DNA of 64,000 bases. Origin: a bacterium. Lineage in GTDB: Bacteria; Cyanobacteriota; Vampirovibrionia; Gastranaerophilales; UBA9971. Positions 1-64,000 of this stretch are shown here, in pieces. A program made the position numbers and the translations under genes. The number at the start of each line of letters is the position of its first letter. The stretch's first letter is position 1. The stretch is from positions 1-64,000 of the forward strand of contig JBAWVS010000004.1 in NCBI GenBank assembly GCA_037147175.1, read 5' to 3'. The notes under the pieces were generated by a model, which was not told the origin of the DNA, did not search any database, and saw only the letters and a list, made by a program, of their open reading frames with translations.

Positions 1-901
1 TAATTTCATAATTTTTAAGTTCTTTTAACATTTTTTCAATATGTTTGATTCCATGGTAACTTCTGCTTTTATCATCATAAGCACTAATAACACTACTAAA
101 ACCCTCTGAAATATCAACGGATTTAATTCCAATTTGTTTCAAGGTTTCATCCCAAGTGTATTTAAGAAAGGGAATCCCAATAAATAAATTTGAGTTATTA
201 GGTGTAAACGTCCCATTTAATTTAGAAATCAACGTGTCAACTTGTTTTTCAACACTCTTGGTTCCTTTGGAATTGTCTATTACAAAATCAGCACGGCTTT
301 CTTTTAAGAATTGAGGCATTTGAGAATTTATTCTCTGTATAGCCGTTTCGGGAGTAAGAAAAGAATTTCTGGAAAGTAATCTTTTTAACTGTTCTTGAGG
401 ATCAATTTTTATCAAAACCACATAATCATAATGGCTTTGTTTATTAGTTTCAAACAAAAGTGGATTAAAAATGGCAACATTTTTATTGCTTTTATTTTTT
501 TGAATAAATTCTTCAACTCGTCGTTCTACAGCAGGATGAACTATATCCTCCAAACTTCTTTTCAGTGCCTCATTTTGGAAAACGATATCTCTAATTTTAC
601 TTCTATCTATAAAATCATCATCTTTTAATGAATGAAATCCATAATCAGCAAATATTTTTTTTACATCTTGTATTACAACATTGTCATTGTTATATAGTTC
701 GTGTACAACGTGGTCAACATCTATACAAGGAATACCTTTCTTTTCAAATAGTTCTTGCACGGTAGATTTTCCTGCTGCAATATTTCCCGTAATTGCGAGT
801 GTTCTTGCCGTAAAAAAAATTGAAGAACTTCTATGTCTAATTTCATTCTTTCTTGATATGTTATTTATAACAAAAGAACTTTTAACAGGAGATATAATCA
901 T
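1..901 (-). CDS. coaE: Dephospho-CoA kinase fused to a C-terminal HD-type phosphohydrolase-like domain (cut by window edge)
   Basis: The reverse strand is open from an ATG at 901 to the window edge, so the C-terminus is missing. CoaE phosphorylates dephospho-CoA, the last step of CoA synthesis. About 33 extra N-terminal residues precede the core; the P-loop (ITGNIAAGKST) is near residues 38-47 and a DVDHVVHEL segment follows. The CoaE part seems to end near residue 230. The next 65 residues end in a Y-x-x-K-x-R-x-YHxxxHI pattern, which fits the start of the COG4339 family of predicted HD phosphohydrolases. AAAGG lies 8 nt before the ATG, supporting the long start. One base separates it from the coaD stop, so the two CoA genes are translationally close. 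The kinase call is firm; the HD call rests on a partial domain. Confidence 0.85.
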   Translation of the reverse strand, partial: MIISPVKSSFVINNISRKNEIRHRSSSIFFTARTLAITGNIAAGKSTVQELFEKKGIPCIDVDHVVHELYNNDNVVIQDVKKIFADYGFHSLKDDDFIDRSKIRDIVFQNEALKRSLEDIVHPAVERRVEEFIQKNKSNKNVAIFNPLLFETNKQSHYDYVVLIKIDPQEQLKRLLSRNSFLTPETAIQRINSQMPQFLKESRADFVIDNSKGTKSVEKQVDTLISKLNGTFTPNNSNLFIGIPFLKYTWDETLKQIGIKSVDISEGFSSVISAYDDKSRSYHGIKHIEKMLKELKNYEI

Positions 902-902
902 A

Positions 903-1553
903 TTATTGACCTTTCTGGTGTTTATATAAATATTCTGCAACAGATTGGGGAACGAATTGAGAAATATCCCCATCATTGTTCAGAATTTCACGCACCGCAC
1001 TAGAAGATATGGCGTTATTCTCTGAGCTTGCAGGTAAAAATATTGTTTTCAATTCAGGGTTCAGCCTTCTGTTTATTTCAGAAAGTTGCATCTCGCTATC
1101 AAAGTCCGACACCGTTCTTAAGCCTCTTAACAAGAAACCTGCACCTTTTTCCTTAGCATAATTAGCAGTCAAACCTTTATATGTATCGACTTTAACATTA
1201 TTTAAATCCTCAACGGATTTTTTGATAAGATCAACAGCGTCATCAATAGGGATGTATCTTGTTTTTCTAGGATTCTTTGCGATAAGAACTATAACTTGAT
1301 CAAAAAGCTTTGCGGCGATTTTAAGAATATCCAAGTGCCCCTTGGTAATAGGGTCAAAACTGCCTGCATAAACTGCTGTTGCCTTAACTCCAAATGGCAA
1401 AGTAATACCCTTATTTTTATAAATAGAAAAATCATAGCGACTATCATTTATTTTATTTTGATTAATGTTACTTTGTGACTGGCTTTGTGCTAATTTATTA
1501 CGAGGAAAAACCGGCATTAAGTTTAAATAAGTTTTTTTTATGGCAACATTCAT
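903..1553 (-). CDS. coaD: Phosphopantetheine adenylyltransferase with a 56-residue N-terminal extension
   Basis: CoaD transfers AMP from ATP to 4'-phosphopantetheine, the step before CoaE. The core shows AVYAGSFDPITKGHL (T-x-G-H motif at about residues 70-73) and ISSSAVREIL near the C-terminus, both diagnostic. CoaD proteins are usually about 160 residues and start just before AVYxGSFDP; this one has 216. The extra N-terminus is polar and rich in Q, S and N. The long start is supported by AGGTGG 7 nt upstream of the ATG at 1553, and I see no comparable site at the core boundary. The gene runs directly into coaE. The function of the extension is unknown; CoaE next door also carries one. Confidence 0.93.
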   Translation of the reverse strand: MNVAIKKTYLNLMPVFPRNKLAQSQSQSNINQNKINDSRYDFSIYKNKGITLPFGVKATAVYAGSFDPITKGHLDILKIAAKLFDQVIVLIAKNPRKTRYIPIDDAVDLIKKSVEDLNNVKVDTYKGLTANYAKEKGAGFLLRGLRTVSDFDSEMQLSEINRRLNPELKTIFLPASSENNAISSSAVREILNNDGDISQFVPQSVAEYLYKHQKGQ

Positions 1554-1610
1554 GAAAATCCCACCTTTTAAATTATTTTAAAACTAACAATTGCTTTAAA
1601 ATTCAAACAA

Positions 1611-1643
1611 AAAAATTCATGATATTGTCCGTCATGAATTTTT
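1611..1643 (-). terminator. Rho-independent terminator after the DUF151 gene
   Basis: A perfect 12-bp stem (AAAAATTCATGA with TCATGAATTTTT) encloses a 9-nt loop. Read on the minus strand it is followed by a T run, and it lies about 33 bp past the stop of the gene ending at 1676. Confidence 0.75.
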
Positions 1644-1675
1644 ACAATTCGTTACATCACTAGGACTTCACGGCT

Positions 1676-2203
1676 TTAACTATTTTCCTCGTTAAAGCCT
1701 TCGGGTTTTTCAAAATTTTCTAAAAGATTTTTAAAATCAGAAGGCTTGATGTCATTTACAAACTTTTTAAATTCTTCTGATTCCTGTTCATCTCTTTCTT
1801 CATCTGTAGAAATAGTTCCATCCGCTATAACATTAGGCGTTACAAATATCGGGGCTTTGTTTTTTAAGGCTATAGTTATAGCATCTGATGGTCTTGCATC
1901 TAATTTAAACTTCTCATTCTTTTTGCCTTTAATAAAAATGGTCGCATAATAAGTCGTATCGCTATAATCATTTATTTCTATTTTTTCTACGACAAAAGAG
2001 GACAAATCAAGCAAATTAGAAATCAAATCATGTGTCATTGGTCTTGGAGTTTTAATGTTTTCAAGTTGTCTTATAATTGCACTGGCTTCAGCCTGTCCGA
2101 TCCATATAGGAAGAGCCCTTCTCTTTTCTACATCGTTAAGGACAACAATGGGAGAACCTGATTTGGTATCTATAGCTATTCCCATTACCTGCATTTCAAT
2201 CAT
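1676..2203 (-). CDS. Bifunctional nuclease family protein (DUF151)
   Basis: The 175-residue protein matches the DUF151/BFN family: it opens with MIEMQVMGIAID, followed by LPIWIGQAEASAI and, further on, KLDARPSDAITIAL. Members are small soluble proteins; plant homologues have been reported to have RNase and DNase activity, while the bacterial role is largely unsettled. The tail from about residue 140 is strongly acidic, as in many family members. It lies 68 bp downstream of the PLP decarboxylase gene on the same strand and is followed by a strong terminator, so the two may be co-transcribed. The family call is firm; nuclease activity is inferred. Confidence 0.88.
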   Translation of the reverse strand: MIEMQVMGIAIDTKSGSPIVVLNDVEKRRALPIWIGQAEASAIIRQLENIKTPRPMTHDLISNLLDLSSFVVEKIEINDYSDTTYYATIFIKGKKNEKFKLDARPSDAITIALKNKAPIFVTPNVIADGTISTDEERDEQESEEFKKFVNDIKPSDFKNLLENFEKPEGFNEENS

Positions 2204-2271
2204 AAATTAACTCCATTAAATTTTTATAATTTAATTATACCTCAGTATAACATATTAGCTAAAATTAACGA

Positions 2272-3660
2272 CTAGTCAAGAATGACATCTATTTCCTTTT
2301 TTCCTGCTTCAACTTCGCAAGCAAAAACTTCCAGATGCTCGGGTTTAATTTCTTCTCCTGCGATAATCAAAGGAATGCCAGGAGGATAATTAACGATAGT
2401 TTCTTTTGAAATAAAACCAACTGATTTTGAAATCTCAATTTTTTTGGACTTTTTATAAAAAGCATCAGCAGGGGAATAAATAACTGTCGGTTGTATAAAA
2501 GGCTGCAAAATTGATACATCTTGGGATTTTTGCAGAATTTTTTCAGCTTTAATTAAAGAAAAAGCAAACTTTTCAAGTTTTTTTCTTGTTGTTCCTATTC
2601 CTGTAAGCGCAAGAACACCTTTATTATTATCAAGTTCAAACTCTACATTAAACTTTTTGAACAAGATATCAGAAAGGTTATATCCTGATATGCCGTTTAA
2701 TCCCATAAAAATTTTTGTAGGGTCATGCTGATAATTTTCACAACTTTCCAAAAAATTTATGCCAACATTTTTTTTGATAAAAGATTTTATTTCTTCAATA
2801 TCCTTCAGCAACTCATCAATATTTTGCCGACCTTCTTTTGAATGCAGATATTCTATAGATGCCTCTATGCTTGATAAAATCAAATACGATGGTGAAGTTG
2901 TATTGACCAGATTAAGACTTTGCGACAATTTTTCGAAATTAATTCCGGAATTTTTGCTCAAATGAAGAACTGCTCCCTGAGTAAGACATGATCCTGTCTT
3001 ATGCAAAGACTGGACACAGGCGTCCGCTCCAAGATGAATTGAAGATAACGGCAATTTTTCAGAAAAATTCCATAAAGCGCCATGCGCTTCATCTACAACA
3101 AGAAGAACTTTTTTTTCTTTGCATATTTTTGAAATTGATTCTATATCGGAAACTATACCCTCATAAGTTGGGCTTGTAATCCATACAGCTTTTATCTTTG
3201 GATTTTTTTCAAGTTTTTGCCTTATTTTTTCAGGGTTTATGCAGGAAGGAATATTCCATTCGTTTTCCCACTCAGGACTTATCCAGACAGGATGAGCCCC
3301 TGACAGAGTTAGTGCGCTTATAACGCTTTTATGGACATTTCTTGAAATTAAAACAGAATCCCCTCTGCCGACCGTGGCGAGCATTAACGCAATTATGCCC
3401 GAGGTCGAACCGTTGACGAGATAAAATGTATTTTTACTTCCGTAGATTTCACTTGCTCGAACTAACGAATTTTTTATTATACCTGACGGATTTTGAAGAT
3501 TATCCAGACCTTCAAGCTCAGAGAGGTCTGCTTTAAAAATTTTTTTGCCTACAACTTCTTTATACTCATCTAAAACGCCTTTGCCCCCCGAATGTCCCGG
3601 TGTGGTAAACAAAATCGGTTCATGCCTGATTATTTTATTTATCGCCTGAATAATATACAT
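2272..3660 (-). CDS. Orn/Lys/Arg decarboxylase family PLP enzyme (short form)
   Basis: This fold-type I PLP enzyme decarboxylates a basic amino acid, most likely arginine, lysine or ornithine, feeding polyamine synthesis. Key marks are FTTPGHSGGKG near residue 18, VVDEAHGALW (aspartate near residue 190, which contacts the PLP ring nitrogen) and SLHKTGSCLTQGAVL with the Schiff-base lysine near 221. At 462 residues it belongs to the short class typified by Bacillus SpeA rather than the roughly 710-residue inducible enzymes. The C-terminal part contains YPPGIPLIIAGE, another family signature. The substrate cannot be settled from sequence alone, so I give no symbol. The upstream gap also serves a small plus-strand reading frame. 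Confidence 0.9.
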   Translation of the reverse strand: MYIIQAINKIIRHEPILFTTPGHSGGKGVLDEYKEVVGKKIFKADLSELEGLDNLQNPSGIIKNSLVRASEIYGSKNTFYLVNGSTSGIIALMLATVGRGDSVLISRNVHKSVISALTLSGAHPVWISPEWENEWNIPSCINPEKIRQKLEKNPKIKAVWITSPTYEGIVSDIESISKICKEKKVLLVVDEAHGALWNFSEKLPLSSIHLGADACVQSLHKTGSCLTQGAVLHLSKNSGINFEKLSQSLNLVNTTSPSYLILSSIEASIEYLHSKEGRQNIDELLKDIEEIKSFIKKNVGINFLESCENYQHDPTKIFMGLNGISGYNLSDILFKKFNVEFELDNNKGVLALTGIGTTRKKLEKFAFSLIKAEKILQKSQDVSILQPFIQPTVIYSPADAFYKKSKKIEISKSVGFISKETIVNYPPGIPLIIAGEEIKPEHLEVFACEVEAGKKEIDVILD

Positions 3661-3769
3661 AAACTAGCTCGTCTGTAATTTTATTAAGTCTTCCTGTTTA
3701 ATATTAATGCGTCTAAAAAAAGAGTAACATCCAGATTATAACAAAAATACTTCGGAGGCAAAATTGGGG

Positions 3770-3928
3770 ATGGAAAACAAACTTTTTTTAATAGCCGCCA
3801 TCGGATTTGTACTAAATTTAATTATTATTTCATTTTGCACAACATATTATATTGCTTTCATAAATGACAGCAGCCCTCTAACACACATAAACAGGGCTCA
3901 TTCAGTAATTAATATAAACGGATATTAA
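3770..3928 (+). CDS. Small single-pass membrane protein (52 aa), hypothetical
   Basis: The frame starts at ATG 3770 (a TTG at 3764 is also possible) after a strong GGAGG at 3754-3758. After MENK comes a hydrophobic stretch of about 25 residues (LFLIAAIGFVLNLIIISF and onward), then a short polar tail ending INGY. This looks like a membrane-anchored small protein with the tail on one side. I recognise no family. It is too short for composition to prove coding, so the Shine-Dalgarno site and the clean membrane segment are the only support. Confidence 0.45.
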   Translation: MENKLFLIAAIGFVLNLIIISFCTTYYIAFINDSSPLTHINRAHSVININGY

Positions 3929-4077
3929 GAAATATTAAATAGATTATTTATCCATTATTAATATTTAAATCGTATTTTTTAAAAAACAATTTAAATTTGC
4001 TCAGCAATTTTTTCTCTTCACGTGATTTATAAATTTAGAAATTAAAAATAATTTAATAAAAGAAAAGGAAAACAATT

Positions 4078-4278
4078 ATGGACGCAATTAGATTAGGATC
4101 AGCTATATTTTTACCAAATTTAAATGACAAAGGGTCATATGTAGATGTTTCTAAAGCCAGCAAAATGAAAACCTACCCAGGATCAGACATTATTTCTTTT
4201 TTTAAGGATACTGATGTGCCTTTGGTCAATGTAAGAGGCACAATAGATGACATTAAAAAATTAGATTTAAAAGCATAA
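4078..4278 (+). CDS. Small hypothetical protein (66 aa)
   Basis: A 66-residue frame with AAAGGA placed 8 nt before its ATG. It begins MDAIRLGSAIFLPN and shows no membrane segment or signal peptide. I do not recognise a family. The body is mixed charged and hydrophobic and ends IDDIKKLDLKA, which suggests a small folded soluble protein. Its neighbours are the small membrane protein upstream and ligA 120 bp downstream, with a repeat fragment in between. Start and codon pattern look genuine; the function is unknown. Confidence 0.6.
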   Translation: MDAIRLGSAIFLPNLNDKGSYVDVSKASKMKTYPGSDIISFFKDTDVPLVNVRGTIDDIKKLDLKA

Positions 4279-4327
4279 AAAATCTAATGGCATAACCATT
4301 TTTATAGTAAAATCTTCATAATGTATT

Positions 4328-4366
4328 AGATTGCCGCATCGAACTTTCAGTTCTCCTCGCAATGAC
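4328..4366. repeat. Half copy of palindromic repeat family A
   Basis: The segment GATTGCCGCATCGAAC ... TCTCCTCGCAATGAC matches the right half of the 114-bp elements at 40419-40532 and 48747-48860 with a few changes. The left half (GTCATTGCGAG end) is missing, so this is a decayed remnant. Confidence 0.65.
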
Positions 4367-4383
4367 AAATTTACATACAGTGA

Positions 4384-6435
<2,052 letters not shown>

Positions 6436-6453
6436 TTTTTATCAAGGATGCTT

Positions 6454-6792
6454 ATGAACAAAAATTTCAAAATATTTCAAATACACGGCTTATCAGGACT
6501 TTTATTAGTAGGATTTATTTCAACTTGTCTGTTTTTTGGATTTATCGTCTTTCCTGTCTGGTTAGTTATGGCGGGATGGAATGAAGTAATAGCAACAAGA
6601 CTCCAGGCTCCCATAATAAATTACGTTCAGGCATCTCTTTTATGGGCTTTCGTCATAATCTCAATGTATCTTGTTTTCCGAAACAGTATTTCCATCAAAA
6701 TTCACACTTCTAACGAAGAAATGACAGATGATGAAATAAAAAAAGTTATACATGAAGCTGACGAAATACAGGAAAAAGCTTCAGAAGACTAG
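6454..6792 (+). CDS. Small two-helix membrane protein, hypothetical
   Basis: Two hydrophobic segments (roughly residues 12-40 and 58-76) flank a short loop, followed by a charged cytoplasmic-type tail rich in D and E with a helical pattern (EEMTDDEIKKVIHEADEI). I chose the ATG at 6454 because AAGGA at 6444-6448 overlaps the in-frame ATG at 6448 and spaces properly only to the second ATG. I recognise no family. It follows ligA by 18 bp and may be co-transcribed, though nothing links the functions. Confidence 0.65.
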   Translation: MNKNFKIFQIHGLSGLLLVGFISTCLFFGFIVFPVWLVMAGWNEVIATRLQAPIINYVQASLLWAFVIISMYLVFRNSISIKIHTSNEEMTDDEIKKVIHEADEIQEKASED

Positions 6793-6891
6793 TTTAAATT
6801 AAAATATTTTTACAAAAAAATCCTTTAAATCATCTACGCCGTAAAAAAATAAAACTGCTAAAATAAGGGTTATTAATGTAGGAGAAAATAA

Positions 6892-7056
6892 ATGAGTAGT
6901 GTTCAAATTTGCCCTTTAATCAGCGCAGGAAAAGAAGTTACACAGCTTTGTCTTGAAGAAAACTGTGCCTGGTATCTAAAAAATTATAAAGCATGCAGCG
7001 CATATATCCTTGCTTATGACGCAGCTCTGGATATTAAGAAAAAGCAAACAGGTTAG
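6892..7056 (+). CDS. 54-residue four-cysteine protein, possible metal-binding small protein
   Basis: The frame starts at ATG 6892 behind TAGGAG, 8 nt upstream. It has four cysteines at residues 7, 20, 25 and 35 in the pattern CPL-x10-CLEENCAWY-x7-C. From memory, CPL..C..xCAW..C patterns recur in short unannotated bacterial proteins, and the spacing would suit zinc or an iron-sulfur cluster. No signal peptide or membrane segment is seen. The stop codon lies inside a 10-bp hairpin that probably terminates the transcript. Coding status is well supported; the metal is inference. Confidence 0.7.
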   Translation: MSSVQICPLISAGKEVTQLCLEENCAWYLKNYKACSAYILAYDAALDIKKKQTG

Positions 7057-7072
7057 AAGAATTTCTAACCTG
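7049..7072. terminator. Hairpin between convergent genes
   Basis: A perfect 10-bp stem (CAGGTTAGAA with TTCTAACCTG) encloses a 4-nt loop and overlaps the stop codon of the four-cysteine gene. Only a short T-rich tail follows on either strand, so termination is likely but not certain. Confidence 0.6.
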
Positions 7073-7088
7073 CTTAAATTAAGATTTA

Positions 7089-8702
7089 CTATTTCTTTGT
7101 ATATCTATTAAATAAAGCGTTAGTTTTTTCGAATAATTCTTCTATTGGTATTGTATAATTTTCATCTTTTGTAGCATCTGTCATAACTTGATTGATTTTT
7201 TGATTATATTCAGGCGCGTTACTATTAATATCCATAAACTTTTGCGTTTTACCGTTCAAGGTGATTGCCTTTAGTTCTGAGTTATACTTAAGGTTTTTCA
7301 CTGACTTAACAACTAATGTTTGTCCATTGGGTCCTTTTATTTCAATTGCGTTTAGAGGCTGCCCCTGCCAAATCGATTTGGATATTTTTATTGTACCTTT
7401 AGGCTGTTTTATATAAGTAGCCGTTATATCGCCACTGCTGTTAAACTCAATTCTTCTAATAGGCTCTGTTTTGGCAGCATCAGCATATATAGTCTTTGAA
7501 GCTATTTGTCCATTAGCATGCGTCGTTTCTATAACATTTGGTTCTACTGGCGCTATCGGCTTGGCTGGTGCTGATGGTTGCACAGGTGCTGGAGGTTCGA
7601 CTGGAGCATTTGTTGTTTGCGCTTTGGGCGGAGTCAATAGTTTTTGCGCTTTAGGCGAGGGTAATAGTTTTTGTGTCGTTACCGGATTTGATGATACTTC
7701 CGTATATTCTGTAAACTCTCCTACGGGTGAACCGGAAGTTTTTCCTGCCATTTTTAAGCCTGCTTTAGCGCCTAATAAGGATAATGCTATCCCTGTAGTT
7801 CCTGAACCCATTTCACTATAAGCGTTTTTGGCTTCGTTATCCGTTTTTGCATTATTTGCTTTCATTACTCCTTTAACAAGTTGAGTTGCTCCTATTGCTG
7901 TTCCAACAACAGCTGCCCCTACAATTACGACAGGAGAAGCCACAACAGCTGCCGCTGTAGCGCCTAGAAAACCTGCTGCAGCAGCAGTAACAGCTGCAAC
8001 AGTACCAACTGTTGCAGCTGTTCTGCCAAGACTAAATCCTTTTTCATCACAAAACATTCCTTTAAAAAAGTTTCCAACGCCGCCAACAAATGCTTTTGCT
8101 TTTTCTCCAAAAGATATATTTCCATCATCTTTGCTGTCTGTTGTCTTTGCAGGCTTATTATCTGTAACAACTTTATTTACAACTTTTTCAGGTTTTGCAG
8201 GCAACGCAGCTGCGCTTGCGGCAGCTTCTGTTTGTTTGACTGTAGTTCCAAAAGGTTTTTTGCTGCCACTAGCCTCAACTGCCTTTGCTGATGCAGGGGT
8301 AGTTTTCCCTTCTGATTTTACTTCTGTGGGTTTCACAGCAGATTCTTTAACCGAATCCAAAAGTTTTTTCAAGTTAAATGATTTATCTGCAAACATTTTA
8401 CTCGTGTTATTTTGTTGGATTATTTTTTCGTTTTCAAGATAGGTTTGAAGTTTTTTATCGTCAATTTTTTCATTAGTCAATTTTTCTAAAGCTTGGTCAA
8501 GTTCTTCAAAAGTATACCCATTTTCAATTTTATATTCAAAATCATTGTCATTGATTCCTTTTTTCTGAGCATCTTTTTCTTTTTGTAAATTTTTAAAGAT
8601 AGCATCTTCTACGGTATTTGTTTTTTGCTCTTTGCGAAGATTAGCTCTTGTTTGCCCCCATGACAAACTTGAATCTTGTTTTTTTACACTTTCTAATGCC
8701 AT
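7089..8702 (-). CDS. Large low-complexity protein with an Ala/Gly/Val-rich hydrophobic core, hypothetical
   Basis: About 537 residues from ATG 8702, chosen because GGGGG lies 8 nt upstream; a GTG at 8717 is in frame but badly placed. The N-terminal 180 residues are charged and coiled-coil-like, then K/A/T-rich. Around residues 210-290 lies a long stretch of A, V and G with glycine-zipper spacing, which could span or insert into a membrane. A Pro/Ala/Val-rich repeat region (APVEP, APAKP, APVEP) and a globular-looking C-terminus follow, the latter with a segment like HANGQIASKTIYAD. No signal peptide. I recognise no family. The domain order recalls surface or effector-like proteins, but that is a guess. 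Confidence 0.7.
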   Translation of the reverse strand: MALESVKKQDSSLSWGQTRANLRKEQKTNTVEDAIFKNLQKEKDAQKKGINDNDFEYKIENGYTFEELDQALEKLTNEKIDDKKLQTYLENEKIIQQNNTSKMFADKSFNLKKLLDSVKESAVKPTEVKSEGKTTPASAKAVEASGSKKPFGTTVKQTEAAASAAALPAKPEKVVNKVVTDNKPAKTTDSKDDGNISFGEKAKAFVGGVGNFFKGMFCDEKGFSLGRTAATVGTVAAVTAAAAGFLGATAAAVVASPVVIVGAAVVGTAIGATQLVKGVMKANNAKTDNEAKNAYSEMGSGTTGIALSLLGAKAGLKMAGKTSGSPVGEFTEYTEVSSNPVTTQKLLPSPKAQKLLTPPKAQTTNAPVEPPAPVQPSAPAKPIAPVEPNVIETTHANGQIASKTIYADAAKTEPIRRIEFNSSGDITATYIKQPKGTIKISKSIWQGQPLNAIEIKGPNGQTLVVKSVKNLKYNSELKAITLNGKTQKFMDINSNAPEYNQKINQVMTDATKDENYTIPIEELFEKTNALFNRYTKK

Positions 8703-8957
8703 TCCAAATTCCCCCACGTTCTCTTATTTTTTTATCTCTACCTCTTAAATATATAAAGTATAAAAATAATAAAAAATTGCCATGTTTTTTCTTTTTTATG
8801 CTCAATTATTAAGTTTTTTTAATAATCAACCAAATATTAAATTCAGAATTAAAATCATAATAATAATCTAAAAAAAGTATGACAATTATAAATTTTATTA
8901 ATATAATTAAATTTGTGCATGATTAAAGTTATGCAATAAAAAGAGGTATTATATAAA

Positions 8958-9212
8958 TTGCTTCCATTAATTACAGAAGAGATAAAAGAATCAATACTGG
9001 TAGAAGTTCTTCCTACTGTAGCCGACTGGCGAAAAAAAATGATTCACTACATCAAGGAAGAAAATCCTGAAGTTAACGCATTAATAATAGAATCTGCTCA
9101 ACAGACGAATTTAGACCCTAAGGCGATTGCGCTTGGTGCATATTTAACTTACGTAGCTCTGGAAAAAGCTGATAAAGCAGAACTGAACGTCATTGAAGAC
9201 ATATTGGAATAA
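8958..9212 (+). CDS. Small helical protein upstream of anmK, hypothetical
   Basis: 84 residues from a TTG start, with GAGGT about 10 nt upstream; there is no in-frame ATG near the N-terminus. The protein is predicted helical and acidic, with no membrane segment or known motif. Its stop codon overlaps the anmK start (TAATG), which indicates translational coupling and argues that the frame is real. A role alongside cell-wall sugar recycling is possible only by position. Confidence 0.65.
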   Translation: MLPLITEEIKESILVEVLPTVADWRKKMIHYIKEENPEVNALIIESAQQTNLDPKAIALGAYLTYVALEKADKAELNVIEDILE

Positions 9213-10363
9213 TGGCGGAAGCGTTAAAACCTAAGCTCGTAATAGGATTAATGTCAGGAACTTCTGTTGACGGTATAGATGCATGCCTTGTCAGAATTAA
9301 CTCATTCCCTGATTTTTCGTTTGAAATATTAAGCACTCTTGTTTGGGATTATCCGGAAAATATAAAACAAAATATTTTCAAAATCTTTGAAAATAAAGCC
9401 TCCATCGAAGAAATTTGCTGGATGAATTTTGTTATAGGAGAATATTTTGCTCAAGCGGCTCTGGAAGTAATAAAAAAAGCAGGAATTACTCCCAAAGAAG
9501 TTGATTTAATAGGTTCTCACGGTCAAACTGTTTATCATAAACCGATTGATGAATTTATAAACGGATTTACTAAAAAAAGCACTCTGCAAATAGGCGAATC
9601 TGCAATTATTGCAGAAAGAACAGGAATAACCACTATTTCTGATTTCAGACCGGCAGACATTGCCGCAGGAGGTCAGGGCGCACCGCTCGTGTGCTTTGCC
9701 GATGAAATTCTTTTCAAATCAAGCACAATCTCTAGAGCAATCCAAAATATCGGAGGAATGGCAAATGTTACTGTAATAAGCCCTAATGCCGACATTTTTG
9801 CTTTTGACACCGGGCCGGGAAACGTAATGATTGATTATTGTGCAAGAAAATTTTTCAATCAGGCTTATGATAAAGACGGATTACTTGCAGCAGCGGGGCA
9901 AATTGATGAAAACTGGCTTAATTATCTGCTTGACGAACAATATTATAGCCTAATCCCTCCAAAAACAACGGGGAGAGAGTTATTTTCTCCTGAATATGTA
10001 GAAAAAATGCTCTTAAAAGCACCTCCAAATCCTTACAACATCATGGCAACTATAACTGCCCTGAGCGCAAAAACTATTTTTAATGCTTATGATCAGTTTA
10101 TTTTCCCTAAAACAAAAATTGACGAGCTTATTATAGGTGGAGGCGGAGCTTATAATCCGCAACTCTTGAAAAGGATGGGGAAATATTTCGGAAAATCCGT
10201 AAAAATATTGAGCCACAAAGACTTTGGAGTTTCAGACAAATTCAAGGAAGCTCTGGCTTTTGCTATGTTAGCCTATACTACTTTTTATAAAATTCCAAAT
10301 AACGTGCCTTCCTGCACAGGCGCTAAATACAAAAAAATTCTCGGTAAAATTTCTTATGCATAA
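9212..10363 (+). CDS. anmK: Anhydro-N-acetylmuramic acid kinase
   Basis: AnmK opens and phosphorylates 1,6-anhydro-N-acetylmuramate released from the cell wall, giving MurNAc-6-phosphate for recycling. The family start (GLMSGTSVDGIDACLV, residues 13-28) and the motifs IGSHGQTVYHKP, DFRPADIAAGGQGAPLV, FDTGPGNVMIDY and IGGGGAYNPQLL are all present. 383 residues is a normal length for this ASKHA-fold kinase. It is coupled by a one-base overlap to the small gene upstream, and a weak hairpin follows the stop. Its presence implies a peptidoglycan-recycling route, though no MurQ or lytic enzyme is in the window. Confidence 0.97.
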   Translation: MAEALKPKLVIGLMSGTSVDGIDACLVRINSFPDFSFEILSTLVWDYPENIKQNIFKIFENKASIEEICWMNFVIGEYFAQAALEVIKKAGITPKEVDLIGSHGQTVYHKPIDEFINGFTKKSTLQIGESAIIAERTGITTISDFRPADIAAGGQGAPLVCFADEILFKSSTISRAIQNIGGMANVTVISPNADIFAFDTGPGNVMIDYCARKFFNQAYDKDGLLAAAGQIDENWLNYLLDEQYYSLIPPKTTGRELFSPEYVEKMLLKAPPNPYNIMATITALSAKTIFNAYDQFIFPKTKIDELIIGGGGAYNPQLLKRMGKYFGKSVKILSHKDFGVSDKFKEALAFAMLAYTTFYKIPNNVPSCTGAKYKKILGKISYA

Positions 10364-10390
10364 ATGGTCTTCCTCTCAAAAAAGGCCATT
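10363..10390 (+). terminator. Possible terminator after anmK
   Basis: A 9-bp stem with one G-T pair (AATGGTCTT with AAGGCCATT) starts at the last base of the anmK stop. The tail is only moderately T-rich. Confidence 0.4.
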
Positions 10391-10555
10391 ACCGTTTGTT
10401 TAAGATTAACGTTACAACATGTAAAATGTTCTTAAAAACATGTTTGTAATTCCCCTGAAAGGGTATATAGTTTTTATAAGTTTTGTCAACAGTATGCATA
10501 TTTTATCATTGAATTATCAAATTAATTTACGGAATTGGTTGTTGGAGTACAAAAT

Positions 10556-11368
10556 ATGTCGTTTGCCATGGATGACTTAAGTAGGTCTTATGGAATAGAT
10601 TCCGCTCTCCAGACAAAATTGGCTGAAGAAGCACGAACGGCTGAAAAAACAAATAATACTAAAGCAACAGACTCTACAGTAAAAGAGCCTGTGGTTAATG
10701 ATGTGTTTGAAGCTTCATCGCAAAAGCCTGATACTGCTCAAAGTTCGTCTGAAAATATTCAGAGCCAATCTACAGCTATTGATATTACTAATGAGTCCCT
10801 CAACAAAATAGCTTCATTAGTTACGGATATTAAAACTAATGTTGAAAAAGGAAATACAGAAGAGGTTTTCGGACAAAAAATTAATGAAAATTATGACAAA
10901 ATTAACCAAATTGCAAAAGAAACTTCTTTTAACGGCACAAGTTTGATTAAAGCAACAGATGATAATACAAAAAATGCTCCTGATAGCAAAACAGAAGCTG
11001 TTTCTCTTGCAGAAATAAAAGTTTCTGACATTAAAAACCTTGAAACGGCAACAACAGAACAACAAGACAAATCTGTTAAAAAACTTAACGACATAATAGA
11101 TAACATAAAAACTAAAGAGCAAGATCTTAATGATAAAAAAGAAAAACTGGCTCAAAGTGTGAATAAAAACAGTCTTGTTGAAATTAAGCGCTCATCTTCA
11201 ACAGCAACGGAAGAAGATACAGAAAAAAGAGATGAAGCCTCAGCAGAAAAACTAAAAAACACTACTATAAAAAATATAAATGAAGCTCCCAGTAAAAGTA
11301 TAAAAATGCATATAAGACATCTTGATAAAAATCTGCTTCTTGCTATGCTTAGTTTAAGAGGTGCTTAA
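10556..11368 (+). CDS. Flagellin-like protein lacking the normal terminal domains
   Basis: ATG 10556 is preferred because TTGGAG is well spaced before it; a TTG at 10535 is also in frame. About 270 residues. Residues 80-140 resemble the end of the flagellin N-terminal domain: a helix starting ESLNKIASLVTDIK, then a helix leading into KINQIAKETSFNGTSLI, which mirrors the flagellin EINRIAxxTxFNGxxLL signature. The conserved flagellin N-terminus and a recognisable C-terminal partner helix are missing. The rest is polar, coiled-coil-like and low in hydrophobics. It heads a cluster with FlaG-like, FliS and FliT-like genes, so a filament or chaperone-client role is likely. Confidence 0.6.
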   Translation: MSFAMDDLSRSYGIDSALQTKLAEEARTAEKTNNTKATDSTVKEPVVNDVFEASSQKPDTAQSSSENIQSQSTAIDITNESLNKIASLVTDIKTNVEKGNTEEVFGQKINENYDKINQIAKETSFNGTSLIKATDDNTKNAPDSKTEAVSLAEIKVSDIKNLETATTEQQDKSVKKLNDIIDNIKTKEQDLNDKKEKLAQSVNKNSLVEIKRSSSTATEEDTEKRDEASAEKLKNTTIKNINEAPSKSIKMHIRHLDKNLLLAMLSLRGA

Positions 11369-11410
11369 ACCATTTACTCAGAAATCTGAGAAAACAGGAA
11401 TTAGACAATA

Positions 11411-11821
11411 ATGCCTTTTGACGGAATATCATTTACAGAAGCCGGCTACAAAATCACACTTCCTTCCGAATTGAATATTCAGGCGGAAATGTCTGCTCAA
11501 ACGCAGGCAAAAACTTTTGTGAAAAAACTTGATGGAAGCCATAAAGTTCAGGCTGACGGCAAAAATAAACAAAATTCTCAAAAACAGAATACCCAAGAAA
11601 ACAATTCCGATGAACTTTCTGACGAAAATTCTCCGGAATTTCTTAATAAATCTAACAAAATAAATAAATTCAAAGTGTTGTTTAATCAATCAAACGACAT
11701 GGTAGAGCTAATTGACAGAGAATCAGGCAACATTATCGAAACCATTTCGCCAAATGATCTCTTACATCTTGTTTCAAAGAGCAAAACAGCTTCTGGAATT
11801 TTGGTTGACAGAAGAATATAA
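11411..11821 (+). CDS. FlaG-like flagellar protein
   Basis: 136 residues. The C-terminal 55 residues (FKVLFNQSNDMVELIDRESG ... LHLVSKS ... GILVDRRI) follow the FlaG pattern: a beta-rich segment with VxLIDxxTGxxIxxIxPxxLL and a closing G-I-L-V-D. The N-terminal 75 residues are polar linker and begin with FDGISFTEAGYKI. FlaG proteins influence filament length and usually lie beside fliD or fliS, which fits here. The match is by pattern only, and fliD itself is not in the window. Confidence 0.65.
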   Translation: MPFDGISFTEAGYKITLPSELNIQAEMSAQTQAKTFVKKLDGSHKVQADGKNKQNSQKQNTQENNSDELSDENSPEFLNKSNKINKFKVLFNQSNDMVELIDRESGNIIETISPNDLLHLVSKSKTASGILVDRRI

Positions 11822-11941
11822 TGCGTCTGTAGGAGAAATTTATTTTAGAAAAGTTTAAAATAAATATATATACCTGCTTGTGCTAGACTTTAAATACACA
11901 CTTGCTAAGATAAAGAGGGAATGAGTTTAAAAGGTTAATTA

Positions 11942-12379
11942 ATGAATCCATATCTTAAACAATACCAAACAAGCCAAATTCAAACAGCAAGTCCTGAAAA
12001 AATACTAATTATGCTCTATGACGGAGCTATTCAGTTTTTGAATAAAGCTAAAAAAGAACTTGAAAACAAAAATATTCAAGAAGTTCATAATAATATTATA
12101 GGGGCGCAAAAAATCGTTGCCGAATTTATGAACACACTTGATATGGAAATTGGCGGGGCTACAGCTGTTAATCTTTATAATTTATATGAATATATGCACT
12201 TTAGACTGGTGCAGGCAAACATGAAAAAAGACGTTGCTATGATTGATGAAGTTCTTATCCACTTGAAAGACCTAAAATCAACATGGGAAGAAGCTATAAG
12301 AATTGCCAACAGAGAAAAATCAAGCGTAAACATGCTGGATGATGAAGAAGACGAAGAGGATTCAATCCGAAAAGCATGA
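11942..12379 (+). CDS. fliS: Flagellin export chaperone FliS
   Basis: FliS binds newly made flagellin in the cytoplasm and prevents early polymerisation. The opening MNPYLKQYQTSQIQTASPEK followed by ILIMLYDGAIQFLNKA is the family signature, and the four-helix pattern continues to about residue 125. A short acidic tail (DDEEDEED) ends the protein at 145 residues, slightly longer than usual. The last four bases overlap the next gene (ATGA), so translation of the two is coupled. The presence of FliS implies that a true flagellin is encoded elsewhere or that the flagellin-like protein upstream is its client. Confidence 0.93.
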   Translation: MNPYLKQYQTSQIQTASPEKILIMLYDGAIQFLNKAKKELENKNIQEVHNNIIGAQKIVAEFMNTLDMEIGGATAVNLYNLYEYMHFRLVQANMKKDVAMIDEVLIHLKDLKSTWEEAIRIANREKSSVNMLDDEEDEEDSIRKA

Positions 12380-12741
12380 TAAAAGAAATGAAAAATCTTT
12401 ATGAAAAAATTTTGGAATTAAATCTTCAAATAAATTTAATGCTTAATAATTTTCCTAAAGATGATTTTGACAGTTTTAACGAAAATTTGCAGGATTTTCT
12501 TGAGCAGAAAGATATATTTATTCAAAAATTAATTTCTTTATCTAAAACAGGTAATGAAGAAGATTTAAAAGAAATTTCTGAACAGGTTAATAAGATTGAA
12601 GAAGAAAATCTCAGACTTATTCAAGAAAAAAAGCATTATTTATCAACTGAAATAAACAAAACTGCTAAAACTGTAAAAGCTTTGTCTGCCTACAAATTTG
12701 ATAAACAAAACACACCTCGTATTTTTGACGAAACAGATTAA
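12376..12741 (+). CDS. FliT/FlgN-like flagellar chaperone candidate
   Basis: 121 residues, almost entirely helical, with long amphipathic segments (NLYEKILELNLQINLML; QEKKHYLSTEINKTAKTVKALSAYK). The closing SAYK is like the ends of FliT-type chaperones, which bind the filament cap or junction proteins before export. It overlaps fliS by 4 bp, the usual place for fliT. Sequence signal in this family is weak, so position carries much of the call. Confidence 0.6.
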   Translation: MIKEMKNLYEKILELNLQINLMLNNFPKDDFDSFNENLQDFLEQKDIFIQKLISLSKTGNEEDLKEISEQVNKIEEENLRLIQEKKHYLSTEINKTAKTVKALSAYKFDKQNTPRIFDETD

Positions 12742-12760
12742 GAGCCGGTCTTTTTAAAAA

Positions 12761-12802
12761 CTTGCCATTGCAACCAAAATAGCTTGCACAAGCTTTGGCA
12801 AG
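12761..12802. other. Nested inverted repeats before gcvPB
   Basis: An outer 7-bp pair (CTTGCCA with TGGCAAG) encloses an inner hairpin (AGCTTG-CA-CAAGCT). It sits between the flagellar cluster and gcvPB, 62 bp before the gcvPB start. It could end the upstream transcript or form a leader structure; no clear T run follows. Confidence 0.4.
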
Positions 12803-12863
12803 ACAGCTTTTAAAGTTTGTGCTAATATACGAATGTCCTGAAGTTTAATTAAGGATACGAGAA

Positions 12864-14309
12864 ATGGCAGAAACAGTTTATACAAAAAGCAAAGCCGGCA
12901 GAAGAGGAATAAAATTTCCTGCCTCCGGTGTTGCAGAAAAGAATTTGTCTGAATTTATTCCTGAAAATCTTTTAAATAAAGAACAAATTAAATTGCCTGA
13001 ATTAACAGAACTTGATGTAATGAGGTATTTTACAAATCTGTCACACAAAAATTTCTCTATTGATAACGTATTTTACCCGCTCGGTTCGTGTACAATGAAA
13101 TATAACCCGAAAATAAACGAATTTGCAGCAAATTTGGACGGATTTACAAATACCCACCCTGAACAAAACGAAGAATATGCGCAGGGTTCGCTGGAATTAA
13201 TGTATGAGCTTCAGCAAAATCTTAAAGAAATTACCGGTATGGATGCAATTTCTTTGCAACCGGCAGCCGGAGCCCACGGCGAACTTGCAGGAATGCTTAT
13301 TGTAAAAAAATATTTTGAAAAAATCGGAGAAAAACGAACTAAAGTAATTATTCCTGATTCTGCACACGGGACAAACCCTGCTACAGCAAAAATGTGCGGC
13401 TTTGATACAGTAGAAATCAAATCTAATTCTGACGGTCTTGTTGATGTAGAAGAACTTAAAAAAGTTCTCGATAACGAAACTGCCGCTATCATGATGACAA
13501 ATCCCAATACGCTCGGGCTTTTTGAAGAAAAAATACTTGAAATTTCAAAACTTGTCCATGAATCCGGAGCTCTTCTTTATTACGACGGTGCAAACCTGAA
13601 CGCAATAATGGGAATCACCAACCCGAAGATTATGGGATTTGATATAGTTCACCTTAACTTGCATAAAACTTTCTCCACTCCTCATGGCGGAGGCGGACCC
13701 GGAGCAGGACCTATAGGGGTAGTAGAAAAGCTGTCCGGCTTTTTGCCTGTGCCTGTTGTAAGTTTTAACAACGAAAAATATTATTTAAACTTCGATTTAA
13801 AAGATACCATTGGAAAAGTTAAAGCATATTACGGAAATTTCGGGGTGCTTGTAAGGGCTTACACTTATATTCTTATGATGGGAGGAAAAGGGCTTAGACA
13901 GGTTAGTGAAGATGCTGTACTTAACGCTAATTACCTTAAAGAAAAGCTTAAAAAGACTTATAAACTTCCCTACGACAAAGTTTGTATGCATGAATTTGTA
14001 CTTTCAGGCGATATTCAAAAAGAAAAAGGCGTAAACACAATGGGTATTGCAAAAAGACTAATGGATTCAAATATCCATCCGCCCACAGTTTATTTTCCGT
14101 TGATTGTACATGAAGCAATGATGATTGAGCCGACAGAAACCGAATCCAGAGAAACTTTGGATAATTTTATTGAAATTATGGAAAAAATCAATGAGGAAAT
14201 CAACGAAGACCCTGAACTTGTGCTTGAACGACCCGTCAAAACGCCTGTATCAAGAGTGGATGAAACACTTGCCGCCAGACAACCAAACTTGAGATGGAGA
14301 GAACTATGA
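12864..14309 (+). CDS. gcvPB: Glycine dehydrogenase (decarboxylating) subunit 2
   Basis: The P-protein of the glycine cleavage system decarboxylates glycine through PLP and passes the aminomethyl group to the lipoyl H-protein. This is the C-terminal half of the split form (481 residues), with [13 protein letters not shown] near residue 71, [12 protein letters not shown] near 165 and the PLP lysine in [17 protein letters not shown] at residue 268. The active enzyme needs subunit 1 (gcvPA), and gcvT and gcvH complete the system; none is in the window, so this gene is separated from its partners. Its end overlaps the next gene by an ATGA. Confidence 0.96.
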
Positions 14310-14914
14310 AATTTTCGAAAATCATAATAACAACATCTGTAGGATTTGCTATATTAATTATAATGGCTGCAATCGGTGTATTTTCTCTTAAAAACGTTGT
14401 AAGCGTGCAACTTCACCCGCAAAAATCGGAATTAATACAAAGAGCTGAAAAAATTGCCGATTTTTCAAAAATTCTTAATACTTATACAGTTACAAAAGCC
14501 TTAAACGTAATAGGAGTAACGGCAGTAGTTGCAGAACATCCAAAAACAGGTCAATATATGGCAATAATAGATCCGGGATGGGCTATGAATATTTCAAAAA
14601 ATGATATTCAAACAGGCAGACTTCATCAAAAGCTTACGGATTATGCCTCAAAAATATCTTCGCCAGGTATAAAACTAAACAAACTTGAAATTATGCCTAA
14701 AGGAAATTTTAACGCCTTTAATCAGTCCATTCCTTATGCACAAATAAAAGTAAAAATTTCCGGACTCAGCTCTGAAACAACCTATGACGGAATGATAGGA
14801 ATTGTTGTAAATCCTGAAACAAGTAAAAGCGAACTTATAGTTTCACTAAACAAAAATGGAACTTTTAAGCAGAAAATCGCGGAAAACTTCTTTAAAGACG
14901 TTAAACTCCAGTAA
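14306..14914 (+). CDS. Membrane-anchored protein of unknown function coupled to gcvPB
   Basis: About 202 residues from ATG 14306, which overlaps the gcvPB stop (ATGA) with GGAG just upstream; an ATG at 14294 is also in frame. Residues 5-27 form one hydrophobic helix with a positively charged start, so the protein is probably an N-terminally anchored, exported domain. The rest is beta-rich with no cysteines and no catalytic pattern I recognise ([34 protein letters not shown]). Coupling to a glycine-cleavage gene is unexplained. Confidence 0.65.
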
Positions 14915-14981
14915 GAAACTGTTTACAAAACCCGCTTTCAAGATTATTATTATCTTGATATAAATTATTTGGAGAAGATAT

Positions 14982-16238
14982 ATGCCTAACTGGGTTAATT
15001 ATCATAAAATGAAGCAATATTATACTAATCCCAATATTGACAAACCTTTAGACCAAATTTATTCAGATTTAAATGATCATACAAATGAAATCTTCGAAGG
15101 TGATACTGTTTATCACAAACATCTTGTATCTTTTGTGCTGCTACCGCCTCTTTTTTACGAAGGTAAGTTTCTAAAAGGCATAATTTTTAGTCAGGGTGTT
15201 GATTTCCTGTACAAAATTAATCCCAGACTTCAAGATGTTTTCCTGTCAATGGCTTATTCTATGTGCTGCGGCTATCCATGGTCAGAATCAGCGGACGCTT
15301 ATTTTACATTATATAAAAACCCTCAAAGAGAAGAATGGTTCAGAAAAAACCATCCGGATAAAGCCGATAAAATACTTATCCCGTTTGAAGATTCGGATTA
15401 TACAAACGAATATATAATGGCTCCAACTGAAATTAATAAAGCTAAAGATATTGATATTTTGTGCATATCAAGATTTATAGACCTTAAAAATATTCCGATA
15501 ATAGCCGAAGCATTAAAAATATACAGGCAAAAATATCCTGAAAAAACAATAAAAATGTCTCTAATAATCGGCAAAGACTTTGGTTCAAACTTTGAAGGAA
15601 TTGATGAACAGGAAAAAGCAGAGATTCAAAAGGTAGAATCGATTCTCGATGTTCCGAAAGACTACATCGATCTTATTCCCAGAGTTGATTACCACAAGCT
15701 TCCCGAATATTATTCAAGAGCCAAATTAACAATATTAGGAACTTTAGTTGAAGGCAAAAATCGTTCATTGCATGAATCAATGAGTTGCAATACACCTATA
15801 GTTTATTTTAAAGATTTTAACAAATATCTTAGGGGAGATGATTTTGCTTTCCCTGAAGGTGCAGGACTTTGCGCCCCTGAATTCACTGCAGAATCTCTAG
15901 CAGACACTATTCATACTGTTCTTGAAAATCAGGACGCTTTTAAACCGCGCAGAAAATATCTTGAGTTTTACGGTCGGAAAAATTTCTTTAATACATGTAT
16001 TAACAGTTTTCCTTACTATAAATCGAATTTGCCTGAATACAAAGAAAATGAGCATTTCAATAATTTATGGCTGGATCTTGCTATGCAATATAATTATCAA
16101 CTTAGCCTGAACGATTTTATATATGACAAAAACACCGGTCTTTCCTGGTCTTCAACTCCGGAAAATATTAACACGCTTATTAATTTTTACCTGTCCAGAT
16201 TTGATTACTTTAGAGATGTAATGAAATATGAGATATAA
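14982..16238 (+). CDS. Glycosyltransferase, GT4-like (GT-B fold)
   Basis: The C-terminal half has the GT-B donor-binding pattern: DILCISRFIDLKNIPIIAEAL near residue 160 (the usual 'GRL...K' step), VDYHKLPEYYSRAKLTILGTLVEGK and SLHESMSCNTPIV near 270, which carries the E-x7-E-like motif in altered form. The N-terminal half is poorly conserved, as is normal for acceptor domains. No signal peptide or membrane helix, so it should act in the cytoplasm or at the inner membrane face on a surface glycan or glycolipid. GGAGA lies 6 nt before the ATG. It stands alone between unrelated genes, so the acceptor cannot be inferred. Confidence 0.75.
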   Translation: MPNWVNYHKMKQYYTNPNIDKPLDQIYSDLNDHTNEIFEGDTVYHKHLVSFVLLPPLFYEGKFLKGIIFSQGVDFLYKINPRLQDVFLSMAYSMCCGYPWSESADAYFTLYKNPQREEWFRKNHPDKADKILIPFEDSDYTNEYIMAPTEINKAKDIDILCISRFIDLKNIPIIAEALKIYRQKYPEKTIKMSLIIGKDFGSNFEGIDEQEKAEIQKVESILDVPKDYIDLIPRVDYHKLPEYYSRAKLTILGTLVEGKNRSLHESMSCNTPIVYFKDFNKYLRGDDFAFPEGAGLCAPEFTAESLADTIHTVLENQDAFKPRRKYLEFYGRKNFFNTCINSFPYYKSNLPEYKENEHFNNLWLDLAMQYNYQLSLNDFIYDKNTGLSWSSTPENINTLINFYLSRFDYFRDVMKYEI

Positions 16239-16282
16239 AATTAATAAACAGTAGCAAATTTATTCTTTAATAGTTATAACTT

Positions 16283-17206
16283 TTAGCCCTCAAGAGCTTG
16301 CGCTCCGCTGACAACTTCAAGAAGCTCCTGCGTTATAGAAGCCTGTCTTGCTTTGTTATAATCAATAGTAAGTATTTTAATCATATCTCTTGCATTATTC
16401 GTCGCCGCAGACATTGCCTGCATTCTTGCTGCCAGCTCACTTGCGGAAGCTTCTGTCATTGCTTGAAAAATTCTGTTTGTAAAATAAAGAGGAACAATTT
16501 TTTGTAAAACTGTTTCTATATTAGGCTCAAAAAGCATTTCAGGCTCAATTTTTTGTTGCTCTTTCTCTTCACTGCCTTTTTCAGGAGCAATGATTACCGG
16601 CAAAAGCTGCCAGAGCTGAACTTGATACGATAAAGTTGATTTAAAATGTGTTGTTATAATTTCAATTTTATCAATTTCTTTATTCACGTAGCTTTCAGCA
16701 AGATCTTCCGCTATAACTGAGCACCCACCAGGTGTTGCAATAGCCGGAAGCTTGGTATAAGTCTTAATAGTTTCAATATTATATTTTTTTAATGCCTGAA
16801 CACCCTTTGTCCCGACAATAAAAAGCTTTACATTCAGACCTTCTCTTAATATTTCTCTTACTCGAGAAACTGCTTTTCTCACAACATTTGCGTTATAAGC
16901 ACCTGCAAGCCCTTTATCTGATGTAATTACCATCAGACCGACTGTTTCAAGTTTTCTTTGCTTTAAAAGTTCCGGATAATTATCCAATGGATTTAAAGAA
17001 GTCACTTTTTCCTTGTCAATTTCCGGTTTTGCAGCTATCAGTTTTGTAAAAGATCTTGCAAGCTCATTCGAAAACGGCCTTGATGATTTAACCTGATTTT
17101 CGGCTTTTTTTACTTTTGCAGCCGCAACCATTTTCATTGCCTGTGTTATTTTTTGAGTGTTTTTAACACTTTTTATTCTTGTTTTTATAAGTTTTAAATT
17201 GGCCAT
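16283..17206 (-). CDS. atpG: ATP synthase gamma subunit
   Basis: Gamma is the rotating shaft inside the F1 head. The start (MANLKLIKTRIKSVKNTQKITQAMKM) and the end (LTIDYNKARQASITQELLEV) are the two conserved coiled-coil halves. Length is 307 residues. Between LLPV near residue 200 and FEPNIETVL there are only about 21 residues, so the insertion of roughly 30-40 residues found in cyanobacterial and chloroplast gamma is absent. It is the last gene of the operon in this window; beta and epsilon do not follow, as in cyanobacteria where they form a separate unit. Confidence 0.96.
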   Translation of the reverse strand: MANLKLIKTRIKSVKNTQKITQAMKMVAAAKVKKAENQVKSSRPFSNELARSFTKLIAAKPEIDKEKVTSLNPLDNYPELLKQRKLETVGLMVITSDKGLAGAYNANVVRKAVSRVREILREGLNVKLFIVGTKGVQALKKYNIETIKTYTKLPAIATPGGCSVIAEDLAESYVNKEIDKIEIITTHFKSTLSYQVQLWQLLPVIIAPEKGSEEKEQQKIEPEMLFEPNIETVLQKIVPLYFTNRIFQAMTEASASELAARMQAMSAATNNARDMIKILTIDYNKARQASITQELLEVVSGAQALEG

Positions 17207-17227
17207 TTTTAATTCACTCTCGTTGCT

Positions 17228-17252
17228 CTTCAGCCGGACTCTTCAGAATGAC
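17228..17252. repeat. Probable remnant of repeat family B in the atpA-atpG gap
   Basis: The segment CTTCAG ... GACTCTTCAGAATGAC matches one end of the family B elements (compare the end at 59447). It occupies part of the 52-bp gap between alpha and gamma genes. Short, so the assignment is tentative. Confidence 0.4.
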
Positions 17253-17258
17253 TGTTGA

Positions 17259-18785
<1,527 letters not shown>

Positions 18786-18810
18786 TTACCTCTTTTATAT
18801 TGATTATCGA

Positions 18811-19377
18811 TTAGATTACTTGTTTTTTCATATTTTCAAACTTGGTTTTTATACTTCCGTCAATTATTTTATCGCCTACTTTTACAATCATACCGGCAAT
18901 TATTTCTTTATCTATTATTGTTTCTATTTCTATAGTCTGACTAAACACTCTTTCAAGCTTTTCTTTAACTCTATTTTTAGTATCTTCATCTATTTCAACA
19001 GCTGTAATTATTTGAGCAGTTGAAATATTACGCTTCTTATTAAGAAGTAATTTATAATGATCTGTAAGAAGGGCTATGATATGAGTCCGATTTTTATCGA
19101 TCAATAATTTAACCAGATTCAGTGTATATATAGAAACACTCTCCCTGAAAATCCTGTCAATGACATCTTTTTTATCATTTAACTGAATCAAAGGGTGTTC
19201 CAGAAAGTCCTTCAGGTCTTTATTGGCGTTAATAGTTTCTTTAATAAGCGCAAGATCAGAGTTAAATTTATCAAACAAATCGTGCTTTTCAGCCAATTCC
19301 ATAAATGCCAGTGCATACCTGTCAGCTATTATTGATAATCCAAATGTATTTGTATCACTCATTATTTGTTGTTCCAA
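18811..19377 (-). CDS. atpH: ATP synthase delta subunit
   Basis: Delta caps the F1 head and joins it to the b/b' stalk. The 188-residue protein shows the family layout: helical N-terminal half beginning ADRYALAFMELAE and a C-terminal half with TAVEIDEDTKNRVKEKLERVF followed by IDKEIIAGMIVKVGDKIIDGSI, the OSCP/delta signature. It starts only 3 bp after the atpF stop. Position and motif together make the call firm. Confidence 0.95.
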   Translation of the reverse strand: MEQQIMSDTNTFGLSIIADRYALAFMELAEKHDLFDKFNSDLALIKETINANKDLKDFLEHPLIQLNDKKDVIDRIFRESVSIYTLNLVKLLIDKNRTHIIALLTDHYKLLLNKKRNISTAQIITAVEIDEDTKNRVKEKLERVFSQTIEIETIIDKEIIAGMIVKVGDKIIDGSIKTKFENMKKQVI

Positions 19378-19380
19378 ATC

Positions 19381-19959
19381 CTAATTTTGTACTGCGTCGA
19401 GATCTTCTATAAATTCGTTGATGTATTTTTTATGAAGCCTGTCATCGATTGAATTTTTGATGTGCTCTTCTGCGATGAAAAAAGCAGCACCTGTGATTTT
19501 TTCTATAACATCACGGGAAACCAATTGCTTTTCATTACCGACAGAAATCACAGCTTTATTATGCATATCTTCAGCCTGTTTTTGCGCATCAGATATAATG
19601 CTTTCAGAGAGATTGCCCGCAATTTGCTCTCCTTCAACAACAATTTTCTGCACTTCCTGTTCAACATTACTAACTTTAGTTTTAGTAACCAAAAGTTGAT
19701 TTTGTTTAATTTTTTTCTCTTCGGCAGCGTTTTTAATTAACTCGGCAATTTCTTGCTGTTTTTTAGCTAAAAGCTCGGATATTTTTGCTTTTTTGATTAA
19801 CCAGACTATCAATATAACAACAATAACAAAATTCAGCACATTTGAATGAAGAATAATATTCATGGCGTTATTTTCCGAAACATCAGTACTGTTTTTAACC
19901 AGAGTGATTTCTTTTGTCTGGCTTGGTGAATATTTTAAATTAAGTGCTGTTTCAGCCAT
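19381..19959 (-). CDS. atpF: ATP synthase subunit b
   Basis: One membrane helix (about residues 42-60, VLNFVIVVILIVWLI) is followed by a long charged coiled coil, the pattern of the peripheral stalk b subunit. The roughly 35-residue hydrophilic N-terminal extension before the helix is longer than in most bacteria. It is the second of two b-type genes, directly before delta, which in cyanobacteria is the position of b rather than b'. Length is 192 residues. Spacings of 3-5 bp on both sides show tight co-translation. Confidence 0.92.
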   Translation of the reverse strand: MAETALNLKYSPSQTKEITLVKNSTDVSENNAMNIILHSNVLNFVIVVILIVWLIKKAKISELLAKKQQEIAELIKNAAEEKKIKQNQLLVTKTKVSNVEQEVQKIVVEGEQIAGNLSESIISDAQKQAEDMHNKAVISVGNEKQLVSRDVIEKITGAAFFIAEEHIKNSIDDRLHKKYINEFIEDLDAVQN

Positions 19960-19964
19960 AAATT

Positions 19965-20537
19965 TTACCTTTCGGTTTCACAAATCGCTTTATTGACTAT
20001 TTCAGGGCTTAACCCTTCCATTGAAACTTCTTCTCCGAGTATTTTTGTTGAAATTCTGTACGCATAATCCATAACCTGACTTTTAAGAGCTTCAATAGCC
20101 TGAGCTTTGTCATTTTGAATAATTTTTTTTTGTTCACCTAAATACTTGGAAATTTCTTGTTTTTTATCATCCAGAACTTTGTTTTTTTCTTCGTTTGCTT
20201 CATTCATCTGTTCTTTAGTCTGTTCGGAAACTTTTTTACGAGCTTCTTTGATGTTTAACTGGTAGTCTTTATTAAGTTTTTCAGTTTCCAGAAAAGCCTG
20301 ATCAGCTTCGTCTATCATCTTTTTGATATATTCGCTTCTCTTGCGTCTGATTTCTGTGATCGGACCATAGAAAATCTTCTGCATCAAAACAACAAATATA
20401 ATGAAGCTTACAACAATTACAACCAGCGTACCGTTAATTGTTAACAGCCCGCCTTCATCCTTTTTTTCAGGGAGATTTACAGGTTTTGCAACTGTGCTGA
20501 TTGCTTTCATATTATGATTTTGATTTTCTGAATTCAT
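19965..20537 (-). CDS. ATP synthase subunit b' (second b-type subunit)
   Basis: 190 residues with one hydrophobic helix near residues 35-56 (GTLVVIVVSFIIFVVLMQKIFY) followed by PITEIRRKRSEYIKKMIDEA, the start of a long coiled coil. Two unlike b genes in tandem are characteristic of Cyanobacteria, chloroplasts and some proteobacteria, where b and b' form a heterodimeric stalk. By order (directly after c) this copy corresponds to b'. The 137-bp gap to the c-subunit gene holds a family B repeat. Confidence 0.9.
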   Translation of the reverse strand: MNSENQNHNMKAISTVAKPVNLPEKKDEGGLLTINGTLVVIVVSFIIFVVLMQKIFYGPITEIRRKRSEYIKKMIDEADQAFLETEKLNKDYQLNIKEARKKVSEQTKEQMNEANEEKNKVLDDKKQEISKYLGEQKKIIQNDKAQAIEALKSQVMDYAYRISTKILGEEVSMEGLSPEIVNKAICETER

Positions 20538-20562
20538 TTTTCGCCTTTAAATCAATTTCCTC

Positions 20563-20649
20563 TGTCATCCTGAGCGAAGCGAAGAACCTGCCTAATAACG
20601 CAAACAGTCAAATGGACTGACTCTTCGGACTAAAGCCCTCAAAATAACA
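20563..20649. repeat. Palindromic repeat family B inside the ATP synthase operon
   Basis: An 87-bp element begins TGTCATCCTGAGCGAAGCG and ends in a degenerate inverted copy (CTCAAAATAACA). The interior includes GACTCTTCGGACTAAAG. It lies entirely between the c and b' genes. A related 93-bp copy is at 59355-59447. No coding capacity; a MITE-like or REP-like element is the natural reading. Confidence 0.75.
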
Positions 20650-20674
20650 ATCTATTATTTGAACAAACGATTTC

Positions 20675-20914
20675 TTAAAATAATTTGAATACGTATTTGC
20701 AAAGTAATACGCCCAAAATTGCGTAAATTACGAGCACTTCCATAAATACTATACCCAAAAGAAGCATATTTCTTGCTCTGCCTTCAACTTCCGGTTGACG
20801 GGCTACAGCATTAATAGCAGCAGCGGTTGCGATACCCATACCGATACCGGGACCTACAGCCGCAAGTCCTAAACCTGCAATTATCGCTAATGTTGAAATA
20901 CCTTGAACATCCAT
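20675..20914 (-). CDS. atpE: ATP synthase c subunit
   Basis: 79 residues forming two membrane helices around the polar loop ARQPEVEGRAR. The first helix carries the glycine run GLGLAAVGPGIGMGIATA, and the second has the ion-binding glutamate in IVFMEVLVIYAIL. The residue next to this glutamate is valine and the helix-1 glutamine of sodium-type rings is methionine, so proton coupling is more likely than sodium; this is inferred from the known sodium signature. The gene lies between a and b' as in cyanobacteria. Confidence 0.97.
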   Translation of the reverse strand: MDVQGISTLAIIAGLGLAAVGPGIGMGIATAAAINAVARQPEVEGRARNMLLLGIVFMEVLVIYAILGVLLCKYVFKLF

Positions 20915-20976
20915 TTGAATTTTCCTCCATAAACTATTATTTTTATAAACTAGCGTTGTCTTTACTTAACCGAATA

Positions 20977-21666
20977 TTAGTGGTGCTCCTTTGATGTCGC
21001 TGCCGCTATATAATTTGTTGCAAGCACCGCAAAGATGTAAGCTTGCAAGAATGCAACAAACAATTCAAAAAGCATCATCGGAATTGGTGCCAGATAAGGA
21101 ACCATACTTACCAGAATAACTACTATCAGCTCTCCCGCAAGTATATTACCAAAAAGCCTCAAAGAGAGGGATAAAGGTCTTGTGAAATCTTCCAGAAGGT
21201 TAAACGGGAATAAAAACCACATAGGTTGAAAATAATGTTTAAAATACCCGAAACCTTTTTCCAGAATACCTGCGCCTATATAATAAAACGAAACAATGAG
21301 AGCCAGTGCTAATGTAGTATTTATGTCATTTGTCGGAGATGCCGGTTCTCCGGGAAGAGGAAATAACCTCCAGGGAAGTTGTCCTTCAAGGTTTGCTATA
21401 AGTATAAATAAAAACAACGAAGCAATTAAAGGCGTATGTTTAAGCCCGTCTTTGCCCATATAACCTTTTATTATTCCTTCTATAAAACCCATAAACTGTT
21501 CGGCAACAGTTTGTAAACTGTCAGGAATTATATCAAGTTTTCTTGTTACAACAAACGTCAGCAACATAATTGCAATCATTGCAATCCACGCTGTAAGTAC
21601 TGTATCCATATTCACAGAAAGATGTAAAAAATTAACTATCCAGTGTTCGCCAACTTTTATTTCCAA
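20977..21666 (-). CDS. atpB: ATP synthase a subunit
   Basis: The a subunit forms the two ion half-channels beside the c ring. The 229-residue protein has five or six membrane helices and the essential arginine in LSLSLRLFGNILAGELIV (around residue 173). It is the first gene of the visible operon; I see no atpI-like gene upstream, only a small beta-rich protein about 105 bp away. Length is typical of the short cyanobacterial form. Confidence 0.97.
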   Translation of the reverse strand: MEIKVGEHWIVNFLHLSVNMDTVLTAWIAMIAIMLLTFVVTRKLDIIPDSLQTVAEQFMGFIEGIIKGYMGKDGLKHTPLIASLFLFILIANLEGQLPWRLFPLPGEPASPTNDINTTLALALIVSFYYIGAGILEKGFGYFKHYFQPMWFLFPFNLLEDFTRPLSLSLRLFGNILAGELIVVILVSMVPYLAPIPMMLFELFVAFLQAYIFAVLATNYIAAATSKEHH

Positions 21667-21771
21667 CTTTTTCTTTCACTCCAGCCAAAATTCAAACAAT
21701 TTTTTCGAGATTTTATTACCATATTTTTAACTAGTAAACCATAAAAATGGCTTTTAGGCTAGGGGAAATTT

Positions 21772-22077
21772 TTACTCGGATTTTTCGTTTTCATAAACTT
21801 CCGTATTTTTTTTATTATCGGGAGAAGGAAGATTTGAGCAGACTTCCACCACGACTCTATCCAAATCAGGGCTCGCGATTATTACTTCAATAATCAAATT
21901 CGGATTAATAAGCACCACTTCGTAATAATCAAGATTATCTCTGTCGATAATTTCAAATTCTATAAAATCACGTCCGACATATTTAATACGTCCGTATTCT
22001 TCGGTATCTTCCCATCTAATGAAAACAATTTTTCTTTCATAAGATTTTAATTTTTGTATTAAATTCATTTTAACCAT
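21772..22077 (-). CDS. Small beta-rich protein upstream of the ATP synthase operon, hypothetical
   Basis: About 101 residues (98 from the second methionine, MNLIQKLKSYE). The centre alternates strands and turns (KIVFIRWEDTEEYGRIKYVG, then DFIEFEIID and YYEVVLINPNLIIEVII), which suggests a small SH3- or Sm-like barrel; the last 25 residues are polar and probably disordered. No membrane segment or catalytic motif. It lies 105 bp upstream of atpB on the same strand, where some bacteria have atpI, but it is not an AtpI, which is a membrane protein. Function unknown. Confidence 0.65.
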   Translation of the reverse strand: MVKMNLIQKLKSYERKIVFIRWEDTEEYGRIKYVGRDFIEFEIIDRDNLDYYEVVLINPNLIIEVIIASPDLDRVVVEVCSNLPSPDNKKNTEVYENEKSE

Positions 22078-22175
22078 TACTCCTCAAAGATTTTTTTTTA
22101 AAAATGTTCTTTTGATCTCATCTTAATGAAATTATGAAAGAATTACTTGAATTAGTCAAATAATTTACAAAGACG

Positions 22176-22988
22176 CTAAAGCTTGTAAGCATCGAGATTT
22201 CTATCATTCAAAACGGGGAATTCCTCACGAATTTTGCGCAAATAATCAAAATTTATTTCTCCAAAAAATACTCCTTCATCTCCGCCAGCTGAAGCCACAA
22301 CATCACCCCATGGATTAACAAGCATAGACATTCCAACATTTTGTCTTTTTGGATTTACTCTTCCTGCTTGATTAACCGCAATCATGTAAGCAGTATTTTC
22401 GACAGCTCGCGCCTTATTTAAAGTAATCCAATGATCAAGTCGTGGATAAGGCCACGCGGCGACGCATGTAACAATTTCAGCTCCCGCATAAACTAAAGCC
22501 CTGTATAATTCCGGAAATCTTAAGTCATAGCAAATACTTAGTCCTATTTTACCGATATCTGTTTGAACAACAACAGCTTTATCGCCACAGGAAACATAAT
22601 CGCCTTCATTGCTGCCATAATAGTTAAACATGTGGATTTTTTGGTACTTGCCTAGGATTTCGCCTTTTCTGTCAAAAACAACTGATGTGTTTCTGTATTC
22701 AGGGCTTTCTCCTTCAATTTCTTCTATAAAGCTGCCTGAAATTATATTTGTTTCATATTTTTCTGCAATTTTAGAGAAAAATTCTGTTGTTTGGCCGCCC
22801 GGAATTTTTTCTGCCAGTTTATGAAGGTATCTATGGTCAACACCCGAATTGAAAACTTCCGGCAAAACGATTAAATCTGGCTCAAATCGGATATTTTCTT
22901 CGATAAGTTTTTGGACTTTATCGAGATTTGCCTTTTTATCGCCTATTTCCGGCTGAATTTGTATCCCAAGTACTCGCGCTTTAGTCAT
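22176..22988 (-). CDS. Carbon-nitrogen hydrolase (nitrilase superfamily, omega-amidase-like)
   Basis: The Glu-Lys-Cys triad is visible: E44 in LIVLPEVFNSG, K117 in GKYQKIHMFNY and C153 in GLSICYDLRFPELYR. The order and spacing, together with a length of 270 residues, fit the branch containing Nit2-type omega-amidases and YafV-like enzymes, which hydrolyse amides of alpha-keto acids such as alpha-ketoglutaramate. It is soluble, with no signal peptide. The precise substrate cannot be fixed from sequence. It is divergent from the purD-like gene, with about 170 bp between them for both promoters. Confidence 0.9.
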   Translation of the reverse strand: MTKARVLGIQIQPEIGDKKANLDKVQKLIEENIRFEPDLIVLPEVFNSGVDHRYLHKLAEKIPGGQTTEFFSKIAEKYETNIISGSFIEEIEGESPEYRNTSVVFDRKGEILGKYQKIHMFNYYGSNEGDYVSCGDKAVVVQTDIGKIGLSICYDLRFPELYRALVYAGAEIVTCVAAWPYPRLDHWITLNKARAVENTAYMIAVNQAGRVNPKRQNVGMSMLVNPWGDVVASAGGDEGVFFGEINFDYLRKIREEFPVLNDRNLDAYKL

Positions 22989-23155
22989 TTTTCATCCTTA
23001 TTTTTTTAATATTATATCAAACTTAAAAACTTTTAATTCTCTTGATGTTTATTTCTTATTTTTCTTAAAATTATTTATCAAATGATTAACAAAAATTTAC
23101 AAAAAAAAATTTATTGCTATAATTAAAATTGTATTCGGTTGAAAGTTTTTTATTT

Positions 23156-24439
23156 ATGAAAGTTTTAGTATTAGGTTCCGGCGGAAAAGAACACGCCATA
23201 ATTTGGAAACTCTCACAAAGCAATAATGTTGAGAAAATTTTCTGCACTTTTAAAAATGCAGGGATAAAAGACCTTGCCGAATTCATTGATATCAGGGAAG
23301 ATGACACAAAAAACCTGATAGAATTCATAAAAACCAACGAAATAAATTTAACGGTTGTGGAGTCTGACACCGCTATAAATTCAGGAATAGCTGATTTATT
23401 AAGAATGGAAAATATTCCTGTTTTCGGCTCAGGTGTGGCTTTCTCCAAAATAGAAAAATCAAAAAACTTTGCAAAGAAATTTTTTCACAAATACAAAATC
23501 CCGACAGCCCATTTTGGAACGTTTGACAAGGAAGCGCAGGCAATTGATCACGCCAGAAAAGCTAACTATCCCCTTGTTATAAAGTTTGACAGCAGATCTT
23601 CCTCTTCAGGAACAATTATTTGCGAATCTTTTAACGAGGCCAAAAACACAATACTTTTTTGCCTGAATAATTTGTATAAACCTATAATAATAGAAGACTT
23701 TATAATAGGCAGACATGTTACTTTTCACGTAATTACAGACGGATATAATGCCCTTCCTCTCTCTTCTGCTTATGTATACAAAAAATCAGACGAAGGAAAC
23801 AGCGGATATCTCACGGAAGGAATCGGAGCTTATGCGCCTGTTTCTTATATGGACGAGAAACTTGAAGAAAAAATAGCCCATCAGATTTTCTTTCCGCTAA
23901 TTGACGGTCTAAATTCCGAAAAAATGACTTCTTGCGGGGTTTTAAAAGCAAATATAATAATAGATGATCATGATAATCCTTATCTTACCGGAATTAATGT
24001 GAGTTTTGGCGACCCTGAAGCCCAGACAATACTTCCTCTTTTAGATGAAGATTTATTTGCGGTGATGTACTCGGCGGCTATTGGTGCTTTATCAGATGAT
24101 TACGAGTTTTTAAATATAAGCGAAGACCATTCTGTTTGTGCAACCCTAACTTCTTCCGGATACCCGAATAAATTCAAAAAAGGTCAACTTATAGAAGGTC
24201 TTGATGAAATTGATGATGACAGTGTTCTGGTTTTTCATTCTGCCACCGCAAAAAATATCTATGAAGAAACCATTACAAACGGCGGACGTGTTTTATCTGT
24301 AGTTACAAAAGCATCTACTCTTCGCAGAGCGCGTGATTTGGCTTATGAAACAATTGATTTAATACATTTTGACGGAATGAAGTACAGAAAAGACATTGCA
24401 AAGCAAAAAATTCTCGAAGAAATTAATGAGCTGAAATAA
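23156..24439 (+). CDS. PurD-like ATP-grasp protein with altered active-site motifs
   Basis: The 427-residue protein has the whole PurD layout: N-terminal MKVLVLGSGGKEHAIIWKL, ATP-grasp core and C-terminal GGRVLSVVTKASTLRRARD. PurD makes glycinamide ribonucleotide in purine synthesis. Key motifs differ from the family: the KADGLAAGKGV loop reads K-FDSRSSSSGTI near 143, the xGEExS motif reads GRHVT near 185, the GPNTGGMGAY region reads NSGYLTEGIGAY near 215, and EFNxRFGDPE reads GINVSFGDPE at 279-288, so the Mg-binding glutamate position is glycine. I start at ATG 23156, where the Rossmann motif begins; the frame extends to 23129. Either a diverged functional PurD or a paralogue with a new role. 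Confidence 0.75.
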   Translation: MKVLVLGSGGKEHAIIWKLSQSNNVEKIFCTFKNAGIKDLAEFIDIREDDTKNLIEFIKTNEINLTVVESDTAINSGIADLLRMENIPVFGSGVAFSKIEKSKNFAKKFFHKYKIPTAHFGTFDKEAQAIDHARKANYPLVIKFDSRSSSSGTIICESFNEAKNTILFCLNNLYKPIIIEDFIIGRHVTFHVITDGYNALPLSSAYVYKKSDEGNSGYLTEGIGAYAPVSYMDEKLEEKIAHQIFFPLIDGLNSEKMTSCGVLKANIIIDDHDNPYLTGINVSFGDPEAQTILPLLDEDLFAVMYSAAIGALSDDYEFLNISEDHSVCATLTSSGYPNKFKKGQLIEGLDEIDDDSVLVFHSATAKNIYEETITNGGRVLSVVTKASTLRRARDLAYETIDLIHFDGMKYRKDIAKQKILEEINELK

Positions 24440-24525
24440 AACTTCATAAATTTCGCCCATTAAACTATGTTTGTTTCATAATAATTTATGTAAGAAATTT
24501 TATTCCAACGGGTAAAATTGAAAAC

Positions 24526-25944
24526 ATGAGTGATTCTGTTAAAGCCATAATACTTGCAGCAGGTAAAGGAACAAGGATGAAATCCTCGCTTCCTAAAGTG
24601 CTGCACAAAATTTCAGGCAAAGCTCTGGTTGAAAGAGTTATAGATTCAGTTTTAAAAATTAACAACCTGTCAGAAATTTTTGTTATTACAGGGCATCAAT
24701 CAGAATTAGTTACCGATTTTTTAAATAATAAATACAAAAACGAAATTGTCAAAACAGTACTTCAAGAGCCGCAGCTCGGCACAGGACACGCTGTATTCCA
24801 GGCTTATGAAGATATCAAAGATTTCAAAGGGACAGTTATTATTCTTTGCGGAGATACTCCGCTTTTAACTACTCAAACCCTCCAAAATTTTATTGAATTT
24901 CACAAAAAATCAGAAGCTGCTCTAACTGTGATGTCAGCTTTATTTGATGATCCTACAAACTACGGCAGGATTTTAAGGGATAACCCCGGAAACATAAAAA
25001 AAATCGTTGAAGAAAAAGATGCAAACAACGAAGAGAAACAAATAAAAGAAATTAATGCAGGTGTATATTGTATAGAATGGGAAAAAATATCACCTGCATT
25101 TTTTGAACTTACTACAAATAACGAACAGGGTGAATATTATTTAACAGATATTATTGACTGGTCGGTAAAAAAAGGTTTAAAAACCTGTGGATATATTCTT
25201 GAAAGTAATAAAGAGATTTTTGGAATCAATTCAAGGCAACATTTGGCAGAAGCCTCAAACTTCTTAAACACTATAACCGTAAAAAATCTTATGGACAAAG
25301 GTGTTACATTTATTTCTCCTGAAAACACTTTTGTTTCTCCTGAAACAAAAATAGACCGGGACAGCATAGTTTATCCGGGATGCGTTTTTGAAGGCTCTAA
25401 TGTCTTCGGTGAAAATTGTATAATAGGTCCGAATACTTTTATTGAAGGCAATGTTAGAACAGGAAATAACGTAAAAATAATTCAATCAAAAATATCAAAT
25501 GCTTATTTAGGGAATAATTCAACCATCGGTCCTTTTGCACACCTGAGAGATAACGTGGAAATCAGGTCTGATGTAAGAATAGGCAATTTTGTCGAAGTCA
25601 AAAAATCCACTGTGGATTCTTCTACTAATATTTCGCATTTAAGCTATATCGGGGATTCTTCTGTCGGAAAAAATGTAAATATAGGAGCCGGCACAATTAC
25701 AGCAAATTATGATCCGCTTTCAAAAAAGAAAAGCCGGACCATAATTGAAGACAACGTAAAAATAGGTTCAAATTCAGTACTGGTTGCACCTGTTACTGTT
25801 AAAAACAGTGCAAATATAGCGGCAGGATCTGTAATTACAAAAGAAGTTCCCGAATTTTCACTTGCAATAGCTCGTGAAAAACAAAAAAATATAGAAAATT
25901 GGGTAGAAAAAAAGATGGGTTGTGCAATTAAAAAAGATGATTGA
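24526..25944 (+). CDS. glmU: Bifunctional UDP-GlcNAc pyrophosphorylase / glucosamine-1-phosphate acetyltransferase
   Basis: GlmU makes UDP-N-acetylglucosamine for peptidoglycan and other glycans. The N-terminal nucleotidyltransferase motif ILAAGKGTRMKSSLPKVLH is at residues 9-27. From about residue 255 the protein is a left-handed beta helix with hexapeptide repeats (NVFGENCIIGPN, VRIGNFVEVK), including the acetyl-CoA-site pattern IGAGTITANYD. 472 residues is a normal length. It precedes prs by 33 bp on the same strand, a common bacterial pairing that links UDP-sugar and PRPP supply. Confidence 0.98.
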   Translation: MSDSVKAIILAAGKGTRMKSSLPKVLHKISGKALVERVIDSVLKINNLSEIFVITGHQSELVTDFLNNKYKNEIVKTVLQEPQLGTGHAVFQAYEDIKDFKGTVIILCGDTPLLTTQTLQNFIEFHKKSEAALTVMSALFDDPTNYGRILRDNPGNIKKIVEEKDANNEEKQIKEINAGVYCIEWEKISPAFFELTTNNEQGEYYLTDIIDWSVKKGLKTCGYILESNKEIFGINSRQHLAEASNFLNTITVKNLMDKGVTFISPENTFVSPETKIDRDSIVYPGCVFEGSNVFGENCIIGPNTFIEGNVRTGNNVKIIQSKISNAYLGNNSTIGPFAHLRDNVEIRSDVRIGNFVEVKKSTVDSSTNISHLSYIGDSSVGKNVNIGAGTITANYDPLSKKKSRTIIEDNVKIGSNSVLVAPVTVKNSANIAAGSVITKEVPEFSLAIAREKQKNIENWVEKKMGCAIKKDD

Positions 25945-25977
25945 CACTGCCTTTAAAGAATACGGAGGATTACTAAA

Positions 25978-26976
25978 TTGGCATTGGAACTAAGCGAAAT
26001 GACTCAAAAAAATAAAATAAAAGTTATTCAAGATATCAAGATTTTTACGGGAAGAGCAAATCCTGAAATTGCAGAGGATATTGCAAAACACCTCGGCGAA
26101 GATCTTGGAATTTTACAAATCAAAAACTTTAGTGACGGAGAAATTTATGTAAGAATTCAGGAAAGCATAAGAGGCGATGATGTTTTCGTCGTTCAATCAT
26201 TATGTGATCCTGTTAACAAAAATATTATGGAATTGTTGATTATGCTTGATGCCTTTAAACGTGCGAGCGCAAAATCAATAACCGCAGTTATTCCATATTA
26301 TGCTTACGGAAGACAGGACAGAAAAACTTCCGGACGAGAAGCAATTACAGCAAAGCTTGTTGCGGATTTGCTTGCAACAGCGGGGGCAACCAGAGTTTTG
26401 GCAGTTGATCTTCATACCGGTCAGCTTCAAGGTTTCTTTAATATTCTTGTTGACCATATCAGCGTTACGCCTGTTCTAATCGACTATATAAATCAAAAAG
26501 GCTTTTCAACCGATGAATTGGTTGCTGTCAGTCCTGACGGTGGCGGTGTTGCAAGAACAAGAAAATTTGCAGAAAAACTTAATTGCTCACTTGCTATTGT
26601 TGACAAAAGACGTCTTTCTCACAACGTAGCACAAGTCGAACACCTCATAGGGGATGTGAAAAACAAAATTGCCATTATAGTTGATGATATGATTGATACA
26701 GCAGGAACTATAACTGAAGCAGCCAAGCTATTACTAAAAGAAGGTGCAAGAGAAGTTTATGTATGCGCAGCTCATGCTGTTTTTAGCGGTCCTGCCCTCG
26801 AAAGACTTGAAGAAAGTCCTATTAAAGAAGTTATAATAGCAAATACAATTCCTTTAAAAGGCGGCACTCCTTCAAAAATTACCCAGCTTAGTATTGCACC
26901 GCTTTTAGCAGAAGCAATAAAAAGGATTCAAAGCAACGAATCAGTAAGCGAAATTATCGAAACTTTTAACGGATAA
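25978..26976 (+). CDS. prs: Ribose-phosphate pyrophosphokinase
   Basis: Prs makes PRPP from ribose-5-phosphate and ATP, feeding purines, pyrimidines, histidine and NAD. The 332-residue protein has KNFSDGEIYVRIQES, IPYYAYGRQDRKTSGREAI, DLHTGQLQGFF and the PRPP loop IIVDDMIDTAGTI, all family signatures. The start is a TTG at 25978, with GGAGG about 9 nt upstream and no better ATG before the conserved core. A strong terminator follows. It probably shares a transcript with glmU. Confidence 0.97.
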   Translation: MALELSEMTQKNKIKVIQDIKIFTGRANPEIAEDIAKHLGEDLGILQIKNFSDGEIYVRIQESIRGDDVFVVQSLCDPVNKNIMELLIMLDAFKRASAKSITAVIPYYAYGRQDRKTSGREAITAKLVADLLATAGATRVLAVDLHTGQLQGFFNILVDHISVTPVLIDYINQKGFSTDELVAVSPDGGGVARTRKFAEKLNCSLAIVDKRRLSHNVAQVEHLIGDVKNKIAIIVDDMIDTAGTITEAAKLLLKEGAREVYVCAAHAVFSGPALERLEESPIKEVIIANTIPLKGGTPSKITQLSIAPLLAEAIKRIQSNESVSEIIETFNG

Positions 26977-26988
26977 AAAATTATTTAC

Positions 26989-27029
26989 AAAAGATAAAAG
27001 GGTCTGCAATGCAGACCCTTTTATCTTTT
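26989..27029. terminator. Strong bidirectional terminator between prs and the CheW gene
   Basis: A perfect 19-bp stem (AAAAGATAAAAGGGTCTGC and its complement) with a 3-nt loop, flanked by A and T runs on either side. It serves both convergent genes. Confidence 0.95.
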
Positions 27030-27033
27030 TATT

Positions 27034-28146
27034 TTAAACAGCATCTTCTATGAATAATCTTTCATCTTCGAGGAATTTTTTCAGGTCAAAAACAGACATT
27101 ATCTTGTCATTAAAAATAATTTCCGCGGAAGTAAAATTATTTTTCTCATATTTACCATGCATATTATGACTTAATTTTTCATTCGGAATGTTTTCAATAC
27201 CAAAAATATCATCGACAAGTATTCCGATTTGCATATTTTCTGTTCTTATAACAATAATCTTTGTTTTTTCAGTTATATCGGCCTTTGGGATATTCAAAAA
27301 CTTTTTAATATCAACAATAGTGATAAAATCTCCCCTTAAATTTATGAGTCCGATAATAAAATCAGGAACACAAGGTACTTTTGTAAGGCTAACATGTTTT
27401 AACTTTGTTATTTCCTTAACAAATTTTAAATTTATGCAATAAATTTCTCCGTTTAAAGAAAACGAAATAAAATAATCTTCCTGATAATTTAAGCTGTCCG
27501 TTTCATTTCTTAACTCTTTTTGAAGTTTTAAAGCTCTTTTCGCAAATTTTTCAACAGAAAGTTTGTCTACAGCAAATTTACTTGCTATATCATTTTTTAT
27601 CTCTCCTGAATAAACTTTTTGCAAAAAATCATCATTTTCATAAACACTTGCTCTTCGTTCTTCACTAATTTCAGGATTTTCTATATTATTAATAACTTTA
27701 TCAAGGTCAAGAAAGGCGATAAGACCATTATCATCCTTATATACACCTGTTATAGTATGTTCTTTTGAAGCGTAGGGAAGCGGCTCAAGCAATTTTTTTT
27801 CAAACTGCATTACATCTTTTACAGAATCAATAATTATGCCGATTTTTTTATTATTAACATTTAAAATCAATACCTGACATTCTACGGAGTAAACTTTTCG
27901 GTGGAATCCAAGTATCATCGAAAGATCTATTACACTGACTACAGTTCCTCGCAAGTTCAAAAGTCCAACAATATACTCAGGAGCTTTTTCCAGAAGAGTT
28001 AAAGCAGGAAGCTGGACAATTTCAATAATTTTTTCCGCCTGAATCGCATAAACTTTTTCCAGAAGATTAAAAGTAATATACAATTCAGATGTTTTATTTT
28101 CCGTAAAATCACTTAGTGCAATAAGATTCTGTTCCATTAAATTCAA
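27034..28146 (-). CDS. Protein with two CheW domains
   Basis: CheW adaptors connect chemoreceptors to the CheA kinase. This 370-residue protein has two CheW units: residues about 18-155 (YITFNLLEKVYAIQ ... IVGLLNLRGTVVSVIDL) and about 220-365 (YFISFSLNGEIYCIN ... IIGLINLRGDFITIVDI). A linker of about 60 residues separates them. Two fused adaptors could bridge neighbouring signalling complexes. It lies 12 bp after the REC-GGDEF gene on the same strand, so the two are probably made together. The receptor and kinase genes are divergent, starting at 29963. Confidence 0.93.
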   Translation of the reverse strand: MNLMEQNLIALSDFTENKTSELYITFNLLEKVYAIQAEKIIEIVQLPALTLLEKAPEYIVGLLNLRGTVVSVIDLSMILGFHRKVYSVECQVLILNVNNKKIGIIIDSVKDVMQFEKKLLEPLPYASKEHTITGVYKDDNGLIAFLDLDKVINNIENPEISEERRASVYENDDFLQKVYSGEIKNDIASKFAVDKLSVEKFAKRALKLQKELRNETDSLNYQEDYFISFSLNGEIYCINLKFVKEITKLKHVSLTKVPCVPDFIIGLINLRGDFITIVDIKKFLNIPKADITEKTKIIVIRTENMQIGILVDDIFGIENIPNEKLSHNMHGKYEKNNFTSAEIIFNDKIMSVFDLKKFLEDERLFIEDAV

Positions 28147-28158
28147 TAAATCCTTTAT

Positions 28159-29631
28159 TTAATCTTGATATATTGTGGTTTGGTTTCTACCATTTTTTTT
28201 AGATTGATATAGTGCTTTATCAGCTCTTAAAATCAAATCCTCATAAGTACTTACATCTGGTTCTATTGATGCCAGTCCACAGCTTACGGTAACCTGAACA
28301 GGTTTTTCTCCGCAAGTAAAGCCATGTTCTTGTATTTTAATTCTTATTCTTTCAATAGGAATCATTGTTTGACCAATTGGCGTTTCCGGAAGAATAAGAA
28401 CTAGTTCTTCTCCTCCATATCTCGCTACATAATCGGTTTTTCTTAATGAATTTCTTATAATTTTTGAAATTTCTGCAATAACTTTATCACCAAACTGGTG
28501 TCCATAAGTATCATTAATGCTTTTAAAGTGATCTATGTCAAAAAAAGCTAAGCTGAGAGGATTTTTGTATCTTTTACTTCTTGCAAATTCCTTGTCAAGC
28601 ATTTGCTGGAAGTATCTTCTATTATAGAGTCCTGTCAAGCCATCAGTTATAGCCAGATATTTTGTTTCCGAATAAAGCCATTTAATTCTCATCAATATTT
28701 TTAATTCCTGAAGAATTATTTCCAGTACTCTTGAACAATCAAATCTGGCATTTCTTTTATGATACAAAGCAATACCACCAATAACTTTATTCGCATAAGT
28801 TATTGGAATAATTATTTTAGACTTTAAAACACTTAAACCTTCCACCAGTTCAGGTGTTTTAGTATGATTATCAACTATTTCATAATCATAAAGACTTTCT
28901 TCCTGATAATAGTCCTCTCCAAAACATGATAGAAAAAAAGCCTGTTTAAAGTCTTTGAAATCTTTATCATCAAGGACAATCCCCTGAAGACTCACATTAA
29001 TTGTTTTCTTTTTCTTGTCGTCTCTTTCATTAAAAAAAATGGCTGCTGCATTAAAATCAATCAATGAAAATATAAGAGAAAAAATTTCATTTGAAAGGAT
29101 TTTGGTGGCATAAATAAATTCAGAAAGATTTCGAAACTCGTTTATAATGGTAGATTCAATAAGAGATTGGTCAAGAAGATTATTTATTCTTGTCTGAATA
29201 TTTTTATTTTCCAGCTTTTTTTCTTCAATAAATTGTTGGCGTTCTTCCTGCGAAATAGTTGAAGCATTTTCAAGAAAATTTCTCACATTATTCAGGAAAT
29301 CTTCGGGATTTTCGCTCTTTACTATAAAACTGTCGGCTCCTGCTTTTATTCCCCAGAAATTATCCAATTTTTCATTGAGCTGGGTAAGTAAAATTATTGG
29401 AATTCTTTTTAACAGGTCGTCATTTTTTAAAAGTCTGCAAAGCTGATAACCATTAATTTCAGGCATAATAATATCCGAAATAATCAAATCAGGAAACGTC
29501 TGATAAGCAATTTCTATTCCGTCTATTGCATTTTTAGCTGTTAATATTTCATGCCCGAGCTTAGAAAGAGTTAATTCAAGGCTCTTTAATTGTAGTTGGC
29601 TATCTTCTATTAATAGAATTTTCTTTTTCAT
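28159..29631 (-). CDS. Response regulator with REC, GAF-like and GGDEF domains (diguanylate cyclase)
   Basis: Residues 1-120 form a receiver with acidic pocket IED near 8-10 and phospho-acceptor D53 (LIISDIIMPEINGYQ). Residues about 150-320 look like a GAF-type domain. The GGDEF domain follows ITDGLTGLYNRRYF near 330 and ends with active-site GGEEL at 406-410; DIDHFK and NDTYGHQFGD are intact. The inhibitory site RKTD (397-400) lies the usual five residues before the active site, so product inhibition is expected. It should make c-di-GMP when phosphorylated, plausibly by the nearby CheA hybrid. Architecture resembles WspR, but with an added middle domain. Confidence 0.92.
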   Translation of the reverse strand: MKKKILLIEDSQLQLKSLELTLSKLGHEILTAKNAIDGIEIAYQTFPDLIISDIIMPEINGYQLCRLLKNDDLLKRIPIILLTQLNEKLDNFWGIKAGADSFIVKSENPEDFLNNVRNFLENASTISQEERQQFIEEKKLENKNIQTRINNLLDQSLIESTIINEFRNLSEFIYATKILSNEIFSLIFSLIDFNAAAIFFNERDDKKKKTINVSLQGIVLDDKDFKDFKQAFFLSCFGEDYYQEESLYDYEIVDNHTKTPELVEGLSVLKSKIIIPITYANKVIGGIALYHKRNARFDCSRVLEIILQELKILMRIKWLYSETKYLAITDGLTGLYNRRYFQQMLDKEFARSKRYKNPLSLAFFDIDHFKSINDTYGHQFGDKVIAEISKIIRNSLRKTDYVARYGGEELVLILPETPIGQTMIPIERIRIKIQEHGFTCGEKPVQVTVSCGLASIEPDVSTYEDLILRADKALYQSKKNGRNQTTIYQD

Positions 29632-29962
29632 AAATTTTTTATACCGGCACCTGTTTAAATTTGTAGTTTTTATTATTTATATTTAACTTTGCTGAGCCTG
29701 TTAATAAATTCAAAAACAAATCTTGATTTTATTCAATATAATTATACTATCAGTTATATCAAAAAACAGGAAGTGTTTAAATGATATTTACAGATTTTCA
29801 ATATTATTGTTGATTTACTCTCACTTTATATTTTATACTAAAATAAAATTTTACATGTTTTACTTGATTTAAATATCTATAAAAAAATGCTTAAAATAAA
29901 AAGATAGTGTACAATTAGGTTAGCCAAATAAAGAGTTACTTTAATAATAAAGAGGAAAAATA
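29632..29962. other. Divergent intergenic region of the chemosensory cluster
   Basis: 331 bp of very AT-rich DNA between the REC-GGDEF gene (minus) and the receptor gene (plus). It should hold both promoters. I see no convincing -35/-10 pair, GEMM-type riboswitch core or tRNA, only A/T tracts. Confidence 0.5.
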
Positions 29963-31060
29963 ATGTTTGAAAAATTAAATCTTAAAGAAAAAATTAAATT
30001 AAAATCTTTATTGAGCCAGAGCTCAATTTTGATAATAGCTTCTATAGCTCTAATAGCACTTTATAAAGTTCAAATTAATAATGAAAGCGCTCTTAACTGG
30101 GGAATAGCACTTCTTATTGTTACTGTTATCTTGATTTTATTTATAGAAATAATCCAAAAAACAATAAAAGACTCTCTGACAAACCCTATATACAGTGCTT
30201 TATTCCATACAGGGATTGTTTCAAATGAAATTAAAAAAGAAACAAACCAGCAAGAAAATTTTGTAAATAAACATCTACAGCTTTTAAAAACCACTGATCT
30301 TGTTTTAGCTAAATTGAAAAAATCTTCTCAAAAAACAAAAGAAAGTGCCATAAAAGTAGCTGATAAATCTCAAGAATCCCTTGATTTATCTGTAAAAGAG
30401 CAAAAAGCCGTTAAAAGTAATATTGAAAAAATGAACACTCTTAAACAAAAAATTGAAATTATTGCAGAACTAATTCTTGAATTAAGCGAACATACTCAAC
30501 AAATAGGAAGCATCGTAGGCGTTGTAGAAGATATTACGGAGCAAACAAATATGCTTGCTCTCAATGCGGCTGTTGAAGCAGCTAGAGCCGGAGAACACGG
30601 AAAAGGTTTTGCGGTAGTTGCAAGCGAAATCAGAAAACTCGCAGATGAAAGCAAACAAGCAACTACTAAAATTACTTCACTTATTTATGATATCCAACAG
30701 GCGACAAATTCTACTGTTATGGCAACTGAAGAAGGAACCAAAGAAATTGAATCCGGTGTGGATCTCGCCCATCAAATAGCGCAAAATATTGATTTATTAA
30801 GAAACACCATCAACGAAACTGTTCATGCTGTTGATAATATTGTTAAAGATGCAGATCAACAAATAGAATGCACCGGTGATGTCTACAATTCAATAACCCA
30901 AATTGACAAAGGGCTTCTTGAATCTGAAGCAAGTATAAAACAAAATCTTATATCCATCAGTGGACTTATAGAAGTATCAAAAACATTAAAAGAAAATGTT
31001 ATGGGCGCTTCTGATGTCAATACAAATGACAGTTTTAAAAGCAGAGAATACCCGAATTAA
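29963..31060 (+). CDS. Methyl-accepting chemotaxis protein without a periplasmic sensor
   Basis: Two hydrophobic helices (about residues 19-35 and 42-61) are joined by only a handful of residues, so there is no extracytoplasmic ligand domain, and no clear HAMP domain follows. Residues 100-340 form a long coiled coil with the receptor tip: [38 protein letters not shown] and KLADES. This tip binds CheA and CheW. Such a receptor could sense membrane state, a cytoplasmic cue or another protein. The CheA hybrid gene follows 60 bp downstream. Confidence 0.93.
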
Positions 31061-31120
31061 ATTTATAACCGGCTGAAATATTAATCTAAAAAGAGCTAAT
31101 CTACATAAAAGGTATCTTAA

Positions 31121-34100
31121 ATGGACTTCCTCGAAAGCGAAATCGAAGAAATTCTGAATATATTCAGAGAAGAAAGCGATGAGCAAATTCAAAAACTTAA
31201 TAAAAATCTTTTAAAACTTGAAGCTAACCCAAAAGACAGTACGGCAATTTCTGAACTTTTTAGAGAAGCTCATTCGTTAAAAGGCGCATCAAGGATGATC
31301 GGATTAAACGATATCCAAAATATAGCTCATAAACTTGAAGATGTTTTTGGGATGGCAAAAGAAAACCAACTTGTTGTAACTTCGGAAATAGTTGATGTTC
31401 TTTGCAAAGCGGTAGATTGTATAAGCTCAATAGTTGAAGAATCAATCAAAACAAGGGGTCAATCATCATTTGATCAAGTTCCGGATATGATAAAACTGCT
31501 TGAAACTATAATAAATCAAGAATCTTCTGAAACATCTGTCCAAAATAATATTTCTTTCAAAGAAAATTTCTATTCAAACAAACCTCCTTCCCTTCATGAA
31601 TCTTTACCCATGAAAAAACCTGCTTATGTTGATATTAAAAAATTGGGAAAAGAAAACAAAACTCTTATAATTCAAATAAAAGTTAATATAGAAAAAATTA
31701 AAGTGTTTTCTTCAAGCTCTGACGCTATAGAAGAACTGCTTCATTTTATTATACGTCTTGATTCAGTAATAAAAACAATTAATAACCCGAGAATAAACGG
31801 AATCATTGAAGAAATAAAAATTAAACTTGAAGCAGCACTTAAAGGTAGAGGTATTTTAAATTCTGATGAAGTTTTGGAAATTGAAGAAAATTTTGAAACA
31901 TTTTCTTCTTTGTTTGAAAGATTGACTACAGGCCTTGAAAATAATGAATCTTACACTCAGACTGAATCAAAAAGCACTGATATTATTGACGGTAATTTGC
32001 AAATAAAACAAGAATCCAAAAAAGAAGAAGATAATACTTTTATTTTAGATGGAAGTATTGATGAAGAGTTAAAAACTGATATTTTAAATGCAAGCTCTAA
32101 AAATCAATCTCTGAATGAAGATCTAAAATTCATAAAAAAGAATATAGCTGTTTTTTCTGTTCATTCACAAGAAAATTTATTGAAATTTGACGAAGTAATT
32201 AATAAATTAAACAATTTTATAAACAAAATCGAAAATGAAAACATAAGAAATATCATTGAGAAAATTACAGAATTACTTACTTATTCAAAAGAAAAAAATA
32301 TTCCGATAAATAATGATGTTATTGAAATAATAAAAGAAAGTTTTGAAACATCAATTTTAATGGATAATTCTCCTTTTGAAACAGAGGAAAATCCTGTTTT
32401 GATGCTTCAACGGATATCTGTTCTTCTCCAAATGATTAAATTATCAGCCCCTTCAAATCAACTGTCTGCTACCGAAGAAGAATCAAACGAAGAAACTTCA
32501 TCTTACGAAGCAATCTCAAACAGAGCTAACTCTATTTCACAAAAATTATCTACTGCAAACACAGGTACGGAAATTTTATCTAAAAATACGCTCATGGCAG
32601 AAAATGATAACTCTTCCTACGAAATAAAGCCCGGAGACAGTAATACCATAAAAACTCTCAGGGTCGACACAAAAAAACTTGACCAGCTTGTAAATCAGGT
32701 TGGAGAATTAATTATTGCTAAAATTAAAGCAAAAGAACATTTATCCGAATTGGCTAAGATGATTCAATCCGTTGAAGAATGGCACAGGGAATGGAACAAA
32801 ACAAAACAATATTTCAAGCATCAAGATAAACTTCATTATAGATCTGCTGACTTGCCTGCAGGGTCATCCGTTTATTCCCAAAATAAAAATCTTCACGTAT
32901 TTTTTGAGGAAAATTCTTCTAAACTTACCGGTTTAACGAATAAAATGAACTACCTTTATAAAATTATTCAGGAAGATGATACAAGACTTGATTTAATAGT
33001 AAATGAACTTGAAGAAAGAATAAAAAGCGTAAGGGTTTTGCCTCTTGCAACAATTTTTCATATGTTTCCCAGAATGGTTAGGGATATATCCCGAGAAAAA
33101 AATAAAAATATCGAGTTTGTAATTTCCGGCAGTGAAACAAGTGTTGATAAAAAAATAATTGAGGAAATTAAATCCCCACTAATTCATTTAATACGAAATT
33201 CTATAGACCATGGAATAGAAGACTCTGAAACAAGGATTAAAAATGGGAAAAATCCGGTCGGAAAGATTTTTCTTGCAGCTTATCACCTTGAAAATAGCGT
33301 TCTGATTGAAATAATTGACGATGGGCATGGCATTAATATCGAAGCAATTAAAAGAAAAGTTCTTCAAAAACAGTTGCTATCTCAAGAAGAATTAGATTCT
33401 ATGACAGAAGAACAAATTATGAACATAATCTTCTGGTCTGGATTTTCAACAGGAGAAACGATTACAGACATTTCGGGACGAGGAATCGGTCTTGACATAG
33501 TTTATACAAAAATTTCCCAGCTTAACGGAAAAGTTAAAATAAAATCAACTTTAGGAGAAGGCTGCAGAGTTTCAATACAACTTCCTGTTACAATGGCGAC
33601 CATCAAGTCTTTCCTCGTTGAAATTAATCATCAAAAATTTGCCATTCCGACAAGTACTATCAAAACAACCCTTCTTATTTCTCCTGAAAGTATTTTTTAC
33701 AAAGAAGGAAAGCAAACAATTATTGTTGAAAATACAACAGTGCCGATTTGTAACCTTTCTGATGCACTTGATTTGCCTGAAAGCAGGAAAAAAAATAAGA
33801 AGCTTGTAGTAATTGTAGTCCAGTCAGAAGATATTCAAGTTGGGTTTATAGTAGACAAACTTATAGGCGATCAGGAAATTCTCCACAAAAACCTTTCTCC
33901 TCCTTTATTAAGAGTAAGAAATATTGCAGGAGTTACAACATTAGGTTCCGGTGAGCTTTGTCTTATTTTAAATATCGGAGATCTTGTAAAATCTGCTTAT
34001 TCAACATTCGGAATGGTAGAAAAAAGATTAGTTACCGAAAAAGTCCCTTTATCTAATGATTCAAGCGAAAAACATATACTTGTTGTTGATGATTCTTTAA

Positions 34101-34432
34101 CTACAAGAATCCTTGAAAGGAATATTCTTAAAGCAGCCGGCTATAATGTAACCGTAGCTGTTAACGGTCTTGAAGCCCTCACGAAAATAACCTCTGAAGA
34201 TTTTGACCTCGTCGTGACAGACGTTGAAATGCCTGAAATAAACGGCTTTGAACTTACAGAACGATTAAGATCGCAGGAAAAATTCAATAAAATACCTATA
34301 ATCCTTGTAACCTCTCTTGCTTCGGAAATTGATAAAAGAAAAGGCTTAAACTTTGGGGCAAATGCTTACCTTACCAAAGGGAATTTCAATCAAGATGAAC
34401 TGCTTGTAACAATCAGGCAATTATTATCCTAA
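31121..34432 (+). CDS. CheA-type histidine kinase fused to a receiver domain
   Basis: 1103 residues. The N-terminal HPt domain carries the phospho-histidine H51 in FREAHSLKGASRMIG. Two similar segments follow (about residues 170-275 and 335-440), each with VFSxxS near its start and IIEEI or IIEKI helices, which look like a duplicated HPt-like bundle without an evident second histidine. From about residue 505 come the dimerisation domain (LRVDTKKLDQLVNQVGELII), the ATPase with HLIRNSIDHGIE and DISGRGIGLDIV, and a CheW-like domain. A receiver with phospho-acceptor D1034 (DLVVTDVEMPEINGF) ends the protein. Hybrid CheA-REC kinases are typical of Wsp, Pil-Chp and cyanobacterial taxis systems. AAAGGT lies 7 nt before the ATG. 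Confidence 0.95.
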   Translation: MDFLESEIEEILNIFREESDEQIQKLNKNLLKLEANPKDSTAISELFREAHSLKGASRMIGLNDIQNIAHKLEDVFGMAKENQLVVTSEIVDVLCKAVDCISSIVEESIKTRGQSSFDQVPDMIKLLETIINQESSETSVQNNISFKENFYSNKPPSLHESLPMKKPAYVDIKKLGKENKTLIIQIKVNIEKIKVFSSSSDAIEELLHFIIRLDSVIKTINNPRINGIIEEIKIKLEAALKGRGILNSDEVLEIEENFETFSSLFERLTTGLENNESYTQTESKSTDIIDGNLQIKQESKKEEDNTFILDGSIDEELKTDILNASSKNQSLNEDLKFIKKNIAVFSVHSQENLLKFDEVINKLNNFINKIENENIRNIIEKITELLTYSKEKNIPINNDVIEIIKESFETSILMDNSPFETEENPVLMLQRISVLLQMIKLSAPSNQLSATEEESNEETSSYEAISNRANSISQKLSTANTGTEILSKNTLMAENDNSSYEIKPGDSNTIKTLRVDTKKLDQLVNQVGELIIAKIKAKEHLSELAKMIQSVEEWHREWNKTKQYFKHQDKLHYRSADLPAGSSVYSQNKNLHVFFEENSSKLTGLTNKMNYLYKIIQEDDTRLDLIVNELEERIKSVRVLPLATIFHMFPRMVRDISREKNKNIEFVISGSETSVDKKIIEEIKSPLIHLIRNSIDHGIEDSETRIKNGKNPVGKIFLAAYHLENSVLIEIIDDGHGINIEAIKRKVLQKQLLSQEELDSMTEEQIMNIIFWSGFSTGETITDISGRGIGLDIVYTKISQLNGKVKIKSTLGEGCRVSIQLPVTMATIKSFLVEINHQKFAIPTSTIKTTLLISPESIFYKEGKQTIIVENTTVPICNLSDALDLPESRKKNKKLVVIVVQSEDIQVGFIVDKLIGDQEILHKNLSPPLLRVRNIAGVTTLGSGELCLILNIGDLVKSAYSTFGMVEKRLVTEKVPLSNDSSEKHILVVDDSLTTRILERNILKAAGYNVTVAVNGLEALTKITSEDFDLVVTDVEMPEINGFELTERLRSQEKFNKIPIILVTSLASEIDKRKGLNFGANAYLTKGNFNQDELLVTIRQLLS

Positions 34433-34444
34433 AATTATAAAAAA

Positions 34445-35509
34445 TTACTGATTTTGCCTCATATACGAGTCATAAGTGATTTTTGACGCGTTTATTATAA
34501 ACTCTTTCGCGGCAAAAGAATTCCACGGACGTTTTACCATTATTACAATTATGTATTTTCTACCGTCAGGAAGTGCTACAACTCCTGCATCTCCGAGCAT
34601 TCTTCCTATATCACCTGTTTTGTGAATAAATCCTGCATCAGCACCCAGTCCAGCCTGAATTAAACGATTATTTCTCACATGGCTCATAATATCTACAATT
34701 TCAACTCGTGTTTTTAGTGAAAGCAAATTTGTGTTTCCAATGTTATAAAGTAAAGTTCCCAGCTCTTTCGGAGTTGAAACATTTGTTCCGTCAAGATCAG
34801 GGAGCCAGTTTGACAGGCTTGTTACTTTCAGTCCCCATCTTTTAATTTCTCGGTCAAGTTCGTTCATTCCTCCTACTGAAGATAAAAGCATATTAGTAGC
34901 TGTATTATCGCTTTCTTGAATCATCAAGCCGGCAAGCTGCCTATAAGTATGTCTGGTTCCTAAAGGAGAATATTGTAAATAACCTGATCCGCCTGATACA
35001 TAACAATTTGTCAGACTTATTTTGTCATTTAAGTTAATTAAACCCTTTTCAGCTCTTCTGAACAGCTGAAACATAACAGGTAATTTTATTATACTGGCTG
35101 TCGGGAAAACTCCGTCCCCATTAATATCTACATATCTTCCCGTATTGTAATCCCATACAAAAATCCCTGCCTTTAGCTGCGGGTATCCTGCAGAAAGATA
35201 TTTAAGACGATTTGTAAGGTTATACATTTTTCCGCTAAATACAGGTGTCTTCATTAACGAATTTTTAGTGTTGATTTCGTCTAAAAACTTTGTATCAAGA
35301 AAATCCCCGTTATTTGCTATCGCAGATTCAGCCTGATTCAGATAAGAAATATTTTTTGGGATTTGTATATTTTGATTAGTCAATTTATTAAAAAAGAGAT
35401 TATTATAATTTTCAATAAATATTTTTGGTAAGACCATACTAAATACAACAAAAAATATAACTAAAAATCTTATTCTTTCAGATTGTTGTTTTTTTATATT
35501 TTTTCTCAT
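34445..35509 (-). CDS. Beta-lactamase class A-like serine hydrolase, membrane anchored
   Basis: From ATG 35509 the protein has 354 residues with one N-terminal hydrophobic helix (about 14-30), so it is exported or anchored. The penicillin-recognising motifs are present: S139-x-x-K142 (TASIIK), S200-D-N and K297-T-G (HKTGD). The omega-loop position that holds Glu166 in true class A enzymes reads LPDLDG, giving aspartate near 238. It may be a beta-lactamase, a peptidoglycan-acting relative or a weak enzyme. The frame stays open to an ATG at 35686, but the added N-terminus is polar, lacks a ribosome site and would bury the export signal; a TTG behind GGGAG near 35645 is another option. Confidence 0.82.
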   Translation of the reverse strand: MRKNIKKQQSERIRFLVIFFVVFSMVLPKIFIENYNNLFFNKLTNQNIQIPKNISYLNQAESAIANNGDFLDTKFLDEINTKNSLMKTPVFSGKMYNLTNRLKYLSAGYPQLKAGIFVWDYNTGRYVDINGDGVFPTASIIKLPVMFQLFRRAEKGLINLNDKISLTNCYVSGGSGYLQYSPLGTRHTYRQLAGLMIQESDNTATNMLLSSVGGMNELDREIKRWGLKVTSLSNWLPDLDGTNVSTPKELGTLLYNIGNTNLLSLKTRVEIVDIMSHVRNNRLIQAGLGADAGFIHKTGDIGRMLGDAGVVALPDGRKYIIVIMVKRPWNSFAAKEFIINASKITYDSYMRQNQ

Positions 35510-35805
35510 TTCGGATCTCTGCAAAGAACTGTTACATGCTTCTTCAAGATGTTTTTTATTTATTATTCTATTATTTTTTATTTGGTCATTTCGGGACTCA
35601 TTCCCGCCTATCGATTGTTTCAGTTCGCCTGATTTATGTAAAGCCAAGATACAACTCTCCCGCTTCGCTATATTCAACAAACACACATAATAAATAAAAT
35701 AATACTACAATCTGTTAAAAAAGATGAGAAAAGATACATTTCTTAAAATAAATACTTTACTTATTTGATACAAAAATTTAAAAACCATTTAAAATAAAAG
35801 GTATT
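35510..35805. other. Intergenic region between divergent genes
   Basis: About 296 bp. It contains an open extension of the upstream frame and, near 35590-35615, a short palindromic GC patch (CGGGACTCATTCCCG) unlike the AT-rich surroundings, which may be a decayed repeat. Confidence 0.4.
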
Positions 35806-36186
35806 ATGGATTTTATTTTAAATAAGCTTTTAATAATTTTTATAGCATCAAATGTTTATCTGGGAACTGACTTTGATTTGCCGCGCCATGATCTTTTGAT
35901 TCTTGATAACGGGGAGGAAATCAAGTGTCAAATTCAATTTGCGGCTGGCGGAATGATTAGAGCAACGACAAAAAACGGCGAAAGAACTATTGTTAGAGAA
36001 ATCAACGCAGATGCGGCAAGGGATATGGTTGAAGCGGGAATTATAAAAAATACCAGATATTCCGGCAAACTGCTGTCCTTTGATTCCGAAAATCTTGAAC
36101 TTCAAACTTCTTCGGGAATTATAAAAATAAAAAAAGGATTGTTAAGAAAAATTGTAATCTCTCAGGAAAACTCTTTAGGTTTATAA
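35806..36186 (+). CDS. Small protein with N-terminal hydrophobic segment, hypothetical
   Basis: 126 residues. The first 20 residues (MDFILNKLLIIFIASNVYLG) look like a signal peptide or anchor. The rest is beta-rich with strand-turn repeats (LLILDNGEEIKCQIQFAAGG; GKLLSFDSENLELQTSSG), the second ending in IIKIKKGLLRKIVI, which suggests a small barrel or sandwich outside the cytoplasm. I recognise no family. AAAGGT precedes the ATG at short distance. It lies in the same direction as the second GGDEF gene, 100 bp downstream. Confidence 0.6.
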   Translation: MDFILNKLLIIFIASNVYLGTDFDLPRHDLLILDNGEEIKCQIQFAAGGMIRATTKNGERTIVREINADAARDMVEAGIIKNTRYSGKLLSFDSENLELQTSSGIIKIKKGLLRKIVISQENSLGL

Positions 36187-36287
36187 AAAATAAAAGCTTT
36201 ATAAATTTATAAAAATTTATTAAAATAATAATAATCGGAATTAAAATGTAAAATTTAGAAAGAGAAGAATAAACAGGCGGTGTGAAA

Positions 36288-37163
36288 ATGAAAAACATTA
36301 TAATCTACAATTCTGAAGGAAAATCAAAACTCGAATCACAGCTTTTAAAAGGCTTTGATTACTCTGTAATCGCTAAAAAAATTGATGAGATTAAACAGGC
36401 AGAATCATTAAGCCCTGACTTAATCATACTGGAAGGAAAACAGGAAGTTATAGAAGACGTTCTCGTAAGAAATAAAATTTCGGTGCCTTTGCTTATAGCA
36501 ACTGATAAAGTGCTTGAAATTATGGTCAGGGCAGAAGCCTTTGATTATATTTTAAATCCTGTAGATAATACTGAATTAATGATACGTGTTGCAAATATGC
36601 TTAAAATCAAAGAGCTGAAAGATACAATTAAAACAGTTTCAACTACAGACGAATTAACGGGCTTATACAACAGAAGCTGCCTTCACCAAAGGTTGGAAGA
36701 AGAATTATCAAGGGCAAAACGTTATAATTTACCTTTATCCACTATTTTGCTGGATATTGACTTCTTTAAAGTCGTAAATGATATCTATGGCTATGCATGG
36801 GGTGATGTGCTTCTTAAACAAATCACTGAAATACTTAAACGCAGAGCCAGAAAAGAAGATGTACTTACAAGATACGGCGATGAAGAGTTTATCCTTGTTC
36901 TTCCTAACACAACAGAAGAAAATGCCTATATTTTTGCGGAAAGAATCAGAAAAGACATAGAAGAAATGGAATTTATTCCTGAAGGAGAAGAAGAAAAGCA
37001 TCCTGTTACTGTAAGCAGCGGCATTTCCAGCTATCCTTTCCTTTCTGCGATTGATGAAACAGCAGATACAATTATCAGATACTCAGAGCATGCTCTTTAC
37101 GCAGCCAAAAAAAGAGGCAAAAATCAGGTTGTACTTTTCTCCCAGATGAATCTTGAAATTTAA
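36288..37163 (+). CDS. Degenerate receiver-GGDEF protein with an intact I-site
   Basis: About 291 residues from ATG 36288 (GGCGG is well spaced; a GTG at 36282 is in frame). The first 105 residues look like a receiver, but the acceptor position in DLIILEGKQ is E49, so it is probably not phosphorylated. The GGDEF domain begins TTDELTGLYNRSCL. Its active-site loop reads G-D-E-E-F (197-201) instead of GG[DE]EF, with Asp replacing the second glycine, and NDIYGYAWGD has Tyr for the usual His. The inhibitory motif RKED (188-191) is intact at the right distance. By analogy with known degenerate GGDEF receptors it may bind c-di-GMP rather than make it. Confidence 0.88.
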   Translation: MKNIIIYNSEGKSKLESQLLKGFDYSVIAKKIDEIKQAESLSPDLIILEGKQEVIEDVLVRNKISVPLLIATDKVLEIMVRAEAFDYILNPVDNTELMIRVANMLKIKELKDTIKTVSTTDELTGLYNRSCLHQRLEEELSRAKRYNLPLSTILLDIDFFKVVNDIYGYAWGDVLLKQITEILKRRARKEDVLTRYGDEEFILVLPNTTEENAYIFAERIRKDIEEMEFIPEGEEEKHPVTVSSGISSYPFLSAIDETADTIIRYSEHALYAAKKRGKNQVVLFSQMNLEI

Positions 37164-37183
37164 GAAACTTTAAAACTGATATC

Positions 37184-37237
37184 ATACAAAAAACCTCCGA
37201 TAAAGTAATAAATTACGAAAACGGAGGTTTTTTGTAT
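37184..37237. terminator. Bidirectional terminator between the GGDEF and GH65 genes
   Basis: A perfect 16-bp stem (ATACAAAAAACCTCCG and its complement) with a 22-nt loop. T runs in the stem arms on either strand suit both convergent genes. Confidence 0.85.
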
Positions 37238-37254
37238 AAAATTATTTACAAATT

Positions 37255-40032
37255 CTATACTAATTGAGTTTCAAGATTTTGATGACTTTGCGAATTGATT
37301 TTCTTTCCAGCATCTATCCATTTCCAGCCTGTTGAAGTTTTTTCTGCCGAATAAATTTTGCCGGCTTCAAGATTTCTAAATTTATCTTCTCCAAGTGTGT
37401 CTTTTGAGATACTCACAGGAATTGAGGTTTTATTATCAATACCCACCTTAAATTGAACTTTCTGATCGTTGGTAATATTCTTGGTAATAGTTACATTTAA
37501 TTTTTGACCATGCCATTTAACATTGTATGCGAGTCTGTTCCATCTATTAGGAAGAGTAGGAGCAAACGCTAAACCGTTTTCTTTAAGATCCAGACCGCCA
37601 AAGCCTTTTATCAAAGCTATCCATGTTGCTCCAAGAGTTGCAGCATGAATACCGCCTTTAGCATTGTTCATCACATCGTCAATATCCATCCCTCCTGATT
37701 GGATAAAATATTTGTATGCTTCTTCTTTTTTTCCAAGCCTACTGGCGATTTGACTATGTATACCTACACTCAAAGAACTGCCATGGCTTGTTTTTGGTTC
37801 ATAGTAATCATAATTGGCTTGAATTATTTTTTGAACATCGATACAGGGAAAAATTTCTCGAAGTCTGTCAGGGAGTGCTGAAGCTATCATCAACACATCA
37901 GATTGTTTTACACCCTGATAAGCATTTGCATCCAGCGGCTCGCCATGTTCATCTAAAATATTTTTTTCCCTATTTTCTTTTTTTATTACAACATCAAATT
38001 TCTGCGCAGGTTCTTCTCCGTATTTTTCTCTAAAATACTTTAAATCAACAGGCGGCAGATCATTAAAACCCTTAAACTGTTCTATAACAAGATTTTTATA
38101 ATTTTTAGACACATAAATTTTTTCTTTAGCCTCATCCCAGTCTTGTAGTTCCGAGTCCTGCAATTTTATTTTGTTTGATACTGTTTTATAGTCGGCAGGA
38201 TATTTTTCTTTAAGGAAGAAAGCTACTTCTCTGGCTTTATCCAGATTATGTTTGATAAAAATGTTGGTATACGCATTATCATGGACACCTTCTTTTTCAC
38301 CGTTGCTTTTTATAGCAAACTGTTCATGATATTCATCAGGACCAACAACATTTTTAGTATGAAGTTTGCCGTCATTTTCTTCTACAAGTATACTTCTTGA
38401 ATATCTGGCAGTTTCAAACATAATTTCAGCGCCGTGACTTTTCATAAATTCATCATCGCCTGTTGCTTTCCAATAATCATAGACAGCACAAGCAACATCG
38501 GGGACTATGTGTCTTTCTGCCACAGCACTCATAATTTTAACTTTTTTCCCATCTTCGTTAAACACCCAGGGCGGAGTTCTTTCCTCTCCGTTTGATGAAG
38601 ATTCCCATGCATATCTTGCGCCTTTATAATGAGTCCCTTCTCTTTTATTTTCTATCTCTGTATTTTTTCTTGCGCCCGCGAGTGTGTGGTATCTGTACAT
38701 AAGCATGTCTTTAGCTTTTTCAGGGTTGGTAAGGATAGTATGGGGAAGATCAAATATTTCGTTATCCCAAAACACATGTCCTGCATAATTTGGTCCTGTA
38801 AGTGTTCTTGCGGAAACAGAGTGATACTCGTCATTATTTTCAGCAGCCATTACAAGACGGGCATTTGCATAATTGGCATATCTTTGAGATTTGCTGTCAC
38901 CGCAAATATTTATACCGCATTCTTCCATTCTTTCGTTCATTTTTGACACATGAGCTTTATAATTTTGAGCATAAAAATCATCTGACATGGAATCCAAATG
39001 GGTAATACTTTTTTCAGAAGGGTCTTTCACTTTTGTGTTTATATTTTCATTGGGATTTTTGTCATCTACGCTTGAATGTATTGCCACCAGACTGTCAATT
39101 TTATATTCTTTACCCTGTTTCGCATCAAAAGTCCAATTTTCATAAACGGTTTTATCTTCTTTGTTATATTGTTTTGATGAAGATTTTTGTTCAACGCTTA
39201 TAGAATCATCATCAGAAGAAAAAGTGCTTCTTTGGGATACCGAAAGTTGTTTGGAATGCTCTATTATTCCATTTTCTTTACCGTTGCCGTCTTTAAATTG
39301 CTGTTGTGGTGTTTGTACGCTTACTGTGACTGTTTTATTTAAAATTTGAGGAGAAATTTTAGCGTTCGGGACATTATCCTTTGCTAATACCACACTTGCA
39401 TCTATTCCCGATTTTACCGATATTTTTCCTTTATAATTTACAAGAGTTACAGAAATGCTTTTTCCGCCAATATTTCTATCTTTTAAAGACGCGAATTTTT
39501 CTGTTTTTATTTTAGTAATTTGACCTTTATCATCCTGAACTTCTAATTCTCTTACGGTAACACCTTTTTTTGTATCAAAATATCTAATATGGCTAATAAT
39601 CTTTTGTTCGCTGATATTTATGTCTTTACCGTCAACAAAAACCTGCATTTTTGTCCAATCCGGCATAACAGCGAGTTTATCTGTTTGTTTGTTATCGGGG
39701 TTTACAATATACATGCCTGCAACATACGTACCTGCTGTTGAAGTAGCTTTATAGCCTTCTTCCAGATCACTTCTTGCGCCAAAATACCCGTTTTCTATCG
39801 ATAAAACAGATGAAAGAGCAGCGATTTTGTCCTTGTTTTCGGGAACAGGTTTTATATTTGTCACATCATAAAAAACCATATCAGGATTTTCAATAAGTGA
39901 TGTGTTTTTCTTATTAAGTTCTTTTATTTCTGTAGGAGAAAGGAGCGATTTAATACCAAAAGATAAACTTGAAAGTTGTCTTTCAATCGAATTCAAATCA
40001 TTCAAATTTGTATCTTGAGAAATGTTTAACAT
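37255..40032 (-). CDS. Glycoside hydrolase family 65 disaccharide phosphorylase
   Basis: GH65 enzymes cleave alpha-glucosides such as maltose, trehalose, nigerose or kojibiose with phosphate, giving beta-glucose-1-phosphate. Marks: SIENGYFGARSDLEEGY near residue 78, HVFWDNEIFDLP near 419, TPPWVF and the catalytic acid E567 in VVGPDEYHEQF, then YQGVKQSDVLM and the phosphate-site pattern SHGSSLSVGIHS. At 925 residues it is longer than the usual 750-800, because of about 65 extra N-terminal residues and an extra region around residues 240-300. No signal peptide, so it acts in the cytoplasm. It suggests use of storage or imported alpha-glucans; the exact disaccharide cannot be read off. Confidence 0.92.
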   Translation of the reverse strand: MLNISQDTNLNDLNSIERQLSSLSFGIKSLLSPTEIKELNKKNTSLIENPDMVFYDVTNIKPVPENKDKIAALSSVLSIENGYFGARSDLEEGYKATSTAGTYVAGMYIVNPDNKQTDKLAVMPDWTKMQVFVDGKDINISEQKIISHIRYFDTKKGVTVRELEVQDDKGQITKIKTEKFASLKDRNIGGKSISVTLVNYKGKISVKSGIDASVVLAKDNVPNAKISPQILNKTVTVSVQTPQQQFKDGNGKENGIIEHSKQLSVSQRSTFSSDDDSISVEQKSSSKQYNKEDKTVYENWTFDAKQGKEYKIDSLVAIHSSVDDKNPNENINTKVKDPSEKSITHLDSMSDDFYAQNYKAHVSKMNERMEECGINICGDSKSQRYANYANARLVMAAENNDEYHSVSARTLTGPNYAGHVFWDNEIFDLPHTILTNPEKAKDMLMYRYHTLAGARKNTEIENKREGTHYKGARYAWESSSNGEERTPPWVFNEDGKKVKIMSAVAERHIVPDVACAVYDYWKATGDDEFMKSHGAEIMFETARYSRSILVEENDGKLHTKNVVGPDEYHEQFAIKSNGEKEGVHDNAYTNIFIKHNLDKAREVAFFLKEKYPADYKTVSNKIKLQDSELQDWDEAKEKIYVSKNYKNLVIEQFKGFNDLPPVDLKYFREKYGEEPAQKFDVVIKKENREKNILDEHGEPLDANAYQGVKQSDVLMIASALPDRLREIFPCIDVQKIIQANYDYYEPKTSHGSSLSVGIHSQIASRLGKKEEAYKYFIQSGGMDIDDVMNNAKGGIHAATLGATWIALIKGFGGLDLKENGLAFAPTLPNRWNRLAYNVKWHGQKLNVTITKNITNDQKVQFKVGIDNKTSIPVSISKDTLGEDKFRNLEAGKIYSAEKTSTGWKWIDAGKKINSQSHQNLETQLV

Positions 40033-40574
40033 GTTCCAGCCCTCTTTAATAATTTATAATATTATTATTTTTCTGCTTTCCTTTATAGATTGTGAGATCT
40101 TAAAACTTTCTAAAAATATAAAACCTCTAAAAATAAAAATTGACCCCCATGTAAATTGGTTTGTTAAAAAACTGTTACAAATAAATGCTTTAAATAACAA
40201 AAACCAAATTATACAAAAAATATTTGATCTAATAAAAATTTATTAACCAAATATTTTCAACAAAAAGCCATGTCGAATTAAATCATGACATAATTTTTAA
40301 TCTTTTATTATTAACGAAATCATTATCTTTAAAATACAAATTGTCTGTATTTTATGTTATTAAATTATTATGAGAATATTAATGGTGTTTAATATTTCCA
40401 GATTATATTAATTAACTCGAATTGCTAAATCGCCAAAATCGTCATTGCGAGCATAGCGATGCAATCTATAAAAAATAAAATGGATTGCCGCGTCGAGTTT
40501 ATAGCCTCTCCTCGCAATGACGCGTAAATTTAACTATCAATTAGAGTTTATTAGTTGATTAAAAATATTGAATT
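40033..40574. other. Intergenic region with one family A repeat
   Basis: 542 bp, AT-rich, between the divergent GH65 and mutS2 genes. The only structure I can name is the repeat at 40419-40532. A 74-codon plus-strand frame (40022-40246) has no ribosome site and overlaps the GH65 start, so I do not call it. Confidence 0.6.
40419..40532 (+). repeat. Full copy of palindromic repeat family A (114 bp)
   Basis: Sub-terminal inverted repeats GTCATTGCGAG (40441-40451) and CTCGCAATGAC (40511-40521) enclose GCAATCTATAAAAAA and ATGGATTGCCGCGTCGAG. The reverse complement of 48747-48860 matches it nearly base for base over the same 114 bp, including about 21 bp of flank on the left. No coding capacity; MITE-like. 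Confidence 0.85.
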
Positions 40575-42947
40575 ATGAATACAATTGAACAAACTATAAA
40601 AGTACTTGAATGGAAAACCATTCTTGAAGACCTTTCAAAGCACTCTACCTGCGAAATCGGCAAAGAGCGTTGTTTAAATGCAGAAATCTTTTTGAATGCC
40701 GAAAAAATCAGGTACGAGCTAAAACTTACAACTGAAGGGAAATATTTATTAGACCATACTATATATCCTCCTCTCAGCGGTATAAGAAATATTGCGGAGT
40801 TTCTCTCAATTGCCCGAACAGGAAAAACCCTGAGAGGTGAAGAATTAATTGATATAGCCAATACAATGGGGGCTTCAAGGCGATTAAAGTCGTTTTTTGA
40901 AAGGTACAAAGAAGAAGTACCCGCATTACACAAGATTTCAACGGGTCTATATGAAGATAAGCTTCTGGAAGAAGATATTCTCGATATTTTTGATGAGGCA
41001 GGGAATATGTACGATACAGCAAGTCCCGAGCTAAAAAGACTGCGAGTAAGCCTTAAAGACCAGACTTTTAATCTCAAAAACAAACTTAATTCCCTTATAA
41101 ATTCAGCTTCTTTCTCGAAATTCCTTCAGGAAAGCGTTTTTACTTTGAGGGATGACAGGTATGTAGTACCAGTAAAAGCCGAACATAAGTCGCATGTTCC
41201 GGGTATTGTCCATGACATTTCGGCGAGCGGTTCAACAATTTTTATTGAACCTCGGATAATTGTTGAGCTTAACAACAAACTCAGAGAAATCGAGATAAAA
41301 ATCGACGCTGAAGTCAAACGAATTTTGACAGAACTAAGCGGCAGGGTCAAAGAAATTACGCAGGAGATGACTTATACGCTCGAGATTCTTGGCGATATAG
41401 ATTTTGTTTTTGCTAAATCAAAATACAGTATATCGATTAAGGCGACAGAACCTGAAATTAACACTGAAAAATATATTTCTCTCAAAAGTGTAAGGCATCC
41501 TGTTCTTTTGAGAGTTGTTGAAAAAGTCGTCCCGAACGATATAAAAATCGGGAAAAGCTTCAATATAATGATAATTACCGGTCCGAATACGGGAGGAAAG
41601 ACGGTAGTTCTCAAAACAGTAGGAATTTGTACACTTATGGCTCGAGCAGGTATGCATATCCCTGCTGTAGAGGCAAGTATTTATCCTTTTAAAAACATTT
41701 TTGCGGATATCGGGGATGAACAAAGCATTATCCAGAGCTTATCCACGTTTTCCGGACATATCAAAAACATTATCAATATTCTTGAAAACGCAGATGATGA
41801 CACACTTATTTTGATTGATGAAGTCGGAGCAGGCACTGATCCTCTAGAAGGAACAGCTCTTGCCGAGGCAATCCTGCAAGATATTTTTGACAAAGGCTCA
41901 AGGGCAATCATTACGACCCATTTCAGCGAACTTAAAGCACTTGCTTACACAAAATCAGGCTTTTATAACGCAAGCGTAGAATTTGATACTGAAAGCCTCG
42001 AGCCTACTTATAAATTATTAATGGGAATGCCGGGCAAGAGTAATGCCATTTATATAGCGGGAAAACTTGGACTTAATGAAAATATTGCAAAAAAAGCACG
42101 GGAAATATATTTAACGAAAAAAGACCCGACAGGGCAGGTTCTTGAAGGACTTCAAAATACACAGCAAGAACTTTCAAAAAATGCCAAAAAAGTTGAGGAA
42201 ACAAAGGAAAATCTTGAAAAGCTTGAAAAAGCTTACAATGAAGATATTGAAAAAATCAAAGACGAGAAAAAAAAGATTATCAGTGTTTACAGGAAAAAAT
42301 TTGATGCGGAGCTGCTCAAAGCAAAGGAAGAAATTAAAGATATTCTTGAAGAAATCAGGCGAACAAAAAGCGAAAAAGTTTCAAGGCGAACCCTTTCAAA
42401 GCTTGGCGGGACAGAAGCTGAACTCAGGCAGTTTAGTCAGGGAGAAAAAGAGCTGCTTGAACCTGAATTTCAGCCACTTGACTGGGACAATATTAAAATT
42501 GGCGATACAGTGCTTATAAAACATCTGGATCAGGAAGCTGTTGTTTCTGCTTTGCCTGACAAAAATAACAATGTTCAGGTGCAGATAGGTTTACTTAAAA
42601 CAACAGTAAAAGCAGATGAGCTAGTAAAAACAAAATCGGGAAAATCTGCCAAATTTAAGACTAATATAGAAAAACCAAAATATATTCAGCTAAAAAGACA
42701 CCAAATAAGCAATGAGCTTGACTTAAGAGGAATGAGCGCAGAAGATGCGATAGACAAAGTAGAATTTTTTCTTGATGAAGCCAGTCTGGCGAATCTTTCT
42801 CCTATTTATCTTATTCATGGGCATGGGACGGGTATTTTAAGAAAAGCAGTCAGAGAGTACCTCAAAACTTCGCCATATATCAGCAAATTCAGAGCAGGAG
42901 AACAGACAGAAGGCGGTGACGGAGTTACTGTCGCAGAATTAGCTTAG
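40575..42947 (+). CDS. mutS2: MutS2 family ATPase/endonuclease
   Basis: MutS2 lacks the mismatch-recognition domain of MutS and acts on recombination intermediates or stalled ribosomes, depending on the species studied. The 790 residues show the clamp/lever core, Walker A GPNTGGKTVVLKTVG near residue 337, the Walker B segment LILIDEVGAGTDPLEG, a long coiled coil (about 515-640) and a C-terminal Smr domain with ELDLRGMSAEDAI and IHGHGTGILRKAV. Length and order are normal. A family A repeat lies about 40 bp upstream. Confidence 0.97.
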   Translation: MNTIEQTIKVLEWKTILEDLSKHSTCEIGKERCLNAEIFLNAEKIRYELKLTTEGKYLLDHTIYPPLSGIRNIAEFLSIARTGKTLRGEELIDIANTMGASRRLKSFFERYKEEVPALHKISTGLYEDKLLEEDILDIFDEAGNMYDTASPELKRLRVSLKDQTFNLKNKLNSLINSASFSKFLQESVFTLRDDRYVVPVKAEHKSHVPGIVHDISASGSTIFIEPRIIVELNNKLREIEIKIDAEVKRILTELSGRVKEITQEMTYTLEILGDIDFVFAKSKYSISIKATEPEINTEKYISLKSVRHPVLLRVVEKVVPNDIKIGKSFNIMIITGPNTGGKTVVLKTVGICTLMARAGMHIPAVEASIYPFKNIFADIGDEQSIIQSLSTFSGHIKNIINILENADDDTLILIDEVGAGTDPLEGTALAEAILQDIFDKGSRAIITTHFSELKALAYTKSGFYNASVEFDTESLEPTYKLLMGMPGKSNAIYIAGKLGLNENIAKKAREIYLTKKDPTGQVLEGLQNTQQELSKNAKKVEETKENLEKLEKAYNEDIEKIKDEKKKIISVYRKKFDAELLKAKEEIKDILEEIRRTKSEKVSRRTLSKLGGTEAELRQFSQGEKELLEPEFQPLDWDNIKIGDTVLIKHLDQEAVVSALPDKNNNVQVQIGLLKTTVKADELVKTKSGKSAKFKTNIEKPKYIQLKRHQISNELDLRGMSAEDAIDKVEFFLDEASLANLSPIYLIHGHGTGILRKAVREYLKTSPYISKFRAGEQTEGGDGVTVAELA

Positions 42948-43135
42948 ACTCTTGAAGCAGCAGCCCCTAAACTTGCCTTAAACGCTTATATATCTTGATT
43001 TTTGTATTTTTAACAAAATCGGCTCTTAATTTTAAAATCACAAAAATAAAAAGAACAATTGATAAAGCATTTTTAGCGTAGTATAGTTTAATAAAGCTAG
43101 CAAAATAAAAGATTTGAATTTCCGGAGAAAAAATA

Positions 43136-43381
43136 ATGGATGCAATGATACGTGTTTCACTTGATACAACAGAAAAAGCAGAAAACAAGTACAAACTTGT
43201 TTATGAAGTAGCAGCTCTTGCTAAAAAACTTGTTGAAGAACAAATTGTTAAAAAACAGCACGAAGAGTTCGGCTATGACGTAGAGCCTACTTTTAACTCT
43301 TCAATCAAAAAAGAAAAACCTGTTCAGCATGCAATAATGGTTAAAGCCAGTGAATCTGACGATAGCGGACTTGTTGGCTAG
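43136..43381 (+). CDS. rpoZ: Probable RNA polymerase omega subunit
   Basis: The 81-residue protein has GGAG 8 nt before the ATG. It follows the pattern of cyanobacterial omega: NKYKLVYEVAALAKKLVEE resembles [20 protein letters not shown], and KPVQHAIMVKASES resembles KPVIRAIIEMSDE, ending in a short G-containing tail. Omega helps fold and hold the beta' subunit. The N-terminal MRPxL-type motif of proteobacterial omega is not present, as in cyanobacteria. The call rests on this pattern, so moderate confidence. RNase HIII follows 13 bp later. Confidence 0.65.
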   Translation: MDAMIRVSLDTTEKAENKYKLVYEVAALAKKLVEEQIVKKQHEEFGYDVEPTFNSSIKKEKPVQHAIMVKASESDDSGLVG

Positions 43382-43394
43382 TTTTTAGTTTTTA

Positions 43395-44285
43395 ATGAAC
43401 AACACTTATACAGCGAAATTTGATTTAACAAAAGAACCTGAATTAAAACAAAAGCTCGAAAAAAGCGGTTTTAATTTCCAGCAAGTTCAGTATGCTTTTT
43501 GGCGGGGACAAAAAAACGGTCTGTCTGTTACTCTTTACAATAGCGGAAAACTGCTTGTACAGGGAAAAGAAACCGATGCTTTCCTGAAAGAATATTTGGG
43601 GATAGAAAACAGCACGCAGAGTGTTTTGGCTTTGCCTGAAACAAAAGCAAAATACTCAAGCTGGATTGGTACTGACGAATCGGGAAAAGGGGATTATTTT
43701 GGTCCGCTTGTGATTGCAGGTGTGCTTGTCGAAGAAGAAAATATAAAAAAACTTTCCGCTTTTAATATTCAGGACAGCAAAAAGCTTAATGATTCCATAA
43801 TAGAAAAAGTTGCCGTGCAGATTAAGGCAAACAGCACTTTTTCTGTGGTAGTAATTAATCCTGCAAAGTACAATGAGCTTTATTCAAAGTTTAAAAATTT
43901 AAATACACTGCTGGCGTGGGGACATGCCAGAGCTATAGAAAATATTCTTGAGAAAAAACCATGCCGGAATGTTCTTTCCGATAAATTCGGCAATGAATCT
44001 TTGATTAAAAATGCTTTATTGAAAAAAGGAAAAACAATCAATCTGGAACAAAGAGTCAGGGCTGAATCCGATCTTGCAGTTGCGGCAGCCTCTATTTTAG
44101 CAAGAAATGAATTTGTTCAGAGAATAAAAAAACTTTCTGTTGAACATGGAATAACTTTTCAAAAAGGCGCTTCACCTAAAGTTAAAGAACAGGCTTCTGA
44201 ATTTGCAAGCAAACATGGATTCGAATCACTCAAAAATATTGCCAAATTACACTTTAAAACAACAAAAGAACTACACATCAAATAG
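43395..44285 (+). CDS. rnhC: Ribonuclease HIII
   Basis: RNase HIII cuts RNA in RNA-DNA hybrids. The 296-residue protein has the N-terminal TBP-like substrate-binding domain (about residues 1-75) that separates HIII from HII, then the catalytic GTDESGKGDYFGPLVIAG with D94 and E95, DSKKLND near 130 and ESDLAVAAASILAR near 225. Family length is typical. It lies 13 bp after the omega-like gene and is likely co-transcribed. Confidence 0.95.
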   Translation: MNNTYTAKFDLTKEPELKQKLEKSGFNFQQVQYAFWRGQKNGLSVTLYNSGKLLVQGKETDAFLKEYLGIENSTQSVLALPETKAKYSSWIGTDESGKGDYFGPLVIAGVLVEEENIKKLSAFNIQDSKKLNDSIIEKVAVQIKANSTFSVVVINPAKYNELYSKFKNLNTLLAWGHARAIENILEKKPCRNVLSDKFGNESLIKNALLKKGKTINLEQRVRAESDLAVAAASILARNEFVQRIKKLSVEHGITFQKGASPKVKEQASEFASKHGFESLKNIAKLHFKTTKELHIK

Positions 44286-44528
44286 TATATATATACAAAC
44301 TATATATATATAAATTCTTTGTATAAGAAAATGTAAATCAATAACATGGCTAAGTGATTTATGTATAAATTTTTTATATAGTTAATTAAGTTAGTTAATC
44401 TAGCTAAACTGTACATTAAATTGTTATACAAAACATAAATTAAACACAAGAATTTTAATAATTTTTATCGAAATATATCAGCATAAATTAATTATTCTAA
44501 ATTCACAACCGTAGAGGAAAAATTAAAA

Positions 44529-44954
44529 ATGAGAGAAAAAAATTTTTTCGTTAGTTATTATATGAGCCGTTCACCGGTTTACGTTCAAGAAACAGACACT
44601 CTTTACAGTGCAATTAAAGCAATGAAAAAATTTAAAGTAGATGCTATCTCGGTTGTTAATGAAGATTTTGCAATTATTGGCTGTATTACAAAGAAAAAAA
44701 TTAAAAATATTCTCAAACTTAATTTAAGCAAAAATATTAATCTTTTTGAAAACATAATGGTTAAAGATATTATCGGAAAAGACAAGTTTCCTGTGATTGT
44801 TTATCCAAACATGGAAATAGAAGATGCTTTTTCTATTATGAAATACCTTAACAATACCTGTATTCCGGTAGTAAATGAGCCATGGGAGAAAAAAATGGTT
44901 GGCGTTCTCTGGTTAGAGGATATACTTTCTATCATAAAAAAATTGCCGGTATAG
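44529..44954 (+). CDS. Stand-alone CBS-pair protein
   Basis: 141 residues that consist of two CBS motifs and little else: SRSPVYVQETDTLYSAIKAM with VVNEDFAIIGCITKKKI, and FPVIVYPNMEIEDAFSIMKY with VVNEPWEKKMVGVLWLEDIL. Such proteins sense adenine nucleotides or similar ligands and usually act on a partner. No partner is obvious here. AGAGGA precedes the ATG. The gap upstream (243 bp) is very AT-rich with TA repeats and contains no gene that I can see. Confidence 0.88.
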   Translation: MREKNFFVSYYMSRSPVYVQETDTLYSAIKAMKKFKVDAISVVNEDFAIIGCITKKKIKNILKLNLSKNINLFENIMVKDIIGKDKFPVIVYPNMEIEDAFSIMKYLNNTCIPVVNEPWEKKMVGVLWLEDILSIIKKLPV

Positions 44955-45143
44955 ACTAAACTGTTAGTGTATTGAGAGATTAAAGTTACTACTGTTATAC
45001 TGAACTCGTTAAAATGAGTTTAGCCTTCCAGAGAGGCAAAGCCGCTCTTCAGGCTTTCGCTCCTGCTTCGCGAAAAAAATTAAGATAAGAAAGAGTTTTT
45101 TGCGAAACATTTTATAGTCTCAATACATTATTAGGATAGATAT

Positions 45144-45410
45144 ATGAACAAAGTTAAAGCCGCTGAAGACTTCCTTAAAAGTCTCGAAAACCCTCAGATA
45201 ACAATGGATATAATGGTTGACAGAATTGATGTCCAAATGCTTTATGTAATTAACAATTATGCCGATTTGATTTCAAAAGTCAGAAAAAAAACCAGCAGCC
45301 TTGAAGAAAAAGACATTGTAACCTGTTCTATGATAATAGGCTATTTGTTAAAAAGCCATTTAGACCGTTACGAACTAGATCAGAGCTTAAAAATAAATGT
45401 TATGGATTAA
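45144..45410 (+). CDS. Small helical protein, hypothetical
   Basis: 88 residues, AGGAT 6 nt before the ATG. Predicted helical and amphipathic, with no membrane segment, cysteines or recognised motif (MNKVKAAEDFLKSLE; IVTCSMIIGYLLKSHLDRYE). The stop lies two bases from the convergent mnmE stop. Function unknown. Confidence 0.6.
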   Translation: MNKVKAAEDFLKSLENPQITMDIMVDRIDVQMLYVINNYADLISKVRKKTSSLEEKDIVTCSMIIGYLLKSHLDRYELDQSLKINVMD

Positions 45411-45412
45411 TC

Positions 45413-46801
45413 TTACTTGCCAATACAGAAGTTATCAAAAATATTATTAATAATTTCTTCTGAGATGACTTCTCCTGTGATTTCTCCAAGTGCGATGAGG
45501 GCAGACTTTAAATCAATTAAAATCAAATCCTGAATTTCACTATTTTTGCAGGCACTTAATGATTGTTCAAGTGAAGCCAGGCTTTTTGCAAGACATTCCT
45601 GTTGACGTGTATTTGTACAAAATTCATTTGAAGCGTCTTCAGTTATTATAAGTTTTCTAATTTCTTTTTTGATTAAATCAAGCCCTATTTTTGCTTTTGC
45701 AGAAATTTTAATAGTGCTTTGACTGTCATTGCAGCTTTCCACTAAATCTGATTTTGAGCCGATTTTTATTACTTTTTTGTTTTTTATCTCTTCATAAATT
45801 GCAAGGTCTTCAGTTTTGAGTCCTTGAGTTAAATCATAAATAAAAAGAATTAAATCTGCATTTTCTATACAGCTTTTAGTTTTATTTATACCGATAGATT
45901 CAATATAGTCGCTTGAATTATTGGAATCCAGATTTCTTATTCCTGCCGTATCCATTAAAATTACAGGGATTCCGTCTATATCAACGGATTCTTGAATAAT
46001 ATCTCTTGTTGTACCGGGAATTTCTGTTACTATTGCTCTTTCCATATCAAGAAGGGCGTTAAACAAAGAGGATTTTCCCACATTGGGTTTGCCTGCAAAG
46101 GCAATTTTTAAGCCATCTCTCATTAAATTCGAGGAATTTGCCGTTAATAAAATAAGATTTATCTTTTTTATAAAAAAATTGAGTTTTTCCTCTATAAAAA
46201 AATACTCGGGCTCATTGACTTCTTCGGGAAAATCAATAGCTGCTGTCATCATCGATAAAAGATCTAGAACTTCCTTCCTTAAATTATTTATGTGATTAGA
46301 GAGATTCCCCGATAAATTTCCTGCCGCAGCTTGAGAAAACTTGTCAGTTTTCGAATGAATAAGGTCAAGAACAGCTTCTGCTCTACTTAAGTCCAATTTT
46401 CCGTGCATAAAAGCTCTCTTAGAAAACTCGCCTTTTTCCGCAAGTCTTGCTCCTTCTTTAAGGCAGAGCTTTAGGATGTTTTTTACAACATTAATGCCTC
46501 CATGACATTGAATTTCAAAAACATCTTCTCCCGTGTAGCTGTTCGGGTTTTTAAAACAGAGAACAATTACTTCATCTATAGGTTTTTTGTTACTGATTAT
46601 CCAGCCATGATAAATTTTATTTGGCTTAAAATCAGGCAGGATCTTATCTTGCAGCGTTGTAGAAAATATTTTCGAGATAATTTCCTGCGATTTTTCTCCG
46701 GAAATCCTTACGATACCGACCCCGCCTGTTCCAAGAGGAGTTGCAATTGCTGCTATTGTATCATTTTGGTTATAAATTTTTTTCATTTTGCAAGGAATCA
46801 A
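45413..46801 (-). CDS. mnmE: tRNA modification GTPase MnmE
   Basis: MnmE works with MnmG to add the aminomethyl-type group to U34 of certain tRNAs. The 462 residues show the N-terminal tetrahydrofolate-binding domain (TIAAIATPLGTGGVGIVRISG), the G domain with P-loop GKPNVGKSSLFNALL and IPGTTRDIIQE, and the C-terminal FDNFCIGK with the essential cysteine. The start is uncertain: TTG 46801 has AGGG close by, while ATG 46786 gives the usual MKKIYxxDTIAA opening. It follows yidC by 10 bp on the same strand, the classic yidC-mnmE order. Confidence 0.97.
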   Translation of the reverse strand: MIPCKMKKIYNQNDTIAAIATPLGTGGVGIVRISGEKSQEIISKIFSTTLQDKILPDFKPNKIYHGWIISNKKPIDEVIVLCFKNPNSYTGEDVFEIQCHGGINVVKNILKLCLKEGARLAEKGEFSKRAFMHGKLDLSRAEAVLDLIHSKTDKFSQAAAGNLSGNLSNHINNLRKEVLDLLSMMTAAIDFPEEVNEPEYFFIEEKLNFFIKKINLILLTANSSNLMRDGLKIAFAGKPNVGKSSLFNALLDMERAIVTEIPGTTRDIIQESVDIDGIPVILMDTAGIRNLDSNNSSDYIESIGINKTKSCIENADLILFIYDLTQGLKTEDLAIYEEIKNKKVIKIGSKSDLVESCNDSQSTIKISAKAKIGLDLIKKEIRKLIITEDASNEFCTNTRQQECLAKSLASLEQSLSACKNSEIQDLILIDLKSALIALGEITGEVISEEIINNIFDNFCIGK

Positions 46802-46811
46802 TTTTCCCTAT

Positions 46812-47948
46812 TTACCACTTTGATTTATTATTTTTTTTCTCGGAAGAATTTTCTTTAGCCGCATCACCAACACCTTCTGTAAGACTTTTTGGTTCAGAAG
46901 CCACTATGTCTATAATATCAGGTTTTTTAGGATTTTCTGCCTCTATTTGCTTGTTAATTACAACAGTTTGTATCACTTGAATAACATTGCTCACTACCAT
47001 ATACAGCAAAACACCAGCTGGAATCGGAACAAATACAAACATACCCGTAACCATTATCGGCATCATCTTGCCCATACTGTCTTGCATTGCTTGTTGGGCA
47101 GGATCAGCAGGTACATTTTTCTTTCCTGATGTCATTACCTTCTGAGAAAGGAACATTGTGAGACCGAACAGAATAACAAGCACTAAAACGTCAGGATGAA
47201 AGACTGTTTTTGCCTTGACTGTCGAAACTTGGGCTACCAAAAGGCCGTCTCTCTTATTAAATGTTACATTCTCAATTTCCTTTGTTGCATTGTTTATTAT
47301 AGGAACTTGGGCTGTCTGAATTTTATCCATTTCACTAAATTTCAAATCCGTTATTTGATTTTCAAGATTTATTTTTAAGTCAACAGGTTCTCCCGGAATT
47401 ATATTTCCCTGAATTTCAACAGACTTATTAGGATCTTTAACTGCCACTTCCTGTTTTTTATTATTAATATAAACAGTGATAGTTTTTTCTGTTGAAAATG
47501 TATCATGTTCTTCTACACCAAATATCTTGTCTCCCACGACTCCGGCATGGCTTCTCATTGTAGAATCGAGCCTTTTAACGAATAAAAATGATGTTTTGCC
47601 TGCCATTTGTATAAATTGAGGACTCATAAGGGCAGAGTAAAGCATAATGAATATCGGCAGCTGAATCAACATCGGAAAACACCCTGCAAACGGATTAAAA
47701 CTGTGTTCTTTATAAAATTCCGCGATTTTTTTCTGCATCATTTGAGGATTGCTTTTGTATCTCTCCTGCAATTCTTTAAGTTTTGGAGCAAGCTGTTGAG
47801 TTTTTATCATTGAACGCTGCTGTGCAACACTCAGGGGCCACATTGCAAGCCTTATAATCACTGTCAAAAGAACTATAGCTAGACCGTAACTTCCTGCTAT
47901 ATCTGCAAGAGCTTTTAATATTTGTACTGTTAAAGCTGAAAAATCCAC
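46812..47948 (-). CDS. yidC: YidC/Oxa1 membrane protein insertase
   Basis: YidC inserts proteins into the inner membrane with or without Sec. The 378-residue protein has an N-terminal helix, the conserved LLTVIIRLAMWPLSVAQQRS region with its hydrophilic-groove arginine, FNPFAGCFPMLIQLPIFIMLY and the last helices around VTGMFVFVPIPAGVLLY. Between the third and fourth conserved parts (about residues 120-250) lies an extra beta-rich stretch, and there is no large N-terminal P1 domain. That arrangement is the cyanobacterial one rather than the enterobacterial one. mnmE follows at 10 bp; the yidD gene is separated by an opposite-strand gene. Confidence 0.95.
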   Translation of the reverse strand: MDFSALTVQILKALADIAGSYGLAIVLLTVIIRLAMWPLSVAQQRSMIKTQQLAPKLKELQERYKSNPQMMQKKIAEFYKEHSFNPFAGCFPMLIQLPIFIMLYSALMSPQFIQMAGKTSFLFVKRLDSTMRSHAGVVGDKIFGVEEHDTFSTEKTITVYINNKKQEVAVKDPNKSVEIQGNIIPGEPVDLKINLENQITDLKFSEMDKIQTAQVPIINNATKEIENVTFNKRDGLLVAQVSTVKAKTVFHPDVLVLVILFGLTMFLSQKVMTSGKKNVPADPAQQAMQDSMGKMMPIMVTGMFVFVPIPAGVLLYMVVSNVIQVIQTVVINKQIEAENPKKPDIIDIVASEPKSLTEGVGDAAKENSSEKKNNKSKW

Positions 47949-48158
47949 TATATTAACCTCACTTCACGAATCTTCTTTTTGTTTATTTTTTTATAATCCC
48001 ATAAAAAAAATTTTTATCCTACGCGTTTATTTAATATTGTAGCTTATTTATGTAAAGTTTTGTAAACAACACAGGGGGAAACTGTCAATTTCCCTTTTTT
48101 AGAGACCTTATAACATCTGGATTCAAAAATTATTTAAAGAAAAATAGAGTGAAAAACG

Positions 48159-48470
48159 ATGCAAAATATTTCATTTAAAGGTGTTGTTAGAATCCCTACA
48201 CCTAATAGTCAAAACGATTCTAAAATACAATCTGCTTATTATGACGCAATTAATCATCCAAACCTCGGATGTATGGAAATAAAAAAGAATGAAATTGTTG
48301 TGCGTTTTTATGAAGACAGTGTAAAAGATGGAAAAGAAAAAAAATTCTTGGACGAGTTAAATAAAATAGGGGTGGATTATTGTCATTTAAAAAATGATGC
48401 GTTGAAATATAAAGATGGAATATATCCTGAAGCAGAGCAATTTGAAAAAGCAAATATATGGACTGCTTAA
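48159..48470 (+). CDS. Small protein with N-terminal NISFKG motif, hypothetical
   Basis: 103 residues starting MQNISFKGVVRIPTP, with GAGTG about 7 nt before the ATG. The remainder is soluble, mixed alpha/beta and charged, with no known motif. It sits on the plus strand between yidC and yidD, which are minus-strand and normally adjacent, so it looks like a later insertion. The N-terminal ISFKG pattern resembles openings of other unknown proteins in this window (for example near 58847) and may be a lineage-specific tag. Function unknown. Confidence 0.65.
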   Translation: MQNISFKGVVRIPTPNSQNDSKIQSAYYDAINHPNLGCMEIKKNEIVVRFYEDSVKDGKEKKFLDELNKIGVDYCHLKNDALKYKDGIYPEAEQFEKANIWTA

Positions 48471-48498
48471 AATATTTTTGATTTTAACAAAACAGCTT

Positions 48499-48705
48499 CT
48501 AAGGAACAGGGTCATATCCGCCAGGATTAAACGGATGGCATCTTACAATTCTTTTAATCCCCAAAAAAATTCCTTTTAACAGTCCGTATTTTAATATTGA
48601 CTGTTTTGTATATTCCGAGCATGTCGGGTAAAACCGACAATTTTTCGGAAAAAATCCTGATATTCTCTGATATATTTTTATAAGTAAAATTGCTATTCTT
48701 TTCAT
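48499..48705 (-). CDS. yidD: Membrane protein insertion efficiency factor YidD
   Basis: YidD assists YidC-dependent insertion. The 68-residue form from ATG 48705 begins [20 protein letters not shown] and has the diagnostic three-cysteine core [11 protein letters not shown] and [17 protein letters not shown]. An upstream ATG at 48762 would add 19 residues that lie on repeat flank and lack the family pattern, so I use the shorter start. The usual direct link rnpA-yidD-yidC is interrupted here by a repeat on one side and an opposite gene on the other. Confidence 0.95.
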
Positions 48706-48746
48706 GTTTTTCTTTTTTTTATTACTTAATGACTTGAATTGCTGAA

Positions 48747-48860
48747 TAAATTTTCGCGTCATTGCGAGGAGAGGCTTTAGACTCGACGCGGCAATCCATT
48801 TTGTTTTTTATAGATTGCTTCGCTACACTCGCAATAACGATTTTGACGATTTAGTAATTC
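48747..48860 (-). repeat. Full copy of palindromic repeat family A, opposite orientation (114 bp)
   Basis: Same 114-bp unit as 40419-40532 on the other strand: GTCATTGCGAG (48759-48769) at one end and CTCGCAATAACGATTTTGACG at the other, with one base changed in the second inverted repeat. It separates rnpA from yidD. Confidence 0.85.
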
Positions 48861-48902
48861 CAGTTTAATAATATTATACAGTAAAAGCATTTTTTTATTT
48901 AT

Positions 48903-48947
48903 AAAAGAGGCTAATCGCCACTTAAATCAAGCGTTTAATCTCTTTTT
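48903..48947 (-). terminator. Probable terminator after rnpA
   Basis: AAAAGAG and CTCTTTT arms enclose a longer imperfect stem (ATTAAACGC with GCGATTAGC). It starts about 14 bp beyond the rnpA stop, suggesting that yidD is not on the rpmH-rnpA transcript. Confidence 0.5.
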
Positions 48948-48960
48948 ACATAAAGATACC

Positions 48961-49350
48961 TTATAAATTAAATCTTTTAGCAGCTTTTTTAAAACAATCT
49001 ATAACACCGGCATGCACTTGATTATAATCCGCTTCAAGAATAGGAATACGCGCTAGAAAAATCAAAAATTCATAATTTTTCAACAAAAATTCATCGGTTT
49101 TTCTGATATTTCTATAAGTTTCACGCATAAGCCTTTTAGCTCTATTTCTTTTAACGGCTCTCTTATGAACTTTTTTGCCTACAACAAAACCTACTTTTGT
49201 CGGGATAGACGGATCTGCCTTTTTTCTTCCCACATATAAAATAAGCAGAGGATTTGCAACTGACCTTTTCAGGTTGTAAATAGTTGAAAATTCTCTGCTT
49301 GTTTTTAATCTTTCATCTTTTGGCAGCACTATTTTTATACCGATTATCAT
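48961..49350 (-). CDS. rnpA: Ribonuclease P protein component
   Basis: RnpA binds the RNase P RNA to mature tRNA 5' ends. The 129-residue protein opens near LPKDERLKTSREFSTIY, then has VGFVVGKKVHKRAVKRNRAK with the RNR basic motif. Family length is typical. The ATG at 49350 is used although its ribosome site is poor; internal GTG at about 49329 would place the start right before the conserved LPK. It follows rpmH by 86 bp on the same strand. Confidence 0.95.
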   Translation of the reverse strand: MIIGIKIVLPKDERLKTSREFSTIYNLKRSVANPLLILYVGRKKADPSIPTKVGFVVGKKVHKRAVKRNRAKRLMRETYRNIRKTDEFLLKNYEFLIFLARIPILEADYNQVHAGVIDCFKKAAKRFNL

Positions 49351-49436
49351 TCCTGGTTTAGATTTCTGTTTTCGGGACGGAACTATATTTTTTTACAAAT
49401 CTTCAATATTTTCCCGAGAACAAACTCAAATAAGGA

Positions 49437-49592
49437 CTAAGCCCTTTTTTTAAGCTGAATACCAAGTTTATGACGACCTCTTCTTCTTCTTGATTTAATA
49501 ACATTTCTGCCTTCAGAAGAACTCATTCTTATTAAAAAGCCGCTTACGCGCTGTCTTTTTCTTTTTGTACCTTCAAGTGTACGTTTACTCAT
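49437..49592 (-). CDS. rpmH: 50S ribosomal protein L34
   Basis: The 51-residue reading frame starts [20 protein letters not shown] and ends [11 protein letters not shown], with the basic [14 protein letters not shown] block between. This is the L34 family; TKRTLxGTxRKxxRxSGF is also the cyanobacterial form. It is followed by rnpA as in most bacteria. dnaA does not lie upstream; a divergent proC does, so the origin is not visibly here. Confidence 0.96.
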
Positions 49593-49776
49593 TGCTAATT
49601 GCTCCTTATATATTTTAATATTGTTAATTTTTCAATCGTAAATTCATTTAATCATGATAATAAAAAATAATAAAGATTAATTTACAAAGTTTACAGCGAC
49701 TTTAAAATTAGTTATAAAATAAGTAGAATTATTTGAATTTAGAAATGATGCATAATTTATAAAAAAGGAGATTTTC

Positions 49777-50592
49777 ATGGCAATTAATAAAAAAATAGGC
49801 TTCATTGGCGCAGGAACAATGGCAAAAGCAATAATAAAAGGTTTATTAAATTCCGGAGCTGTCCCTTCAGAAAACATTATGGCTTCCGAAGTTTCTGAAG
49901 AATTGGCTAAACAAGCTTCTGCTGTTCTTGGAATCAATGTTATTACCGACAACAAAGAAGTTACAAAAAATTCTGACATAGTATTCCTATGTATAAAGCC
50001 TTATGGAGTTATAGAATCCGTTTTATACGAAATAAAAGACTTTATTACCCCTGAGAAACTTGTTGTTTCAATAGCAGCAGGCGTAAGCACTGATTTTATT
50101 GAAGACACACTGAGCCGTAAAACTCATGTAATCAGAGTAATGCCAAACACTCCCGCAGTTGTCAACGAAGGAATGTCTGCAATCGCTAAAGGTCGTCATG
50201 CAACTGATGAACAGGCTGATTTAGTGCTTGAATTATTTAAAAGCATTGGAAGAGCCATCAGAGTGCCTGAGAGGCTTATTAATACCGTAACCGGCATTAG
50301 CGGCAGCGGTCCTGCTTTTATTTTTCTGATAATAGAGGCTCTTGCTGACGGTGGAGTCAGACTTGGATTGACAAAACAGGCAGCCCTAGAACTTGCAGCC
50401 CAAACATGTTTAGGTGCTGCAAAAATGGTTCTTGAAACAGGCAAACATCCCTCTGTACTCAAAGACGAAGTTACAACACCTGGCGGCTGTACAATAGCAG
50501 GCTTGTTGGTAATGGAAGAGGAAAAAGTAAGAGCAGCCATGTCCAAAACTGTTATAGAAACTGCTCATGCCGCTTCTGGTTTGGGAAAATAA
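49777..50592 (+). CDS. proC: Pyrroline-5-carboxylate reductase
   Basis: ProC reduces pyrroline-5-carboxylate to proline with NAD(P)H. The 271-residue protein has the Rossmann start KIGFIGAGTMAKAIIKGLL, RVMPNTPAVVNEGMSAI near residue 120 and the C-terminal signature TPGGCTIAGL. AAAGGAG precedes the ATG. A Xer-type recombinase gene follows 33 bp later on the same strand. Confidence 0.97.
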   Translation: MAINKKIGFIGAGTMAKAIIKGLLNSGAVPSENIMASEVSEELAKQASAVLGINVITDNKEVTKNSDIVFLCIKPYGVIESVLYEIKDFITPEKLVVSIAAGVSTDFIEDTLSRKTHVIRVMPNTPAVVNEGMSAIAKGRHATDEQADLVLELFKSIGRAIRVPERLINTVTGISGSGPAFIFLIIEALADGGVRLGLTKQAALELAAQTCLGAAKMVLETGKHPSVLKDEVTTPGGCTIAGLLVMEEEKVRAAMSKTVIETAHAASGLGK

Positions 50593-50625
50593 GATAATTG
50601 AAAACAACTTACAAAAAGGTCTTTC

Positions 50626-51540
50626 ATGGAAGTATTCAAAGAAAATTCGGAAAACACAACTGATTTAAACACTTTTTATGAGTTTCTTTCCGAATACATA
50701 GAATATTTGTTTATAGAAAGAGGTCTTTCTCCTAATACAGAACAAGCTTACAGGAGAGATTTAACTTTTTTTATCGATTTTCTGGAACAAAACAGCATTC
50801 ATTGTTTTGAAAAATTGACACGTTCTATAATAAACGCTTATATCAGGGAAATGAAGCAAAATAAGCTCTCTGCTACGAGCATAACGAGAAAAATTGCTTC
50901 TCTTAGGGGCTGGTTCAAATGGATGACAGCCAATGAACTAATTGAACACGATCCCACTCTCAGTATAGAGCAGCCAAAACTCGAGAGAAGGTTGCCTAAA
51001 GTTCTGACTACAGGAGAAATGGAGAATATTTTATCCCAGCCGCTGTCTTTTCGTGATAAAGCAATTATAGAGCTTCTTTATGCGGCAGGATTGCGGGTTT
51101 CTGAACTGGTAAATCTCGACATAGGAAACATAAGTCTAGACGGCGGATATGTCAGGTGTTTCGGGAAGGGTTCAAAAGAAAGACTCGTGCCTGTAGGAGA
51201 AGAAGCAAAACTTAAAATTAAAAATTATCTAAAAGAAAGAGATTTTGTTCTTAGGAAAATCAAGAAAAAAACTGAAGTTTTGTTTGTTTCGGAAAAAGGG
51301 GAGCGAATTTCGAGGCAAGATGTTTATTTGCTGGTTAAAAATCTTGGGAAAGTTGTAAACAAGCACATAACTCCTCATACGATAAGGCACAGTTTCGCCA
51401 CCCACCTGCTTGAAAATGGAGCTGACTTAAGAATTGTTCAAGAATTACTGGGGCATTGCGATGTTTCAACAACACAACTGTACACCCATATAAGCAAAAA
51501 ACGCCTTAAAGACGTTTATTTTGCTATTAATAATGATTAA
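50626..51540 (+). CDS. XerC/XerD-type tyrosine recombinase
   Basis: The 304-residue protein has the SAM-like N-terminal domain ([21 protein letters not shown]) and the full catalytic set: R157 in [10 protein letters not shown]181 in [12 protein letters not shown]251 and R254 in [15 protein letters not shown]277 in [11 protein letters not shown] and nucleophile Y286. Length and motif spacing are those of the housekeeping Xer proteins that resolve chromosome dimers, not of phage integrases. Whether it is XerC, XerD or a single Xer cannot be told here. I looked for a dif site close by and did not find one. Confidence 0.92.
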
Positions 51541-51551
51541 ATAAAATATTA

Positions 51552-52601
51552 TTAACCCTGCGAAATCTTAAAAACAACATAAATCAGGTAAATAATATAA
51601 AACAATCCGCCTGTCATAAGTGCTGACGGCTGCAAAACTCCTTTGTTGCGGATGATATTGAGATAAACAACCCCTACAGAAAGATAAACAACTATCACAT
51701 TTGCAAGAGCATCCATACTTAATACCCAAGGAGTAAGCGATAACCCAACCGCTGTAGGGATACAACTCTGAAAAACCATTGCTCCCGTTATGTTTCCTAA
51801 GGCAAGTGTATCTTTTTTTGCTCTTATCCAAATTACGCTGTTGAATTTTTCAGGAAGTTCGGTTGCAATCGGTGTAATGATAAGACTTAAGATAAGCGGA
51901 TTTATTTTGAAAAAAGTAGACAAAAACTCTATTTGCCCAACAAATACATGAGCAAGAAGAATTATGCCGACAAGAGAGAGCAATAATTGAAACAAAATAA
52001 AAGGTAGCTGCAAAGCCTCAGGCGGTTCTATATATTTTGTAAGGTAAAGGGCTGCAAGTTCTTCCTGTCCGCCTTCTTGCTCTTTACTTGCTGTTTGGAT
52101 TGTTTTTACAACATATACCAGATAAATCAGCAATAAAAGACCTGCCATAACTAATTTTAAAGGTTTAAACGGAATGAAAGAACTTAAAATAGAAATTGTA
52201 TAGGCAAGTGCAAAATAATGAAGATCCCTAAACATAACAACTGTATTGACAGGCATTTCTTTAGTACGTCTTCCTGCCTTTGTAAAGATTATTACAGCAA
52301 GCCCTGTTACGAAAAAGGCAAGTGTACCGAGTAAAAATGGCGCACCAAGTATTGCTCCTATCCCTATTTCTTGGGCTTTTTCCATATTTGTCCCTGCAAT
52401 ATAAGCCCCTATTATTGCAACAAGTGGAACTATTGTTTCAGGGAGAGCCGTTCCGACAGCAGCAAGTACACTTCCTACAGCGCCTTCAGATAAATTCAAT
52501 TCTTCGCCCAGATGCTCCACTGCATTCGTAAAAACCACACAGGCAAGCACTATCAGCGCTAAAATAATTAATATTGATACAAATGATAAAAAAACTTCCA
52601 T
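51552..52601 (-). CDS. Sodium/calcium exchanger family membrane transporter
   Basis: About ten membrane helices in 349 residues with the two CaCA alpha repeats: GSVLAAVGTALPETIVPLVA (about 43-62) and LSLIITPIATELPEKFNSVI (about 238-257), each holding the acidic ion-binding residue in its TALPE or TELPE core. The hydrophilic loop in the middle (about residues 165-190) is short. Such proteins exchange Ca2+ or other cations for Na+ or H+. The ions cannot be decided from this. Convergent with the Xer gene, 11 bp away. Confidence 0.9.
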   Translation of the reverse strand: MEVFLSFVSILIILALIVLACVVFTNAVEHLGEELNLSEGAVGSVLAAVGTALPETIVPLVAIIGAYIAGTNMEKAQEIGIGAILGAPFLLGTLAFFVTGLAVIIFTKAGRRTKEMPVNTVVMFRDLHYFALAYTISILSSFIPFKPLKLVMAGLLLLIYLVYVVKTIQTASKEQEGGQEELAALYLTKYIEPPEALQLPFILFQLLLSLVGIILLAHVFVGQIEFLSTFFKINPLILSLIITPIATELPEKFNSVIWIRAKKDTLALGNITGAMVFQSCIPTAVGLSLTPWVLSMDALANVIVVYLSVGVVYLNIIRNKGVLQPSALMTGGLFYIIYLIYVVFKISQG

Positions 52602-52741
52602 AATTCACTCTTCTTTTTTAATTTATTTCAGATTAGTTATGATTATGCTACAATTTTGAGGTAAACGCAAAAAATTTATTGCGAAGTGGCAGTTATATTT
52701 TTTTAAAATTAAAACCAGCCTAATAAAAAGAAATTTAATTG

Positions 52742-53734
52742 ATGATGAATACAGTTCAAAAAGTAGCGGAAAGCATTAAAAAAGCAAAAACTGTTATAAT
52801 TTTCCACCATGTCGCTCCTGACGGAGATGGACTTGGTTCTGCACTTGCTCTAAGAGAAATGATAAGCCAGCTTGGCAATGTGAGTAAACTGGACGCTGTT
52901 ATTACAGGGAAAATCCCTGACTTATACAGATTTTTGCCCGGTATAGAATATTTAAAAAAATCAAATGATACCGAGCTGCATCAGAGCTATGATCTCGCAA
53001 TCACGGTTGATTGCGCATGCAAAGACAGGTTAGGAGACGCTACTGAGTTATTTAACAACGCCAGAAACACAATAAATATAGATCATCACATAAGCAACGA
53101 AGGTTTTGCCGATATTGACTGGATAAACCCTATAGCATCGGCTACAGGTGAAGTTTTATTCGGATTAATTGAACCTCTTGGCGTTAAGTTGACACAAAAT
53201 ATTGCTATTGACCTCTATACAGCCATATTGACAGATACCGGCGGGTTTAAATTCGAAAATACAAAGCCGGAAACATTTAAAATTTGCGCTGAATTGCTTG
53301 AAGCAGGAGCCAATCCGGTTAATATTTACGAAAAATGCTATGAATCAAAGCCTCTTGCCATGGTTCAACTTCATGCAAGGGCTATTGATAACGCAGTTTA
53401 TATCGAAAACAATGAAATAGTATACACCACCATAACAAGAAAGCTTCTTGAAGAGATAAATGCAAGTGATGAGTACATAGATGGGATTACAGAAGCATTA
53501 AGACAGATTAATTCGGTAAAAATGGCGCTTGTGTTTAAGGAAACCATTAAAGGCTCAACTAAGGTAAGCTTTAGAAGTAACGGCATAGATGTTTGCGAAA
53601 TAGCAAGCTTCTTTGGCGGAGGCGGTCATAAGCTTGCAGCAGGATGTTTGCTGGAAAAAAACCTTAACGAAGCGGTAAATGATGTCATTAAAACTGTTCG
53701 AAAACAGGTTATAAAAGCTAAAATACACGTTTAA
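52742..53734 (+). CDS. nrnA: Bifunctional oligoribonuclease/PAP phosphatase NrnA (DHH/DHHA1)
   Basis: NrnA degrades short RNA oligonucleotides and 3'-phosphoadenosine 5'-phosphate. The 330-residue protein has IFHHVAPDGDGLGSALAL, the Mn-binding DHH in TINIDHHISNEGF, DTGGFKFENT and the DHHA1 end GGGGHKLAAGCLLE. The start is one of three closely spaced codons; I use ATG 52742, though the ribosome site is weak for all. Given the c-di-GMP genes nearby on this chromosome, a contribution to pGpG removal is possible but not specific. Confidence 0.93.
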   Translation: MMNTVQKVAESIKKAKTVIIFHHVAPDGDGLGSALALREMISQLGNVSKLDAVITGKIPDLYRFLPGIEYLKKSNDTELHQSYDLAITVDCACKDRLGDATELFNNARNTINIDHHISNEGFADIDWINPIASATGEVLFGLIEPLGVKLTQNIAIDLYTAILTDTGGFKFENTKPETFKICAELLEAGANPVNIYEKCYESKPLAMVQLHARAIDNAVYIENNEIVYTTITRKLLEEINASDEYIDGITEALRQINSVKMALVFKETIKGSTKVSFRSNGIDVCEIASFFGGGGHKLAAGCLLEKNLNEAVNDVIKTVRKQVIKAKIHV

Positions 53735-53748
53735 ATAAAAATTTTATA

Positions 53749-55026
53749 TTATTCCGATTCATTAAGGAATTCCCACTCTCTGGAGATGAATTTCCCGTTT
53801 TTTGATATCTGAATCCCTTTAATAAAAACATTATCAGGCTTCTCTTTATTCAAAATATCCTGATAATTCTCATCATCTGCCAGATTAAAAACTAAAAAAT
53901 CAGCGTCTTTGCTTTTTTGAAGAGAACCTGTTTTGTCGTCAATTTTTAATATACGCGCTGAATTCATTGTTAACATATCGATAATTTTGTGAAACTCGAG
54001 CGTTGTGTGCGCTTTAGCATACTTCGCCTCATTTAAAATACTTAAATCATAATTACTGAACCTGCTGTCCGTTCCTATACCTGTATTTTCAAGAATATTT
54101 TGAGGCAAATTGTTTAAATTCAAAGTTTTTTTATGAAGCAGAATATTACTTCTCGGACAGTGTGCAATTTTTACCCCGTAATTAACAAGTTTTTCCAGAG
54201 ATTTTTCGTCCAATTCCACACAATGAGCGGCTGTTAAATTTTCCTTAAATACCTCTAAAACTCCAAGATTTTCCAGATATTCAACAGGCGTTAAGTTGGG
54301 CTCATAAGGCTTCATGTTATTCCAATTAATCAGTTTATGTATTTTATCTATGCCTGATGGCATATTATTCAGCCAGTTAGTTTCATCATGTGATTCTGCA
54401 AGATGTGTATGAACCAAAACATTTTCCACTGCTGAAAATTTAGCTATTTCTTCCCATAAAAGCCTGTGGACATTATAAATAGAATGTGGTGAAATTCCGA
54501 TAGTAACATTTATTGAGGTTTTTTCTTTAATTTGTTTTTTGAGTTTTTCAATTTCTTTTTTACTGTTTTCCTCAGTATTTGAAAAAGTTTCCAGAAACAC
54601 AAAGCTTTTCAAGTCAATATTATTCAGGATATCTATAAAATATTCTTCCTGTGAAAGCTGGGCTATACAGGTACATCCCGACAAAACAGCTTCTCTTAAG
54701 CCATTTTTAAATGATTTTATTTTTCTTGATTCTGACCAGAAATAATATTGTTTCATCAAACTTATTATCCAGTCCGCAAAATTAATATTTTCAGACTCTT
54801 GTCCCTGTTTAAATATCGGTTTTAAGTCTGTATATTGCAAATGAGTATGCAAATTTATAAAGCCTGAAGTTATTACAGCGTTACCAAAGTCAATAATTTC
54901 TGAAGTTTCAGGAAGTTCATTGTTTTTAATTATGTCAAAAACTTTCCCATCTTTAACGGCAAGAATACTATCCTCGCAAACGGTTTCCCCTGAAGAGATT
55001 ATATATTTTGATTTGTAAAATTTCAC
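53749..55026 (-). CDS. Amidohydrolase, deaminase-like (aminofutalosine or MTA/SAH deaminase type)
   Basis: 425 residues of the metal-dependent amidohydrolase superfamily. Zinc ligands are seen in GFINLHTHLQYTD (H60, H62), the histidine in VLVHTHLAESHDE, AHCVELDEKS and the aspartate in GIGTDSRFSN. The stretch after the HxH motif (INFADWIISLMKQY) resembles aminodeoxyfutalosine deaminases of the alternative menaquinone route more than adenosine deaminases. Menaquinone use is not shown elsewhere in the window apart from a partial UbiD-type gene. It lies 38 bp after the dCMP deaminase gene on the same strand, so both encoded enzymes are likely made together. Confidence 0.85.
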   Translation of the reverse strand: MKFYKSKYIISSGETVCEDSILAVKDGKVFDIIKNNELPETSEIIDFGNAVITSGFINLHTHLQYTDLKPIFKQGQESENINFADWIISLMKQYYFWSESRKIKSFKNGLREAVLSGCTCIAQLSQEEYFIDILNNIDLKSFVFLETFSNTEENSKKEIEKLKKQIKEKTSINVTIGISPHSIYNVHRLLWEEIAKFSAVENVLVHTHLAESHDETNWLNNMPSGIDKIHKLINWNNMKPYEPNLTPVEYLENLGVLEVFKENLTAAHCVELDEKSLEKLVNYGVKIAHCPRSNILLHKKTLNLNNLPQNILENTGIGTDSRFSNYDLSILNEAKYAKAHTTLEFHKIIDMLTMNSARILKIDDKTGSLQKSKDADFLVFNLADDENYQDILNKEKPDNVFIKGIQISKNGKFISREWEFLNESE

Positions 55027-55064
55027 AATTTCAGGCTTTCTTTATCATTGCAAAAAGGCAAAGA

Positions 55065-55526
55065 TTAAATAGTTGTTATTTTTTGACTGTTGTTCAAATC
55101 ATATCGCAGGTCTTCAACTTTAAAATGAACAATTTTTGAGCTTTCATTTTTTTGGATATAAATATCGTTCAATCCTGCCTGAACTATAAATCTTTTGCAG
55201 AGAATACAAATCTGGTCATGCCCGTAAATATAAATTGTTCCATCCTGGCATGTTTTTTCTCCCGCCTGAATAATAGCATTTTGCTCGGCATGAATTGACT
55301 GGCATGTCTCATATCTGGTTCCGGAGGGAATGTTATTTTCTACACGATAGCATAATCCCTTTTCGAGGCAAGAAATTACTTTGCTTGGCGTACCATTATA
55401 GCCCGTGGATTTAATTTTATTATTTGTATCAACAATAACTGCACCGACTTGCGCTCTTATGCAACTTGAACGAGTTGATGCCTGTCTGGCAAAACCCATA
55501 AAATATTCTGTAAAACTTGGACGCAT
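55065..55526 (-). CDS. dCMP deaminase family protein
   Basis: dCMP deaminases convert dCMP to dUMP for thymidylate synthesis. The 153-residue protein has the zinc site H79-A-E81 in QSIHAEQNAI and C107-x2-C110 in DQICILCKRFIVQAG, where the usual Pro before the first Cys is Ile. RSSCIRAQVGAVIVD and GYNGTP are family marks, along with the ComEB-like SGTRYETCQS insertion. The fold is cytosolic and usually oligomeric, often allosterically controlled by dCTP. The Ile in place of Pro is mild and does not remove a metal ligand. Confidence 0.93.
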   Translation of the reverse strand: MRPSFTEYFMGFARQASTRSSCIRAQVGAVIVDTNNKIKSTGYNGTPSKVISCLEKGLCYRVENNIPSGTRYETCQSIHAEQNAIIQAGEKTCQDGTIYIYGHDQICILCKRFIVQAGLNDIYIQKNESSKIVHFKVEDLRYDLNNSQKITTI

Positions 55527-55591
55527 TTAATTTATACCTCCCATATACCTGTTTTGATTTTCTATAACAGTATAACATTTGAAACTATAAA

Positions 55592-56356
55592 TTAAAAATT
55601 ATTGCTCGCAGCAATAGCTCTTTGCATTGAGCAGAAAACTTTTTGTCTTGCTTTCTCATCAAATTTTATTGTTACATAACAGAAATTAAAAGAATTAATA
55701 CTACAGCCATTTTCTACAGTAAGAAGAAAACTTCCCAGAGGAGTTCCTTCGACACCTCTCGTAATTGCACCGTCAATTCTTGTTTTGTCTATATCAGGAT
55801 CGACAAAACCGGATACAAATCCTCCTAATGCTGATGCTCCTATACTTACGGCTGCTATAACTCCGTTACTTAAGGGTGATGCTGCTCCCAACGAAATAGA
55901 AGTTGCCAGACCTCCAACAAAAACCGGCGCTCTTTGCAAAACTCGTCTTACAATATTTTTATAATTAGGATCGACTATTCTGAGTTTTATAGGTTCTTTT
56001 TCTAAACATATATTACAGCCTGAACTCATTTTTATATTTGTAATTAAAAAATCAATATACGCATCAGATCTTAAGAAAAAACTGTTTTTGACCTTGACAA
56101 CTTTTCCCTCGATTATACTATCGCATGGAATTATAGTTCTATTGCCGCAATTTATATCCTCGAGAACCTTTAGTTCTATTTTATCGCAGGGTTTAGTTGT
56201 TTCGCTGCATAGCTCGGATAATGCTTTTGTCAAAACCAGATGTTCTTTTTCAAGTCTGCTTTTATAATCCGGTGTTTTTGCAGTTACGCTTTTTGAGAAA
56301 ATTTGAGTTATAAATAACATTATTAATAAAATTAATAAAATTTTATTTAATTTCAT
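55592..56356 (-). CDS. Exported protein of unknown function
   Basis: 254 residues with a clear signal peptide (residues 1-26, MKLNKILLILLIMLFITQIF then a polar SVTA end). The mature part has several cysteines (near residues 50-80 and 110-120 and near the C-terminus) that could form disulfides, a glycine/alanine-rich hydrophobic section (about 145-185) with GGFVSGFVDPDIDKTRIDG after it, and a beta-rich end. I do not recognise a family. It is probably periplasmic or surface located. Stands alone, with a bidirectional terminator-like hairpin about 120 bp upstream. Confidence 0.7.
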   Translation of the reverse strand: MKLNKILLILLIMLFITQIFSKSVTAKTPDYKSRLEKEHLVLTKALSELCSETTKPCDKIELKVLEDINCGNRTIIPCDSIIEGKVVKVKNSFFLRSDAYIDFLITNIKMSSGCNICLEKEPIKLRIVDPNYKNIVRRVLQRAPVFVGGLATSISLGAASPLSNGVIAAVSIGASALGGFVSGFVDPDIDKTRIDGAITRGVEGTPLGSFLLTVENGCSINSFNFCYVTIKFDEKARQKVFCSMQRAIAASNNF

Positions 56357-56474
56357 GTTTCAAAATACCTCTTATTTTATTAAAAGTATTTTGACAAGAA
56401 AGCTCTTAAATTTATTTAACTATTTAGTTATCTATAAGGGCTATTTATTATTTTTTCAAGACTAAAATGAGCTA

Positions 56475-56507
56475 AAAAAGACCTCCTTTTTTTAAGGAAG
56501 TCTTTTT
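56475..56507. terminator. Terminator after the NarL-type regulator gene
   Basis: AAAAAGACCTCCTT pairs with AAGGAAGTCTTTTT with one mismatch around a 5-nt T loop. On the minus strand it follows the regulator stop at 56538 and has T-rich tails. Confidence 0.7.
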
Positions 56508-56537
56508 ATTTTAGTTATACTAAAGTCCAGCGATATG

Positions 56538-57215
56538 CTAAATAATATTTTCCCTGATAGCTTTTACAGCTGCTTGAACTCTGTCATCCACACAAAGTTT
56601 TTGCAAAATGCTGCACACATGGGCTTTTGCGGTATGAACACTTACAATAAGGTCTTTTGCAATTTCTGTGTTGCTTTTTCCTTGAACTAAAAGTCTTAGA
56701 ACTTCCATTTCTCTTTCTGTGAGCTGAGCCCGTGCATCTGAAATTTCGGAAGGGTTAATAACTTTTGTAGATTGAGGCTTGGGGAAAAGATTTAATGCGA
56801 CTTTTGCAACTGCAGGATCTAACCATGCTGCTCCTTGACTGACATTTTTAAGCACATTTACAAGTGTATTTGGTTCTATATCCTTAAGACAATAAGCGTT
56901 TGCTCCTGAACCAAGAGAGGCGAGAACTTCTTCATCTCTGTCATGTGAAGTAAGAATAACGACTTTTATCTTGTCATCAAAAGCTTTTACCTGCTGTGTT
57001 GCTTCAATTCCGTTAATTCCGGGTAACCCCAGATCCATAAGAACCACATCCGGCTTTAATTCTTTAATCAAAGCCATTCCTTTTTCTCCGTCTTCAGCTT
57101 CTCCTATTACTTGAATTCCTTCAAATTCATTTAAGGAAGACCTCAAACCCACACGTGTAAGCTTATAATCTTCTACAATTACTATTCTTACAGTTGATGT
57201 TTCAATAGACTGCAT
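56538..57215 (-). CDS. NarL/FixJ-type response regulator
   Basis: 225 residues. The receiver has VEDYKLTRVGLRS and phospho-acceptor D61 in DVVLMDLGLPGINGIE, with the conserved threonine in VVILTSHDRDEE and lysine in YCLKDIEP. The C-terminal LuxR-type HTH begins near LTEREMEVLRLLVQGKSNTE and carries the usual LIVSVHTAKAHVCSILQKL helix. It binds DNA and controls transcription when phosphorylated. No kinase gene is next to it, so the partner is unknown. The upstream gap (167 bp) contains CCCTAGTCGGG, a short inverted repeat. Confidence 0.95.
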   Translation of the reverse strand: MQSIETSTVRIVIVEDYKLTRVGLRSSLNEFEGIQVIGEAEDGEKGMALIKELKPDVVLMDLGLPGINGIEATQQVKAFDDKIKVVILTSHDRDEEVLASLGSGANAYCLKDIEPNTLVNVLKNVSQGAAWLDPAVAKVALNLFPKPQSTKVINPSEISDARAQLTEREMEVLRLLVQGKSNTEIAKDLIVSVHTAKAHVCSILQKLCVDDRVQAAVKAIRENII

Positions 57216-57382
57216 AAATTTTTCCTTTTCTAATACTAGTTAAGCTAACGCCTTTTTACACTTTTAAACAATTATTTGTATTTATATTTCAAGAGCAATA
57301 CTACCATAAAATACAAATCAGATGAGCGAATTTATGAAAAATACCCTAGTCGGGTAGTAGTTGAAATTTAAAAGTATAATTT

Positions 57383-58609
57383 TTACACGTTATATTGAGA
57401 CAAAAAATCACCTGCGCTATATAGCGATCCTGCCATTATACCTATATTTTTATTTGTTACCAATCCGGTATAAATATTTATAGCTTCTTTTGTGTTTTTA
57501 GTTGTATATATTTTACATGGCATGTTTGTTTTTATCAATCTGGTTCTTAAAATTTCTGATGAAACAGCAGCACCCGAGTTTGACTGCGTAAATACTACTG
57601 TATCGCCATGCCGGAATAAAATTTCCATCACTTCTTCATAATTTTTTGTACTTATAGAAGAATAAATCCAGATTCTTTCTTTGTCGGCATAGTATAAATC
57701 AAGGCTTTCTCTCAGCAATTTGGCGGCATTCGGATTATGCGCCCCGTCAAGTATTAAATTAAACTTTTTTATATATTGAAACCTTGCCACCCATTGAACA
57801 TTTTCCAACCCATTTTTTACAGCCGAATCAGAAATATCAATTCCTTGCGCCTTTAATATTTCAATAGCCTGCACCGCAAGCGAAAGATTTTTTTTCTGCC
57901 ATAAACCCATTAAATTTGTTTCATAAAGATTGTTAACCTCTTCTGCCAATATCAAATTGCTATGGGATTGAGCAGCTTTTTCTCTTATAACCTCCAGCCC
58001 TTTGTTGTTTTTTAAAGTAATTGCAGGGGCATTTTGCTTTATAATCCCTGCTTTTTCAAAAGCAATTTTTTCGATAGTATCGCCCAGCCTGTCAACATGA
58101 TCTAAGTCAATAGTTGTTATGATTGATACTAGAGGGTTTTTGATAATATTTGTAGCATCAAGTCTTCCGCCCAGACCTGTTTCTATAACCGCAAAGTCAA
58201 TCTGCTGTTTTTTGAAATAAATAAAAGCTAAAACAGTCAGGATTTCAAATTCTGTAACATGAATCTGATTTTCTTCAGATGTTTTGATAATATCAAAAAT
58301 TAAATCTGCAAAGTCCTCTTTAGATATCTCACTTCCGCTAATTTTAATCCGTTCCGTATAATCCACAAGATGCGGGCTTGTATAAAGCCCTGTTTTATAC
58401 CCTGCATGAGTTAAAACAGAAGCAAGCATTGCGCATGTTGAGCCTTTTCCGTTAGTTCCCGCCACATGAATACATTTTATTTTTTCCTGCGGATTGTTAT
58501 AAAGCTCAAGTAAGCTCTTAACTCTATCCAGCCCGAGGTTTATATAAAACTTACCCTGAGAAGTCAGGATATCTATAGCTTTTTCGTATGAAATGATTTT
58601 ATTCGGCAT
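57383..58609 (-). CDS. folC: Bifunctional folylpolyglutamate synthase/dihydrofolate synthase
   Basis: FolC adds glutamate to dihydropteroate or folates. The P-loop VAGTNGKGSTCAMLASVL (near residue 38), LYTSPHLVDYTERIKI, ETGLGGRLDATN and LILDGAHNPNAAKLL are family signatures. The protein is about 408 residues from ATG 58609, which begins MPNKIISYEKAIDIL; the frame is open to 58636. It is a single gene between the regulator and a small unknown. Nothing unusual except the somewhat uncertain start. Confidence 0.95.
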   Translation of the reverse strand: MPNKIISYEKAIDILTSQGKFYINLGLDRVKSLLELYNNPQEKIKCIHVAGTNGKGSTCAMLASVLTHAGYKTGLYTSPHLVDYTERIKISGSEISKEDFADLIFDIIKTSEENQIHVTEFEILTVLAFIYFKKQQIDFAVIETGLGGRLDATNIIKNPLVSIITTIDLDHVDRLGDTIEKIAFEKAGIIKQNAPAITLKNNKGLEVIREKAAQSHSNLILAEEVNNLYETNLMGLWQKKNLSLAVQAIEILKAQGIDISDSAVKNGLENVQWVARFQYIKKFNLILDGAHNPNAAKLLRESLDLYYADKERIWIYSSISTKNYEEVMEILFRHGDTVVFTQSNSGAAVSSEILRTRLIKTNMPCKIYTTKNTKEAINIYTGLVTNKNIGIMAGSLYSAGDFLSQYNV

Positions 58610-58846
58610 TTTTATTTTAAGTCTCAACCTACACATGCAATTTTACTGAGAATCAGAAAAATAAACAGTTAATTAATATTAAGAATAGTTAAGAAGAATT
58701 ATTTTAAGTGCTGATATTTTATGCCGTATTTTTTAAAAAACAATGTGGAGAAAAGGTATCAATTTTTTTCTTGTGTGGACTTTAGTTATTAAGAAATCAA
58801 TAAATATAATTTATAAATTAAGTATAAAGGAAAGGAAAAGCAAAAA

Positions 58847-59317
58847 ATGATGAACGTAGCATTCAACCCAATTCAACAGAGCAAACAACAGCCAGGGTTT
58901 AGCGGAAAACAAGAAATTGTAGAAAATTTCGGAAAAGCATTAATGCATTCAGTTACGGCTGCAAGTGATATGGTGTGTGCTGAATGTAGACATTATAATA
59001 GCGGTCGTATGGAAAGTCATATAAATGCAGCCTTGTCAGATGGAACGATTTTAAAATTTTTAAAAGACCCCGGAACTTTTTTAGAGAAGCAATTATTATT
59101 GCATACTAATGAAGTAGGTTATTTGGGCACCGCAAAAGGTTCTTTGTCAGAATTAGCCTCGTACTACGGAAGTGGATTTAATGAATTTGCAGATTATTTA
59201 ACACAAATAGTTAAGAGTTATGTAAATGAACACACCGGATCAGCTTTGTATGGTAAAAAAGGCGCTATTGTTCAAGTTGATGAATTAATACAAAAAATTA
59301 AACCTAAAGCACAATAA
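58847..59317 (+). CDS. Small protein with N-terminal FSGKQ motif, hypothetical
   Basis: 156 residues (or 155 from the second ATG) with AAAGGA well placed upstream. Opens MMNVAFNPIQQSKQQPGFSGKQ, which resembles the other short ISFKG-type openings in this window. Then a helical region containing MVCAECRHYNSG with a CxxC pair, and a long helical remainder. No membrane segment. The CxxC and a nearby histidine could bind a metal, but there is no second pair. Function unknown. Confidence 0.65.
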   Translation: MMNVAFNPIQQSKQQPGFSGKQEIVENFGKALMHSVTAASDMVCAECRHYNSGRMESHINAALSDGTILKFLKDPGTFLEKQLLLHTNEVGYLGTAKGSLSELASYYGSGFNEFADYLTQIVKSYVNEHTGSALYGKKGAIVQVDELIQKIKPKAQ

Positions 59318-59354
59318 TTTATACCAATTCGCGTCCTTTAGAGTATTTTCTTTT

Positions 59355-59447
59355 TGTCATGCTGAGTGAAACGAAGCATCTGTCCATTTAAGAATCAAGT
59401 CTATAAACCTGATTAGACAGATTCTTCGGCTTTGCCTCAGAATGACA
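59355..59447. repeat. Palindromic repeat family B (93 bp)
   Basis: TGTCATGCTGAGTGAAACGAAGC at one end and GATTCTTCGGCTTTGCCTCAGAATGACA at the other form an imperfect inverted repeat. Related to 20563-20649. Lies between a plus-strand unknown gene and the minus-strand gpsA stop, and may also act as a terminator structure. Confidence 0.75.
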
Positions 59448-59490
59448 TCTTTTTGCTTTCATATTTATAATTCTTTAAGGTCTTGAATTT

Positions 59491-60498
59491 TTACACCAAT
59501 TTGTAGGTATCTTCCGGTTTTAATTTTCTTGTCATGAGCTTGTTAACAACTTCTTCCGGTTTTATATCAGTATAAACAGCCTCATAAATTGCTTCTGAAA
59601 CAGGAGTTTCTATGTTGAGCTTTTTTGAAAGCTCAACAACAGCTTTAGAAGTTTTAACGCCTTCTGCCACAGTGCCGACTTCTTTAAGAATAGCATCAAG
59701 CTTTTTGCCTTGACCTAAAAGGTATCCTACCCGATAATTTCTGCTTAAAGGGCTGCTGCATGTGGCTATTAAATCACCAACGCCGGAAAGTCCGTATAAC
59801 GTACTTGGATTCGCTCCCAAAGCCACACTTATTCTTACCATTTCGGACAGCCCTCTTGTTAAAAGAGCTCCTCTGGCGTTATCTCCCAGTCCCATTGCTT
59901 CAATAAACCCTGAAGCAATAGCTATAACGTTCTTTAAACTTCCGCCGAGCTCAACGCCAATAAGGTCGTTATTGCTATAAAGCCTGAATTTATCAAAAAC
60001 AGTAAATTTTTCCTGAACCAAATTTGCTGTTTCCATATCTTCACAAGCAACGGAAGCCGCTGTCGGAAGACCTTTCAATACTTCTTTTGCAAGAGTAGGA
60101 CCGGAAAGTACAACAACTTTATTCTCAGGCAGTTCTTGAGAAATAACTTCGCTCATCCTGTAAAGACCGGGCAGTTCAAGACCTTTGGAGGCATTCACAA
60201 CTATTTGATCTTTTGTGATGCCTGCTTCTTTAAGCTGCTGACAAACAGGTCTTATCCCTGAAGTTGCAACAACCAGAAGTATAATTTTAGCGTCTTTTAT
60301 CGCTTCTTTGAGATTAGAAGTTATTTGAACTTTGTTATCAAGCTTTATTTCAAAAGGAAACCTTGTTGATTTTGTTGTAATAAGTTCCTCGGAAAGGTCT
60401 TCTTCTCTTGACCAGAGGTAAACTTCTTCAAAATTGTCGGTTAAAAGCCTTGTAAGACATAAACCCCAACTACCCGCCCCTAAAACTGTTAATTTCAT
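59491..60498 (-). CDS. gpsA: Glycerol-3-phosphate dehydrogenase [NAD(P)+]
   Basis: GpsA makes sn-glycerol-3-phosphate from dihydroxyacetone phosphate for phospholipid synthesis. The N-terminal GAGSWGLCLTRLL dinucleotide motif, VVNASKGLELPGL, LSGPTLAKEVLKGLPTAAS and KNVIAIASGFIEAMGLGDNARGAL are present across 335 residues. The last gene of a minus-strand run with plsY and the nitroreductase; gpsA and plsY act in sequence, GpsA supplying the substrate that PlsY acylates. Confidence 0.97.
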   Translation of the reverse strand: MKLTVLGAGSWGLCLTRLLTDNFEEVYLWSREEDLSEELITTKSTRFPFEIKLDNKVQITSNLKEAIKDAKIILLVVATSGIRPVCQQLKEAGITKDQIVVNASKGLELPGLYRMSEVISQELPENKVVVLSGPTLAKEVLKGLPTAASVACEDMETANLVQEKFTVFDKFRLYSNNDLIGVELGGSLKNVIAIASGFIEAMGLGDNARGALLTRGLSEMVRISVALGANPSTLYGLSGVGDLIATCSSPLSRNYRVGYLLGQGKKLDAILKEVGTVAEGVKTSKAVVELSKKLNIETPVSEAIYEAVYTDIKPEEVVNKLMTRKLKPEDTYKLV

Positions 60499-60534
60499 TA
60501 TTTATTAAAAACCTCCAAATTAATTATATGCTTT

Positions 60535-61422
60535 TTAATAATACTGTATAGAATTAAATTTTCTTTTTATTCCCCTGTTAAATTTTTGGTCAGGATATCC
60601 CAACACAAATGCAGTTACCAGTGTTTCTCCTTTTAAGATTCCATATTTTTGTTTTAATTTTTCGTCAAAGCCGGGAACTACAGATCCTATTATACAGGTT
60701 CCTAACCCGAAAGCTTCTGCTGCTATAGAAGCATATGTTGAAGCAATAATTTGATCCTCTTTATCAAGATTCATTTCCGTTCCGTAAAATAATAATACCG
60801 CAGGTGCATTATAAAAAAGAATATCTTTTCCTTTTTTTCTTTCCTCAATAATAGTTTTTAGAAGAGTAATAACAAATTCTTTAAATATTTTGTATTTACT
60901 TTTGCCCATAAATGGTCTAAAAAGACCTAAAACAAAGGGGTTCATGATTTTCAGAAGCTTATCAAATCTTTTAACCAGCTGATCTGCAAGTTCTTGGACT
61001 TTATCAAACCCACTTATAACAAGGATTTTTGTTTCGGAAGGAGGAATGCTCACAGGTGCTGTAGAAGCTGCTTGTAAAATTTTCTCAATTATTTCCTGTT
61101 CAAGTTCTTGTTTCTTAAACTTTCTGATACTTCTTCTTTTTAGAAACAAAGAATTTACTTCATCAAAACTCGGCAAATCCTGACTTAAATCAAAAACATC
61201 ACTTTCCGAAATTGATTCCCCTGTGATTTTTATACAGCTGTTAGGACAGACCATCATACAGTTACCGCATTGAATACATCCAAATAAAGACTTTTCATTG
61301 GCTTTTATTGAATTATTATCAAGTATAAGATATTCACCTGGACAAATATTTGCACATAAAGAGCAATGTACGCATTTTGCTTCATTAATCTCAATATTTA
61401 CATGTTTTTCCTTGTTAAACAT
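60535..61422 (-). CDS. Nitroreductase with N-terminal two-cluster ferredoxin domain
   Basis: Residues about 10-55 hold two [4Fe-4S] motifs: CVHCSLCANICPGEY and GCIQCGNCMMVCPNSC. The remaining part is a nitroreductase-type flavoprotein starting RRSIRKFKKQELEQEIIEKIL and ending with AFGLGTCIIGSVVPGF and ETLVTAFVLGYPDQKFNRG. The pair suggests electron flow from iron-sulfur clusters to bound FMN. Natural substrates for this type are mostly unknown. It sits between plsY and gpsA with gaps of 16 and 36 bp. Confidence 0.92.
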   Translation of the reverse strand: MFNKEKHVNIEINEAKCVHCSLCANICPGEYLILDNNSIKANEKSLFGCIQCGNCMMVCPNSCIKITGESISESDVFDLSQDLPSFDEVNSLFLKRRSIRKFKKQELEQEIIEKILQAASTAPVSIPPSETKILVISGFDKVQELADQLVKRFDKLLKIMNPFVLGLFRPFMGKSKYKIFKEFVITLLKTIIEERKKGKDILFYNAPAVLLFYGTEMNLDKEDQIIASTYASIAAEAFGLGTCIIGSVVPGFDEKLKQKYGILKGETLVTAFVLGYPDQKFNRGIKRKFNSIQYY

Positions 61423-61438
61423 CTATATTTTCCTTTTA

Positions 61439-62050
61439 TCAATTTCTGATTTTGTTTTCGTTTCCTGAAAGAAGCCTTTTTATGTTTTCACGATGAAGAT
61501 AAACAATGTATAAAGCCCCTAAAAGACAATAAATTAGGTAACTTAAAGGCTGTTTAAATACAAACATCCATACAGGAGTAAGGAGAATAACTATTATGGA
61601 GCTTATAGAAACAATTTTTGTAAAATAAGTCAGGACAACCCAGCTCAAAATCGTAATAAGTCCAACAGGAGGGCATAATCCGAGAATTGTTCCAACACCT
61701 GAAGCAACTGATTTTCCGCCGGAAAATTTAAGAAATATTGATTTGCTGTGTCCCATAATAACCGCAACAGCAACCAGAACAGGCAAAATATGGAAACCTG
61801 AAAGAATACCCAGCTTTGAATCAATATATTTTGCTGCCAAAACAGGCAAAAGTCCTTTTAAGGCATCTACAAACATCACAAAAATATAAGCTTTCATTCC
61901 AAGAACTCTTTTTACGTTTGTAGCTCCGGTGCTTCCGCTGCCAATTTCTCTTATATCTATGCCTTTTAAGGCTTTTACAAGAATATAGCCTGTAGGAAAA
62001 GAGCCTGTAAGATAGGCAAAAATTATTGTGGTCAAATATAAAACAATCAT
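61439..62050 (-). CDS. plsY: Glycerol-3-phosphate acyltransferase PlsY
   Basis: PlsY transfers acyl groups from acyl-phosphate to glycerol-3-phosphate in the inner membrane. 203 residues with several membrane helices and the three family motifs: GSFPTGYILVKALKGIDIREIGSGSTGATN, MGHSKSIFLKFSGGKSVASG and a later short glycine-containing turn near residue 190. Second gene of the purH-plsY-nitroreductase-gpsA run (15 bp after purH). Confidence 0.95.
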   Translation of the reverse strand: MIVLYLTTIIFAYLTGSFPTGYILVKALKGIDIREIGSGSTGATNVKRVLGMKAYIFVMFVDALKGLLPVLAAKYIDSKLGILSGFHILPVLVAVAVIMGHSKSIFLKFSGGKSVASGVGTILGLCPPVGLITILSWVVLTYFTKIVSISSIIVILLTPVWMFVFKQPLSYLIYCLLGALYIVYLHRENIKRLLSGNENKIRN

Positions 62051-62065
62051 GTTAAGCCTTTCTCT

Positions 62066-63619
62066 CTAGTGTTTAAAGTGTCTTAATCCTGTCATAATCA
62101 TTGCAATTTCGTATTTTTCGGATTCTGCAATGACATCAGCGTCTTTTATGCTTCCGCCAGGTTGAATTATAGCCCCTATTCTTGACTGCATAGCCGCATG
62201 AATATTATCTACAGCAGGGAAAAATCCGTCACTTGCAATCACTGCGTCTCTTGCTTCATCACATGCCTGACTTAAAGCTATCTCCATAGAAGCAATTCTA
62301 CTTGTTTGCCCCATTCCTATTCCCAGAGTTCTAAGGTCTTTTGCAACTACTATTGCATTAGAACCTACATGCTTTACAACTTTCCAGGCAAAAAGCATAT
62401 CTTCGATTTGTTTTTCAGTTGGTTTATTAGAAGTTGCAACCTTGAAGTTATTTGCTGTAAGCTCTGCTTTGTCTGAATCCTGAATCAAAGTTCCGAACGG
62501 CAAATCTTTTATTGTATATTTTTGCGCTTGCCTGTATGCAAAGAGATTAACAGGAATTTTTACAAGCCTTAAATTTTTCTTGGTCTTGAGTATTTCGAGA
62601 GCTTCTTCTGTAAAATCAGGAGCGACAATAACTTCAAAAAATATTTTTACTGAATGTTCAGCTATTTCTTTGGTTACAGGTTCGTTTAATCCTATAATTC
62701 CTCCAAATGCACTTATAGGATCACAACAATGAGCCTTTAAGTAAGCATCTGTGATTGTATTACCAAGAGCAACACCGCAAGGATTGTTGTGTTTGATAAT
62801 GCACGCGGCAGGAACATCTATAAATTCACTGACAATATTTAATGCAGAAGCCAAATCCACCATATTGTTATAAGAAAGTTCTTTTCCATGCAAAAGCTCA
62901 AAATCTATAGTTGAATGTTTTTTGTATAAAGCTGCCTTCTGGTGAGGATTTTCCCCATATCTTAAATCCCGGACTTTATCGAGGTTTAAGCTAAATACCT
63001 GAGGCAGTCCCTCTTCTGATTCGTCCAGAAGTCTTTTTGCCAGTTGCTCTGAAATAATTGAATCATACGAAGATACATATCTGAAAGTTTGCACTGCCAG
63101 ATCTCTTCTAAGTTCATAAGTTGTATTTCCCTCATTTTCATAGAGATCATCGATAATTTTTTCATACATAGCAGTTGAAAAAACGGGGGTTACGCTGAAG
63201 AAATTTTTTGCAGCAGCTCTTAATAGAGCAACTCCGCCGATATCGATATATTCATAAAGCTTTTCTACAGGCATTTCTTGATCTTTCGAAGCTTCTTCAA
63301 AAGGGTAAAGATTTACTATAACCATATCAATAAGGTCAATATCGTTATTTTCAAGCTCTTTAATTTCCTCTTCACGATTTCTGGAGGCAAGAATACCTGC
63401 ATGAATCTTGGGATGAAGGGATTTTACTTTTCCGTTAAGAAGTTCCGTAAATCCGGTTATCTCGGAAATTTCCGTTACTTCAAGCCCGTTTTCTTTTAGT
63501 TCTTTATAAGTTCCGCCTGTTGAAATAATTTGATAGCCGAATTGATTCTGCAATTTGCCAGCAAAATCCACTATTCCGTCTTTGTCATAAACACTTATAA
63601 AAGCTTTTTTACTTCTCAT
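62066..63619 (-). CDS. purH: Bifunctional AICAR transformylase/IMP cyclohydrolase
   Basis: PurH carries out the last two steps of purine synthesis to IMP. The start at ATG 63619 is supported by AAAGGAG 8 nt upstream; a GTG 9 nt earlier is too close to that site. The cyclohydrolase half has SVYDKDGIVDFA, ISTGGTYKELKE and NLYPFEEAS; the transformylase half has RYGENPHQKAALYK, IIKHNNPCGVALG and DGFFPAVDNI and ends PGGSIKDADVIAES with MTGLRHFKH. About 517 residues, normal. It heads the run leading to plsY and gpsA. Confidence 0.98.
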   Translation of the reverse strand: MRSKKAFISVYDKDGIVDFAGKLQNQFGYQIISTGGTYKELKENGLEVTEISEITGFTELLNGKVKSLHPKIHAGILASRNREEEIKELENNDIDLIDMVIVNLYPFEEASKDQEMPVEKLYEYIDIGGVALLRAAAKNFFSVTPVFSTAMYEKIIDDLYENEGNTTYELRRDLAVQTFRYVSSYDSIISEQLAKRLLDESEEGLPQVFSLNLDKVRDLRYGENPHQKAALYKKHSTIDFELLHGKELSYNNMVDLASALNIVSEFIDVPAACIIKHNNPCGVALGNTITDAYLKAHCCDPISAFGGIIGLNEPVTKEIAEHSVKIFFEVIVAPDFTEEALEILKTKKNLRLVKIPVNLFAYRQAQKYTIKDLPFGTLIQDSDKAELTANNFKVATSNKPTEKQIEDMLFAWKVVKHVGSNAIVVAKDLRTLGIGMGQTSRIASMEIALSQACDEARDAVIASDGFFPAVDNIHAAMQSRIGAIIQPGGSIKDADVIAESEKYEIAMIMTGLRHFKH

Positions 63620-63756
63620 CCAACTCACTCCTTTAAATTTAATTCGCTGACGAATTGATAATTAATTATATGGCAATAGTTTATCGTATTCAAGAAAATA
63701 GGTTAAATCGACTGTTTATACTGAAAAGCATCACTCCTAAAAGCACTATGGCACAA

Positions 63757-64000
63757 TCATCCTAAAAAGCTCTTTAATTTATCATCAACTTTTTTCTTAA
63801 TGTCCTCTGACATTAAAATTTCTTCGGGCCATTCTCTTGTGAAACCTTCCGAGTCCCATTTTTTCGTGGCATCAATTCCCATTTTTCCGCCATAACCTGA
63901 TAAATCACAGGAATGGTCAAGCACATCAAGAGGTCCTTTAGTAATAACGCAATCTCTGGAAGGGTCTGTATTGTTAAAAATTTTCCAGCTCACCGCAGAA
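63757..64000 (-). CDS. UbiD-family decarboxylase, C-terminal part only (cut by window edge)
   Basis: Open reverse-strand frame running off the right edge. The visible 80 residues (AVSWKIFNNTDPSRD, then LDVLDHSCDLSGYGGKMGID, then ATKKWDSEGFTREWP) match the C-terminal end of UbiD-type prenyl-FMN decarboxylases, whose members act in ubiquinone or menaquinone routes. An in-frame GTG in the stretch is unlikely to be the real start because the family is much longer. The amount of sequence is too small to fix a substrate. Confidence 0.8.
   Translation of the reverse strand, partial: SAVSWKIFNNTDPSRDCVITKGPLDVLDHSCDLSGYGGKMGIDATKKWDSEGFTREWPEEILMSEDIKKKVDDKLKSFLG

Follow-up and report, generated by a model that had tools for sequence, protein, structure and literature searches.

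The window, a stretch of 64,000 nucleotides, lies on contig C4 of a metagenome-assembled genome (2.66 Mb, 99% complete, 109 contigs) of the order Gastranaerophilales. At 27034-34432 it holds four chemosensory genes arranged as two divergent pairs, with within-pair gaps of 12 and 60 bp (Table 1), and Pfam confirmed genes, domains and layout as given in the initial annotation, with exact coordinates. The general hallmarks of a chemosensory system, an MCP hairpin, CheW and a CheA with Hpt and kinase core, are all present by Pfam; the module includes neither a CheY gene nor other genes for single-domain REC proteins, and its CheA shows just one Hpt domain. No convincing sigma-28 promoter motif was found in the divergent intergenic region, where one loose match is common to two sister genomes, and an Rfam scan of the window returned no match.

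Table 1. Features of the module and its borders in the window
Feature	Position	Strand	Evidence
Double CheW coupling protein	27034..28146	-	Pfam PF01584, 206 bits, 2 stretches
CheW domains of the double CheW protein	27682-28080 and 27061-27471	-	Pfam
Response-regulator diguanylate cyclase, REC-GAF-GGDEF	28159..29631	-	Pfam; GAF via AlphaFold and Foldseek; residue conservation
Cyclase domains	REC ~29284-29619; GAF-like ~28648-29199; GGDEF ~28180-28653	-	
Divergent intergenic region, 331 bp, 20% GC, expected site of both promoters	29632..29962		
Chemoreceptor, 2 TM helices, without ligand-binding domain, HAMP or methylation motif	29963..31060	+	
Receptor signalling domain (MCPsignal)	30362-30910	+	Pfam
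Hybrid CheA: Hpt (H51), dimerisation, ATPase (HATPase_c), CheW, C-terminal REC (D1034)	31121..34432	+	Pfam; residue conservation
Terminator-like hairpin, 19 pairs, between a prs-like gene and the module's convergent end	26989..27029	+	

Many relatives have a small gene, about 200 aa long, directly 3' of cheA; the three that were scanned are HD / Ppx-GppA_III-like. It is absent in the window, where a beta-lactamase2-family protein (34445-35686, minus strand) takes its place. Next to the module, another GGDEF protein (36282-37163, plus strand) has no REC in its N-terminal part by Pfam and carries the signature GDEEF instead of GG(D/E)EF, and it may be weakened. Elsewhere in the window, an ORF of 542 aa (7089-8717, minus strand) had no Pfam match.

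In the cyclase, Pfam recognized REC (73 bits) and GGDEF (168 bits), and the middle domain had no Pfam match. Considering that the full model in Foldseek mostly retrieved matches to REC and GGDEF, the middle domain was folded alone. For the AlphaFold model of residues 126-329 (pLDDT 83, pTM 0.77), the top PDB matches were to structures of the GAF and phytochrome GAF type, with a best E of 1.2e-3 at a probability of ~1.0, and the GAF-like domain suspected in the initial annotation is supported by this predicted structure. D53, GGEE and the I-site RxxD of the cyclase are invariant in 24 of 24 orthologs, as are H51 and D1034 of CheA in all 26. With acceptor, active-site and I-site residues kept, the earlier proposal of an intact diguanylate cyclase as the likely output appears well founded.

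The receptor, for its part, yielded a single Pfam match, to MCPsignal (137 bits), and its sequence in the window shows two hydrophobic helices (residues ~15-33 and ~46-64) joined by a ~12-aa loop; neither a HAMP nor a ligand domain was detected by Pfam, in this protein or in ten scanned orthologs. A full methylation motif is found in none of 28 module receptors, and near-motifs stand at shuffle level (0.64 per protein vs 0.53 shuffled); the other receptors of the same genome carry the motif in nine of ten cases, with 5.5 near-motifs per protein vs 0.98 shuffled. Furthermore, no CheR-family match was obtained in the module-bearing genomes G005, G015, G019, G020, G022, G023, G181, G182, G191, G192 and G210, among which G015, G020 and the five of family f2 (G181, G182, G191, G192, G210) are 99% complete. 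Some genomes of f2 and f6 gave CheR-family matches of ~27-100 bits, which may represent other methyltransferases. Since the motif is missing in all 28 receptors, near-motifs are at shuffle level and some hosts are CheR-free, the module receptor is very probably not methylation-controlled as judged from sequence, and the absence of methylation-based adaptation anticipated in the initial annotation is thus supported for this receptor.

The accompanying statement that there is no CheR or CheB holds at the locus and fails for the genome. The search for cheR, cheB and cheY that had been suggested recovered two cheR and two cheB genes, all on contigs C29 and C40 and none on the contig of the window, together with a CheY/CheX cluster. 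The C29 cluster encodes CheB, CheD, CheY, CheR, MCP, CheW, CheA, CheY, CheX and CheY, and C40 carries a flagellar switch operon of motA, motB, fliL, fliM, fliY, cheB and cheR, in which FliM keeps its CheY-docking motif (LSQNDIDKLL) and FliY is CheC-like. A distant cheR/cheB pair with a CheY-motor pathway, which had been named as evidence against the reading, is hence present in the genome, without implying that the module receptor uses it. Four PilZ proteins were also found in this genome, the only one searched for them; three match the PilZNR (YcgR) N-domain, two above the cut-off and one slightly under, and one protein falls under the cut-off for PilZ itself. Apart from these, the genome holds a third CheA (L082 on C2, 3969-7929) with CheW, an HDOD protein and CheD, as well as three similar MCP-CheW pairs on separate contigs (L079, L080 and L081 on C55, C72 and C77) with near-identical methylation motifs, which may reflect recent expansion.

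Among named genomes, Candidatus Melainabacteria bacterium GWA2_34_9 and Cyanobacteria bacterium UBA9971 are the closest. CheA orthologs, full or partial, are present in families f1 and f3-f7 of the order, and the module also in f2, presumably a gut family judging from the names of the nearest genomes, family size and gene loss. Because the divergent four-gene layout recurs in six families, f1-f3 and f5-f7, the arrangement is not due to chance; it was found in G001, G002, G004, G008, G011, G013, G015, G017, G019, G022 and G025, and within f2 in G179, G181, G182, G189, G191, G192, G198, G201, G207 and G210. Wherever orthologs were scanned for the double CheW, it is double too. The module is widespread in Gastranaerophilales and probably ancestral to the order.

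Other arrangements exist. G003, G006 and G007 have other genes upstream of mcp-cheA and a cyclase that is not adjacent; G014 has its cyclase and double CheW together at another locus (L142), apart from mcp-cheA. In G023 (82% complete) the cyclase is directly divergent to cheA with the receptor gene absent between them (L075, 1-4091), and the genome yielded no MCP. In class families f9 and f15, relatives of the cyclase do not adjoin chemosensory genes. In G007, a fliL-fliM-fliY-cheB-cheR operon lies directly upstream of the module's mcp-cheA (L064, 7101-16284), suggesting a link of the module to the CheY/CheB world. The C40 operon is its ortholog, without the module, and the G007 cheR and cheB are 80% and 71% identical to the C40 pair. 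Prompted by G007, we considered the C40 cheB-cheR as a displaced adaptation pair of the module and retain this as a rival idea only, as the pair sits in a flagellar switch operon and a CheR of this type was not found in f6 and f7, which both keep the module.

In f2, the module tracks flagella: FliM occurs in 10 of 11 genomes with the module and in none of 38 without it (Fisher p ~1e-9, a value that overstates independence, as few evolutionary events may lie behind these losses). Outside f2, nearly all genomes with the module have FliM, the exception being G022 (87% complete); conversely, G009 (89% complete) has FliM and no module CheA. This co-occurrence points to flagellar control, not just biofilm or surface sensing. 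The N-terminal CheY-docking motif of FliM (LSQxEIDxLL) is kept in 18 of 18 genomes from families f1 and f3-f6, against 0 of 13 from f2 and f7. In the latter families FliY resembles that of our genome in the FliN part only, the CheC part being lost, while flagella are retained. Moreover, no MCP other than the module receptor was found in any of the 11 f2 genomes that carry the module, nor in G005, G014, G015, G019, G020, G022 and G025, with G015 and G020 representing f7; f6 is intermediate, with a single MCP and the docking motif kept. We regard this pattern in f2 and f7, a sole MCP together with eroded FliM and FliY, as the main new result. Read in the most direct way, the motor has lost its CheY input and the module would act via c-di-GMP. 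Alternatively, these flagella may run without switching, the module serving another function that was lost along with flagella. Our genome and f6 keep the docking motif, and hence the module CheA may also feed CheY there.

Aggregated, we favor, with a probability of about 0.55, a methylation-independent chemosensory module that sets c-di-GMP, most likely for flagella-related behavior. The membrane-anchored receptor without ligand domain, bridged by the double CheW, would set the activity of the hybrid CheA, and the divergent REC-GAF-GGDEF cyclase would then receive phosphate on its REC, while the REC of CheA itself would serve as a phosphate sink or second acceptor. The phosphorylated cyclase would set, and presumably raise, c-di-GMP, and flagella-related behavior is the most likely target of this output, perhaps via effectors of the PilZ/YcgR type. 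More tentatively, at less than even odds, a single receptor array, producing c-di-GMP with no methylation adaptation, has taken over from the classical receptor-CheA-CheY-FliM route in the flagellated members of f2 and f7, leaving motor control to the second messenger alone. If true, a chemosensory array has dispensed with two textbook partners, methylation adaptation and CheY, hinting at how flagellated gut Gastranaerophilales control their flagella; gut types have been reported to lack chemotaxis genes (PMC3787301). The families that keep and those that lose the FliM docking motif provide a natural contrast that makes the question testable. We found no paper describing this module.

The module could instead be a flagellar chemotaxis variant, in which its CheA phosphorylates an unlinked CheY, as well as the CheB of C40, with the cyclase as a side branch. 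That FliM motif, CheC-like FliY and cheB-cheR share one operon in our genome, and that the orthologous G007 operon continues into the module's mcp-cheA, is congruent with such a role. However, the C29 cluster already includes a CheA, CheYs, CheX, CheR, CheB and CheD of its own, f2 and f7 keep the module despite losing the motif, and the module receptor lacks methylation motifs, making this variant unlikely. A Pil-Chp-like regulator of type IV pilus motility seems very improbable: hybrid CheA-REC proteins are common in the Tfp class (PMC10782961) and a Gastranaerophilales genome from a termite gut is reported to carry type IV pilus genes (PMC5877343), but the module has no single-domain REC genes, a lone Hpt domain in CheA, and co-occurs with FliM.

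The module could also be a genuine Wsp-type system for surfaces or biofilms whose CheR and CheB have been lost. It has the core parts and the REC-GGDEF output of Wsp, here identified by Pfam and residue conservation, and its CheA is a CheA-REC hybrid, as is WspE of L173, a real Wsp-type cluster on the megaplasmid of C. metallidurans CH34 that encodes an MCP, a 548-aa CheR-like protein, CheA, CheB and REC-GGDEF. This origin is nevertheless quite improbable. In a CheA tree of 17 rows, module CheA forms a clade (100/100) set apart from L173 WspE and one Burkholderia CheA by a branch that is long and has full support (2.98 changes per column between clade and WspE); given the small sample with one certain WspE, whose row differs in composition, the tree argues against close kinship, not deep kinship. 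The receptor has no periplasmic domain, one fused CheW-CheW protein stands for two separate CheWs, the CheR-TPR (WspC) and CheB (WspF) that L173 has are both absent from the cluster, and the module tracks flagella in f2. Thus, the label Wsp-like in the initial annotation is apt for gene composition and not for kinship.

With Wsp (WspA-F, WspR; ACF class), the module shares an array of receptor, CheW and CheA(REC) whose output is a REC-GGDEF protein; Wsp differs by WspC, WspF, two CheW genes, a longer receptor and a distant CheA, and the GAF-like cyclase domain is found here. CheR-TPR often accompanies ACF pathways whose regulators are GGDEF proteins, some of which contain GAF or PAS domains (PMC3447774). 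Compared with the Fla class, methylation-based receptor adaptation is missing (0 of 28 motifs; CheR-free hosts), and the FliM motif for CheY output is kept in our genome, f1 and f3-f6 and lost in f2 and f7. Helicobacter pylori performs flagellar chemotaxis without CheR and CheB, using a CheA-REC hybrid and CheY output to FliM. The hybrid and the missing methylation enzymes (for the module, at the locus) are shared, whereas a cyclase takes the place of the CheY-FliM output here, with the docking motif lost in f2 and f7. PleD, WspR and DgcR are likewise REC-controlled GGDEF proteins with active site and I-site, the module cyclase having an additional GAF-like domain between REC and GGDEF. Finally, CheY-like c-di-GMP binders regulate the flagellar motor (PMC5677366), sharing c-di-GMP as motor input, while the putative effectors here are PilZ/YcgR-like.
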